Source: Candidatus Aminicenantota bacterium
Lineage (GTDB): Bacteria > Acidobacteriota > Aminicenantia > Aminicenantales > Aminicenantaceae
Assembly (NCBI GenBank): GCA_011772475.1
Contig: WVZK01000100.1
Span: 1-44,313, forward strand
Length of the DNA: 44,313 nt
Reading direction: 5' to 3'
In this document: positions 1 through 44,313 of the stretch, in pieces
How the letters are laid out: each line of letters opens with the position of its first letter
Numbering within the stretch: position 1 is the stretch's first letter
Program-made: the position numbers and the translations under genes
Notes under the pieces: generated by a model
What the model was told of the DNA's origin: nothing
Seen by the model: only the letters and a program-made list of their open reading frames with translations
Databases searched by the model: none

Positions 1-576
1 GAGCTGGGAGGGGATCTTGTGGTTGTTATAGATACTTCGAGCGAAGTATGCACTCATAAAAAATCTGCCGAGGATGCTGTCAAGGTTATCCGAAAAGCCA
101 CAGAAGAAGACGAGAAAAAACACAAATGGCTTAGGAAAAAAGAAAAGAAGGCTTTTGATTTTTGCCTGAAGAGAATCAATAGTCGAAATTTGCCGATGAA
201 ATTAGTCATGGTCAGGTACTTCTTTGATGAGAAGAAGGGAATATTCTATTATACGGCAGATGGCCGCATTGATTTCAGGCAGCTCGTGAAGGATTTAGCC
301 AAAGAGTTCAAGATGCGGATTGAAATGCGCCAGGTTGGAGTACGGGACGAGGCAAAGATGGTCGGAGGGCTGGGAGTTTGTGGACGCCAGCTTTGCTGTT
401 TTAGCTTCATGAAAGATTTTAAACCTGTGACCATCCAGAGGGCAAAAAAACAGCAGATTGTCATTAATCCTACAAAGATTTCTGGGTTGTGCGGCCGGTT
501 GATGTGCTGCCTCGCTTTTGAAGAGGAAAGCCGAGGTCGAATGTATGCAGAAGAAGAGGCGGAAGAAGATCAGTAA
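1..576 (+). CDS. PSP1 domain protein (YaaT/RicT-like), 5'-truncated
   Basis: The reading frame is open back to base 1, so the gene begins outside the window; the GTG at 19 is internal. The visible 191 residues match the C-terminal PSP1 domain: a basic helical stretch, the FDEKKGIFYYTADGRIDFR region, and two cysteine-rich motifs, GVCGRQLCC and GLCGRLMCCL, which are the family hallmark. In Bacillus the homologue YaaT/RicT joins RicA and RicF in an Fe-S-containing complex that affects RNA processing and phosphorelay signalling. Whether that role applies here is unknown, because no RicA/RicF partner is visible. The acidic tail (EEEAEEDQ) ends the protein. The next gene is on the opposite strand and convergent. 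Confidence 0.88.
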   Translation, partial: ELGGDLVVVIDTSSEVCTHKKSAEDAVKVIRKATEEDEKKHKWLRKKEKKAFDFCLKRINSRNLPMKLVMVRYFFDEKKGIFYYTADGRIDFRQLVKDLAKEFKMRIEMRQVGVRDEAKMVGGLGVCGRQLCCFSFMKDFKPVTIQRAKKQQIVINPTKISGLCGRLMCCLAFEEESRGRMYAEEEAEEDQ

Positions 577-613
577 GGGATATATTCAGGATTGGCAGCG
601 AATAGATAGGATT

Positions 614-1282
614 CTATTCGCCTTTGGCAATTTTAAACTGAACCTTGCTTGAAATGGCAATAAGGGTTCCTTCAGGAGAGTAGGCCTTCACCTCCCAGGA
701 ATACTTTTCACCCGATGTCATTCGTTTTCTTACTTCTTCTGGAAGATCAATGAAGTTGTCTTTTGTTGTCGTGGCCCACAGCTTATTTCCATTATCATAA
801 ATACAGATTTTGTATTCTACATCTTCGCCTGAATCTTTCCATTCAAATTTTGTGGGAACTGTTTTTATATCTATGACAGGAGAGATGAGAGTAATCGATT
901 CCCCCCTGACTTTATCTTCACTGATGAAAAATTGAGGTGGCGCGGACTTGAAATAAGGGATAAAAACGCAGATGACAATGAGGAGCAGAGCCGCATAAAC
1001 TGAAACCAGTGCCCACTGCTTGGGAGTAAAGAAAGAAATGATTTTTTCAAACCAGGTCGTTCCTTTTTCCTTATCAACAACGTATTCATCTTGAAAGATC
1101 ATTTCTCCTTTCAGCTTGATTGTGGAAATAAGCTCGTCTCGTTCCACCATTTTTTCAAAGCAATAGGAGCAGTTAAAATAATGCTCCTCGAATTTCTTCT
1201 TTTTCTCATCATCCAATCTATCAAACAGATAATCGTCGATGAGATGTTTCCATTTACACATTTTAGTACCCATTTCTGTCAT
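614..1282 (-). CDS. Membrane anti-sigma factor-like protein with zf-HC2 zinc finger
   Basis: 222 residues. The N-terminal segment has the putative-zinc-finger pattern of anti-sigma factors: a Cys near the start, then H-x3-C-x2-C (HYFNCSYC). A single transmembrane helix follows at about residues 136-155 after an amphipathic stretch. The rest is a beta-rich exported domain resembling a fibronectin/Ig-like fold, inferred only from its strand pattern. It lies 52 bp downstream of the sigma factor gene at 1335-1835 on the same strand, the usual sigma/anti-sigma order. Start choice is uncertain: ATG codons at 1282, 1273 and 1261 all precede the zinc finger and none has a convincing ribosome binding site. 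The likely role is to hold the upstream sigma factor at the membrane. Confidence 0.75.
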   Translation of the reverse strand: MTEMGTKMCKWKHLIDDYLFDRLDDEKKKKFEEHYFNCSYCFEKMVERDELISTIKLKGEMIFQDEYVVDKEKGTTWFEKIISFFTPKQWALVSVYAALLLIVICVFIPYFKSAPPQFFISEDKVRGESITLISPVIDIKTVPTKFEWKDSGEDVEYKICIYDNGNKLWATTTKDNFIDLPEEVRKRMTSGEKYSWEVKAYSPEGTLIAISSKVQFKIAKGE

Positions 1283-1334
1283 AACATTAATTCCATAAGT
1301 TTAGTCGTAGCAGGAATGAAAAATGGAAAAAAAT

Positions 1335-1835
1335 TCATCTTTTTACCAATTTTTTTAAAAGTTTTTGAGAATAGTTCACACGCTCGCTAACTCTATGGGG
1401 AGTGATGGATAGCTTTTCAGCAACTTCCTCCCTCGAAAGTCCTTTATAATAATAAAGATAGAGGACGTCTCTGTATTTGGGCTTTAGTTTTTTTATCGCA
1501 TCTGCTATAAGCTCAGCCCTCTCTTTGTTTTCAACGTGCTCGTGAGGATCGGGATAGGGAATCGGCTCTGGGGCGTGTTTCAGTATCTTGCTCTTTTGCC
1601 TTATGTAATCTACTATCCTGCGGCTGGTGATAGTATAAATAAACGTTCCGATCGAAGATTCTCCCCTAAACTCCTTCTTTTTTATTTTTTCTATGACATT
1701 AGTAATAATTTCATTAACAATATCTTCCCAATCAGGATTGGAGGCTCCCAAGGATTTTCTAACTCTAAAACGGATAACAGGACCGTATTTAGCGTAGATT
1801 TCCTCTAAATTAGTGTCCTGCTTCTTTTTATCCAT
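1335..1835 (-). CDS. ECF-type RNA polymerase sigma factor
   Basis: About 166 residues from the ATG at 1835. Upstream in-frame codons reach 1895, but homology-like sequence starts with MDKKKQDTNLEEIYAKYG. Region 2 is visible in DWEDIVNEIITNVIEKI and the FIYTITSRRIVDYIRQK helix, which corresponds to the -10 binding part. Region 4 is visible in LSREEVAEKLSITPHRVSER, a helix-turn-helix. The short length without region 3 marks it as an extracytoplasmic-function type. It directs RNA polymerase to a specific promoter set, presumably including its own. The next gene on this strand is its probable anti-sigma factor. Confidence 0.85.
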   Translation of the reverse strand: MDKKKQDTNLEEIYAKYGPVIRFRVRKSLGASNPDWEDIVNEIITNVIEKIKKKEFRGESSIGTFIYTITSRRIVDYIRQKSKILKHAPEPIPYPDPHEHVENKERAELIADAIKKLKPKYRDVLYLYYYKGLSREEVAEKLSITPHRVSERVNYSQKLLKKLVKR

Positions 1836-2028
1836 TATAACCCGCTTCTCTTTTTCAATAACATTATACGGACATTGACCTAAGATGACAAGCATGGATT
1901 TTCAATTTTTTGGTTTTAATTGCGACTAAGTCTTATGCCCAAAAAATTTGAGGACGGGTAGTTGAAAAAGAGCTTTCACAATTTGTCAAAAGCAAATTCC
2001 ATTCTTTTGGGCTTTAGCGAGTAGCTTG

Positions 2029-3072
2029 ATGGAACAAAGGAGACGGGGACAAACTCCACAGCAGGATCATTCCCGCGCAATTAGAGAAAATACATTATTT
2101 TCCGATTATAAAAAAGAAAGAAGAAATTCCTTTTATCAGTCTTTGATCAACAGAAGTCTTGAACTTTATATTTCTAAGGAAGCGGATAAAAGCAAATTTG
2201 TTTTTGGATCTAATCCTTATAATTTCATTATCTTAAACGAGGGGGAAGCTCCATGGAATAGGAGAGGTTCAACGCCTCCCTTCGCCTTTGTCTTAAATGA
2301 AGAGAAAGAGGAGCAGGATTATACGTCCTGGGATATGGAAAGCACGGAGGTCAGGAAGATGTCATCGGCGAGAAATATATTAAGGCACATGGATCTTCAC
2401 TACGGGAATATTTTTAAGGATCAAACCTCTAATATTGAAGAAGATATCGCAGAAAAGCAGATATTTTTCAACTCGAGCCTTCTCTATTTAATTGCTGCAA
2501 CTGACGGAAATGAAGACAGCATAGGCCATTCTAAGCTTGTGGCCAGTTACACGACGCTTTTAACCAAAGACCTTGGGATCGAAGATAAGGGTTTCTTGGT
2601 CAATATCCAGAGGGGCGCTTTGCTTCATGATGTCGGAAAAATTGGGATACCCGAATTCATTTTGAGAAAAGCCATGTCTCTATCTGATAGAGAAAAAGGG
2701 ATTTTACAGGAGCATCCACTTTTGGGTTATGAGATGATAGAGGAATTTGATTTCTTGAAGAAAGCAGCCCTCGTCGTTTTGTATCATCATGAGAGATATG
2801 ACGGAAGCGGATATCCTTTTGGCTTGGCTGGAGAGGAGATTCCCCTGGAAGCTAGAATATTTGCTTTGGCTGATACTTTGGATGCTATAACTTCTGATAG
2901 GCCCTACAGGAAAGGAAAAAGCTTTGAAGAAGCATTGAAAGAAATGGAGAAATGTCGAGGTGGCCAGTTCGATCCTGCCCTTTTGGATGTCTTCCTTTCC
3001 ATTCCGATAGAAAAGTGGCAGGATATAAAAGCGGAAACCCTGGCTTCCCTTCGGCTTCCCCAGGTTCACTGA
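2029..3072 (+). CDS. HD-GYP domain protein (putative cyclic-di-GMP phosphodiesterase)
   Basis: 347 residues from the ATG at 2029; a TTG immediately before it is an alternative start. The C-terminal half (about residues 160-330) carries the complete HD-GYP signature: HDVGKIGIP, EHPLLGYEMI, HHERYDGSGYP and the ADTLDAITSDRPYR segment, so the metal-binding His/Asp set is intact. HD-GYP enzymes hydrolyse cyclic-di-GMP or related dinucleotides. The N-terminal ~150 residues are not recognised and contain no membrane segment, so the protein is probably cytosolic. It is transcribed alone, divergent from the sigma factor gene and convergent with the LutB-like gene. No GGDEF enzyme is visible in the window to supply its substrate. 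Confidence 0.88.
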   Translation: MEQRRRGQTPQQDHSRAIRENTLFSDYKKERRNSFYQSLINRSLELYISKEADKSKFVFGSNPYNFIILNEGEAPWNRRGSTPPFAFVLNEEKEEQDYTSWDMESTEVRKMSSARNILRHMDLHYGNIFKDQTSNIEEDIAEKQIFFNSSLLYLIAATDGNEDSIGHSKLVASYTTLLTKDLGIEDKGFLVNIQRGALLHDVGKIGIPEFILRKAMSLSDREKGILQEHPLLGYEMIEEFDFLKKAALVVLYHHERYDGSGYPFGLAGEEIPLEARIFALADTLDAITSDRPYRKGKSFEEALKEMEKCRGGQFDPALLDVFLSIPIEKWQDIKAETLASLRLPQVH

Positions 3073-3088
3073 TATTACTCCCCCTTTT

Positions 3089-3105
3089 TAAAGGTTTTCC
3101 CTTTA
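3089..3105. terminator. Short hairpin between convergent genes
   Basis: TAAAGG and CCTTTA form a 6-bp stem with a TTTTC loop, between the HD-GYP stop at 3072 and the LutB-like stop at 3103. Read on the minus strand it is followed by an A-rich and then G-rich run, so it is not a classical terminator. It is a weak candidate for a shared end signal. Confidence 0.22.
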
Positions 3106-5217
3106 TCCCCTTGAAATTTGCTCAATGACTTTGGCATAGAGCTCAGACGTATGAAAAATTTTTAAGGGGCGGCTCTCTTTGCCAAGGTTTGCCCTCAACT
3201 GGAAAAGGCAGCCTGGACAGTCTGTAGCTACGAGCGAGGCTTCACTTCTAAGAATTTTTTTCTTTTTTTTCTCCCACATGCTTGCCGAAATTTCTGGATT
3301 TTTGAGCGAGAAGACTCCGCAAAACCCGCAGCAAGTGAACGGCTCCTCTTCTTCGGAAGGATTAAGGCCCAAGGCTTGAAGGATTATTCTTGGCTCATCC
3401 TTTAGCTTCAGGGCGTTCAGATAATGGCATGGATAATGGTAGAATACCTCTTCTTTTTTTAGAGTTTTCTTTGTTTCAGGGAATAATTCCTTTTTTGCCA
3501 TAAATTCTGTAAAATCGAAGATTTTCTCTTGCCAGCGGGAAGATTCTGGTTCGAGTTCGGGATAGAGTTTCTTAAAGAGGGAATTACCGGTCGGACAAAC
3601 GGTAAGGATATAGTCAGGATTTTGTTTCTCGAAAGATCTTAGATTTTTTAAAGCCAGGTTATGAACGTCCTTTTTATGTCCCAGGTGAAGACTGGGCGCT
3701 CCGCAGCAAGCTTGGTCAGATGGCGAGACGACGTGAAAGCCAAAATGAGAGAGGATGGCACTGACGCTTTCCCGAATTTCGGGGAAGAAGAACTTTACCA
3801 GGCATCCCTGGAAGAGGTAAATTTTTGCTCCCTTTTTCTCCTTGTGCGGCTTGCTTTTTTTTAAGTTAATGGCTGGCAGGGATTTCCCTTTTGCAAAAGC
3901 AAAAGGCAGACTCTTTAGATATCCATCTCTCTTCCACGGTTGCTGCAGGATGGAAAGTATCTTTGCTGCTCTCTCAGCGAGGTGCTTTTTTCTGAAGAAG
4001 GTCGACAGAGTTCTCTCCCATAATCTTGGGCCTCTCTCGCTTTTTAACTTTAGCATAATGTCGCCCGTAGGAACTCCTACCGGGCAGAATTCCTCGCACT
4101 TTTTGCAATCCGCGCAGTAATCGAGCAGAGAAGAAGAACCTTTGAGAGTCTGCGTTATTGAAGTCAGTAAGACACCAATACCTCCAGGATAGACAGGTCC
4201 TCCATAGACATGACCCCCCAGGGATTGAAAGATGGGACAAACAAGCATACACCCCCCACATTTCAGGCAGTTGAGGATTTTATCAAGCCCCTTATCCTGG
4301 CTTATCTTAAGTCTTCCGTTATCGAGGATAATGATGTGGAGTTCCTGCGGTCCGTGAACACCTACGACCAGTTCTTTTTCGATGTCAGTTGTGCGGCTTG
4401 GTCCGGTAATGAAGGACACATAGGAGGTCATCTTGAGTCCCGAAGAGGCGAGAATTAGCGCTTTTGAAAGAGTAACAGCTTGTTCCAGTGTCTCGACGAA
4501 TTTTTCTGTCGTCGCTAAAGCTATATGGACAGGAGGTAGAGAAGTGACGAGGCGGGCATTTCCTTCGTTGCTGATGATGACGAGAGTTCCGGACTCGGCA
4601 ACTGCCAGGTTAGCTCCTGAGATTCCTACATCAGCCTCCATAAAATATTTCCGCATCGCTTCCCGCGCCAGCTTCACGATTTTTTTTGGGTCAGGAGGCA
4701 CCGCTTTTCCCAGATGGCGGCTGAGCAGTTCTGCTATTTCCTCTTTAGTCTTATGGAGGGCAGGAGCAGTTATATGGGAAGGTTTTTCTTTTGCGAGCTG
4801 AATGATCCATTCTCCGAGATCAGTTTCAACAACTCTGTATCCTTTTTTCTGTAGAAAGCTATTAAGCCGGATCTCCTCGCTCACCATAGATTTGGATTTA
4901 ACTATAAGTTTGGCTTGCTTCTGGCGCAGTATTTTTACGATCGAGGATAGAGCATCATCTGGAGTCGAGGCTTCGTAGACATGGGCCCCGGCTTTTGTAG
5001 CCTCTTCGGTGAATTTTTTGATAAGCTGGGGGAGTTTCTTGACGCATGCTTCTCTTATGGCTTTCGCCTTTTCTTTGTAATCTTCCCAGGGGATCTCATT
5101 TTTTGTCGTATTGAATTTATTGAAGTGATGCAGAGAAGCTTTCTCGAGGGCCTTCTTAAGGTTTTCGTTTTGAAGGGCTTTTTTTATCTCTCTTTTCTTT
5201 TTTCTACGGGGAAACAC
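3103..5217 (-). CDS. LutB-LutA fusion: LUD domain, two [4Fe-4S] clusters and cysteine-rich CCG domains
   Basis: 704 residues. Residues about 60-310 are a LUD (LutB/LldF) domain with the family segment SFITGPSRTTDIE. Ferredoxin-like motifs follow at C317-x2-C320-x2-C323-x3-C327 and C368-x2-C371-x2-C374-x3-C378. From about residue 465 the chain continues into a LutA/LldE-like region with two CCG motifs (ACCGAP near 503 and TCCGFCG near the C-terminus). LutABC-type proteins support oxidation of L- or D-lactate to pyruvate via Fe-S electron transfer. LutB is about 470 aa and LutA about 240 aa, so this is a natural fusion. The GTG start directly abuts the ftsK stop codon (TGAGTG), with a GAGGAG just upstream, suggesting translational coupling. 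No LutC or lactate permease is adjacent. Function is confident at family level; the physiological donor is not. Confidence 0.88.
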   Translation of the reverse strand: MFPRRKKKREIKKALQNENLKKALEKASLHHFNKFNTTKNEIPWEDYKEKAKAIREACVKKLPQLIKKFTEEATKAGAHVYEASTPDDALSSIVKILRQKQAKLIVKSKSMVSEEIRLNSFLQKKGYRVVETDLGEWIIQLAKEKPSHITAPALHKTKEEIAELLSRHLGKAVPPDPKKIVKLAREAMRKYFMEADVGISGANLAVAESGTLVIISNEGNARLVTSLPPVHIALATTEKFVETLEQAVTLSKALILASSGLKMTSYVSFITGPSRTTDIEKELVVGVHGPQELHIIILDNGRLKISQDKGLDKILNCLKCGGCMLVCPIFQSLGGHVYGGPVYPGGIGVLLTSITQTLKGSSSLLDYCADCKKCEEFCPVGVPTGDIMLKLKSERGPRLWERTLSTFFRKKHLAERAAKILSILQQPWKRDGYLKSLPFAFAKGKSLPAINLKKSKPHKEKKGAKIYLFQGCLVKFFFPEIRESVSAILSHFGFHVVSPSDQACCGAPSLHLGHKKDVHNLALKNLRSFEKQNPDYILTVCPTGNSLFKKLYPELEPESSRWQEKIFDFTEFMAKKELFPETKKTLKKEEVFYHYPCHYLNALKLKDEPRIILQALGLNPSEEEEPFTCCGFCGVFSLKNPEISASMWEKKKKKILRSEASLVATDCPGCLFQLRANLGKESRPLKIFHTSELYAKVIEQISRG

Positions 5218-7533
5218 TCACTCCTCTTTTTTCATTTTTTCAAGATACGATTGGGGATCTACAAGGAATTCTCGGGGCTTGCTTCCCTCAGAAGGACCCA
5301 GTATTCCCTCGTGTTCCATCTGGTCAATTATCCTGGCAGCCCGGGCGTAACCCAACTTTAGCTTTCTCTGAAGATAAGAGGCTGAAGCCTGACCTGTGAG
5401 GAGGATTAGCTCAAGGGCTTTTTCATAGAGTTCGTCTTTCTCCCCCGTCTCCTCCCATGCCTTGTCAGTCTGGCTTTTCAGGGTACTGATAATTTTTTCG
5501 TCATAGGTCGGGCTTGCCTGTTCCTTGACAAACTTTACCAGCCTGGTGATTTCAGGAACAGAAATAAAAGAACAGTGCAATCTTATAAGGCGGGGATAAT
5601 TTGGAGGCATGAAGAGCATATCTCCCAGACCGAGCAGTTTCTCAGCTCCAGCTGTATCAATGATGATTCGAGAGTCAACCTTTGAGGGAACGCGAAAGGC
5701 TATACGGCTGGAAAAATTATTTTTGATAGTTCCGGTTATGACATCAATTGATGGCCGCTGTGTAGCCATCACGAGGTGAATGCCAACGGCACGAGCTAAT
5801 TGAGCCAGACGGGCGATGCAGTACTCCACATCTTGAGCTCCGATCATCATCAACTCAGCTAATTCATCGATGATGATGACAAGATAGGGGATAGGCCTGA
5901 GTTTTTCCTTTTCCTCTTCTGTGAGTTTCCCTTTTTCCTCTTTGAGTATTTGTTTTACCTTGTGATTGAATTGTTCGATGTTTCTCACTTTGAGATAACC
6001 GAGCCTCTGGTAGCGCTCTTCCATTTTTTTTATGGTATCCAACAAAATCCTGCCTGCCTTCTTGGCGTCCTTGATAACGGGGCTTAGGAGGTGAGGAATT
6101 CCATCCCAGAATGTGAATTCCAATCTTTTGGGATCGATAAGGATTAGCTTGACTTCCTCGGGTGAAGCCTTGAAAAGAATGCTGGCGATAAGCGAATTGA
6201 GTGCCACGCTTTTTCCCGTTCCTGTAGCTCCGGCAATAAGGAGATGGGGCATAATGGATAGGTCTGTTATATAAAATTCGCCATGAATATTTTTTCCCAC
6301 AGCAAAAGTCAGTTTAGAAGGAGACTCTTGGAATTTTTCCGATTGTATTACGTCCCTTAGCTTAATGATCTCTCTTTTGTTATTGGGGATTTCAACTCCA
6401 AGAGATGACCTGCCCGGCATCCTTTGGACTCTGACCGATTCTGCCCCCAAGGCAAGGGACAGGTCTTCTGTGAGGTTAGCCACCTGACTGACTTTTATTC
6501 CTGGATATGGGTAAAATTCATAAGTGGTGACCACGGGGCCAGGATGGTACTCTTTGACCTCCCCCTCGACACGGAATTCCCCCAATTTCTCCTCTATCCG
6601 TTGCTTTTTTTCAAGGAGTTCGTCTTTATCGATTTTTTCATAGGATTTTCCAGGATCCAAAAGCGTAAGAGGTGGATAATTGTAGTCCCCTTTTCCTTCC
6701 ATTTCTGGAAAAAGATACTTTTCGGGCATTGTGGGAGGGGCAGGCTTTGTTGCTACAGGTTCCAACGGAGGTTCTTTTTTTAGTTCCTTTTTTCTTTTTT
6801 TGAGCTTGGCTTTTTCAATCTTTTTCTCTTTAAGTAAAGAATATTTTTCGACAACTTTTTTCCTCATCTTCTCCCGGCGCTTTAATTTCTGGTAGCGGAC
6901 AATTCGGATTCTGACTTCTTTGAAAGCGAAACGAAAAAACGTCTGAAAGAGGCGAAATATGGTCCCAAAAGATATCTTGGTAGAGAAGATGAAGAAAAGG
7001 ATGAGGAGAACCAAAAGAACAAGGTAGGTTCCGACATGGTCAAAATACCGGATCAAAAACGAAGATATCAGTTTACCTATAAGACCTCCGCCTGAGAGCT
7101 CTGTTCCCCCCAGAGAAAAACTCGGGAACATCATAAAAAAAAGGGAACTGATGATAAGAACAAAAAAAAGAGCCCCTGCAGCTTTTAAGAAGAACCCTTT
7201 CTCCCTCTCGAGAGAGAAGGTCTGGAGACCAAGGAAAAAAAGGGCTAAAGGCAGGAGGAAAGAGGCGAGTCCTAAAACTTGAAGTATGGCATCCGAGAGG
7301 AGTGCGCCAACTCTTCCAGTATAATTATGGATTTTTTGGCTGGAAGCAGAGGCCTTGGCCCAGCCTGTATTGGTCCAGGAAGGGTCTTGGGAATCATAGC
7401 TGATGAGGCTTAGGAAGACGAAAACAGCCAAGAAAATGAAGAAAATGCCGACTATTTCAAAAGACCGGATTCCTCTTTTTCTGAGAAGCTTTAGAGAAGA
7501 CGCCTCTAATATGTCCCTCTTCTTCTTTCTCAT
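5218..7533 (-). CDS. ftsK: DNA translocase FtsK/SpoIIIE
   Basis: 771 residues, the usual size for a short FtsK. The N-terminus holds about four transmembrane helices (residues ~25-200), followed by a very basic, Lys/Glu-rich linker. The alpha/beta motor domain has Walker A GATGTGKS at about 433-440 and Walker B LVIIIDELAELM. The C-terminal gamma winged-helix domain (about 700-760) contains GQASASYLQRKLKLGYARAARIID and would read KOPS-type sequences. The protein pumps chromosomal DNA through the division septum. There is no Shine-Dalgarno sequence before the ATG, but a perfect TATAAT ends 7 bases upstream, so a leaderless transcript is possible. It is followed without a gap by the LutB-LutA gene. 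Confidence 0.95.
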   Translation of the reverse strand: MRKKKRDILEASSLKLLRKRGIRSFEIVGIFFIFLAVFVFLSLISYDSQDPSWTNTGWAKASASSQKIHNYTGRVGALLSDAILQVLGLASFLLPLALFFLGLQTFSLEREKGFFLKAAGALFFVLIISSLFFMMFPSFSLGGTELSGGGLIGKLISSFLIRYFDHVGTYLVLLVLLILFFIFSTKISFGTIFRLFQTFFRFAFKEVRIRIVRYQKLKRREKMRKKVVEKYSLLKEKKIEKAKLKKRKKELKKEPPLEPVATKPAPPTMPEKYLFPEMEGKGDYNYPPLTLLDPGKSYEKIDKDELLEKKQRIEEKLGEFRVEGEVKEYHPGPVVTTYEFYPYPGIKVSQVANLTEDLSLALGAESVRVQRMPGRSSLGVEIPNNKREIIKLRDVIQSEKFQESPSKLTFAVGKNIHGEFYITDLSIMPHLLIAGATGTGKSVALNSLIASILFKASPEEVKLILIDPKRLEFTFWDGIPHLLSPVIKDAKKAGRILLDTIKKMEERYQRLGYLKVRNIEQFNHKVKQILKEEKGKLTEEEKEKLRPIPYLVIIIDELAELMMIGAQDVEYCIARLAQLARAVGIHLVMATQRPSIDVITGTIKNNFSSRIAFRVPSKVDSRIIIDTAGAEKLLGLGDMLFMPPNYPRLIRLHCSFISVPEITRLVKFVKEQASPTYDEKIISTLKSQTDKAWEETGEKDELYEKALELILLTGQASASYLQRKLKLGYARAARIIDQMEHEGILGPSEGSKPREFLVDPQSYLEKMKKEE

Positions 7534-7540
7534 CGCCAGA

Positions 7541-7546
7541 ATTATA
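7541..7546 (-). promoter_or_regulatory. Candidate -10 box of a leaderless ftsK promoter
   Basis: On the minus strand a perfect TATAAT ends 7 bases before the ftsK ATG, which would place the transcription start at or next to the start codon. The -35 position is poor (TTAGTA-like), and a palindromic repeat copy lies immediately upstream at 7572-7601. Confidence 0.3.
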
Positions 7547-7571
7547 TCATATTTATATTGTTTTACTAAAC

Positions 7572-7815
7572 GTAGGGGTTTGATTTATCAAACCCACCTT
7601 ACGTAAATATATGGATTCTATTGATTAATGGGGGCTTGATTGTAGGGTTTTGGTTCATCAAACCCACCTTTTATTAATATATAGGTTTTATTGATTTGCA
7701 GGATTTTAATTTCTTGTAGGGGTTTGATTCATCAAACCCACCTTATTATTTTACATGGATTTTATTAATCTGAATGGATTTGATTTCTTGTAGGGGTTTG
7801 ATTCATCAAACCCGC
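7572..7815. repeat. Tandem array of four REP-like palindromic repeats
   Basis: Four copies of a palindrome with core GGGTTTGATTYATCAAACCC start at about 7572, 7642, 7716 and 7790, spaced 70-74 bp. Each is preceded by GTAG and followed by ACCTTA, except the last, which ends in CGC. The sequence between palindromes is also related (AT-rich, with a TATGGATTCTATTGATT-like segment), so the unit is longer than the palindrome. The second copy is diverged. The array fills the gap between the ksgA stop (7818) and the ftsK start, with the last copy 2 bp from the ksgA stop. RNA from either strand would fold into a 9-bp stem. Further copies lie at 40.5 and 42.5 kb. Confidence 0.85.
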
Positions 7816-7817
7816 TA

Positions 7818-8624
7818 TTATTCTTTCTGAGAATAGAAAAAATTAAAAAGATCCACAAACTGGGAAATTGATATCTGTTCGGGGCGGAGATTCCTCTCGA
7901 TTCCAAACTCATTAAACGCTTCGTCTATCAGGGGCAGAGTGAGATTGAGCTTCACTAAATTCTTGCGAAGGATTTTTCTTCTGTGTTTGAAGGCCCCTTT
8001 TAAAAACTGGTGAAAGAGTTCTTCCTGCTCTATCAAGAAGAGAGGATGGTCTCTCTTCTTTAGAGAAATCAAGGCGGAGTAAACTTTGGGAGGCGGGGAG
8101 AAACTTTCTGGGGATACAAGGAAAAGAAGCTTTGCCGAAAAGTGGATCTGAAACAGGATAGATAAAGGAGCATAGTTCTTCGACCCGGGCTGGCTACAAA
8201 TTCTTTCTGCCACCTCCTTCTGGAGAAGGAAGATACATTCTGAAAAGAGCTCCCTCTCTCGAAGCACCTTGAAAAGCAGTGGTGATGAAAGGGAATAAGG
8301 AAGGTTTCCTGCAAGTTTCACCTTATTTTTAAAATCATGGTCTTTTAAGAGCTCATTGAAATCGACTTTCAAGATGTCTTCTTCTAAGATCGTTAAGTTT
8401 GGGATGTCTTTTTTCTGGAGGAACGGGATAAATGCCCGGTCTTTCTCGATGGCGATGACTTTTCCTGCTTTTGCTGTTAGGGGAAATGTTAGAGCGCCCT
8501 TTCCTGCCCCTATTTCGATGATAAAGTCTTCCCTGTTTGGCGAGATATAGCGAACGATCTCTTTTAGGACGGCATTATCTTTCAAGAAATGCTGACCCAT
8601 TGCTTTTATTTTTGTTCTTTTCAT
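7818..8624 (-). CDS. rsmA: 16S rRNA (adenine1518-N6/adenine1519-N6)-dimethyltransferase
   Basis: 268 residues, the normal length for KsgA/RsmA. It opens with the family start (MGQHFLKD at residues 9-16), followed by the SAM-binding motif I IEIGAGKGALTFPL. The catalytic motif IV NLPYSLSSPLLF and the C-terminal helical domain with RRKILRKNLVKL are also present. The enzyme dimethylates two adjacent adenines near the 3' end of 16S rRNA during late small-subunit assembly. An AAGGGG precedes the ATG. The gltS-like gene ends 22 bp upstream on the same strand, so the two may be co-transcribed. The palindromic repeat array begins directly after the stop codon. Confidence 0.95.
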   Translation of the reverse strand: MKRTKIKAMGQHFLKDNAVLKEIVRYISPNREDFIIEIGAGKGALTFPLTAKAGKVIAIEKDRAFIPFLQKKDIPNLTILEEDILKVDFNELLKDHDFKNKVKLAGNLPYSLSSPLLFKVLRERELFSECIFLLQKEVAERICSQPGSKNYAPLSILFQIHFSAKLLFLVSPESFSPPPKVYSALISLKKRDHPLFLIEQEELFHQFLKGAFKHRRKILRKNLVKLNLTLPLIDEAFNEFGIERNLRPEQISISQFVDLFNFFYSQKE

Positions 8625-8646
8625 CCCCTTGATCCGAAAGGCCAGG

Positions 8647-10035
8647 TCATTTTCTGGATTTATGGATCCAACCGTTGAAGAAAGCTATGGCCAGAGCGAC
8701 CGCTATGGAGCCGGCGCCGATAAAATAAGTCAGGGCAACTCCAAAGTTAAAAATCAATAACGGAGCGGCTGCTGTTATAAATCCCCCTCCCAACATTGGC
8801 TCATAAAGGATCTGCTTGAAGCCGAAGGATTTTGCCGCCGGTGTCTTGAAGTTCGGGTCAGCAACGCGAAGCAACAGAAGACCCAGTGCTGTTACTCCTG
8901 TTTGCATACCGTATTCGGTGATGCCCCGCTCGAACCAGGCATCGGGAAGCATACGCGGCGCGATGAACCAGGTCGCAAATAGAACCCAGACCAAGCCGAC
9001 AACCATCAAGATAGAAAACGGCAGGAAAAAGGCAAAAAATACATCAAGCTTTATCGAAGCGATAGCAGATATTACCAGAAAATCAAGGGCGAGTCCCAGG
9101 ATGCGGTCGAACGTACGTCTATCCAGATACTTGGAAAGTCCCGTTTTACCAGCGAAAATCTGGATGAAGAGACCGCCCAGCATGGCCAGTGGAAAGAGCG
9201 GGAAGGCTTTAAACAGATCAGGCTCCATGTTGGCGCTCATGCTTTTGATGCCCTGGAGCATGAACCATCCGATGAGAATCGCTACACCAACCCATGCAGC
9301 ATGAAAGGCAAAAGGTTCGAGGGTATCGGGGGATATGGTGGTTATCGAGCCATGCGTCCTCTTATCCGGCGGTATCAAACCGCGGGTTTCTGCCCGGGAC
9401 AACAGTTTCGGTGATTTGATGACTTTTGTGTAACCACGCCTTGCAGCCATATTGATCATGGCCATTCCGAAGACCACAGCGCTGATCACCCCGACTGTTG
9501 CGGACATCAAACCAAGGTCAGATCCGGCTTGGAAGCCGAGCTGATCGAAAGCTTCGGCCATCCCGGCCGCGGTTCCGTGTCCCCCTGAGAAACCGATTTC
9601 GAGAAGGCATCCGAAGAAATGAGGAACACCGAATACGGGCGTTAGCAAAATTATGGAGATTCCTACACCGACGATATATTGTCCCATGCCCACGAGCCAC
9701 CCATAGCATAATTGGGGCCCTCCTTCTTTCCAAATCGACTTGAATGAGGGTACAGTAAATCCGAGGAACAGGCAGGCAAAGACGACGTTGATCAATCGGC
9801 CGGGATAGAGAGACCAGGAGTTCATGATCTCCTGGGGAATAAAGGTGAAGAGATACTTACCGCAGACATAGGGCCCAAGAAGAAGCCCTATAAATCCGGC
9901 AATGACCGAGGCGGGCAAAAAGAGTCTCTGAAGCAGAACCAACCTTGTGCGCAGATATTTGCCGATGAGAAGAAGAAGACTCAGCCAGCCTATATCTACC
10001 ATCAGTCTTGTGAGCTGAGCGCCGGTTATTTCCAT
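8647..10035 (-). CDS. gltS: Sodium/glutamate symporter, GltS family
   Basis: 462 residues, somewhat longer than the ~400 aa typical of GltS. The chain is almost entirely hydrophobic helices. It shows recognisable GltS segments: the N-terminal helix with FLPASVIAGFIGLLLGP, the GFSGGHGTAAGMAEAF re-entrant-type motif at about residues 147-162, and the second-half TEYGMQTGVTALGLLLLR motif. The role is Na+-driven glutamate uptake at the inner membrane. AAGGAA lies 6 bases before the ATG. Base composition is visibly richer in G+C than in the neighbouring ksgA and ftsK genes, which may mean later acquisition together with the next symporter. A second, unrelated carboxylate symporter gene lies directly upstream. 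Confidence 0.88.
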   Translation of the reverse strand: MEITGAQLTRLMVDIGWLSLLLLIGKYLRTRLVLLQRLFLPASVIAGFIGLLLGPYVCGKYLFTFIPQEIMNSWSLYPGRLINVVFACLFLGFTVPSFKSIWKEGGPQLCYGWLVGMGQYIVGVGISIILLTPVFGVPHFFGCLLEIGFSGGHGTAAGMAEAFDQLGFQAGSDLGLMSATVGVISAVVFGMAMINMAARRGYTKVIKSPKLLSRAETRGLIPPDKRTHGSITTISPDTLEPFAFHAAWVGVAILIGWFMLQGIKSMSANMEPDLFKAFPLFPLAMLGGLFIQIFAGKTGLSKYLDRRTFDRILGLALDFLVISAIASIKLDVFFAFFLPFSILMVVGLVWVLFATWFIAPRMLPDAWFERGITEYGMQTGVTALGLLLLRVADPNFKTPAAKSFGFKQILYEPMLGGGFITAAAPLLIFNFGVALTYFIGAGSIAVALAIAFFNGWIHKSRK

Positions 10036-10178
10036 TATGAGTTCCTTATGTAAGAAAATTAGAATTCATGTCGTACCCAGATTGATTCCGCCTCATTTAC
10101 TCAAGGAGCGCTTTATGAGAATATCGTTTTTATCTTTTTATCGTCGTCCCCAGAGCGTTTGAAGCGCATCATTTAGTT

Positions 10179-11558
10179 CTATGGCGGCTTGAGTTCTTTC
10201 TCTGAATGGGCTATGACTGTTGCTGCAGCGACGTCACCCGTGATGTTGATAACTGTACGGGACATATCCAGGATGCGTTCCACGCCCAGGATGAGCGCGA
10301 TGCCTTCCAGTGGGATTCCCACCTGTTTGAGCACGATAACCAGCATCAGTACGCCCATGGCTGGCGCTCCAGCAGCACCGATAGACGCGAGCGTTGCGGT
10401 AAGAATGATGGCCAGCTGGTCCCCGATTCCCAGATCCATGCCATAGACCTGGGCGATAAAAATGGCTGTTACTCCTTGATAAAGGGCTGTTCCGTTCATG
10501 TTTATGGTCGCACCCAGCGGGAGGACGAAACTTGAAATCTGCTTTGAGACGCCGATGTTGTCTTCCGCGCATTCCATGGTAACCGGTAGTGTGGCTGAAC
10601 TTGAGCAAGTGCTGAAAGCAATCAACTGCGCCTGGATAATCCCCTTCCAGAACTTAAAGTAGGGATATTTTGTGAAGAGCCAGACAACAGCCGGGTAAGT
10701 CAAAGCTAGGATGAGAAGTCCTCCGATAACGACCGCACAATACCGGACAAGCGACATCAATATATCAACGCCGAACGTGCCAACAACTGTAGCTATAAGG
10801 GCGAAAACAGCATACGGGGCTATTTTGATCACAACCTCGACGATCTTGATCATGATGTCATTTATCGCTTCGAAAAACGATATTATCGGCTTCATCTTTG
10901 CCTTGTTAAGGAGAGAGATGACCACTCCCATAAACATCGCAATAAAGATGACCTGCAGCATGTTGGCCCGGACAAATGAACCGGCAGGATTGTCGGGGAT
11001 GATGTCGATCAGGACTTCTCCTATGGTTGGCCTCTCCTCGGCACGTAGAGCTTGCATATCAGCGGTCTCCCCGTAGCTCGCCTTGAGTTCAGCCTGGACG
11101 CTTTCAGGGAGATTGCTGCCGGGCTGTAGGCCGTTAGCCAGAAAAAGACCGAGGGCAACGGCTGACACGTAATAGGCAATATAGAAAGCGAAAGTCTTGG
11201 TGCCAACACGCCCCAGTTTGCGCAGGTCGCCGAGAGAGGCAACGCCGACCAGTAAGGAGGCAAAAATCAGAGGGATCACAACCATTTTTATAAGACGGAT
11301 AAAAGCTGTCCCCACAGGGCGGACAACCGCTGCATCCGGACCGAAGATCACGCCTGCGACAGCTCCGAGGATTAATCCAACGAAGATCTGAGTCGGTATG
11401 CCTGTTCGGCGAAGGGTCGTTAAAATCAGGATAATTACGGCATCAAGCAAGGCCAGGATCTGGATGATTTTATCGCCGAGTGTATCTGCGGGGTGACCAA
11501 CAGCATAAGCAGCAGCACAGAGGGCAACAGCAAAAACAGCCCCTGCGATTCGCTCCAT
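10179..11558 (-). CDS. Dicarboxylate/amino acid:cation symporter (DAACS family, GltP-like)
   Basis: 459 residues. Family hallmarks are present: the SSSATLP serine-rich re-entrant loop, the NMNGTALY helix segment, and the C-terminal DMSRTVINITGD motif, whose Asp, Arg, Thr and Asn bind substrate amino/carboxyl groups and sodium. The N-terminus carries an extra pair of hydrophobic helices before the usual first helix. Likely substrates are glutamate, aspartate or C4-dicarboxylates; the sequence alone does not decide. A near-perfect AAGGAGG sits 5 bases before the ATG, and a TTGACT/TAATAA promoter candidate lies upstream. Like the GltS gene downstream it is GC-richer than the surroundings. Confidence 0.92.
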   Translation of the reverse strand: MERIAGAVFAVALCAAAYAVGHPADTLGDKIIQILALLDAVIILILTTLRRTGIPTQIFVGLILGAVAGVIFGPDAAVVRPVGTAFIRLIKMVVIPLIFASLLVGVASLGDLRKLGRVGTKTFAFYIAYYVSAVALGLFLANGLQPGSNLPESVQAELKASYGETADMQALRAEERPTIGEVLIDIIPDNPAGSFVRANMLQVIFIAMFMGVVISLLNKAKMKPIISFFEAINDIMIKIVEVVIKIAPYAVFALIATVVGTFGVDILMSLVRYCAVVIGGLLILALTYPAVVWLFTKYPYFKFWKGIIQAQLIAFSTCSSSATLPVTMECAEDNIGVSKQISSFVLPLGATINMNGTALYQGVTAIFIAQVYGMDLGIGDQLAIILTATLASIGAAGAPAMGVLMLVIVLKQVGIPLEGIALILGVERILDMSRTVINITGDVAAATVIAHSEKELKPP

Positions 11559-11599
11559 GAGTCCTCCTTACATCAAGGGTGGTCTTTGATTAGGTAATG

Positions 11600-11627
11600 T
11601 TATTACACTGTTCATGCTTAAAGTCAA
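11600..11627 (-). promoter_or_regulatory. Candidate sigma-70-type promoter for the DAACS symporter
   Basis: Read on the minus strand: TTGACT (11627-11622), 16-bp spacer, TAATAA (11605-11600), about 42 bp before the ATG at 11558. Position and boxes are reasonable; no operator was identified. Confidence 0.38.
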
Positions 11628-11712
11628 CATTTCAGAAAATTAAAATTCATAATATCTACTTGTTATACCTAAGTCAATTTAAGCTTTTTTTGGATTCCTG
11701 AATAAAGAATTT

Positions 11713-12492
11713 TTATTGGACAGGAGAGAACCCTGGCAATTTGATTATATCTAAAAGAATTAAAGACATTGTTAGTATTATAAAAATCAATACAATCCGG
11801 ATGAACCCTTCTCCCTTTTTCACAGAAACCTTTGCTGACCACCATGCTCCGGATGCGTATCCAGCTGCAAGGACCAGCCCAAACTTCCAGTTCACATTGC
11901 TGGTGAAAATGAAAACAAGCAGTACAGGAATTGTATAAATGAATATTATAAAAACCTTGTGCATGTTGACATGGACAAGACTGATTCTCATCAGATGGTA
12001 TATCGATGCCATAAGCACGAACCCCACCCCGACCTGGATAAAACCTCCATAAAGTCCGACCGCAAACATCGTTGGGTAGATAAACCAAGAATTACGATGA
12101 AGACTTTCGCCCTGTTTTTTCCCTTGATTTGATTTCCTGAAAAACATGGAGATGATAACACCAATCATGATAATCCCTAAGATTTCCTTGAACAGTTCAT
12201 CACTGATGTTGACGGCGATGATGGAGCCAGCTATAGCTCCGGGCAGGGCGAAAGCAGCCAGTTTGAAGCTCAGTTTGAATTCAGAGTATTTTTCCTGACG
12301 AAACGATAAGACTGCAGAAAAGTTTTGAATAAGGATACCGAGACGGTTGGTTCCGTTTGCTACAGAACCATCGAGTCCAAGGAAAATGAGCGCAGGGAGG
12401 GTAATTGAGGATCCACCACCTGCCATGACGTTGGTGAAACCAGCCAGAGAACCGACTGCAAACAGAAGAAGCAGCCGAAATAATTCATCCAT
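11713..12492 (-). CDS. TauE/SafE (TSUP) family membrane permease
   Basis: 259 residues with about seven to eight hydrophobic helices. The N-terminal repeat starts with LAGFTNVMAGGGSSITLPAL, the typical TSUP glycine-rich motif, and the second repeat carries the related GLYGGFIQVGVGFVLMA. Family members export or import sulfite, sulfoacetate or other organosulfur anions, but substrate cannot be read from the sequence. It is separated by 154 bp from the symporter genes downstream on the same strand and may form its own unit. No clear ribosome binding site precedes the ATG at 12492. Confidence 0.88.
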   Translation of the reverse strand: MDELFRLLLLFAVGSLAGFTNVMAGGGSSITLPALIFLGLDGSVANGTNRLGILIQNFSAVLSFRQEKYSEFKLSFKLAAFALPGAIAGSIIAVNISDELFKEILGIIMIGVIISMFFRKSNQGKKQGESLHRNSWFIYPTMFAVGLYGGFIQVGVGFVLMASIYHLMRISLVHVNMHKVFIIFIYTIPVLLVFIFTSNVNWKFGLVLAAGYASGAWWSAKVSVKKGEGFIRIVLIFIILTMSLILLDIIKLPGFSPVQ

Positions 12493-12580
12493 TGGTTTGA
12501 CTCTAGAGAAGCATATGATTCAGGATATTTTACCATTCTGAGATAAAGATGCAAAAATTTTTTCATAAAAGGGGGACACA

Positions 12581-12702
12581 AAAGGGGGACAGGCTACTTT
12601 TTTATTATCTGTCTATAAATAAACAAAGATTTCTTTCCTATTAAAGAAATCTTTCCATTTTATAAAGGAGTCTTTTTTAAAAAAGTAGCTTGTCCCCTTT
12701 TT
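12581..12702. mobile_element. MITE-like element with long terminal inverted repeats
   Basis: A ~122-bp non-coding element. The left end (12581-12603, AAAGGGGGACAGGCTACTTT...) and right end (12679-12702, ...AAAGTAGCTTGTCCCCTTT) are inverted copies over about 23 bp with one or two mismatches. Its centre holds a perfect 12-bp-stem hairpin, AAAGATTTCTTT/AAAGAAATCTTT, at 12625-12654. A direct repeat of AAAAGGGGGACA (12567-12578 and 12580-12591) borders the left end. It encodes no protein. The rest of the 324-bp gap between the TSUP gene and the next gene shows no other feature. Confidence 0.6.
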
Positions 12703-12816
12703 CAAGTTGGATAGAGTGGAAGGTCAGGAGGATATCGCTCGTAGAGCAGATTATTTGTAATAGAACGACATTCTTAGGCGAGAATTATTAATGTGGATGT
12801 ACTGGGCGAGCACAAA

Positions 12817-13248
12817 TTAAAACCTTATGCTAAATCCACCTCTGTATTTAGGATCTAAGCCGCTTTTCATGGGGTAAACGATCTCAGTGAAAAGAAACAA
12901 AAAATTGGTTCCGACCGATACATATGGATACTGGAATCCTTCATTCCTGGAGAACTGATATCCCCCTCCTGCATATAGCTTGAAGATAAGAAATTTTGCA
13001 GGAAAAAAATAAACTGCTCCTCCCTGGAACTCAAGGTCCTCGGTTGAGTTTCTGTAGTCAATGTTTCCCGTTGCATACACATTGTTAGCGACTCGAAATT
13101 TAGCACCAAGGCTGGCAGGTTTGAAAAACCAGGAAAAGGTTAAATAGTTTTTTGACGGTGAATTGTGGTGCGACTTAGCCAAAATATCAGTCGAGCTTAT
13201 CGAGATAATTAAGACCATTAGAATACTGATTAAAAAAAGCTTTCTCAT
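12817..13248 (-). CDS. Small exported beta-rich protein of unknown function
   Basis: 143 residues from the ATG at 13248, chosen because GGAGGA lies about 6 bases upstream; an in-frame GTG at 13260 overlaps that site. A signal peptide is clear: MRKLFLISIL, a hydrophobic core, and probable cleavage after about residue 24. The mature part alternates aromatic/hydrophobic and polar residues (NVYATGNIDYR, KLYAGGGYQFSR, FLFLFTEIVYPM) and ends in GGFSIRF. An aromatic C-terminal residue is typical of outer-membrane beta-barrels. A small outer-membrane barrel or its fragment is a reasonable inference. I do not recognise the family. Confidence 0.7.
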   Translation of the reverse strand: MRKLFLISILMVLIISISSTDILAKSHHNSPSKNYLTFSWFFKPASLGAKFRVANNVYATGNIDYRNSTEDLEFQGGAVYFFPAKFLIFKLYAGGGYQFSRNEGFQYPYVSVGTNFLFLFTEIVYPMKSGLDPKYRGGFSIRF

Positions 13249-13575
13249 CGGTTCCTCCACTCTATTTTTTTATTCTGCCTGGAATTATAGCAAATATCAT
13301 GCCAATCTTCTTCCCCATAAACTGGTCTTTTCTTTGCCCTAAAAAGAGGACAGGTGTAAAAAAATTTGAATGTACTCTTCTCCTCAGGAGTTCTTTATTC
13401 TTGATTAGGGAAACTTGAAGTCTGTTTATCAAGTACCCCTGCGAGAATGGACTATCAGAGATGAGGATGAGAGGAAAACTCTGTATAGGCGAGAAACGGA
13501 GCGTTGTTGCGTATGGACCACCAAGACCAAATAATCAATAAGGAAGAATATCGCCTAATCTTTTGCTGATTTGAC
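13249..13575. other. 327-bp gene-free stretch
   Basis: On the minus strand an extended -10 element TGCTATAAT (13292-13284) lies about 36 bp before the ATG of the small exported protein and is its likely promoter. Around 13341-13360 there is a degenerate fragment reminiscent of the ends of the inverted-repeat element at 12.6 kb (AGAGGACAGGTGT). Nothing else was recognised. Confidence 0.4.
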
Positions 13576-14010
13576 TTAGCTCGCCTTGGGTTCCTTGCTC
13601 TCCTCGATCTCGGGAGGTTTTATTTTAGTAGAGATTGGTGGCGGTTCCGTTCCTTCCTTCAACATCTGCACGATGCCGTCGAAGAAGGAGTTGTCAGAAA
13701 TCATGACCGAGGGAGCTAAGATTTCACCTTTATACTTTCCTCCGTCGCGCAACTCAACCTTTTCTTTAGCAGTTACTCTACCCTCCACTTCACCTTCGAT
13801 TATTACGTACTCTGCCTTCACTTTACCCTTCAGCTTTCCTGTCTTGCCTACCAGCAAGAGCGCAGTAAGATCGATCGTTCCCTCGAACTGTCCGTTTAGA
13901 TAAAGATTATGAGAGCCCTTTACGTTCCCCACGACGCTTATCCCATCAAAGATTGCTGTCGTTTCTGTTTTTTGAGCTTTGTCTAGCATACGTCGATCCA
14001 ATTTTTTCAA
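13576..14010 (-). CDS. Bactofilin (polymer-forming cytoskeletal protein)
   Basis: 144 residues, a normal bactofilin size. The central ~90 residues are the DUF583 beta-helix: a repetitive pattern of short strands such as SHNLYLNGQFEGTIDL, GKLKGKVKAEYVIIEGEVEGRV and ELRDGGKYKGEILAP. Disordered N- and C-terminal tails flank it; the C-tail is rich in Pro, Glu and Lys. Bactofilins polymerise without nucleotide into filaments that scaffold cell-wall or chromosome-segregation proteins. The start is a TTG at 14010 with AGGAGG about 8 bases upstream, better placed than the ATG at codon 8. A good promoter lies at 14155-14183. It lies 3' of the ParA and BamE-like genes, recalling bactofilin-ParA partnerships known in myxobacteria. 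Confidence 0.93.
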   Translation of the reverse strand: MKKLDRRMLDKAQKTETTAIFDGISVVGNVKGSHNLYLNGQFEGTIDLTALLLVGKTGKLKGKVKAEYVIIEGEVEGRVTAKEKVELRDGGKYKGEILAPSVMISDNSFFDGIVQMLKEGTEPPPISTKIKPPEIEESKEPKAS

Positions 14011-14154
14011 AAGCCCCTCCTATATTCGAATTTTCCAAGCCGAATTTTGGGGTAGGAATTTAATTCTGTTGTCAATTTTCAATTATCTTCTTTTCCTGTT
14101 CTTCCTACCTGATTATGAACCCGCGTAGGTTTCTCTATTTCTACGCTAAAAAAG

Positions 14155-14183
14155 CTTATAGCATAGGAAAAATTTGAAGTCAA
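14155..14183 (-). promoter_or_regulatory. Promoter of the bactofilin gene (conserved-spacer type)
   Basis: On the minus strand: TTGACT (14183-14178), 17-bp spacer, TATAAG (14160-14155). The end of the spacer reads TTTTTCCTATGC and matches the promoters at 15529-15557 and, nearly, 35314-35343. It lies about 145 bp before the TTG start, leaving a long leader. Confidence 0.55.
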
Positions 14184-14223
14184 ATGAGAAAAGAATAAAA
14201 AATGACGCTATTAAGACCGGTAG

Positions 14224-14634
14224 CTATTTAATTATGGCCTTAGGATCCTCTCTCTCGTAATCACTTTTTCCCCAATATTCTTCAAAGTGTTTGGACCGTA
14301 CTAAACACGTAACTGCTCCATTTTCCATAACAACCCATATATTTCCATAATTGTATTTTAGGTTGCCGGTGTACCACTCGATTATATAGCGCGGTTTTCC
14401 CGCGACTTTAATGACTTCATCTGGCGTCATCCCCACTTCTACATTTCTGACATCTGGCTTGATATTTTCTATATCTAGCTTTGTCTTCAACCGCACCTCA
14501 AAAGATTGGGTACTCTTGACTTTTTCCTCGTCCTTATTCTCCATCGGAAGCTTTCCGGTTGGCCTTCCTTTTAATATGGGTTCGAGGCGCTCTCTCTCGA
14601 GAGCCTCTTCTAGGTTAAGTTTCTTAGTTGGCAT
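14224..14634 (-). CDS. Cytosolic protein with a BamE/SmpA-like segment, ParA-coupled
   Basis: 136 residues. The C-terminal half has a VEVGMTPDEVIKVAGKPRYI segment and a following beta hairpin with WVVMENGAV, resembling the small alpha/beta fold of BamE/SmpA-like proteins. There is no signal peptide or lipobox, so it is presumably cytosolic and not an outer-membrane assembly factor. The N-terminal half is charged and probably disordered. The ATG at 14634 overlaps the parA stop by 11 bases and is served by a GGAGG 6 bases upstream inside parA, indicating co-translation. Function unknown. The position between ParA and bactofilin suggests an adaptor, by inference only. Confidence 0.72.
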   Translation of the reverse strand: MPTKKLNLEEALERERLEPILKGRPTGKLPMENKDEEKVKSTQSFEVRLKTKLDIENIKPDVRNVEVGMTPDEVIKVAGKPRYIIEWYTGNLKYNYGNIWVVMENGAVTCLVRSKHFEEYWGKSDYEREDPKAIIK

Positions 14635-15370
14635 TGAGGACCTCCGCAGTCAGCGCCATGAAATCTTTTGCGCCGTTAGATCGAGGAGCATACTCAAAGA
14701 TAGTTTTGTTTTGAATCCTGGCCTCGCCTATAGATACATTCTTTCGTATCCTCGTCTGGAATACTTTCGTTTTCCATTTTTCTCTTGCTACATTATCAAT
14801 TTCTCTTGAGATGATTGTCTTTGTCTCATACAGGTTTATCAGGATGCCGAAAATGTCGACCGGCCTATTTCCTCTGGCTGCGATATCATTGGCCACTTCG
14901 ATATATCTTTCAGCTCCCATTATGGCATCTATTCCCGGGCTTACAGGGATCAAGAGGTTATCGCAAAAAATAAGGGCAGCCCTGTTTATAAGAGTATCGG
15001 TTGGAGAAAAATCACAAAAAATATAATCGTAATCAAATCCTTGGATAAATGAAATACGCTCCTTGAATTTGAATATCCCAAAGTCGTCTTTGGTTAATTC
15101 CCTCTGGGCATCATAAAGCCGCTTTCGGCCCGAAGTGATTATATCCAGGTTCTTGCGGACCTCAATGATCACGTCCTTATGTCCATCGATAAGCAGCTCT
15201 GAAAGTGTATGCTCTGAGGCAATATTGAAATGGCCTCCAACGTTTCCCTGGGGATCACAGTCAATAATAAGAACTTTCTTGCCTTTCTGGGCAAGGCCGG
15301 CTCCGAGATTTATGGCAGTGGACGTCTTGCCTACTCCGCCCTTGGATGTTGAGATAGCTATCCTCTTCAA
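14624..15370 (-). CDS. ParA-family ATPase (chromosome/cargo partitioning)
   Basis: 248 residues. The deviant Walker A KGGVGKTS (residues 10-17) with the signature lysine, VLIIDCDPQGN (Walker A') and IFCDFSPTD (Walker B-like) define a Soj/ParA-type ATPase. It lacks the N-terminal helix-turn-helix of plasmid ParA. Such proteins position chromosomes, plasmids or large protein assemblies by ATP-dependent DNA binding. No ParB gene or parS site (TGTTTCACGTGAAACA-like) is visible here, so it may be an orphan ParA serving another cargo. Its downstream neighbours, a coupled BamE-like protein and a bactofilin, are candidates. The start is TTG with AAAGGAA about 7 bases upstream. A promoter lies at 15529-15557. 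Confidence 0.9.
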   Translation of the reverse strand: MKRIAISTSKGGVGKTSTAINLGAGLAQKGKKVLIIDCDPQGNVGGHFNIASEHTLSELLIDGHKDVIIEVRKNLDIITSGRKRLYDAQRELTKDDFGIFKFKERISFIQGFDYDYIFCDFSPTDTLINRAALIFCDNLLIPVSPGIDAIMGAERYIEVANDIAARGNRPVDIFGILINLYETKTIISREIDNVAREKWKTKVFQTRIRKNVSIGEARIQNKTIFEYAPRSNGAKDFMALTAEVLNAN

Positions 15371-15415
15371 TATTTATTTCCTTTCACTGTGATTGTCCCT
15401 CATAAGCAGCGGAAG

Positions 15416-15432
15416 CCAGGAAAGGTTCCTGG
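15416..15432. promoter_or_regulatory. Perfect palindrome in the parA leader
   Basis: CCAGGAA-AGG-TTCCTGG is a 7-bp perfect inverted repeat with a 3-base loop, between the parA promoter and its start codon. It could be an operator or an RNA hairpin affecting parA expression; the sequence does not distinguish these. Confidence 0.3.
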
Positions 15433-15528
15433 GAATTTGCAGGATTGGTTCTTCATTTTTCCTTGTATTTTTATGATTCTTAACTGATCCTACGCCCATA
15501 CAAACTTCTTCCCTTCTAACCTAGAAAA

Positions 15529-15557
15529 CTTATAGCATAGGAAAAATCTGATGTCAA
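15529..15557 (-). promoter_or_regulatory. Promoter of the parA operon (conserved-spacer type)
   Basis: On the minus strand: TTGACA (15557-15552), 17-bp spacer ending in TTTTTCCTATGC, TATAAG (15534-15529). It nearly duplicates the bactofilin promoter, so the two units are probably expressed together. Confidence 0.58.
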
Positions 15558-15666
15558 AATGATAAACTGATTCTCCCGCCTTTTCTATAAATCTTGGTTA
15601 TTTATTGATGAAGATAAGAAACTATAGTTTCTTTTAGATTCAGAAAGAAAAGATATTCTACCGCCT

Positions 15667-15795
15667 TTATCCCTTCCGTCTTTCTCGTTTTCTTCGCTGT
15701 GCTTTGCGACGCTCCTTCAAAGACCGCCGTTCCTTGCCGGATCGGCGCTCAGGTCCTGGATATCTTAAAGGATCTCTTTTCTTTTTTTTATCCAT
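15667..15795 (-). CDS. 42-residue highly basic protein
   Basis: A short frame starting at the ATG at 15795 and ending at TAA, preceded by a strong GGAGGA 7 bases upstream, which is the main reason to call it a gene. The product begins MDKKKKRDPLRYPGPERRSG and continues with repeated E-R-R-[S/K]-x-K units. More than half of its residues are Lys or Arg. There is no hydrophobic segment. Similar ERRSGKERR tracts occur as N-terminal tails of other bacterial proteins, but I know no family for the isolated peptide. RNA, DNA or ribosome binding is plausible from charge alone. It lies upstream of the parA promoter and 80 bp after the HD-GYP stop, on the same strand as both. Confidence 0.62.
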   Translation of the reverse strand: MDKKKKRDPLRYPGPERRSGKERRSLKERRKAQRRKRERRKG

Positions 15796-15874
15796 AAGGG
15801 ATCCTCCAATTCAATTATTTACTTCTACTATTTCATAAAAGTCGCAGCAAATCAAATATAAATTCTGAACTTGC

Positions 15875-17371
15875 TTATTGGGCCTGGGCTAAAAAATAAT
15901 CAGAGATTTGGATGTTATATCTGCGGGGGTCCAAGGATTTTACAATTGTCCTTTTGTACTCGCTTGTTTCCGGGTCCATTTCTGTTAAATCTACAATTTG
16001 GCCGTCAATTTTGTTGCCAATCCTGTCAGTGACAAGCTTCACTTTTGGTCTTAGTAAGAATGCCACTTCCGATTTTGTCTCTGTTACAATTCCCAACTCC
16101 CTGGTATTAAGAACAACAAGAGTGCCGATAGGATAAATTCCTATCATGTTAGCAAAAACCTTGAGCAAACTTGGATCAAATTCTGTTCCGCTTTTCTCTA
16201 ACATCAGGTTCAGGGCGTCATCTTTAAGTAAGATATTCTTTCTATAAGGTCTTTTAGTGGTTACAGAGTCATAAAAATCACACATTTTAACGATCTTACT
16301 GTAGAGATCGATATGTTCCTTTTTCCAAAATCTGGGGTATCCGGATAGGTTTGCCCAGAGGTGGTGTTCTAAGGTTACATAAAGGGTCTTAACGGGAAGG
16401 AAGCTAAGTTCTTTGAGAAAAATCAATCTTTGTACTCCCTGGTAGGTATGCTTTTCCATTATTTCTCTTTCTTTTTTGCTTAATTTGCCTTTTTTATCCA
16501 GAATCTTTTTAGGAATCTCTAATTTTCCGATATCGTGGAAAAAAGCACTTACGCCGAGTTCCAATAATTCTTCTTTTTCAAGGCCCAATCTTTTTCCAAA
16601 ACATATGGCCAAAATGCAAACATTTGTTGAGTGATTGAGAGTGTATTCATCATAGTTTTTTATGCTGGTTAAGCCAATCATGAAAGACTCATCCTGGGTT
16701 ACAATATCGATTATGGATTGGACAAGTCTTCGGGTTGTTTTTAGTCGAAACCTTTTTTCTTTTTTTTCTCTCTCGAAAGCCTCTTTAAGGTGAGTTATGC
16801 TCTTGAAAAAGATCTTTTTGGCAGCTTTCTTAATTTCCCCCTCCCCTTTTAACGCCGCCAAGTCATAGGGATGGATTTTCTCCAGATATATATTTTTTAT
16901 TCCCTTCTCTTTTAGCTTTTCCTCAAAATCTTCAAAGGGATTTTTTTCTTTCACTTTCGCATTAGCCAAGAAATGTACAAACCGGGCCAGCTCTTCTTTT
17001 TCCAATCGATGATCAAACCCGATTGTTCCTATTTCCTTTTTCTTGAACTCTTTAGATAACAGCTTAAAGTAGTTGTAGCTGAGAAAATCAAATTTAACCC
17101 TAAAAGTGTTAAAAAATAATGAACTTTCACGAAATTCAAACACAGCTTCCTTTTCATCTTCTAAAGTTTTTTGTAAAAGAACGAAAAGAAGATTGACCTG
17201 TTTTATATAGGTGATGTTATTGGATTTATATATTTGAGCTGTTCTTAGGGCAGAAGCGAAGCGGACAAATACCGCATCTATGGTTTTAAACAGAGCCTTC
17301 TTGGCGGCCTCACCATAATCTGCTTTCTCTTTTTTTGTGTTTTCTTTCATGGAATTAAGCACTTCGCTCAA
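15875..17371 (-). CDS. HD-GYP domain protein with an N-terminal domain shared with its HEAT-repeat neighbour
   Basis: 498 residues. The C-terminal half holds an HD-GYP domain: NHSTNVC, FFHDIGKLEIP, MEKHTYQGVQRL, the adjacent His pair in LEHHLW, and CDFYDSVTTKRPYRK, so the metal ligands appear intact. The usual HHExxDGxGYP is altered to HHLWANLSGYP. It is likely a cyclic-dinucleotide phosphodiesterase or a binding-only derivative. The N-terminal ~180 residues (QIYKSNN..., a FEFRESSLFFN strand pair, IGTIGFDHRLEKEELARFVHFL) resemble the N-terminus of the HEAT protein encoded just upstream. A C-terminal ~70-residue beta segment follows the HD domain. The TTG at 17371 lacks a clear ribosome binding site; the ATG at 17350 is an alternative. 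It lies 28 bp after the HEAT gene in the same operon. Confidence 0.85.
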   Translation of the reverse strand: MSEVLNSMKENTKKEKADYGEAAKKALFKTIDAVFVRFASALRTAQIYKSNNITYIKQVNLLFVLLQKTLEDEKEAVFEFRESSLFFNTFRVKFDFLSYNYFKLLSKEFKKKEIGTIGFDHRLEKEELARFVHFLANAKVKEKNPFEDFEEKLKEKGIKNIYLEKIHPYDLAALKGEGEIKKAAKKIFFKSITHLKEAFEREKKEKRFRLKTTRRLVQSIIDIVTQDESFMIGLTSIKNYDEYTLNHSTNVCILAICFGKRLGLEKEELLELGVSAFFHDIGKLEIPKKILDKKGKLSKKEREIMEKHTYQGVQRLIFLKELSFLPVKTLYVTLEHHLWANLSGYPRFWKKEHIDLYSKIVKMCDFYDSVTTKRPYRKNILLKDDALNLMLEKSGTEFDPSLLKVFANMIGIYPIGTLVVLNTRELGIVTETKSEVAFLLRPKVKLVTDRIGNKIDGQIVDLTEMDPETSEYKRTIVKSLDPRRYNIQISDYFLAQAQ

Positions 17372-17399
17372 TAATTCTGATCTGGTTAAACTTAATCTA

Positions 17400-19217
17400 T
17401 TAAGCTATCCTCCTTAAAGCTAAATCGCACGCGTTGCGAATGGTTTTGTTTCGTATCTTAGCCCCCTCTTTAAGAATATCCACGGCTTCTGGAGTTGCCA
17501 TGTTTTCCAACGCAGAAACTGCGCAGAGGCGAGTCTCATTCTGCTTAGACGTGGCAAGGATGGTCCATTTTTTCAACATGGAATTCAGGAGGGCAATAAC
17601 TTCACTGTTTTTAGCGCATGCCAAAAAATTTAGAAGAGCTTTTTTCTCAAGCTTGCTTTTGTTCGTGAAATCTTTTTCTTGAACCAATTGCATAACAAAT
17701 TTTAATGTAATTTTATCTCCAGGATATTTTAGGTTCATAGCAGCCCGAGTGCGGACTTCTCCGTCCTTATCAGAAAGAAATCTCATTAGAATCTTATTGG
17801 TATCTTTGTCTTTAATCTTGCTCATAGCGTGGATAATTTCGAGCCTTATTGCTTTATGTTTATATTCAGAAAAATTTATAAGGTAGGGAAGAATTTGTTT
17901 TCCACCTATTCTACCTAATATGGCAACCACTTCTTTTGTAAGAGTCACTCTGTCTACACTAGCGATTTTTGCAACAGGAGCAATATTCTCTTGGGCAATT
18001 TCTTGGAGAAAAGTTGAGGCCTTCTGAAGAATAAAAGGGTCTTTTGAATGCTCCCAAATATCAGCTGCAAGGGGAATAGAGTTAGGGCCAAGAAGTGATA
18101 AGTATTGAAAGAAAGAGTCATAATCTTTTATCTGGCCATCCAAGAATAATCCCCTCAGCAAAGCTATAAAGCTTTCGTCTCTTGTTTTCTCTAGGATTGT
18201 ATCGAGTGATTTCTCCTTTTCTTCGGATTTATCAGGGAGCATACTTTTTAATTCCTGGAGCCTGGCTAGAATCAAACAAGCCAGGGGAAAATTCGCTTTA
18301 TGGACGACTTCCTTATAGCCTTGATAAAGAACGTTTAAGGTAGCTGAAAATTCGTCGGGTCTTTCCTCTAAGAAAAGAATTTCAAAAAGCAAATTGGCCA
18401 TCGCCACCATAGAAGGAGTCTCTCTATTTTCTGACAGCATTAACTTTAACTCAGGATTTTCTCCCTCACATGCGGCTGCTACATGATAAGGAAGATTAAA
18501 GTCCTGCAGATCCTTATCATCCTCTTTCTCTTCCAGAATAGGATTTACTTGAAGACCTAAAGCGATGCTTCTTTTATAGAGCTCAATCTTATCTTCTGGA
18601 GTGAGGCTTATTAAGCCTTTTGAAAATTCTTTAATATCAGCAGTGCTTCTCTCTCCCCCTTTTCCAATATCTAAATCTAGAAATTCATCGATGGCGAAAT
18701 ATCGTATATGAGCAAAATCTTTTACCCAAAGAGAGTTAACAATATCACTTTCTTCTAAGGGGAGGGAAGATTCTTCTTTTATGAGTGTTAGAAAATCTTT
18801 AAGCTCCCTCTTTTCCAGGCCATTATGGAAAGATAGCTCTCTCATCCCATCTTTAAAGAAGAAAAAAGGAAGGCTGTTTAGTTTTTCTTCTTCTTGAAAG
18901 ATTGTTTCGCCCTCGTAGGAGAAGCTAAATTCTTCGATAATGAGAGCTAACTTCTCATATTCATCAAGAAATTCTGTTAGCCTCTCATAAAACGAATCAG
19001 TGGATTTTATGACAGAGCGATTGTCAGGAGGATAAATCTTTATCAAAGAGAATGCTGAATCAAAGTATCTAAGGACTCCCGTTACCTGATTCATCTCTTC
19101 AGGATCAGGCGGGACCTTTAATTTTTTCTTATTTTTTGATTTTAGAGAGTCCATCGGTGGCTTTTTTTTACATACGTTGGCACAAATATCGTAATTAGAA
19201 AAGGCTAACAGGTTCAA
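17400..19217 (-). CDS. HEAT-repeat protein, partner of the HD-GYP protein
   Basis: Up to 605 residues. An N-terminal domain (about residues 45-190) contains KIYPPDN, FSFSYEGETIFQEEE and MRELSFHNGLEKRELKDFL, and parallels the N-terminal domain of the downstream HD-GYP protein. The C-terminal ~250 residues are HEAT-like alpha-helical repeats (AILGRIGGKQILPYLI, HAMSKIKDKDTNKILMRFL, RAAMNLKYPGD, SALENMATPEAVDILKEGA). There are no membrane segments, so it is probably a cytosolic scaffold. The start is uncertain: TTG at 19217 gives the longest form, ATG at 19154 is an alternative, and neither has a Shine-Dalgarno sequence. The combination of a shared domain and tight spacing suggests the two products act in one signalling complex. 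Confidence 0.78.
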   Translation of the reverse strand: MNLLAFSNYDICANVCKKKPPMDSLKSKNKKKLKVPPDPEEMNQVTGVLRYFDSAFSLIKIYPPDNRSVIKSTDSFYERLTEFLDEYEKLALIIEEFSFSYEGETIFQEEEKLNSLPFFFFKDGMRELSFHNGLEKRELKDFLTLIKEESSLPLEESDIVNSLWVKDFAHIRYFAIDEFLDLDIGKGGERSTADIKEFSKGLISLTPEDKIELYKRSIALGLQVNPILEEKEDDKDLQDFNLPYHVAAACEGENPELKLMLSENRETPSMVAMANLLFEILFLEERPDEFSATLNVLYQGYKEVVHKANFPLACLILARLQELKSMLPDKSEEKEKSLDTILEKTRDESFIALLRGLFLDGQIKDYDSFFQYLSLLGPNSIPLAADIWEHSKDPFILQKASTFLQEIAQENIAPVAKIASVDRVTLTKEVVAILGRIGGKQILPYLINFSEYKHKAIRLEIIHAMSKIKDKDTNKILMRFLSDKDGEVRTRAAMNLKYPGDKITLKFVMQLVQEKDFTNKSKLEKKALLNFLACAKNSEVIALLNSMLKKWTILATSKQNETRLCAVSALENMATPEAVDILKEGAKIRNKTIRNACDLALRRIA

Positions 19218-19241
19218 TACTCTAAACAGGTGAATTCATGG

Positions 19242-19408
19242 ATGATTTTTAATCTTCTCTTCTCACCTTCTTAGAGGAGAAAAATTTCACCCCGTAAGAC
19301 ACAAATTATGGAGGCAAGGAGACAGTCCAGGTATGCGTTCTGTTGAATTTGCCTGATATGGTGATGGAAAATCATCCTTTTAGGTGAGAAAATAAGGACG
19401 AAAATCAT
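19242..19408. repeat. Imperfect inverted repeat between divergent operons
   Basis: ATGATTTT-N12-CTCACCT at 19242-19268 recurs in inverse orientation as AGGTGAG-N12-AAAATCAT at 19382-19408. Over 27 bp the arms match at about 21 positions. They face each other across 113 bp in the divergent intergenic region between the HEAT gene and the 71-aa protein gene. It could be an operator pair or a remnant element. Confidence 0.35.
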
Positions 19409-19512
19409 TCAAGGAATCATCTCAAAAGGCTATTTACGACCCAGGGGGATTTTTATTAATTTTAACTTGACGTAATATGTAAGCTCTGATTGGGCTTTCT
19501 TTCAGGAATGAA

Positions 19513-19728
19513 ATGAGTAAGAAAGGACTATCCCCCTTGAGGGAGCTAAGTGCTCAAAGCAGACATGTAATCAGTAAGATGTTGATGTATTTGATGCCGG
19601 CTGTTTTAGCAAAAGGGGGGTTGATGAAAATATTAGGTAAGAGCTCTCTCCAGCCGGCCCAAGAAAGCCATAATTATTATACTAGACTAAGCAAGAAATA
19701 CAAGTTTGAAGGGATTATTAAGAGATGA
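19513..19728 (+). CDS. 71-residue protein translationally coupled to the Ser/Thr kinase
   Basis: It starts at an ATG preceded by AGGA at 19504-19507 and ends in a TGA that overlaps the kinase ATG (ATGA), a sign of coupled translation that supports it as a real gene. The product is basic, with a short hydrophobic segment (MLMYLMPAVLAKGGLMKILG, about residues 23-42) that could dip into the membrane. The C-terminus is rich in Tyr and Lys. No family recognised. It could be a kinase partner or substrate, inferred only from the overlap. Confidence 0.55.
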   Translation: MSKKGLSPLRELSAQSRHVISKMLMYLMPAVLAKGGLMKILGKSSLQPAQESHNYYTRLSKKYKFEGIIKR

Positions 19729-22151
19729 AATGTCCTCAATGCCGTTCTGAAAATCCTGCTGATAGCCGTTTTTGTAGCAGGTGTGGCACAAAAATTACGC
19801 CTTCAGGAAAAATCAATCTTCCCAAAGACGCACCTCATTCTCTAACCAAAGAATTTAAAATTGGCAGCACATTTGCAGGAAGGTACATGATCATCGAAGA
19901 ACTGGGCAAGGGAGGAATGGGAACTGTCTATAAAGTACTGGATAAAGAGGTCGACGAGAAGATAGCTCTAAAATTATTGAATCCTGATGTCGCGGCAAAT
20001 GAAAGAACAATCACGCGCTTCCGGAACGAGCTTAAGACTGCCCGCAAGATATCCCATAAGAATGTTTGTCGGATATACGATCTCAGCAAAGGTAAAGGAA
20101 TCTATTACATAACCATGGAATACGTGCCCGGCGATGATTTAAAGCACGTGGTTAGGATGATGGGGCAATTAGGTATAGGGAAAGCTTTGTTCATTGCCAA
20201 GCAAGTATGCGAGGGATTGGCTCAAGCGCACAAGAAAGGGATTGTGCACAGGGATTTGAAGCCTCAAAACATCATGTTGGACAGGGATGGTAATGCTCGA
20301 ATTATGGACTTTGGGATAGCTCGCTCTCTTGAAACAAAAGGTGTAACGGATACAGGGATGATGATCGGAACCCCTGAGTACATGTCTCCTGAGCAGGTAG
20401 AAGGGAAGGAAGCAGATTTTCGGTCAGATATTTATTCTTTAGGGGTTATTGTCTATGAGATGGTGACTGGGAGAATACCCTTTGATGGCGAGACTGCCTT
20501 AAGCATTGCCCTGAAGCATAAGAATGAGGTACCTCGGGACCCAAGAGAATTAAATGATAAGATCCCTGAAGCTCTCAGCCTGGTGATACTGAGATGCATG
20601 GAAAAAGCTAGTGAGTCGAGATATCAAAAAGCAGAGGAGCTTCTTTCTGAATTGGACCAGGTTGAGAAAAATCTGCCTGCCTCAGAGAGGTTTGTTCCTG
20701 TTGAAGAACCAGAAGCTGAGGAATTTGAGGAACTTGAAGAAACAAGAGAAGAAGAATCAGAAGATATTGAGGTAAAAAAATCCATCGCAGTGCTTCCTTT
20801 CGCGGACCTGAGCCTCCAGAAGGACCAAGAATATTATTGTGACGGGATGGCAGAGGAAATAATAAACGCCCTGACGGGAATCGAAAAACTTCGGGTTGTT
20901 GCTCGCAACTCTTCTTTCTCATTCAAGGAGAGCGACCTAAAAAAGCGCAAGATTGGAAGGACACTTTACGTAGAGACTTTGCTTGACGGAAGAGTAAGAA
21001 GAGTCGATAGGCAGCTTAACGTCATAGCTCAGCTTATCAAGGTTTCGGATGGCTCCAAGCTCTGGTCAAAAGAATACGAACGTAAGCTGTCAGATGTGTT
21101 CGCTATTCAGGATGAAATACTCCTGGAAATTATGAAGAATCTTGATATCAAGCTTCATGAAAAAGAGAAGAAACTTCTGCTGAAGCATCATCCTGATGAT
21201 TTGGAGGCTTATGACCTATATTTGAGAGGTCGCAGCTTCTTGAACAAGGAGATAGGCAAAATTATGGAGAAAGCTCTCCTGTACTTCAAGGGAGCAATTA
21301 AAATTGCCCCGGATTATGCTCAGGCTTACGCGGGGCTGGCACTCTCTTATATTCCCCTTGGTTTATGGGATTATATGCCACCGAAGGATGTGTATCCGGA
21401 AGCAAAGAAAGCTGCAGAGAAAGCTATCCAGATCGACGGAACGCTCACCGAAGCTCACTACTCTCTTGGAGTAGTTAAAATGCTGTATGATTGGGACTGG
21501 AAGGGCGCTGAGAGAGAGCTGAAAGAAGCAATCAAGCTCAGTCCGAATTATGCGGAAGCCCATGATGGGTATGCCGCATTTTTAAGCGCAATTGGGAAGA
21601 AGAATGAAGCCATCGTAGAGGCCGAGATAGCAGTCGATCTTGATCCGCTCTCGTGGTATTTTAATGCCAACCTTGGTATGTACTTACTCAGAGCAGGAAG
21701 GCAGGATGAAGCGAAGCAACGGTTTCGGAAGATACTTAGTATTGGAACGATCCATCCCCATATGCATCGGATGATGGGACAGGCTTACTTACTCGATTCA
21801 AAATATGACGTAGGCCTTGCAGAAATTAGAAAAGGTCTGGATATGTCAGGTAATAACCCGATGATATTAGGAGGCCTGGGATGGGGTTACGCAGTGGCTG
21901 GACAAACAGAGGAAGCCAAGAAAGTGCTCGAGGAGTTGAATAAGAGGTCAGAAGGAGAGTACATCAGGCCCTATTACTTTGCCCAAATCTACAGCGGTCT
22001 CGGAGAGAAGGATCTGGCCTTTAAATGGCTCGTGAAAGCTTTCGAGCAGAGTGATATATCATTGGCCACCATACTTGTAGATGAAACCCTCGATAATCTG
22101 CGCTCAGACAACAGATTCAATCTCATCCTTAAGAAAATGGAATTGGTTTGA
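19725..22151 (+). CDS. Ser/Thr protein kinase with zinc ribbon, TolB/FlgO-like and TPR domains
   Basis: 808 residues. Residues 3-20 form a zinc ribbon (CPQC...CSRC). The PknB-type kinase domain (about 54-310) has the glycine loop GKGGMGTVYK, catalytic Lys83, HRDLKPQN with Asp177, DFG at 195-197 and the APE-like segment GTPEYMSPEQ, so it should be active. An acidic linker (about 325-353) leads to a TolB N-terminal/FlgO-like domain starting IAVLPFADLS (about 356-480). At least six TPR-like repeats fill the rest. There is no transmembrane helix, unlike classical PknB, so it is probably cytosolic. This architecture is frequent in Acidobacteria-related genomes, from general knowledge. The target is unknown; the TPR part may select substrates. 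The gene is coupled to the preceding 71-aa gene. Confidence 0.93.
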   Translation: MKCPQCRSENPADSRFCSRCGTKITPSGKINLPKDAPHSLTKEFKIGSTFAGRYMIIEELGKGGMGTVYKVLDKEVDEKIALKLLNPDVAANERTITRFRNELKTARKISHKNVCRIYDLSKGKGIYYITMEYVPGDDLKHVVRMMGQLGIGKALFIAKQVCEGLAQAHKKGIVHRDLKPQNIMLDRDGNARIMDFGIARSLETKGVTDTGMMIGTPEYMSPEQVEGKEADFRSDIYSLGVIVYEMVTGRIPFDGETALSIALKHKNEVPRDPRELNDKIPEALSLVILRCMEKASESRYQKAEELLSELDQVEKNLPASERFVPVEEPEAEEFEELEETREEESEDIEVKKSIAVLPFADLSLQKDQEYYCDGMAEEIINALTGIEKLRVVARNSSFSFKESDLKKRKIGRTLYVETLLDGRVRRVDRQLNVIAQLIKVSDGSKLWSKEYERKLSDVFAIQDEILLEIMKNLDIKLHEKEKKLLLKHHPDDLEAYDLYLRGRSFLNKEIGKIMEKALLYFKGAIKIAPDYAQAYAGLALSYIPLGLWDYMPPKDVYPEAKKAAEKAIQIDGTLTEAHYSLGVVKMLYDWDWKGAERELKEAIKLSPNYAEAHDGYAAFLSAIGKKNEAIVEAEIAVDLDPLSWYFNANLGMYLLRAGRQDEAKQRFRKILSIGTIHPHMHRMMGQAYLLDSKYDVGLAEIRKGLDMSGNNPMILGGLGWGYAVAGQTEEAKKVLEELNKRSEGEYIRPYYFAQIYSGLGEKDLAFKWLVKAFEQSDISLATILVDETLDNLRSDNRFNLILKKMELV

Positions 22152-22274
22152 GATTGAAGCCACATCATTTTATTACCCGTTCTTATTAGAGCAAATTCAA
22201 GGTTATAGACTTTTCTTTTAGCACTTAATGTAATATTACTTACAGCTCATCTTTTCCTTTTCTTAGGACCCTCT

Positions 22275-22336
22275 TTTACATTTGCTGACAAAGTTTTACA
22301 TTTTTTTGACATTTTAATAATTGATTCTGATAAAAT
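22275..22336 (+). promoter_or_regulatory. Four-box operator and promoter of the two-component system
   Basis: Direct hexamers TTTACA (22275), CTGACA (22285), TTTACA (22295) and TTGACA (22306) are spaced 10, 10 and 11 bp, i.e. on one face of the helix. The last box can also act as a -35 element, with GATAAA at 22329-22334 (17-bp spacer) or TAAAAT at 22331-22336 as -10. Head-to-tail sites with 10-11 bp periodicity are how OmpR/PhoB-family regulators bind DNA, and the gene pair downstream encodes one. The same spacing recurs at 25199-25235. The start of the kinase gene follows about 45 bp later. Confidence 0.6.
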
Positions 22337-22380
22337 CTAAATGAATTTATCCAAATCAAAGCCCGGTTCCGATATCAGCA

Positions 22381-24519
22381 ATGAGAATATTCACCCAGGG
22401 AATATTGGCCAGGAGGAAAATAGTCTTTATTTTTCTTTTAGCCATTTTACTTCCTTCATTGGTTGTCGGCTATTTGAGCTTTAGCACTTTTGCCCAAAGG
22501 CGGGAATCTGTCAGAAAACTTCTTGATTCTAACCTCTGGATTTCAGGCGAATCTGCCCTGAATTCTATTGAGGGTAAGCTTCTTGAGCACGAAAAAAAAG
22601 TTTTAAAGCAAGAAAATTTCACTCGCCTAACCAGCCTAAAAGAAACCGAACAAATCCTTTCTGACTATTCTGCATTATCAAAGGAGATCGCGGGGCAACT
22701 ATTTCTGCTTAATGCCGAGTACCAAATAATTATCCCTAAAACTGGAAAAGACGACAGTTTAATCTTTTTAGAGGAAAAGAATGTACAAAACACCGAATTT
22801 GCTCAGGCTCTTAAGCAGGCAGAATCTCTTGAATTCTCCGGGAGGAATTATTCCCAGGCTGCTGAGCTTTATCGGAAGTGTACCTCGCTTGCGCCCACAA
22901 ACCAGCACAAAGCATTTGCCTTGGAAGCTTTGGGGCGCTGTCTTTTATCTTCAAGAAGATATCGTGAAGCATATAAAGTGTATGGCGAACTTTCTGTTAA
23001 ATACGGGCAGTTTCTGAACCAAGCAGGGCATCCTTATGGGATATTGGCCGCTTTTCAACAGTATGAAATTGAGCAGCGCCGAAAGCGAGAAGAGAACGGC
23101 CTGAAAATCTTGCTTTCACTATACAGAAAAATGCGGAATGGATTTTGGCTTATTAGTCTTCCTTCCTATGATTTTTTCGTTGTCGAAATAGAGTCAATTC
23201 TCGATGATAAATTTGCTGAAGGAAGATTTCCTGAAATTCGAGAATCTTACCTGACTCTCCAAGAACAACGATCTCCTTATTTAGAGACGCTTCTTTTTTC
23301 AGATTTCTTAAAGACGGAGGCCGTCCCCAAGCTAAAAGAAAAGCTGACACTTTCTCGTATGGGAGGCGAAGCACAACAAGGACGCCTACTTGCCGCTTGG
23401 AGAGAAGAATTTTGCCTTGTCTCTTACTCTGTCCTGCCCAACTTCCAGTCAGAAAAAACTTTTTATGGTGGCTTTTGCTGGGACCTAACTTCCCTTAAAA
23501 AAGAAATATTCCCAAAAGTTTTAGAAAATCTAACAAAAGATACCGGACTCTCTCTTCAAGTCATAGATGAGAGAGGTCGGAATATCTTAACCGGAAAAGA
23601 GGAATTATTTTCAGAAGACTCTCTTCGCTTATCTTATCGCCAATTCCCTTTTCCCTGGAAACTTCTTGTCTCTCAGCCTGCCTTCAGTGACCTTGAACGG
23701 ACCGCGCGCCGGGAGAATTTTCTATACGGAGCTCTTCTGACTTTTATCGTGGTTTTAATGCTTATGGGCGCTTATCTCATAGTGCGCGATATTTCCCGTG
23801 AGTCAGAAACTACACGCTTAAAGACCGAATTCGTTCATAATATCTCTCATGAGCTGAAAACACCCCTCACTCTCATTCGCCTTTATGGAGAAACACTCCA
23901 GCGAAAAGAAGACCTTAAGAAAGACGAAAAGAAAGAAGCCTATGAGATAATAACCAAAGAAAGCGAGCGCTTGTCGCACCTGATAAACAATGTCCTTGAT
24001 TTTTCCCGGATTGAGATGGGCAGAAAAGAATTCGATTTTAAGAGAGGCAGCTTAGACCAGATCGTTCGAGACACCTTAGAGTCGTACCGTTATCATTTAG
24101 AGAAGAAAGGTTTTTCTGTAAAAAAGGAAATTGCCTCAGATCTTCCGGAAATGAATTTTGACGGAGAAGCTATAGCCAGTGTGCTGATTAATCTCTTAAG
24201 CAATGCCATGAAATTTTCGCCCATGATAAAAGAAGTAACTGTAAAATTATTCAAAGATAACGGAGGTGCAGTACTTCAGGTTGCTGATAAAGGTATAGGA
24301 ATCTCGCCCAAGGATGTATCAAGAATTTTCAATAGATTCTACAGGGCAAAAAATGCAACTGTTTCTGATGCAGGCGGAAGCGGCCTTGGCCTAACCCTGG
24401 TTAAACACATCGCCGAAGCTCATGGGGGCCGGATTATAGTCGAAAGCGAGCCAAGCAAAGGAAGCATCTTTTCTGTGGTTTTCCCTTTCTCCGGCCCAAA
24501 AAAGGATAAATCAGGATGA
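22381..24519 (+). CDS. Membrane sensor histidine kinase with TPR-like extracytoplasmic domain
   Basis: 712 residues. Transmembrane helices lie at about 14-34 and 447-468, enclosing a large sensor domain. Inside it, residues ~139-215 look like TPR helices (AAELYRKCTSLAPTNQHKAFALEAL, split by family-typical Ala/Gly positions). The cytoplasmic part has a HisKA domain with phospho-acceptor His490 (NISHELKTPLTL). The HATPase domain follows, with N box (LINLLSNAMKFS), G1 (DKGIGIS), F box (IFNRFYRA) and G2 (GGSGLGLTLVKHI). No HAMP domain is evident; a short helix joins TM2 to HisKA. Its stop overlaps the response-regulator start (ATGA), so the two are co-translated. The signal is unknown; a TPR-like sensor suggests binding of a peptide or protein. 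No convincing ribosome binding site precedes the ATG. Confidence 0.92.
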   Translation: MRIFTQGILARRKIVFIFLLAILLPSLVVGYLSFSTFAQRRESVRKLLDSNLWISGESALNSIEGKLLEHEKKVLKQENFTRLTSLKETEQILSDYSALSKEIAGQLFLLNAEYQIIIPKTGKDDSLIFLEEKNVQNTEFAQALKQAESLEFSGRNYSQAAELYRKCTSLAPTNQHKAFALEALGRCLLSSRRYREAYKVYGELSVKYGQFLNQAGHPYGILAAFQQYEIEQRRKREENGLKILLSLYRKMRNGFWLISLPSYDFFVVEIESILDDKFAEGRFPEIRESYLTLQEQRSPYLETLLFSDFLKTEAVPKLKEKLTLSRMGGEAQQGRLLAAWREEFCLVSYSVLPNFQSEKTFYGGFCWDLTSLKKEIFPKVLENLTKDTGLSLQVIDERGRNILTGKEELFSEDSLRLSYRQFPFPWKLLVSQPAFSDLERTARRENFLYGALLTFIVVLMLMGAYLIVRDISRESETTRLKTEFVHNISHELKTPLTLIRLYGETLQRKEDLKKDEKKEAYEIITKESERLSHLINNVLDFSRIEMGRKEFDFKRGSLDQIVRDTLESYRYHLEKKGFSVKKEIASDLPEMNFDGEAIASVLINLLSNAMKFSPMIKEVTVKLFKDNGGAVLQVADKGIGISPKDVSRIFNRFYRAKNATVSDAGGSGLGLTLVKHIAEAHGGRIIVESEPSKGSIFSVVFPFSGPKKDKSG

Positions 24520-25202
24520 AAGAAAAAATATTAATCATAGAAGACGAAGAAGACCTGGTTAAAGGATTGAAACTTAACCTGGCTGATGAGGGATATGAAG
24601 TGGGCTGGGCGTCCGATGGTGTTGAGGGCCTGCGTAAGGCGTTGGAGGAACAACCTCACCTTATTATCCTTGATATTATGCTCCCCAAGATGAATGGCCT
24701 TGATATCTGTCGAGAGCTTCGTAAAAAAAATATAAGCATTCCTATTATTATGCTGACAGCCAAGGGAGAAGAAATTGACAAAGTGCTGGGATTGGAAATA
24801 GGAGCCGACGATTACATGACCAAGCCCTTCAGCATCCGGGAACTTTTGGCGCGGATAAAAGCACACTTAAGGCGTGAGAAGAGGGAGAGGAAAACAGTCC
24901 CTGAAGTTTATCGCTTTGGCGATGTCGAGATTGATTTCACTCACTTCAAAGTCAAGCGTAAAGATAAAGAATTGGATCTTACATCACTCGAAATAGAGAT
25001 TTTAAAATACTTCATTGCCCATAGGGAAGAAGTGGTAACAAGAGAGGCTTTGCTGGATAAAATCTGGGGTTATGAAAAATATCCCACCACCCGAACCATC
25101 GATAATCATATATTGAAATTGAGGAAAAAGATCGAGGGGGACCCATCTCATCCAAAATTTATCCTTTCAGTTTACGGAGAAGGATATCGATTTGTCGGAT
25201 GA
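24516..25202 (+). CDS. OmpR/PhoB-family response regulator
   Basis: 228 residues. The receiver domain has the acidic pocket (E9-D10-E11), phospho-acceptor Asp53 in IILDIMLP, Thr81 and Lys103 in TKPF. The C-terminal winged helix (about 130-228) contains LTSLEIEILKYFIAHREEVVTRE, the recognition helix TIDNHILKLRKKI and the terminal hairpin SVYGEGYRFVG. It is activated by the overlapping histidine kinase gene. OmpR/PhoB proteins bind direct repeats as head-to-tail dimers. Arrays of four T(T/G)ACA-like hexamers precede the kinase gene and the gene just downstream, and are the obvious candidate targets. The stop codon itself overlaps the first box of the second array. Confidence 0.95.
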   Translation: MKEKILIIEDEEDLVKGLKLNLADEGYEVGWASDGVEGLRKALEEQPHLIILDIMLPKMNGLDICRELRKKNISIPIIMLTAKGEEIDKVLGLEIGADDYMTKPFSIRELLARIKAHLRREKRERKTVPEVYRFGDVEIDFTHFKVKRKDKELDLTSLEIEILKYFIAHREEVVTREALLDKIWGYEKYPTTRTIDNHILKLRKKIEGDPSHPKFILSVYGEGYRFVG

Positions 25203-25235
25203 CAATCTTTTACATTCTTTTACTTTTATTTGACA
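25199..25235 (+). promoter_or_regulatory. Second four-box operator, upstream of the TPR/PD40 protein
   Basis: Hexamers ATGACA (25199), TTTACA (25209), TTTACT (25219) and TTGACA (25230) repeat at 10, 10 and 11 bp, the same spacing as the array at 22275-22311. The first box overlaps the response-regulator stop codon. A weak -10 (TACATT at 25256-25261) lies 20 bp after the last box, consistent with an activator-dependent promoter. Confidence 0.55.
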
Positions 25236-25299
25236 ACTCAGGAAGCTAAAAGACTTACATTGTTGGCGAATGAAAAAATCACCAGCAGGAGGTAATAGC

Positions 25300-27462
25300 A
25301 TGAATTCCAAAAAGACTCTTATTCTCCTTGCCTTTATAGCAGCCATACTCATGGCCTTCGGTTTCCAGAATTCCTCCGAACACAAAGTCCTATTTGAGAA
25401 GGCCAAATTCACCATGGAAACAAAGGGCGACCTCAAAGGAGCTATCAAGCTCTTCAGCGAAATCATCAAAAAATATCCAGATGAAAGAGAATACGCTGCC
25501 AAGTCTCAACTGTATATCGGCCTCTGCTATGAAAAATTAGGTTTGAGAGAAGCACAAAAAGCTTTTCAGAAAGTAGTTGATAACTATCCAGATCAGCGGC
25601 AAGAAGTTGCCGTAGCCAAGGAAAAACTTGCCAGTATGGCCAAAGAGCTGGAAAAAGTGCCTCATATGCCTACTTTCCGAAAGCTTCGGGTTCCGACCAA
25701 GCTTTCTTGGATCATGCAGTTATCTCCGGATGGCAAAAAAGTGATTTTCGCTTCTCCATCTGACAAAAAGCTCTGGATGATGTCCCTATCGGGAAAACTG
25801 GGTTCTGAATTTCCCGGGGCTCCAAGCATAGTGAATACTGGCGATGTGGAAGTTGATTGGTCTGGACTTGCCTGGTCTGGTGATGGTAAATGGATCGTAT
25901 TCAATGACTGGATAAAACCTAAAAAATTTAAAGAAAAAGAGGGGAAACACGGTATGTATATTGTTTCGGCCGAAGGTGGAAAGCCAAGGAAAGTGTATGA
26001 AAATTACCGCGATGTACGTATCGTAAACTATAGAATGAGTTTGTCTCCGGACGGAAAGATCCTGGCTTTTTCATCGGTTGACAATAAGGAGTGTCATATC
26101 CATACAATCTCCGTAGATGGGGGCTTGCCGAAGCAATTGGTTGAGGCCCAAGCCAGAGAACCGGTCTTTTCTCCAGATGGAAAGATGATCGCCTATGTAG
26201 ACACAAAAAATCTAGGTAGAGCGGGTGGAGGTTTATGGGTGATACCGGCTTCGGGTGGGGCTCCAAAACTGGTTGCCAATGCCGGGAATGCGTCAAGTCC
26301 TACCTGGTCACCTGACGGAGACATGATTGCTTTTCTGGACCTGAAGAGCCAGCAAATTTGTACAATCCCTGTTGGAGAGGATGGAGCGGCCTCTGGGGAG
26401 CTAGTTAAGATTGACATTCCTGAAGGAACTGGAGGGATCATGTCTTTAGCAGGATGGACGCCTGATAATAAGATCGCAGCGGTATTTCGCAGCCACACGG
26501 AATTTGGCCTTTACACGCTGCCGTCAACGGGCGGGAAAGCGGCGCTGGTTTCACATGGGGGATATCCGGGACAACCCAGATGGTCTCCCGATGGAAAAAG
26601 AATATTTCATACAAATGAACTAGATGAGGGGAGTGGTGATTGGGAAAGATTATCACTTGCTGTTGTTCCTGCTGAGGGAGGCAAGGTGAAAACTATTCCC
26701 ATCGAGTTCGATGAGAAAATGATCAAACCTTCATGGGGAGGAGGAAATGATGTATCTCCGGATGGAAAGACGATTGTTTTTGCGGGAAAGTCCAAAAAAG
26801 ATACTGGTTGGCACTGGCAAATCTGGACACTTCCCGTTGATGGAGGAAAGCCAAAACAGCTCACCCAAGCTGCTTCATCCTTTAATAATGGTTTCCCTCG
26901 GTGGTCGCCGGATGGGAAAACCATCGCCTATGTACGCGCCATATTGGATAAGGTTTATTCTACGGGATTTAGAGAGGTGAATATCTGCACCATTCCGGCA
27001 GATGGTGGAGAGCCGAAAGCTTTGACATCGGATTCCGATAGAGCTAAGTTCGGTCCAATAGCCTGGTCCCCTGATGGGAAATGGATTGCATATTATTCCT
27101 TTCCTGATGAAGACCCTTTCAAGGCTGGGATACTGAAAATCCTTTCGGTAAGTGATGGAGTCTCGCGGGTGGTGGGGAAATTAGAATTGGCCCATGTCCA
27201 CATAGAATTGGCCTGGTCTCCAGATAGCAAAAGGATCGCTTATATCTACGGAACTGAGTCTTATGGTAAGAGTATTCGAGTCGCTTCAATAGATGATGGA
27301 AGCACAGAAGATGTCGAGACGGGTTTGGTAGATAAAGGCCTTTTTCACCTTGACTGGTCCTCTGATGGAGATAGTTTTGTTTTTTCAGGATATGAGGGTG
27401 ACAGCCCAGAATTGTGGTTAATGGAGGATTTTCTGCCTAAGGAGAAAACTCAGAAAAAATAA
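25300..27462 (+). CDS. Exported TPR and TolB-like PD40 beta-propeller protein
   Basis: 720 residues from the ATG at 25300, chosen because AGGAGG lies 7 bases upstream. The N-terminus is a signal peptide (MNSKKTLILLAFIAAILMAF). A short TPR region (about 30-115: FEKAKFTMETKGDLKGAIKL and YPD-containing helices) precedes a long series of PD40/WD40-like beta-propeller blades. At least ten carry the recurring W-S-P-D-G-K or S-P-D-G-K motif. TolB-type propellers bind peptides or proteins in the periplasm. It is probably controlled by the two-component system immediately upstream, which also has a TPR-like sensor region, so the two could sense and respond to the same envelope ligand; that link is inference. 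Confidence 0.88.
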   Translation: MNSKKTLILLAFIAAILMAFGFQNSSEHKVLFEKAKFTMETKGDLKGAIKLFSEIIKKYPDEREYAAKSQLYIGLCYEKLGLREAQKAFQKVVDNYPDQRQEVAVAKEKLASMAKELEKVPHMPTFRKLRVPTKLSWIMQLSPDGKKVIFASPSDKKLWMMSLSGKLGSEFPGAPSIVNTGDVEVDWSGLAWSGDGKWIVFNDWIKPKKFKEKEGKHGMYIVSAEGGKPRKVYENYRDVRIVNYRMSLSPDGKILAFSSVDNKECHIHTISVDGGLPKQLVEAQAREPVFSPDGKMIAYVDTKNLGRAGGGLWVIPASGGAPKLVANAGNASSPTWSPDGDMIAFLDLKSQQICTIPVGEDGAASGELVKIDIPEGTGGIMSLAGWTPDNKIAAVFRSHTEFGLYTLPSTGGKAALVSHGGYPGQPRWSPDGKRIFHTNELDEGSGDWERLSLAVVPAEGGKVKTIPIEFDEKMIKPSWGGGNDVSPDGKTIVFAGKSKKDTGWHWQIWTLPVDGGKPKQLTQAASSFNNGFPRWSPDGKTIAYVRAILDKVYSTGFREVNICTIPADGGEPKALTSDSDRAKFGPIAWSPDGKWIAYYSFPDEDPFKAGILKILSVSDGVSRVVGKLELAHVHIELAWSPDSKRIAYIYGTESYGKSIRVASIDDGSTEDVETGLVDKGLFHLDWSSDGDSFVFSGYEGDSPELWLMEDFLPKEKTQKK

Positions 27463-27666
27463 AGAAAAGCAGAGAAAAAATCCAAGTATCAGAAATAGAC
27501 AAGCTTATTTGTCCTAAGCTGGCTGTATTTGAATCCATATCCTTCAATGTGATTCCTAAATTTGGCGGGATTTAGCCTTTCTTTCTTGATCTTAAATTAA
27601 TCAATCCTATTGAATATCAAATTTAACTCCAAGATCTCTATATAGAATAATTAAGCTTTGCTTCGT

Positions 27667-27695
27667 TTGACCTCAGAGTTTTCAAATGATACAAG
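27667..27695 (+). promoter_or_regulatory. Candidate promoter for the maleate isomerase-like gene
   Basis: TTGACC (27667-27672), 17-bp spacer, TACAAG (27690-27695), about 67 bp before the ATG. The rest of the 299-bp gap from 27463 is AT-rich with no recognised feature. Confidence 0.35.
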
Positions 27696-27761
27696 TAAAT
27701 AAATGCAAAAGATCTTCGGATTTGGACTTCATCTGTTATGAATTTTCACATGAGGAATAAT

Positions 27762-28457
27762 ATGAGATTCGGGTTAATAGTTCCTTCCTCGAACACTACG
27801 ATGGAGGCTGAATTCTGGAGGATGGCTTCAGGATGGGCGACGGTGCATACTGGACGAATAAGACTTCAAAAGATCACGGTTGATGAGCTGGAAGAAATGG
27901 AAGATCAGATGATAGAAGCAGCAATCCGCCTTGCTGATGCAGAGGTCAATGTCATAGGCTATGGCTGCACTTCAGGAAGCCTGTTAAAGGGAAAAGATCA
28001 GGGGGGAGAGATAGAGAAAAAAATAAAAGAGAAGACCGGGATTCCTGCCGTGGCCACAGCCAAGGCAGTGATTGATGCGCTTGGTGAGCTCAGGGTAAAA
28101 AAACTATGCGTTGCCACTCCCTATATTGAGGAGATAAACGAGCTTGAGAAAAGCTTTCTTGAGCAAAATGAAATAGATGTTTTAAGAATTAAAGGCTTGG
28201 GAATAATACAAAACAGTGAAGTTGGAAGCAAAAACCCGAGCGTCGCCTATGAGCTAGCTAAAGAAGTATATGAACCAGAAGCTCAGGGGATATTCATCAG
28301 CTGTACAAACTTCAAGAGCATCGAAGCGATAGATAAGCTTGAAGGAGAACTGGGTGTACCCGTTGTATCAAGCAATACTGCAACCTTATGGGCTATGATG
28401 AAGAGAGCGAGAAATAAGAATAAGATAAAAGGATACGGAAGGCTTTTGCGCTTATAG
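27762..28457 (+). CDS. Maleate isomerase / Asp-Glu racemase superfamily enzyme
   Basis: 231 residues from the ATG at 27762, favoured over two upstream ATGs because GAGGA (27752-27756) precedes it. The fold is the Asp/Glu racemase type, with two catalytic-type cysteines in the expected places: Cys69 (GYGCTSGS) and Cys181 (ISCTNF). The N-terminal VPSSNTTMEAEF segment matches maleate cis-trans isomerases and arylmalonate decarboxylases, which bind the substrate carboxylates through Ser/Asn/Thr there. Maleate isomerase converts maleate to fumarate. The sequence does not exclude a related racemase or decarboxylase activity. It is followed by two hairpins and then a lipoprotein gene. Confidence 0.8.
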   Translation: MRFGLIVPSSNTTMEAEFWRMASGWATVHTGRIRLQKITVDELEEMEDQMIEAAIRLADAEVNVIGYGCTSGSLLKGKDQGGEIEKKIKEKTGIPAVATAKAVIDALGELRVKKLCVATPYIEEINELEKSFLEQNEIDVLRIKGLGIIQNSEVGSKNPSVAYELAKEVYEPEAQGIFISCTNFKSIEAIDKLEGELGVPVVSSNTATLWAMMKRARNKNKIKGYGRLLRL

Positions 28458-28500
28458 GTGAGAAAAAATCACCTTCAATATCATCTTTGGAGATGATTGA
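28456..28500 (+). terminator. Two adjacent hairpins after the isomerase gene
   Basis: AGGTGA-GAAAAAA-TCACCT (28456-28474), overlapping the stop codon, is followed by TCAATATCATCT-TTGG-AGATGATTGA (28475-28500). There is no U-run, so termination efficiency is doubtful. They may instead stabilise the upstream message. Confidence 0.35.
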
Positions 28501-28543
28501 TTTTCGAGAGAGTTGCGATGAAAATGACCAAAGAGGAAGAAGG

Positions 28544-29035
28544 ATGAAAAAACTAACCCTTTCTGCACTATCTATTATCTTACTCTTAGGCGGATGTACT
28601 GCTGATAAGACAGGAAACTTCGAGCTCTACTTGACAGACCAGCCGATTGAAGGATTAGAACAAGTACTAATCACGATTACTGCCATAAAAGTCCAAAAAG
28701 ATGATGAATCTATAGTAACTGTATGGGAAGGTGAGAGAACGTTTGATTTGCTCCTGTTGCAGGATATAGAAGAGCGCATACTTGATGTTGAATTAGAAGA
28801 GGGGACCTACACCCATGTCATCATAGTCATAAGCGAGGCGGCCATCGTTGTCCATGGCATAACTTACGATATCAGTATATCACCCGGCCTGGAGGTAAGA
28901 ATCCCTGTGGCTTTCACTGTTCTGAACAATAACGTCACTGAAGTAGTTTTAGATTTTCAGGCAGACCAATCTATAGAAGGACTTGGAGATCAGTATGTGC
29001 TGATTCCTGTTATCACAGTAAAAAGAGTAAGCTAA
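28544..29035 (+). CDS. Lipoprotein with DUF4382-like domain
   Basis: 163 residues from the ATG at 28544, preceded by AGAGGAAGAAGG. A lipoprotein signal peptide ends in the lipobox LLGGC (Cys about residue 17), so it should be lipid-anchored. The mature part begins NFELYLTDQPIEGLEQVLITI and ends with a beta-rich domain (VLIPVITVKRV). The opening, a strand ending in L-T-D-x-P followed by V-x-I-T-I-x-x-I, is typical of DUF4382, a carbohydrate-binding-like beta domain of unknown function. It may be transcribed with the isomerase gene 86 bp upstream or separately. Confidence 0.72.
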   Translation: MKKLTLSALSIILLLGGCTADKTGNFELYLTDQPIEGLEQVLITITAIKVQKDDESIVTVWEGERTFDLLLLQDIEERILDVELEEGTYTHVIIVISEAAIVVHGITYDISISPGLEVRIPVAFTVLNNNVTEVVLDFQADQSIEGLGDQYVLIPVITVKRVS

Positions 29036-29076
29036 TATATTAAGGCCTGGAGAAGTAGGACAAACAGTTCTTAGCT

Positions 29077-29131
29077 CAGCTTTTCGCTAAAAAGCTGCAA
29101 AAATCCTTAAAACTATCCTTTCCAATAGTTT
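29077..29131 (+). terminator. Two hairpins after the lipoprotein gene
   Basis: CAGCTTTT-CGCTA-AAAAGCTG (29077-29097) and AAAACTAT-CCTTTCCA-ATAGTTTT (29108-29131), each with a perfect 8-bp stem. The second is followed by a pyrimidine-rich stretch. They likely insulate the acetate kinase fusion gene from upstream transcription. Confidence 0.4.
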
Positions 29132-29187
29132 TACTTACCTCTTTCCGTCTATTTTAAGATCGTCTTAATCCATTCTCCCTAGTTAAT

Positions 29188-29216
29188 TTGACAACTAAAG
29201 TTGAAGGTCATATATT
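29188..29216 (+). promoter_or_regulatory. Sigma-70-type promoter of the acetate kinase fusion gene
   Basis: Perfect TTGACA (29188-29193), 17-bp spacer and TATATT (29211-29216), about 61 bp before the ATG. The spacer contains the small inverted repeat CAACT-AA-AGTTG (29192-29203), overlapping the -35 box, a possible repressor site. Confidence 0.55.
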
Positions 29217-29277
29217 CTATGCCACGAGCCAGAATAATCGGAGAATTAATTCGGCAGAATTCGAGAGGTAAGAGAGG

Positions 29278-31599
29278 ATGGAAAATATTGAGAAGTTTTT
29301 GGCGGAATTACCGTTATTTAAAAAATTTTCCCATGCAGATCTGAAAAAGTTGATAGAGAATAGTCATGTAAAAACTTTCTCTCCCCAGGAAGTGATTATC
29401 CATTTCGGCCATCCCGGGCGGTTTCTCGGAATAGTCCTGGATGGTGAAGCGGAAGCTGTGATTACCAGCAAAACAGGCGAGCGGATCAGGCTTGGAATGC
29501 TTGAGCGAGGTGATTTTCTTGGTGAAATGTCGCTCCTCACTGGCGAACCCACAAGCGCTGATGTTATAGCCTTAAAGAAATGTAATCTTTTACTAATTCC
29601 TCAGCAGACTTTTTTGACTACTGTTGCGGTTAACCCTGAAGCCGTGAAGGTTATGGCCAAAACCATAACCGATAGGCTAAAAAGCCGTCAAAAGAATGAA
29701 GAAGAGCAGACAAGGGTTGAAGATGCTTGGCAGAATCTGCCAGATCCTTACGGACTCCGGTTATCTCCCGCTATCCCAAGGAAAATCCTGGTCATAAACT
29801 GCGGAAGTTCCTCGTTGAAATACAGCTACTTTGATACTGCTCAGGAAACAAATAACCTCGAAGGCATTGTTGAGAGGATTGGTCTGGATAATTCTTGCAT
29901 TATATCCTCATCCAATAAGGGAAAGGCTACCAAAGAACTCGGCAGCGTTGGCTATGAAGAGGCATTTAAGGCTGTTATTGCTTTGCTAACCGACTCCAAA
30001 GAAGGCGTGATCAGTGATCTCAAGGAGCTCAGCGCGGTGGGTCACCGGGTTGTTCATGGTGGTGATAAGTACAGTAGCCCGGTGATAATCGATGAACAGG
30101 TTATTGAAGACATCGATAAATATTCGAGTTTGGCGCCTCTCCATAATCCGCCAAACCTAATGGCAATCAAGGAAAGCATCAAACTAATGCCAGATGTACC
30201 GCAGGTAGCTGTTTTTGATACTGGTTTTCATCAGAAAATGCCAAGACATGCTTATCTCTATGGACTTCCGTATGAATATTATGAAAAAGACCACATCCGC
30301 AGATACGGCTTCCATGGCATCTCACATAACTATGTCGCCCTTCAGGCTGCTTCTTATTTAAAACGCAATTTCCGGGAAATGAAGATTATTACCTGTCACT
30401 TAGGAAACGGTGCATCTCTCTGTGCGATTGACCACGGTCGGTCAGTGGATACCAGCATGGGATTAACACCTTTGGAAGGGCTGATAATGGGCACAAGGTG
30501 CGGTGACCTTGATCCTTCAGCAATTATTTACATTTGCAGGGAAAAAGGATTATCAATTGATGAAGTTGATGAAATCCTGAATCGCGAGAGCGGGCTTAAG
30601 GGTCTTTCAGGGATATCAAGCGACCTACGGAAGATAGAAGAGGAGGCCAACAAAGGTAATCAAAGGGCATTAATAGCTATGCATGTCTTCGGCTACCGAA
30701 TCAGAAAATACATAGGCGCCTATATGGCCGCCATAGGCGGATTGGACGCACTTGTGTTCACAGGAGGCATCGGTGAAGGGAGTGCATGGATCAGGAGTTT
30801 AGCCTGTCAGGAATTATCTCATATGGAAATCCGGATTGATAACATCCTTAATAAAACGACATCACCGGGCTCTGGTGAGGTGGGAGACATCTCGGACGAA
30901 AGCTCTCGGATTAAAGTCTTAGTTATTCCTACTGATGAGGGAAGAATGATTGCCCGCGAAACTATCCGCACCCTGGGATATCAAGATGTATCACAGGTAA
31001 TAGAAGGCCAAAAGGAGAAGAAGTTTCCTATCGAGGTATCAGCTCACCATGTTCATTTAGGACGAAATGAAATTAATGTGCTCTTCGGTTCGGAGAGTAA
31101 ATTAACTCATAGATCAGACCTTTCTCAGCCGGGCCAGTTCGCCTGTGAAGAAACAGTAAATCTTATAGGACCCAAAGGGCGAGTCGAGCGAGTGAGGATT
31201 CTTGGTCCTGAACGGAAAGAAAGCCAGGTTGAGATTTCTATGACCGAAGAGTTTAAGTTGGGTGTTAAGGCACCGATTCGCGCCTCCGGCGATCTAAAGG
31301 GCAGTCCAGGGATCACTCTCGAGGGACTAAAGGGGACGTCCAAAATACCCCAGGGAGTAATCTGTTCATTTCGGCATATTCACATGAGTCCAGAGGATGC
31401 CCTTTCCTTTGGCTTGAAGGACCGCGATATTGTTATGGTAGAAGTTAAAGGGGAACGAACGTTGATCTTCGGTGATGTCTTGGTGCGGGTCCATCCTGAT
31501 TTTCGACTGAGCATGCATATTGACACAGATGAGGCTAATGCGGCAAATATCACGACAGGAATGGAAGGGACTCTTGTTCGTGTTCAAGATCGAAGATAA
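29278..31599 (+). CDS. Trifunctional fusion: cNMP-binding-like domain, acetate kinase, PduL-type phosphotransacylase
   Basis: 773 residues. Residues ~1-135 are a CAP-type cyclic-nucleotide-binding fold (GIVLDGEAEAVI, GDFLGEMSLLTGE). Residues ~168-565 are a full acetate kinase: NCGSSSLKY (Asn174), GHRVVHGG (Arg257), FDTGFH (Asp314), HLGNGAS (His374), GTRCGDLDP (Arg407), TDEGRMIA (Glu554). Residues ~583-770 are a PduL (PTAC) phosphotransacylase with the paired metal-binding motifs AHHVHLG (590-595) and RHIHM (699-703) and a MHIDTDEANA segment. Together the catalytic parts convert acetyl-CoA plus phosphate to acetyl phosphate, then to acetate and ATP. There is no encapsulation peptide or microcompartment gene nearby. 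In the CAP-like domain the usual cyclic-phosphate arginine is Thr92, so ligand binding is uncertain. The ATG at 29278 has AGAGG upstream. It faces an adenylate cyclase gene convergently. Confidence 0.93.
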   Translation: MENIEKFLAELPLFKKFSHADLKKLIENSHVKTFSPQEVIIHFGHPGRFLGIVLDGEAEAVITSKTGERIRLGMLERGDFLGEMSLLTGEPTSADVIALKKCNLLLIPQQTFLTTVAVNPEAVKVMAKTITDRLKSRQKNEEEQTRVEDAWQNLPDPYGLRLSPAIPRKILVINCGSSSLKYSYFDTAQETNNLEGIVERIGLDNSCIISSSNKGKATKELGSVGYEEAFKAVIALLTDSKEGVISDLKELSAVGHRVVHGGDKYSSPVIIDEQVIEDIDKYSSLAPLHNPPNLMAIKESIKLMPDVPQVAVFDTGFHQKMPRHAYLYGLPYEYYEKDHIRRYGFHGISHNYVALQAASYLKRNFREMKIITCHLGNGASLCAIDHGRSVDTSMGLTPLEGLIMGTRCGDLDPSAIIYICREKGLSIDEVDEILNRESGLKGLSGISSDLRKIEEEANKGNQRALIAMHVFGYRIRKYIGAYMAAIGGLDALVFTGGIGEGSAWIRSLACQELSHMEIRIDNILNKTTSPGSGEVGDISDESSRIKVLVIPTDEGRMIARETIRTLGYQDVSQVIEGQKEKKFPIEVSAHHVHLGRNEINVLFGSESKLTHRSDLSQPGQFACEETVNLIGPKGRVERVRILGPERKESQVEISMTEEFKLGVKAPIRASGDLKGSPGITLEGLKGTSKIPQGVICSFRHIHMSPEDALSFGLKDRDIVMVEVKGERTLIFGDVLVRVHPDFRLSMHIDTDEANAANITTGMEGTLVRVQDRR

Positions 31600-31631
31600 A
31601 CTGATGTAAAAAAATAATCCCCAGCTTCCAC

Positions 31632-33314
31632 TTAATCTAAGACTTCATAAGCTATAATATCTTTGCTGCTTCCTTTAACCTTCTTGGGGCCGATTTTTCT
31701 AATCTTAAATTTCCCTTTTACGTGGTTGTATGTATCTTCTCCGATGATGATTTGATTAGGCTGAGCAAGCGATTCTAATCTTGAGGCAACATTAACTGGA
31801 TTTCCGATAACAGTGTACTCCATCCGTTTGAGTGAGCCAATATTCCCAGCCACAACATTCCCAGTATTGATGCCTATCCGTATATCAAATTTTTCCCTAT
31901 GCCCAGCCTTGTCAATCATCGCTGCCAGCTCCTGTCGCATTTTAAGGGCTGCTGAAACTGCTCTTTCAGCATCGTCTTTCTTTTCTATGGGCGCTCCGAA
32001 AATAGCCATAAGGCTATCTCCTATGTATTTGTCCAATGTTCCGTCATTCTCGAAAATGATATCCGTCATCCGGGAGAAAAACTGATTCAGGAGCATGTTT
32101 ATCTCACGGGGGGGCATCTTTTCAGTGAGTTCTGTGAAACCAATAATGTCTGAGAAAAGAATCGTGGCCTTCAAATCTTTGGCTTCCATGATGTTTTCTT
32201 TTTCTTCCTGACTCGATTTTAATATCATGTCAATTACCTGAGGGGAGTGAAACCTCTCCAGCCTGCCTCTCATTCGCTCTTCTTCTCGGATCTTTTGATT
32301 GAGACTAGCCTGCTCAAGTATCATGGCCATTTGGCAACTGATTGTCTTAAGTAGTTCGAGGTCTTCTTCGGTGAATTGATTATCAATCCTTGTGCTATCT
32401 AACTGAATAACGCCGATAATTTTTTCTCTTTTCCAGAGAGGCACACACATTGCAGACCGGATTTTTTGGCCTAAAACGCTTTCGGCATGGGCTAACCTCG
32501 AATCATCCATGGCATTGGATGTAAGAAGAGCAACCTTATCTTGAATGACCTTATTGATGATCGTCTGGCTTGCTTTTATTTCTCCCTTGCTCTTTATTTT
32601 GTCATCTTTGTATTTGATAACTGCGGGTATGAACTGATTATTCTTTTCTTCATCGGTAAGGATTAAAAAGCCGTAATCAGCATCGATAACCATAAAAATG
32701 TGGTCCATTATTTTCTTAAGCAGTTCGTTAAAGTCGTGGATAGAATTCAACTGCCTGCTAATCTCATACAGGACAAAAAGAACTTTGTTCGCTCTTTCTG
32801 AGGGCAACGCCTCAGGTTTTGATTTTGCTTTCCGACTTTTCCTCTTCGATAGGGATGAAATAATTTGTTTTTTGAGTGCTTTCTTAGGCTTTGGAGAGGC
32901 TAATAATGTCTGTGAATCCTCCTGACAACTTTCTTTAGGACTGATTTTTAGTGTTTGTTGATGCCATTTTTCGTATTCGCTCTCCTTTGTCACGATAAGA
33001 GTATCAGGACGTGAGGGAGATTTTTTTTCTTTGGTCAGGAATGTCAATTTGGTATTCCCAATCTTTATCTCGTCGTCGTGTTTCAGCAGGAACTTTTGAA
33101 CAAATTTTTTATTGATCATCGTGCCGTTGTGGCTTCCAAGATCAGTTAAAACAAAGTTTTTATCTTGCTCGATTATTATGGCGTGGTAGTGGGAAACTCT
33201 TGGATCGGCCAGGACGATATCGTTATCTCTGCTGCGGCCTATGGTGGTTTTTTTCTTAGCAATCGGGAAATCAGATATTTGACCGTCTTGGCTGATGATG
33301 TTGATGATAGGCAT
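31632..33314 (-). CDS. Adenylate cyclase with FHA and GAF domains (class III)
   Basis: 560 residues, no membrane helices. Residues ~20-95 are an FHA phosphothreonine-binding domain (GRSRDND, VSHYHA, GSHNGT). A basic linker leads to a GAF domain (about 175-335). The class III cyclase domain (about 380-560) has metal-binding Asp389 (FSDIIGF) and Asp433 (DKYIGDSLM), the adenine-selecting pair Lys429/Thr501, and the transition-state Asn508/Arg512 (NPVNVASR). All key residues for converting ATP to cAMP are present. The FHA domain suggests control by a Ser/Thr kinase such as the one at 19.7 kb. It is the third gene after an FAD enzyme and a small cNMP-binding protein, and is convergent with the acetate kinase fusion. 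GGAAAGA precedes the ATG. Confidence 0.93.
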   Translation of the reverse strand: MPIINIISQDGQISDFPIAKKKTTIGRSRDNDIVLADPRVSHYHAIIIEQDKNFVLTDLGSHNGTMINKKFVQKFLLKHDDEIKIGNTKLTFLTKEKKSPSRPDTLIVTKESEYEKWHQQTLKISPKESCQEDSQTLLASPKPKKALKKQIISSLSKRKSRKAKSKPEALPSERANKVLFVLYEISRQLNSIHDFNELLKKIMDHIFMVIDADYGFLILTDEEKNNQFIPAVIKYKDDKIKSKGEIKASQTIINKVIQDKVALLTSNAMDDSRLAHAESVLGQKIRSAMCVPLWKREKIIGVIQLDSTRIDNQFTEEDLELLKTISCQMAMILEQASLNQKIREEERMRGRLERFHSPQVIDMILKSSQEEKENIMEAKDLKATILFSDIIGFTELTEKMPPREINMLLNQFFSRMTDIIFENDGTLDKYIGDSLMAIFGAPIEKKDDAERAVSAALKMRQELAAMIDKAGHREKFDIRIGINTGNVVAGNIGSLKRMEYTVIGNPVNVASRLESLAQPNQIIIGEDTYNHVKGKFKIRKIGPKKVKGSSKDIIAYEVLD

Positions 33315-33449
33315 TTATCTTTCCGTTTATGTAGAAAAAATACCAGAATAGCCGCTATTTTGTCCAGATATCTTAAGATTTCTCGTCGTTTCTATTATAT
33401 GAATAAATGCTTAGGATAGTGAGGATAAAAATTCAAAAGTAGGCTTACC

Positions 33450-33815
33450 TCAGGTTTTTAGTCGAGCAAGCTCACGATTCATCTCGCGAATGCGGTGTGA
33501 CATCCTTTCGACAATTCGAAAAGCCAGAGACGGGTCTTCGGTTATCCTACGAAGAAAAGTTCTTTTATCTATGGTAAGGGCTCGGACCTCTCCCAAAGCT
33601 CGGACAGTAGCAGAGCGAACATCATGCTCAAAGATAGCCATCTCACCAAAGAAATCTCCTTTGCCAAGCACAGCTAAGCGAACTTCTTTGCCGCTAATCT
33701 CTTGGATCACCTCCACCTTCCCGTCCTGGATTTCATACATACAGTCTCCTGTTTTTCCCTGGCGGATAATAACCTCGCCCTCTTGATACACTCTGCCCAA
33801 TTCACCTGTACCCAT
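33450..33815 (-). CDS. Stand-alone cyclic-nucleotide-binding domain protein
   Basis: 121 residues from the ATG at 33815, which has AGAGGA just upstream; a longer frame reaches 33866 but lacks support. Nearly the whole protein is one CAP-type domain: GDCMYEIQDGKVEVI, then the phosphate-binding cassette FFGEMAIFEHDVRSATVRA with Glu58 and the critical Arg67 both present. It should therefore bind cAMP or cGMP. There is no DNA-binding domain, so it works through a partner. It overlaps the upstream FAD-enzyme gene by 14 bases and is followed 135 bp later by the adenylate cyclase, suggesting the cyclase product is its ligand. Confidence 0.88.
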   Translation of the reverse strand: MGTGELGRVYQEGEVIIRQGKTGDCMYEIQDGKVEVIQEISGKEVRLAVLGKGDFFGEMAIFEHDVRSATVRALGEVRALTIDKRTFLRRITEDPSLAFRIVERMSHRIREMNRELARLKT

Positions 33816-35220
33816 AGGTCCTCTTCTGAAAGCGCTTTCTTTTGAAAGGAAATACAGCAACAGCAATGTTCCAGAAAAAGCGGATAAAGAAAAAAGGGTG
33901 AAACATACGCCAAAAGACTTCTTGGTAAGGTGCGCTCCCTGTTAATAAGTCCCATAAGGACATGCTCATTCTTTTGCGCCCACTCTTATTTTTTTGCTCC
34001 ATGATGACCATGCGAAAGACGGCACGTCGGGCAAAACGTACCTTCTGAACAAGGCCAACAGCAAAAAATATTATCTTTCCAATTCTGTTGTCTTTTTCAA
34101 TTCTCTTGCAAGCCGGCCAGAAATGTTTCTTGAAGTCATGAGCTGAAATACCTTCGAAAATTGCGGTGGTAGCAGCTGCTTTGGCTGTACAGTAGGCACC
34201 CCCGATCCCATCCTTATATAACCTGCTCACTCCGCAATCTCCGATGAAAACTATCCTGTCGGAAAAAGCCTTCTTAGATCCCTTGATGTTTATTTGGGGA
34301 TAACATTGACAGGCTTTATGGTTCATGTTCCAATCGGGAGGCACACAACTTTTCACCTCTGGATTTTCAAGAAAGGACTGCACAAGCTCCTTATTAATCT
34401 TTTTCCCCAGCATGCATACTGTCGCGTAGTCTCCCTTGGGGATAAATGCTGCAAATTCCAGCCTCGGTATTTTAAGAAGGAAAGCATGCATGGAGCTTCC
34501 CAGGCAATTCTCCACGCCTTCCTCGCCTAAATAATACTCGCAGATGAAAGTTTTTGTGGTGTCAGGGGGGATGTAGTCTGTATTTTGGAAAAGCTTAATT
34601 GTTGGAGAGTTTACTCCAGCGGCAACCACCAAAAGGTCATATTCCTTTTCCAATCCAGTCGAGGTTTTGATCTGAGGCCACTTGTCATCCCAACCAATAT
34701 CTTTAATCCTCGCCTGTATTAAATGTGCGCCCTTTTCCATGGCCAGGTCCTGCAAATAGCCGTCAAAGCTGCCCCATTTTTTCTCTTTTATACCGCGCGG
34801 CCCAGCCCCTCTGTAGACAGCCCCAATTCTTTTTTCGTGGAGAGGAGTATCAATTACTACTCTGCCAACGTCCATATGCAGGGTATAGGATTCTATTCCC
34901 CTTTGGACGACCGAGGGTGGTAAATTTATTCCTTCTGTGGCTAAAGTTTGCACCAGCGATTCGGAAATAATTCCGCCGCACATATTGCACCCGGCTGGAG
35001 CTGGGGCAGAAAAATCGCGGGATTCAAAGATATCTAATTGAATATTTATTCCAACCCTTTTTGCCAGATCAAGGAGAAAGTAGCTGAAAAAAGAACCCGC
35101 TGGTCCGCTGCCGATAACTCCTACTCGAGAATTGTTTTCCAGATTAAGTCCAGATGTTTTAAGTTTGATGTGCAGCCCATGCTTTTTAGAGTCGAACTTT
35201 CTCGTTTTATGAATTTGCAA
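33802..35220 (-). CDS. FAD-dependent oxidoreductase, geranylgeranyl reductase-like
   Basis: 472 residues. The dinucleotide-binding motif GSGPAGSF lies at residues 37-44, and the FAD-closing motif FIGDCGVSRLYKDGIGGAYCTAKAA at about 315-340 (quoted only in part here as GDCGVSRLYKDGIGGAY). A Cys-rich PAGCNMCGGI segment follows the first motif, as in GGR-type flavoproteins. The C-terminal ~70 residues are basic and aromatic-hydrophobic (FHPFFFIRFFWNIAVAVFPF), suggesting membrane contact. Such enzymes reduce isoprenoid chains of lipids or quinones; the substrate here is unknown. The start is a TTG with GGAG 6 bases upstream, downstream of a promoter at 35314-35343. It heads the operon with the cNMP-binding protein and the adenylate cyclase. 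Confidence 0.8.
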   Translation of the reverse strand: MQIHKTRKFDSKKHGLHIKLKTSGLNLENNSRVGVIGSGPAGSFFSYFLLDLAKRVGINIQLDIFESRDFSAPAPAGCNMCGGIISESLVQTLATEGINLPPSVVQRGIESYTLHMDVGRVVIDTPLHEKRIGAVYRGAGPRGIKEKKWGSFDGYLQDLAMEKGAHLIQARIKDIGWDDKWPQIKTSTGLEKEYDLLVVAAGVNSPTIKLFQNTDYIPPDTTKTFICEYYLGEEGVENCLGSSMHAFLLKIPRLEFAAFIPKGDYATVCMLGKKINKELVQSFLENPEVKSCVPPDWNMNHKACQCYPQINIKGSKKAFSDRIVFIGDCGVSRLYKDGIGGAYCTAKAAATTAIFEGISAHDFKKHFWPACKRIEKDNRIGKIIFFAVGLVQKVRFARRAVFRMVIMEQKNKSGRKRMSMSLWDLLTGSAPYQEVFWRMFHPFFFIRFFWNIAVAVFPFKRKRFQKRTYGYR

Positions 35221-35313
35221 CTTTTCTCCAATTCTTATCTTCGGTGCTTACCTATTGGCAGTCAAGATATCCAGAAGGCGAGTAGATTGGCGTTTTTTCT
35301 CTGGACAGAGAGG

Positions 35314-35343
35314 CTTATAGCACAGGAAAACTCTAGTTGTCAA
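35314..35343 (-). promoter_or_regulatory. Promoter of the FAD enzyme/cNMP/cyclase operon (conserved-spacer type)
   Basis: On the minus strand: TTGACA (35343-35338), 18-bp spacer ending in TTTTCCTGTGC, TATAAG (35319-35314), ~94 bp before the TTG start. It differs from the parA and bactofilin promoters by few bases in the spacer end. The divergent gap (35221-35595) also holds the candidate promoter for the next operon. Confidence 0.52.
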
Positions 35344-35478
35344 ATAGAAATGATGGAAATAATATTATTAATATAACTTTATATATGCCGGAAACGAAAA
35401 AATTTTTCCCTTTCCTCAAATTGAAATATTAATTAAAATAGTTGATTAATACACTTCATATTCTGAAGAAAGTTACGT

Positions 35479-35508
35479 TTGCTGACTTTTATCTGGTAAT
35501 ATTATACT
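35479..35508 (+). promoter_or_regulatory. Candidate promoter of the LolA-like/barrel/RND operon
   Basis: TTGCTG (35479-35484), 18-bp spacer, TATACT (35503-35508), about 88 bp before the ATG at 35596. The -10 is good and the -35 moderate. Confidence 0.35.
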
Positions 35509-35595
35509 GAAGGCTGATTGTCCTAAGCTGAATTACATAAAAATAAAAATAAGCATCAATATAAAACTATGATGGCAATAAGCGGAGGATATCCC

Positions 35596-36357
35596 ATGAA
35601 ACAAATAATAATCTCAGGTTTAATAGCCTTGCTCTTGGTGCCTGTTTTATACGGCCAGGAGCTTACGGGTGAAGACATAGTCCAGAAAGTAAATGATTTA
35701 TTTAATGTAGAGACAGCTCATGCTAAAGCAAAAATGACAATCCAGACCACCTCAGGTCAGAAACGAACCTTCGTTTATGAATCATGGAGCAAAAACAAAG
35801 GAGAGAAAAATCTCGTGCGATATCTGGAACCGAGGCGCGTGAAAGATCAGGCGACACTTATGCTGAACAATGCCGATGATATATGGATGTACTTTCCACG
35901 GACACAACGCGTCCGTAAGCTTGCATCACATGCCAAAAAACAGAAAATGCAGGGAAGCGATTTTTCTTATGAGGATATGGGGAGCGGGGATGCTTTTATA
36001 AACGATTTTAGCCCGAAAAGACTTCAGGATGAAAAAATGGAAGGGTATGATTGCTATAAATTAGAGCTAACCCGCAAACCAGACAGCGACGTCTCATATT
36101 CCAGATTGATCATGTGGGTAATCAAAGAGAATTTTGTTCCCGTAGTAATTGACTATTATGACGAAGATGACCCTACTCTTCACGAAAAAAGATTGATTGA
36201 GAGCGATATTCGAGTCATCGACGATATTCCAACAGCGATGAAGGTTGTCATGCACAATAAGAATGACAACACTCAAACCGAACTTGAACTTCTCGAAGTG
36301 AAATACAATATCACCCTGCCTGACAGCATGTTTACAGAAAGAGGATTGAAGAAATGA
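35596..36357 (+). CDS. Periplasmic outer-membrane lipoprotein-sorting (LolA-like) protein
   Basis: 253 residues from the ATG at 35596, preceded by GGAGGAT. A signal peptide is clear (MKQIIISGLIALLLVPVLYG, cleavage near residue 20-22). The mature protein has the half-barrel LolA/LolB-like pattern seen in COG2834 proteins: VETAHAKAKMTIQT, WMYFPRTQRVRKL, GSDFSYEDM and the KLELTRKPDS strand. These are adjacent to MMPL/RND exporters in many genomes and probably carry a lipid or lipoprotein across the periplasm. Its stop overlaps the next start (ATGA), binding the first two genes of a three-gene operon. Confidence 0.85.
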   Translation: MKQIIISGLIALLLVPVLYGQELTGEDIVQKVNDLFNVETAHAKAKMTIQTTSGQKRTFVYESWSKNKGEKNLVRYLEPRRVKDQATLMLNNADDIWMYFPRTQRVRKLASHAKKQKMQGSDFSYEDMGSGDAFINDFSPKRLQDEKMEGYDCYKLELTRKPDSDVSYSRLIMWVIKENFVPVVIDYYDEDDPTLHEKRLIESDIRVIDDIPTAMKVVMHNKNDNTQTELELLEVKYNITLPDSMFTERGLKK

Positions 36358-37544
36358 AGAAGTGGCTTTCTGTACTGGTTTTTTTCTCGTTTAGCCTCAC
36401 CGCCGTAGCTGCTCAGGATAGTGTTGAGCTATTCGGGTATTTCGAATCTCAAGCCATGGGTGCCGATATTAAGGATGAATTCCTGCTCCTTTATTCCAAC
36501 AAGCTAAGGGTTGATTTAAAATCCAGTTTATCAGAAAAAGTCACTTTTGCCGCAAATTTCGATTACATTACCTTTCATGGAAAAACAGAATGGAACATAC
36601 TCGATTTTCTGCCTGCTGAAGTCGTTGCTGAAGTTCCGCTTGGAATGGAGGCTTTTTACGTGCTCCCGTTCTCAGACCGGCATTTTCTCGATAATGCCTA
36701 CATCAAGCTATCTTTTAAACATTTTGACCTGACCGTGGGCAAGCAACAGATCTCTCTGGGGACTGGTTATGTCTGGAATCCGACTGATGTGTTTAATATA
36801 AAAGAACTCTTCGACCCCACCTACGAACAGCCAGGTCACAATGCTATGCGATTGGACGTTTCGCTGGGTTCTATGTACACAATCACAACTCTCTTTTCTC
36901 CTGAGGACACCTGGAAAAACTCGGCCAAATTGATTCAGCTCAAGGGGAGGATTTCGCACTTCGATTACTCTATGACCGGGATAGAGAAGGTCTGGCGTTT
37001 TCATGATTATACCCAGTTTGATCCTGTAAGCATGAATTTCTTGGAATTACCGGGAAAAAGGCAGCTCCTCGGAGCAAGCACAGCCGGCGAGCTTTTAGGA
37101 TTAGGAGTTTGGGCAGAGTATGCCTATAACTGGATGGAAAATTCAGAAAATTTCTACGAACTTGTGGTCGGAACAGATTACACCTTTAATTTCCAAACTT
37201 ACATGATGATCGAGTATTACAGGAATACTTTGGGAAAAACTGATTATGAACAATACAACCTCAATGATTGGATGCGGATGATAGCCTTGGAACAGAAGGC
37301 CATCTCCCGCGATCAAATCTATGCCTTCATCCAGCACCCTGCCACTGATTTAATGTCTGTCGGAATTTCAACGATTTACAGCGTCTCGGACAACAGCTTT
37401 GCTCTGGTTCCGACTCTGAATTATTCTTTTTCAGATAATGTGGAGATTTTTGCCTATCTGAATTTTAATATCGGCAAGGAAGGAAAAGTTTTTGCTAAAA
37501 CCATGGGTAATGGTGGCTTGATTCGGGCTCGAGTTTATTTTTAA
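36354..37544 (+). CDS. Outer-membrane beta-barrel protein of a lipid-transport-like operon
   Basis: 396 residues. The signal peptide (MKKWLSVLVFFSFSLTAVAA) is followed by an alternating amphipathic strand pattern through the whole protein (VELFGYFESQAMG, KVTFAANFDYITF, FDLTVGKQQISLGTGY). The chain ends in ...LIRARVYF with a terminal Phe, the signature of an outer-membrane barrel. It resembles DUF1302-type or porin-like proteins in general appearance, but I cannot assign the family with certainty. It overlaps the LolA-like gene by 4 bases and precedes the RND exporter by 29 bp, so it probably forms the outer-membrane end of the same transport route. Confidence 0.75.
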   Translation: MKKWLSVLVFFSFSLTAVAAQDSVELFGYFESQAMGADIKDEFLLLYSNKLRVDLKSSLSEKVTFAANFDYITFHGKTEWNILDFLPAEVVAEVPLGMEAFYVLPFSDRHFLDNAYIKLSFKHFDLTVGKQQISLGTGYVWNPTDVFNIKELFDPTYEQPGHNAMRLDVSLGSMYTITTLFSPEDTWKNSAKLIQLKGRISHFDYSMTGIEKVWRFHDYTQFDPVSMNFLELPGKRQLLGASTAGELLGLGVWAEYAYNWMENSENFYELVVGTDYTFNFQTYMMIEYYRNTLGKTDYEQYNLNDWMRMIALEQKAISRDQIYAFIQHPATDLMSVGISTIYSVSDNSFALVPTLNYSFSDNVEIFAYLNFNIGKEGKVFAKTMGNGGLIRARVYF

Positions 37545-37573
37545 TCTGTAAAAGGAAAGGAGAGGACAGATAA

Positions 37574-40414
37574 ATGAGAGAAAAGATCCTAAAAAGCCTG
37601 GCCCACTGGCATACCTCCCATCCCTGGAGGATGGCGCTGATTGTTTTGCTTCTAACTGTTATTTTTGGTGCTTTTGCCGGGCAGCTGAGCGTTACCACGC
37701 GCACCTCGGATTTGCTGCCAGAGCGTGATCCGAAAGTCATCCAATTTAATAAGATAATCGATGAATTCGCCACAGCCACAAGCCTTATCGTGGTTGTTCA
37801 AGGCGAAGAAAAACGCATCAAGGAGTTTGCAGATAAGCTCGCCCCTCAAATTTTAGAGACGAGAGATACAAGCGGAGATGATTCATTCCAAAGGCAAATC
37901 GACAAGCTTCAAAAAAAGATAGAAAAATTAAAAGAAAAGGGGAATGAGTCGAAAATATCAGAGCTTCAATCCGAAATCAAAACGTTGCAATCTCAGATGA
38001 ATTTTAAACTGTTTCAGCGCGTTGATTATAAAATGGATATCGATTTTTTAAGAAATCATATGCTGATGCTTGTTAAAGAAGATGATTTAAAAAACATGAA
38101 GGATGTTTTCATGGATCCCAACTTGATAGGTTTGCTGACAAATCTCAATAACTCGATGGAAAAGGAGTACGTCGGTCGGGAAGATTCGCTCTCAACCCGG
38201 GAGAAAGAAGACAGTGCAGTATCGTTCTTGGAGGGGATTCAAAATCTGGTTCTCACCCTACAAAAGACAACAGGCGGGGGAGATATCTCAGATGAAGAAA
38301 TAGAGATAGCTGTTGATAAGCTTCTTTTCGGCGAACCTTATGCCCTTTCCTATGATAAAAAGGCCCTTATTTTAAACGCTATTCCCAACTTCACCTTGAT
38401 GGATAGGAATTTTATCATGAGCTCAACGGTAGCTGTTCAGGCGGTTGTGGATAATTTATTAAAGGATTTTCCTGACGTTGAGGCAGGGCTGTGCGGAGCG
38501 ATACCTAAGGAGCATGATGAACAGATCTATGCTCTGAGGAGTTTTGGGTATACTACAGTGATTGCTTTTATAGCCATTTTGCTCCTGCTGATGATTTCCT
38601 TCAGGATGTGGGTAGCTCCAGTTTTCGCCATAATAAATCTTATGTTTGGTGTGTTATGGGCCCTCGGAAGCGCAGCTATTGTGGTCGGGCAGCTAAACAT
38701 GATTACTTCCATGCTGGCTGTGATAGTTCTTGGACTGGGTATTGACTTTTCTATCCATCTTATTTCCGGATTCACAGAAAGACGTGCTGCTGGAGATACG
38801 ATAGCCATGGCCATGGAGAGCACATTTTTAAAGACTGGCAAAGGGATTTTGACAGGAGCAATGACTACAGCTTGTGCCTTCTATGCTCTGGTCATCAGTT
38901 CTTCACGAGCCATGAAAGAGATGGGATTGGTCACGGGAACAGGCCTTGTGGCGATTCTTTTAGCCACTATGCTCTGCTTGCCAGTCATGCTTGTGTGGAG
39001 AGAACGTCTCCGAGATAGAAGGCGTGAGAGAAGAAAAGGAGTGGAGAAATTCGTCGAGCGAGATATCTCCTTTCGTTTTCTGGGACGCGCGGGAGAATGG
39101 CTTAGTAAAAATTACGTCTTATCAATAGCCGCGTCGATTTTTATGAGTGCCTTACTTATTTGGTCAGCATCAAGAATCCGCTGGGACTATGATTATAGGA
39201 ATATGGAACCGGATGTCCCTTCGATCTGGCTGCTGGATACAATAATGGAAAAGTTTGATTTGAGCATGGATTATGCTTTGGTTTTAGCCGATGACGTCAA
39301 CGAATCCTATGAACTGTCAGAAAAGTACCGTGAACTGGGTTCAGTGGCCATAACTGAGGATATCTCAGTCTTTGTCCCTTCCGAAGAGCAGCAGCAGAAA
39401 AGGATTCCTCATATAAACGAGGTCCTGGAAAGAATCCGATCCGCTCGTGTAAAGCAAGCAGTGCTCCCGGGCGAGTTATCCACTTTGAAAGATGAGATAG
39501 GTCGGCTGGAGATGAACATCATGGAAATGCAGGATATGGCTTTCATAGGCGGACAGGACAAGGTAGATAATAAGTGCAAAGATATCGTGGGTGATCCTGA
39601 GAACCCGAATTCAAGGAATGTAATCAAGGAATTGCTACAAAAGTTGGATGCGGATGTTTTGGCAAGCGCCCGAGGATTCTCAAATTTTCAGCAGAATTTC
39701 GGGCCCTATTTTAAAGAATCTGTGATCAAGATGAGCTCGACCGAGTCCATTCAGTTGGAAGAGCTTCCTGTTACCATTCTGGATCGCTACAGCAATAGAA
39801 CCAGGGATCAATTTCTGATAACAGTCTATCCAGCCGGGAGTATTTATGATGGGGAGTTTCTTAATAAGTTCGCTGCGGATGTAGAAAGGGTGAGCAAAAA
39901 AGCAACTGGTATGCCCCCATTATTTGTTGCCCTTCTCAAAATATTCGGCCGTGACGGACGAAACGCGATCATATTGACTCTGGTCGTTGTATTTTTTCTG
40001 CTGTGGGCTGATTTTCGTAAACCAGGTCACGCCTTGATGGCAATGATTCCCCTAGCTTTGGGTGTGTTCTGGATGGTCGGCCTGATGAACCTGACTGGCA
40101 TCCAGCTTTCTATGATGAGTGTCATGGGCCTTCCGTTGATTATCGGCATCGGTATTGATGATGGAGTGCACATCCTGCATCGATGGAGAAGTGAAGGAAA
40201 GGATAAAATTTGGATTGTCTTCTCCAGCACTGGAAAAGCTATTTTTCTCACTTCGCTGACGACGATGTTCGCCTTCGGCTCATTGATGTTCTCTGCTTTC
40301 CCTGGTTGGGGTATGTTTGGAGGCTCGCTCTTCCTTGGAGTGGCAGCCTGCTTCCTGACAACTGTAATCATATTGCCAGGAATTCTGGGAGTGATTGAGA
40401 GAAGAAAAAGCTAG
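37574..40414 (+). CDS. RND/MMPL-family exporter
   Basis: 946 residues in two homologous halves. Each half starts with one transmembrane helix, then a large periplasmic loop, then five helices. The conserved helix-4 motifs GLGIDFSIH (first half) and GIGIDDGVH (second half) carry the proton-relay aspartates. The first periplasmic loop contains a coiled coil (about residues 105-145, QIDKLQKKIEKLKEKGNESK). This architecture matches MMPL/HpnN-like lipid exporters and not drug-efflux AcrB types (about 1,030 aa). It probably moves a lipid or lipid-linked molecule out of the inner membrane, handing it to the LolA-like protein and the outer-membrane barrel encoded upstream. A GGAAAGGAGAGG precedes the ATG. 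Confidence 0.9.
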   Translation: MREKILKSLAHWHTSHPWRMALIVLLLTVIFGAFAGQLSVTTRTSDLLPERDPKVIQFNKIIDEFATATSLIVVVQGEEKRIKEFADKLAPQILETRDTSGDDSFQRQIDKLQKKIEKLKEKGNESKISELQSEIKTLQSQMNFKLFQRVDYKMDIDFLRNHMLMLVKEDDLKNMKDVFMDPNLIGLLTNLNNSMEKEYVGREDSLSTREKEDSAVSFLEGIQNLVLTLQKTTGGGDISDEEIEIAVDKLLFGEPYALSYDKKALILNAIPNFTLMDRNFIMSSTVAVQAVVDNLLKDFPDVEAGLCGAIPKEHDEQIYALRSFGYTTVIAFIAILLLLMISFRMWVAPVFAIINLMFGVLWALGSAAIVVGQLNMITSMLAVIVLGLGIDFSIHLISGFTERRAAGDTIAMAMESTFLKTGKGILTGAMTTACAFYALVISSSRAMKEMGLVTGTGLVAILLATMLCLPVMLVWRERLRDRRRERRKGVEKFVERDISFRFLGRAGEWLSKNYVLSIAASIFMSALLIWSASRIRWDYDYRNMEPDVPSIWLLDTIMEKFDLSMDYALVLADDVNESYELSEKYRELGSVAITEDISVFVPSEEQQQKRIPHINEVLERIRSARVKQAVLPGELSTLKDEIGRLEMNIMEMQDMAFIGGQDKVDNKCKDIVGDPENPNSRNVIKELLQKLDADVLASARGFSNFQQNFGPYFKESVIKMSSTESIQLEELPVTILDRYSNRTRDQFLITVYPAGSIYDGEFLNKFAADVERVSKKATGMPPLFVALLKIFGRDGRNAIILTLVVVFFLLWADFRKPGHALMAMIPLALGVFWMVGLMNLTGIQLSMMSVMGLPLIIGIGIDDGVHILHRWRSEGKDKIWIVFSSTGKAIFLTSLTTMFAFGSLMFSAFPGWGMFGGSLFLGVAACFLTTVIILPGILGVIERRKS

Positions 40415-40458
40415 GGTAAAAAAATAAAGAATAATAAGTAAATTTTCCGGTCATATTT

Positions 40459-40702
40459 GTAGGGGTTTGATTCATCAAACCCACCTTATTGAATATATAA
40501 ATGAACTGAATGGATTTTTTTGGTAGGAGGCTTATGCAGGGGGTTGATTTATCAAACCCACCTTTTGCTAATCTATGGATATTATTTAATTGTAGGGGTT
40601 TGATTCATCAAACCCACCTTATTGAATATATAAATGAACTAAACGGATTTTGTTTTTTGTACAGGCGTTCTATTTGTAGGGGTTTGATTCATCAAACCCA
40701 CA
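40459..40702. repeat. Second cluster of REP-like palindromic repeats
   Basis: Four copies of the GGGTTTGATTCATCAAACCC-type palindrome begin at about 40459, 40536, 40592 and 40676 (spacing 77, 56 and 84 bp). The copies at 40459 and 40592 are identical for about 48 bp, including the downstream ATTGAATATATAAATGAACT. The copy at 40536 is diverged at its left end. The cluster fills the gap between the convergent RND exporter and zinc-ribbon genes, the last copy ending ~15 bp from the latter's stop. Confidence 0.85.
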
Positions 40703-40717
40703 TTTTATTAAAAGGAT

Positions 40718-41260
40718 CTATTTCGTCTCCTTCTTCAGCTTCTTGCCGCAATGCGGGCAGACTATCCAGTCCTCTTCGGCTGATTTCCCGCATTCTGGAC
40801 ATACGGCTTGGAGTCGTGCCGCGCAACAAGGGCAGAACACGAATTCGGAATCGACCGGTTTCTGACAACTTGGACATGGCCGCGTTACGCGCTCAACTTT
40901 CTGCGAAACGATGCCACCTGAGCGAACAATTAGATAGATTAACAATCCGATTATATTACCGATCAGTACCAGAAGAGCCCATAATATACCGCTCATACCG
41001 CGGCGTTCTGCATCCCGATAAACCCAGACGATCACAACAATCCATATTATCAAAAGTGCGAGTGAGAACATGGTGTTAGAGAGACGGACAAGCGAGGGGC
41101 CGAAATGAATAGTTTCAATATCCGGGAGGCGCAACGAGTGGAGCGCTCCCGAGAGAAGGCCAAAGGGCGCGACAATCAAAGGGGTTATGCGCCACATCAG
41201 GGCTAAAATAATTATAACTATCAGGATTAATCCTATTGTTTTTTCGGTTGAAGTTGCCAT
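40718..41260 (-). CDS. Membrane protein with double zinc ribbon
   Basis: 180 residues. Two hydrophobic segments at about residues 9-35 and 66-84, a further one at about 94-113, then a cytosolic C-terminus with two zinc ribbons: CPSC...CPCC and CPEC...CPHC (residues ~129-175). The middle helix pair with YRDAERRGMSGILWALL resembles the PLDc_N-type membrane segment. AAGGAGG lies 6-7 bases before the ATG. It is the third gene of the ECF sigma/anti-sigma operon (gap 60 bp), so it may be under that sigma factor's control or help the anti-sigma factor. Biochemical role unknown. Confidence 0.8.
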   Translation of the reverse strand: MATSTEKTIGLILIVIIILALMWRITPLIVAPFGLLSGALHSLRLPDIETIHFGPSLVRLSNTMFSLALLIIWIVVIVWVYRDAERRGMSGILWALLVLIGNIIGLLIYLIVRSGGIVSQKVERVTRPCPSCQKPVDSEFVFCPCCAARLQAVCPECGKSAEEDWIVCPHCGKKLKKETK

Positions 41261-41320
41261 TATTAACCTCCTTATTCATGCTCTGATAAAATCCCAGGGC
41301 ATGGGTCGATTTTTTTATTT

Positions 41321-41833
41321 TTATGTTGCGTTAGCGTCCATCGGTATTCCTCTAATATCCTGTTTCTTCCAGTGACGTCTGCGAATTAAAATCGGTGCGA
41401 ATAGAAGCATAACCGCGTTTTGGATTATGAGGGTAAGAGCCACAACTGATCTAAATGTCAGAGTTTGATCCAATCTGATTTCTTTAAAAATTGGGACTAT
41501 TAGAATCGCTGTCAAAATGATAAGAGGAAGGAGTGCTGCCCATACATATTTAGGTATCGGCTCTGAATGAGTCAGCTGGTCAATTTTCGCAGTAGCTGCA
41601 GGCTCCATGCTCAACTCAGTGCGAATCCTCAGCCTGGTTTTTTGCGCTAAGTCAAGCGGAACGATGAGTTGAGGCATTGATTTGATGCCCATCCGAATTT
41701 TTTCAAAGTCGTCTCGGAAGCGAACGCACGAGGCACAACGGGCGACATGTTTCTCTATCGCATTCAATTCTTCCTGACTCAGATCCTCATCTGAGGAATC
41801 GATGATTAAACGCTCGATGTCTTTACATCGCAT
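41321..41833 (-). CDS. zf-HC2 anti-sigma factor with two membrane helices
   Basis: 170 residues. The N-terminus MRCKDIERL...EKHVARCASCVRFRDDF has the Cys and H-x3-C-x2-C anti-sigma zinc-finger pattern (residues ~3-37). Two transmembrane helices at about 96-115 and 127-150 anchor it. AGAGGAAG lies about 6 bases before the ATG. The start overlaps the end of the ECF sigma gene by 28 bases, making translational coupling and a cognate relationship very likely. It probably binds and inhibits that sigma factor until an envelope signal releases it. Confidence 0.85.
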   Translation of the reverse strand: MRCKDIERLIIDSSDEDLSQEELNAIEKHVARCASCVRFRDDFEKIRMGIKSMPQLIVPLDLAQKTRLRIRTELSMEPAATAKIDQLTHSEPIPKYVWAALLPLIILTAILIVPIFKEIRLDQTLTFRSVVALTLIIQNAVMLLFAPILIRRRHWKKQDIRGIPMDANAT

Positions 41834-42435
41834 TTTACTTCCTCTTTATTCTTGGATTTCATATGATATTTCCAAAGCTCCCGCCTTAGCCGGCTAACGG
41901 CACGGTGCATCAGCGATTTGACTGTTCCAACCGGAATCCCGAGGATATCGCTTATTTCCGCTTGTCTAAAATCTGCAATCTCTTTAAGCACAAATACGCG
42001 GCGCTGTCGGTCCGGCAACCTGGCCAGTGCCTGGGTGATATCCCTCCCCATGTCTGCCTGATAGTCTTCGTCTGAATTAACCGAGAAGGGCTTTTCGGAC
42101 AGGACTGGGAATGCAGAATTTGCTTTTTCAAGGCTCATAGCTTTTTGGAAAAAAAATAATCTTCTAACCCTTTTCTTGCGTAGTTCATCGCGGTGCAGAT
42201 TAGCGACTATAGTGAATATCCAGGCTTTTATACTTTTCATCTTAACCTCGTCTGGCAGTTTTTTAGCAATCCGAAGCCAGGCTTCTTGAAATAGATCTTC
42301 TGCATCTCCTCTGTTCTGCGTGAGATAATAAGCGAACCCGAAGACAGCATTCTGGTATTTTTCGTACAGATCGTCGAATAGCGGATGGATAACTTGTTCT
42401 TTATCATGGGCGTACTTGGAACCGTCATTTTCCAT
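41806..42435 (-). CDS. ECF-family RNA polymerase sigma factor
   Basis: 209 residues. Region 2 shows NRGDAEDLFQEAWLRIAKKL and the SIKAWIFTIVANLHRDELRKK helix. Region 4 shows RLPDRQRRVFVLKEIADFRQAEISDILGIPVGTVKSLMHRAVSRLRREL, a typical ECF helix-turn-helix (longer than quoted limits are split: key parts are PVGTVKSLMHRA and DRQRRVFVLKEI). It is co-transcribed with its probable anti-sigma factor and a zinc-ribbon membrane protein. No Shine-Dalgarno sequence precedes the ATG, but a TAGAAT -10-like box (42449-42444) ends 8 bases before it, so the message may be leaderless. No ECF-type GAAC -35 box was seen. Confidence 0.9.
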   Translation of the reverse strand: MENDGSKYAHDKEQVIHPLFDDLYEKYQNAVFGFAYYLTQNRGDAEDLFQEAWLRIAKKLPDEVKMKSIKAWIFTIVANLHRDELRKKRVRRLFFFQKAMSLEKANSAFPVLSEKPFSVNSDEDYQADMGRDITQALARLPDRQRRVFVLKEIADFRQAEISDILGIPVGTVKSLMHRAVSRLRRELWKYHMKSKNKEEVKCDVKTSSV

Positions 42436-42509
42436 GATTTGTTATTCTATCACGAATTTCACTAACTAAGACGTGCGAGAGGGAAAAAAGTTCTACCTAG
42501 ATAAAAGCT

Positions 42510-42556
42510 GTAGGGATTTGATTTATCTGTAGGGGTTTGATTTATCAAACCCACAT
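42510..42556. repeat. Third site of the REP-like palindromic repeat
   Basis: A half copy (GTAGGGATTTGATTTATC, 42510-42527) is followed directly by a full palindrome (42529-42556, GGGTTTGATTTATCAAACCC core). It lies between the ECF sigma start and the AlkD-like stop. A short palindrome ATTACGTAAT follows at about 42580. Confidence 0.8.
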
Positions 42557-42634
42557 TATATATGTAGAACTATTCAAAAAATTACGTAATAATGGATAAT
42601 TACTCCGTTGACAGGGATTTTTCCTATAATTTTC

Positions 42635-43354
42635 CTATTCCTTGGCCATTGCTCGCTTTCGCAAATCGGGTGATAATTTCTCTATAGCATATCTCAAGGC
42701 TGTTCTGGGCATTTCTTTCTTATTCCTCATAACATACTCAAAAACCTTCTTGGGTTCATGATTGCTTGCCACCTTCAACATCCAGCCATAACCCTTCTGA
42801 ACCATATCGTCCTCATCGAGCAGAAGGATATCCGCAATCTCAAAAACAGGTTCGAGCGATTTTTTCTTTTCTATGGAATAAATCAAAACTACAGCTGCTC
42901 CCCTTCGTACCCATCTGTTCTTTGAAACAGCCCATTTTTTAACTTTCGGAAAATATTCTGGGAATTTATATATAAAATATCCCAGTGCCCCCCAGCAAAG
43001 GCTGTCACAGGCAGCCCAGTTTGTAACATATTTATGCAGCCATGATTCCAGAATCGCAAAGTCTTTTTTCTCAAGTTTATGCCTCATGCGGAAGGCCCAG
43101 TCAAAAGCAACTCCCCTCTCTTCCATTAAGCCCGATTCCAACATTTTCTCGCACAAGCTGAATATTTCCTGTTTGGGTCTATCTTGTATGGCTGGAAAAT
43201 ATTTCTTAGTTATTTTTCTGAAAATAGGTGTCTTCACACCTAACAATTTGACTTCTTCTTTGAAAAACCTTTGAATGGACTGGCGGTGTCTCTCATCGGC
43301 ATTATCCTGTAACTCTTTCCTTATATCCTTGATAACCTTATCCTCTCCTGTCAT
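42635..43354 (-). CDS. AlkD-like DNA alkylation repair protein
   Basis: 239 residues of alpha-helical HEAT-like repeats, a normal AlkD length. The region TNWAACDSLCWGALGYFIYKFP corresponds to the AlkD active-site helix carrying the conserved Trp and Asp. Further family segments are KNRWVRRGAAVVLIY and ALRYAIEKL. AlkD glycosylases excise positively charged alkylated purines (3-methyladenine, 7-methylguanine) without base flipping. GGAGGT lies 7 bases before the ATG. It follows the Nei-like glycosylase gene by 89 bp on the same strand, so the two probably form a base-excision repair unit. Confidence 0.88.
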   Translation of the reverse strand: MTGEDKVIKDIRKELQDNADERHRQSIQRFFKEEVKLLGVKTPIFRKITKKYFPAIQDRPKQEIFSLCEKMLESGLMEERGVAFDWAFRMRHKLEKKDFAILESWLHKYVTNWAACDSLCWGALGYFIYKFPEYFPKVKKWAVSKNRWVRRGAAVVLIYSIEKKKSLEPVFEIADILLLDEDDMVQKGYGWMLKVASNHEPKKVFEYVMRNKKEMPRTALRYAIEKLSPDLRKRAMAKE

Positions 43355-43443
43355 AATCTTACCTCCTTAAAAAATGGAAGGTCCTGGAAGCTTTACATAC
43401 GCACTACTGGAAAGATGGCGAAGTGAATGAACGCGTTACATGC

Positions 43444-44274
43444 TTACTTCTGGCACGAAGGACAAATATAGCACGAGCCGCCAAGATAGCTGATCTTCTG
43501 GATTGCTGTTCCGCAGTTAGGGCAGGGCTTGTCCTTCGCCTGCTTGTCCATTATCGGGCTATACTTTCCGGGATTATCAAATATATCCCGCTCAGCGGTT
43601 CTTCCGTTTTGCTGGATAGCCTGCTTGATCGTATCCTTCACCGCAATATAGAGAGCCTTCTTTTCGTCGGAACCAATATCGGCAACCTTTCTTTTCGGGC
43701 TTAGTTTTGCCCGGAATAGGATATCCTGCAGATAAGCGTTTCCTATTCCTGCGACACTCTTCCCGTTAGTGAAGAATGTCTTGATACTGTCTTTTTCCTT
43801 ATCTTCATAGTGCTCACAGAGGTCTATGAAGCGGTTAACCGTGAACTCAGCGTCAGCAGGAGAGATGGCGTTGGCCCGCAGCCTTGTCCACTTAGTCTGC
43901 TCCCATTCCCTAAGAGTTGATATGAAACCCCATCCTTGAATAATCAATGTAAAGAAGGAATCGTCCTCGAATTTGAGAAAAAGGTGATATTTATCAGGGA
44001 GCATTGTGCGCGGGTCATGATACAGCAGTTTCCCTCCGAATTCGTCGACGACAAGCGCTTCGTCGGGTTCAAGCGCGATGTGGATGCCACGGCCTACGGA
44101 GGTGACTTGTCCTATGGTTTTTTTCAATAACAGTTTTTCTAATTTTCCCTGGGATGGCTTGTAAAACACCCATTTAGGGACACTATCTCCTGTATTGCCT
44201 TCTACGATACGTTTTCCCCTTATCGTTTGGTTGAGCTGAGCTGCGATAGCCACGGCTTCAGGGAGTTCTATCAT
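43444..44274 (-). CDS. Fpg/Nei-family DNA glycosylase-like protein with altered N-terminus
   Basis: 276 residues. The H2TH domain is evident (SVAGIGNAYLQDILFRAKLSPKR, key part AGIGNAYLQDILFRA), and the C-terminal zinc finger is complete (CPNC...CYICPSC). The N-terminus is MIELPEAVAI, whereas active Fpg/Nei enzymes start MPELPE and use Pro as the catalytic nucleophile after Met removal. Here Ile replaces that Pro, while Glu3 is kept. Either it uses a different mechanism, or it is a damage-binding or modified enzyme. AAGGAGG lies 7 bases before the ATG, so this start is reliable and the Pro is not lost to misannotation. It is followed by the AlkD-like gene. Confidence 0.86.
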   Translation of the reverse strand: MIELPEAVAIAAQLNQTIRGKRIVEGNTGDSVPKWVFYKPSQGKLEKLLLKKTIGQVTSVGRGIHIALEPDEALVVDEFGGKLLYHDPRTMLPDKYHLFLKFEDDSFFTLIIQGWGFISTLREWEQTKWTRLRANAISPADAEFTVNRFIDLCEHYEDKEKDSIKTFFTNGKSVAGIGNAYLQDILFRAKLSPKRKVADIGSDEKKALYIAVKDTIKQAIQQNGRTAERDIFDNPGKYSPIMDKQAKDKPCPNCGTAIQKISYLGGSCYICPSCQK

Positions 44275-44313
44275 GAGATCCCTCCTTTATACGATATGAA
44301 TTTATTGGCTTAT

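Follow-up and report, generated by a model that had tools for sequence, protein, structure and literature searches.

The DNA analysed here (the window; 44,313 nucleotides, contig WVZK01000100.1 of assembly GCA_011772475.1, Candidatus Aminicenantota bacterium) carries at 29278..31599 on the forward strand a gene in which a cyclic nucleotide-binding (CNB) domain, an acetate kinase (AckA) and a PduL-type phosphotransacylase are read as one polypeptide. The question raised by this locus is whether such a protein is a working enzyme, and what its N-terminal domain would respond to. In anaerobes, the Pta-AckA pair forms acetate in a step that is central to energy yield and that determines the level of acetyl phosphate. 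To our knowledge, little has been established about direct control of this pair by small molecules. Our preferred reading, at a probability of roughly 55%, is a bifunctional AckA-PduL enzyme with a regulatory CNB domain whose pocket has left the standard cyclic-phosphate chemistry. With a single-chain AckA-PduL that has its own sensor, is conserved in about ten phyla and has apparently passed from one to another, control and channelling could naturally be tested in a single gene.

The gene consists of one open frame of 773 codons with an ATG start. Pfam domains were placed in the order cNMP_binding (residues 32-115), Acetate_kinase (169-560) and PTAC (584-758) with scores far past the cut-offs, and NCBIfam profiles agreed with these calls. 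The AlphaFold2 model of the 773-aa protein had a mean pLDDT of 80.6 and a pTM of 0.74, with low confidence at AckA residues 379-411, and was matched by Foldseek to acetate kinases, PduL and the CNB domains of PKA and PKG. A promoter-like site, TTGACA-17-TATATT, lies 5' of the gene (29188..29216, forward strand); it is a consensus match only (11 of 12 positions), and such sites were no more frequent around the gene than in shuffled sequence.

Scanning of genomes and a search within the taxonomic family of the window gave 23 full-length three-domain loci, which were reduced to 21 distinct proteins because two pairs were apparently one gene reached twice. The source genomes were mostly metagenome bins. 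The other 20 proteins were 46-83% identical to the window protein and came from Aminicenantes, Fischeribacteriota, Planctomycetota, Spirochaetota, Fibrobacterota, Verrucomicrobiota, Hydrogenedentes, Bdellovibrionota, Thermodesulfobacteriota, Myxococcota and Pseudomonadota, about ten phyla overall. Two-domain AckA-PduL relatives without a CNB domain were found at 61 loci. Within the phylum of the window the gene was patchy, with PTAC in 14 of 396 genomes; the fusion was carried by 7 of 38 genomes of the family and by none of the four genomes of the same genus. A deltaproteobacterial relative (59% identity; L082:5881-7104) is a truncated or broken copy whose open frame holds only residues 406-772.

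For phylogeny, the two enzyme domains of the 21 three-domain proteins were placed on a tree with those of 32 among the 61 two-domain relatives. These 32 lay apart from the three-domain set with the exceptions of L020 and L027, and the three-domain label needed two changes on the tree. Constraining the three-domain proteins to a single clade was not rejected (p-AU 0.567; the best constrained tree had a slightly better fit than the unconstrained one), and constraining the Aminicenantes proteins to a single clade was rejected (p-AU 0.0004). This rejection, together with the 67-69% identity between the window protein and its homologues in Brocadiia and Fischerbacteria, suggests that the three-domain gene was transferred between phyla. 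A single addition of the CNB domain followed by such transfer would fit these results.

The acetate kinase domain (residues 169-560; 29782..30957, forward strand) was identified with PF00871 (5.6e-149; profile positions 1-392 of 392; 496.5 bits against a cut-off of 22) and TIGR00016 (490 bits against 293). It is a full-length domain, like the acetate kinases 1g99 and 2iir, with approximately 48-51% identity in the fold alignments (Foldseek to 1g99, E 1.8e-40); unlike them, it sits between a CNB and a PTAC domain. In alignment with the Methanosarcina enzyme 1g99, N174, R257, D314, H374, R407 and E554 corresponded to N7, R91, D148, H208, R241 and E384, and H346 and N377 to H180 and N211, so that the catalytic set of the window protein is complete. 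It was also complete in 16 of the 21 three-domain proteins. Asn377 was replaced by Ser in L007 and L019. The kinase site was changed in L017:6001-8316 (N174R, H346Q, N377G), L013:5956-8277 (N377H) and L018:5974-8295 (N377I, E554D), all three of which kept the PduL site fully, a pattern reminiscent of ongoing loss of the kinase half.

The PduL-type phosphotransacylase domain (residues 584-758; 31027..31551, forward strand) was identified with PF06130 (4.9e-75; profile positions 1-175 of 176; 251.6 bits against a cut-off of 25) and PRK15070 (255.6 bits against 209). Both HxH motifs are present (H591/H593 and H700/H702). Six metal ligands and Arg103 have been reported for PduL (PMC4784909); on alignment with the Rhodopseudomonas palustris structure 5cuo (1.4 A fold match), H48, H50, E109, H157, H159 and H204 corresponded to H591, H593, E652, H700, H702 and H747, and Arg103 to R646. 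With Q650, S670, R737 and N754 also in place, the domain shares all metal and substrate residues with 5cuo, and these active-site residues were invariant in all 21 three-domain proteins. Unlike 5cuo, the domain is fused to AckA. PduL homologues fused to Ack have been described without the microcompartment encapsulation peptide (PMC4784909), a peptide not expected here, and no microcompartment genes were noticed. The first-pass annotation, which had described a single unbroken three-part polypeptide with a complete kinase active site and a PduL-type domain with both metal-binding His motifs, was borne out on each of these points by the frame, the domain calls and the alignments, and the domain-architecture search that it set as a check returned the same order in all 21 full-length proteins.

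From these sequences we infer that both enzyme domains are catalytically active. The PduL half would interconvert acyl-CoA and Pi with acyl-phosphate and CoA, and the AckA half would interconvert acyl-phosphate and ADP with the free acid and ATP; acetyl would be the main acyl group. Channelling of the acyl phosphate between the two sites is possible. The three-part arrangement had been put forward as undescribed, which seems to hold for one part of it, the CNB addition. The occurrence of PF06130 in proteins of several domains, most of them carrying an Ack annotation, was reported by Erbilgin et al. in 2016, with substrate channelling suggested as the purpose of the fusion (PMC4784909). The AckA-PduL fusion as such was therefore rejected as a novelty, given that report and the 61 two-domain loci found here; these fusions have the same two enzymes, order and residues as the window protein and differ from it in having no N-terminal CNB domain. 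For the CNB addition, a literature search covering few subscription papers or preprints showed, among the papers listed, none on the CNB-AckA-PduL architecture and none pairing "acetate kinase" with "cyclic nucleotide-binding domain". The CNB-headed version is conserved and apparently horizontally mobile, and is provisionally regarded as undescribed.

The remaining question concerns the CNB-type domain itself (residues 1-138; 29278..29691, forward strand; PF00027, 2.7e-19), which was modelled confidently and matched by Foldseek to the CNB domains of PKA and PKG. Its phosphate-binding cassette, FLGEMSLLTGEPTSADVI (residues 80-97; 29515..29568), is atypical; it aligned gaplessly to PKG cassettes such as FGERALLYDEPRSATI and has Thr92 at the position of the cassette Arg, the residue that contacts and neutralises the cyclic phosphate, and Asp95 at that of the usual Thr/Ser. 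Of the CAP-type cNMP-binding fold claimed at first pass, the CNB fold was upheld and the CAP type was not, the domain aligning without gaps to the PKA/PKG type and having neither a helix-turn-helix nor the cassette Arg. Among the 21 three-domain proteins the Arg position was occupied by Thr (14), Leu (2), Ala (2), Ile, Ser or Asn (one each) and never by Arg. Position 95 was Asp, Asn or Glu in 20, and the Glu that contacts the ribose 2'-OH (Glu83) was kept in 19. In a chosen subset of related sequences, the other CNB domains encoded by these genomes, that of the window included, Arg was the commonest residue at this position (about 29 of 45), a contrast to be taken as descriptive rather than statistical. 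The dN/dS of the fused domain was 0.095-0.25 in pairs whose synonymous change was unsaturated, which indicates purifying selection; it exceeded that of the enzyme domains in every comparable pair, and the CNB domain thus evolves somewhat faster. Being under purifying selection, the domain looks re-specialised rather than decayed. On its residues it fits neither of the known classes, the canonical cyclic-nucleotide type or the trypanosome nucleoside type.

A candidate source of cyclic nucleotide lies immediately beyond the fusion gene. An FHA-GAF-class III nucleotide cyclase (31632..33314, reverse strand; PF00498, GAF, PF00211) is placed tail-to-tail with it, 32 bases past the fusion stop. The catalytic domain aligned to that of its closest solved relative, Pseudomonas aeruginosa CyaB (3r5g), through FSDIIGFT, DKYIGDS and YTVIGNPVNVASR, and the metal Asp pair, the Lys and the Asn/Arg pattern are present. 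We take the cyclase to be of the Lys/Thr class IIIb type and its product, hence, to be cAMP. Two further genes on the reverse strand complete a cassette, namely a small stand-alone CNB protein (33450..33866; PF00027, 1.4e-24) with the canonical cassette FFGEMAIFEHDVRSATV, Arg included, and, as the first gene, a geranylgeranyl-reductase-like oxidoreductase (33802..35220; TIGR02032, 9.2e-12, under its cut-off), which is a conserved neighbour. The position of the small CNB gene upstream of the cyclase was also conserved at L004, L170, L173 and L108. The cyclase adjoined the fusion gene in five of the seven fusion-bearing Aminicenantes genomes, being tail-to-tail in the window, G408 and G427 and co-directional in G415 (L004, with a 3-base gap) and G406 (L005); it was not beside the fusion gene in G405 and G401. 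The cassette was also found without a fusion gene (G399, L108). That the two are neighbours in either of two orientations speaks for a functional link between the cassette and the fusion gene. The simplest form of such a link would have the small, Arg-bearing CNB protein as the receptor of cAMP; any contact of this protein with the fusion enzyme is speculative. In the loci compared outside Aminicenantes, neither conserved partner genes nor a cyclase homologue was found beside the fusion gene, and the neighbours varied (secretion ATPases, pyruvate kinase, serine dehydratase, protein kinase). A diverged second cyclase, 63% identical, is encoded together with a CNB gene elsewhere in the window genome (G000:C108:29155-31747).

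In the model of the first-pass annotation, cAMP (or cGMP) from the neighbouring cyclase would bind the fused CNB domain and switch acetate formation on or off. We regard this as the strongest of the alternatives and nonetheless as unlikely. It draws on the recurrent cyclase adjacency just described, including the 3-base co-directional gap, on retention of the ribose-binding Glu83, and on a precedent for control of an enzyme by a CNB domain in mycobacterial Pat (MtKat/MsKat; PMC5861322). Pat, like the window protein, carries an N-terminal CNB domain on an enzyme of acetyl metabolism; it is a CNB-GNAT acetyltransferase that binds cAMP, whereas the window protein has no cassette Arg and an unrelated enzyme. 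The missing Arg in 21 of 21 proteins and the usually acidic residue at position 95 speak against the model, as do the lack of an adjoining cyclase in G405, in G401 and in the loci compared outside Aminicenantes, and the presence next door of a small CNB protein that, with its Arg, is the better candidate for a cAMP receptor. Further evidence against the model comes from the Bdellovibrio CNB-EAL phosphodiesterase Bd1971 (PMC6717892), a bacterial enzyme with an N-terminal CNB domain and a cassette, FGEMALIDNQNRSA, similar to that of the window protein. Unlike the window CNB, Bd1971 keeps the Arg; it binds cAMP, and its R67D mutation at this position raised c-di-GMP in the same way as loss of the enzyme. 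Absence of the Arg does not, however, suffice to show that cAMP binding is lost, because a mammalian RI-alpha mutant at this position, in a statement quoted within PMC6440977, kept its activation with an EC50 only 5-fold weaker. Control by cyclic nucleotides is the weakest part of the original claim, the pocket giving it no support.

Only slightly behind in plausibility, and likewise improbable, is a reading of the CNB domain as a ligand-free structural part, which would sense nothing and instead dimerise, anchor or co-localise the enzyme, the small CNB protein being one possible partner. A degenerate binding site and the faster evolution of this domain relative to the enzyme domains are compatible with it, and CNB domains also occur in Family 2b encapsulins (PMC8049743). 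The altered pocket, however, shows no free drift and holds a conserved pattern of its own (GE, T-x-A-D), as would be expected of a site that binds a partner. In Verrucomicrobium sp. BvORR106 a CNB-fumarase C fusion of 618 aa (L014:4071-5927) lies directly 5' of the CNB-AckA-PduL gene, as if the CNB domain were a shared tag; against this, the fumarase fusion was found once and has no shared motif. Its cassette, SPHATSATA, is likewise without Arg, and the genes downstream at this locus are a DUF1269 gene and one with a weak Sdh_cyt match. No further fusion of a CNB domain to a central enzyme was recognised among the CNB proteins inspected (part of the hits) in ten genomes. On this inspection, and because the single CNB-fumarase has a different cassette, the idea of a CNB tag common to several central enzymes was rejected.

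Sensing of a nucleoside (inosine, guanosine or adenosine), as in the cAMP-independent PKA regulatory subunit of trypanosomes, is considerably less probable again. Apart from AckA and PduL structures, the best fold matches included 6hyi, 6h4g and 6ftf, all nucleoside-binding PKA subunits, which a sequence search also retrieved, and Thr318 of TbPKAR corresponds to Thr92. In kinetoplastid PKA regulatory subunits, as in the window CNB, the cassette Arg is replaced by a neutral Thr in a non-canonical cAMP site (PMC10959531, PMC6440977), and the ligand of the trypanosome protein is a purine nucleoside (PMC10959531). Nucleoside binding by TbPKAR depends on Glu311, however, and the residue at 318 did not significantly influence the response to inosine (PMC10959531). 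The residue equivalent to Glu311 (Ala202 in PKA RI-alpha) is Ser85 in the window protein and Ala, Ser or Pro across the three-domain proteins, and the fold ranking is explained by general CNB similarity; nucleoside sensing was downgraded because the Glu that lets the trypanosome subunit bind nucleosides is missing. An artefact of chance, assembly or annotation joining separate genes, for which nothing speaks other than the draft state of the assembly, is ruled out for practical purposes by the identical domain order in 21 distinct homologues from independent assemblies, including two single-contig genomes (G408, G415), which makes the fusion no assembly accident.

What is favoured is thus a bifunctional enzyme whose N-terminal CNB fold would serve as a regulatory module, either allosteric or oligomerising, with a re-specialised pocket whose ligand in the cell is unlikely to be cAMP or cGMP in the customary binding mode. 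Regulation by the domain and the unusual ligand are inferred, whereas the sequences themselves establish the domain order, the complete catalytic residues, the spread over about ten phyla, the missing cassette Arg and the purifying selection on the CNB domain. A bolder form of this reading, which we consider tentative and short of even odds, is that the proteins constitute an undescribed, widespread family in which the CNB domain has switched its ligand, responds to some metabolite that is not a cyclic nucleotide and directly gates the acetyl-CoA/acetate/ATP node. Orphan CNB domains with altered pockets have already yielded one surprise, that of trypanosome PKA.

The metabolic setting was examined in the window assembly, which is 87.6% complete. 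No second AckA, no second PTAC and no PTA_PTB match above the cut-off was found in it, and the organism probably relies on the fusion for its AckA-phosphotransacylase route. Several matches of the pyruvate:ferredoxin-oxidoreductase type were present. The fusion need not be the only ATP-yielding route to acetate, since the genome also encodes a protein resembling ADP-forming acetate-CoA ligases, with a score above the TIGR02717 cut-off, and the assembly is incomplete. Elsewhere in the window, an arylmalonate decarboxylase/EutA-like protein is encoded at 27738-28457, under both curated equivalog cut-offs, and an HpnN-like RND transporter, under its curated cut-off, is encoded at 37574-40414, 3' of a LolA-like gene.
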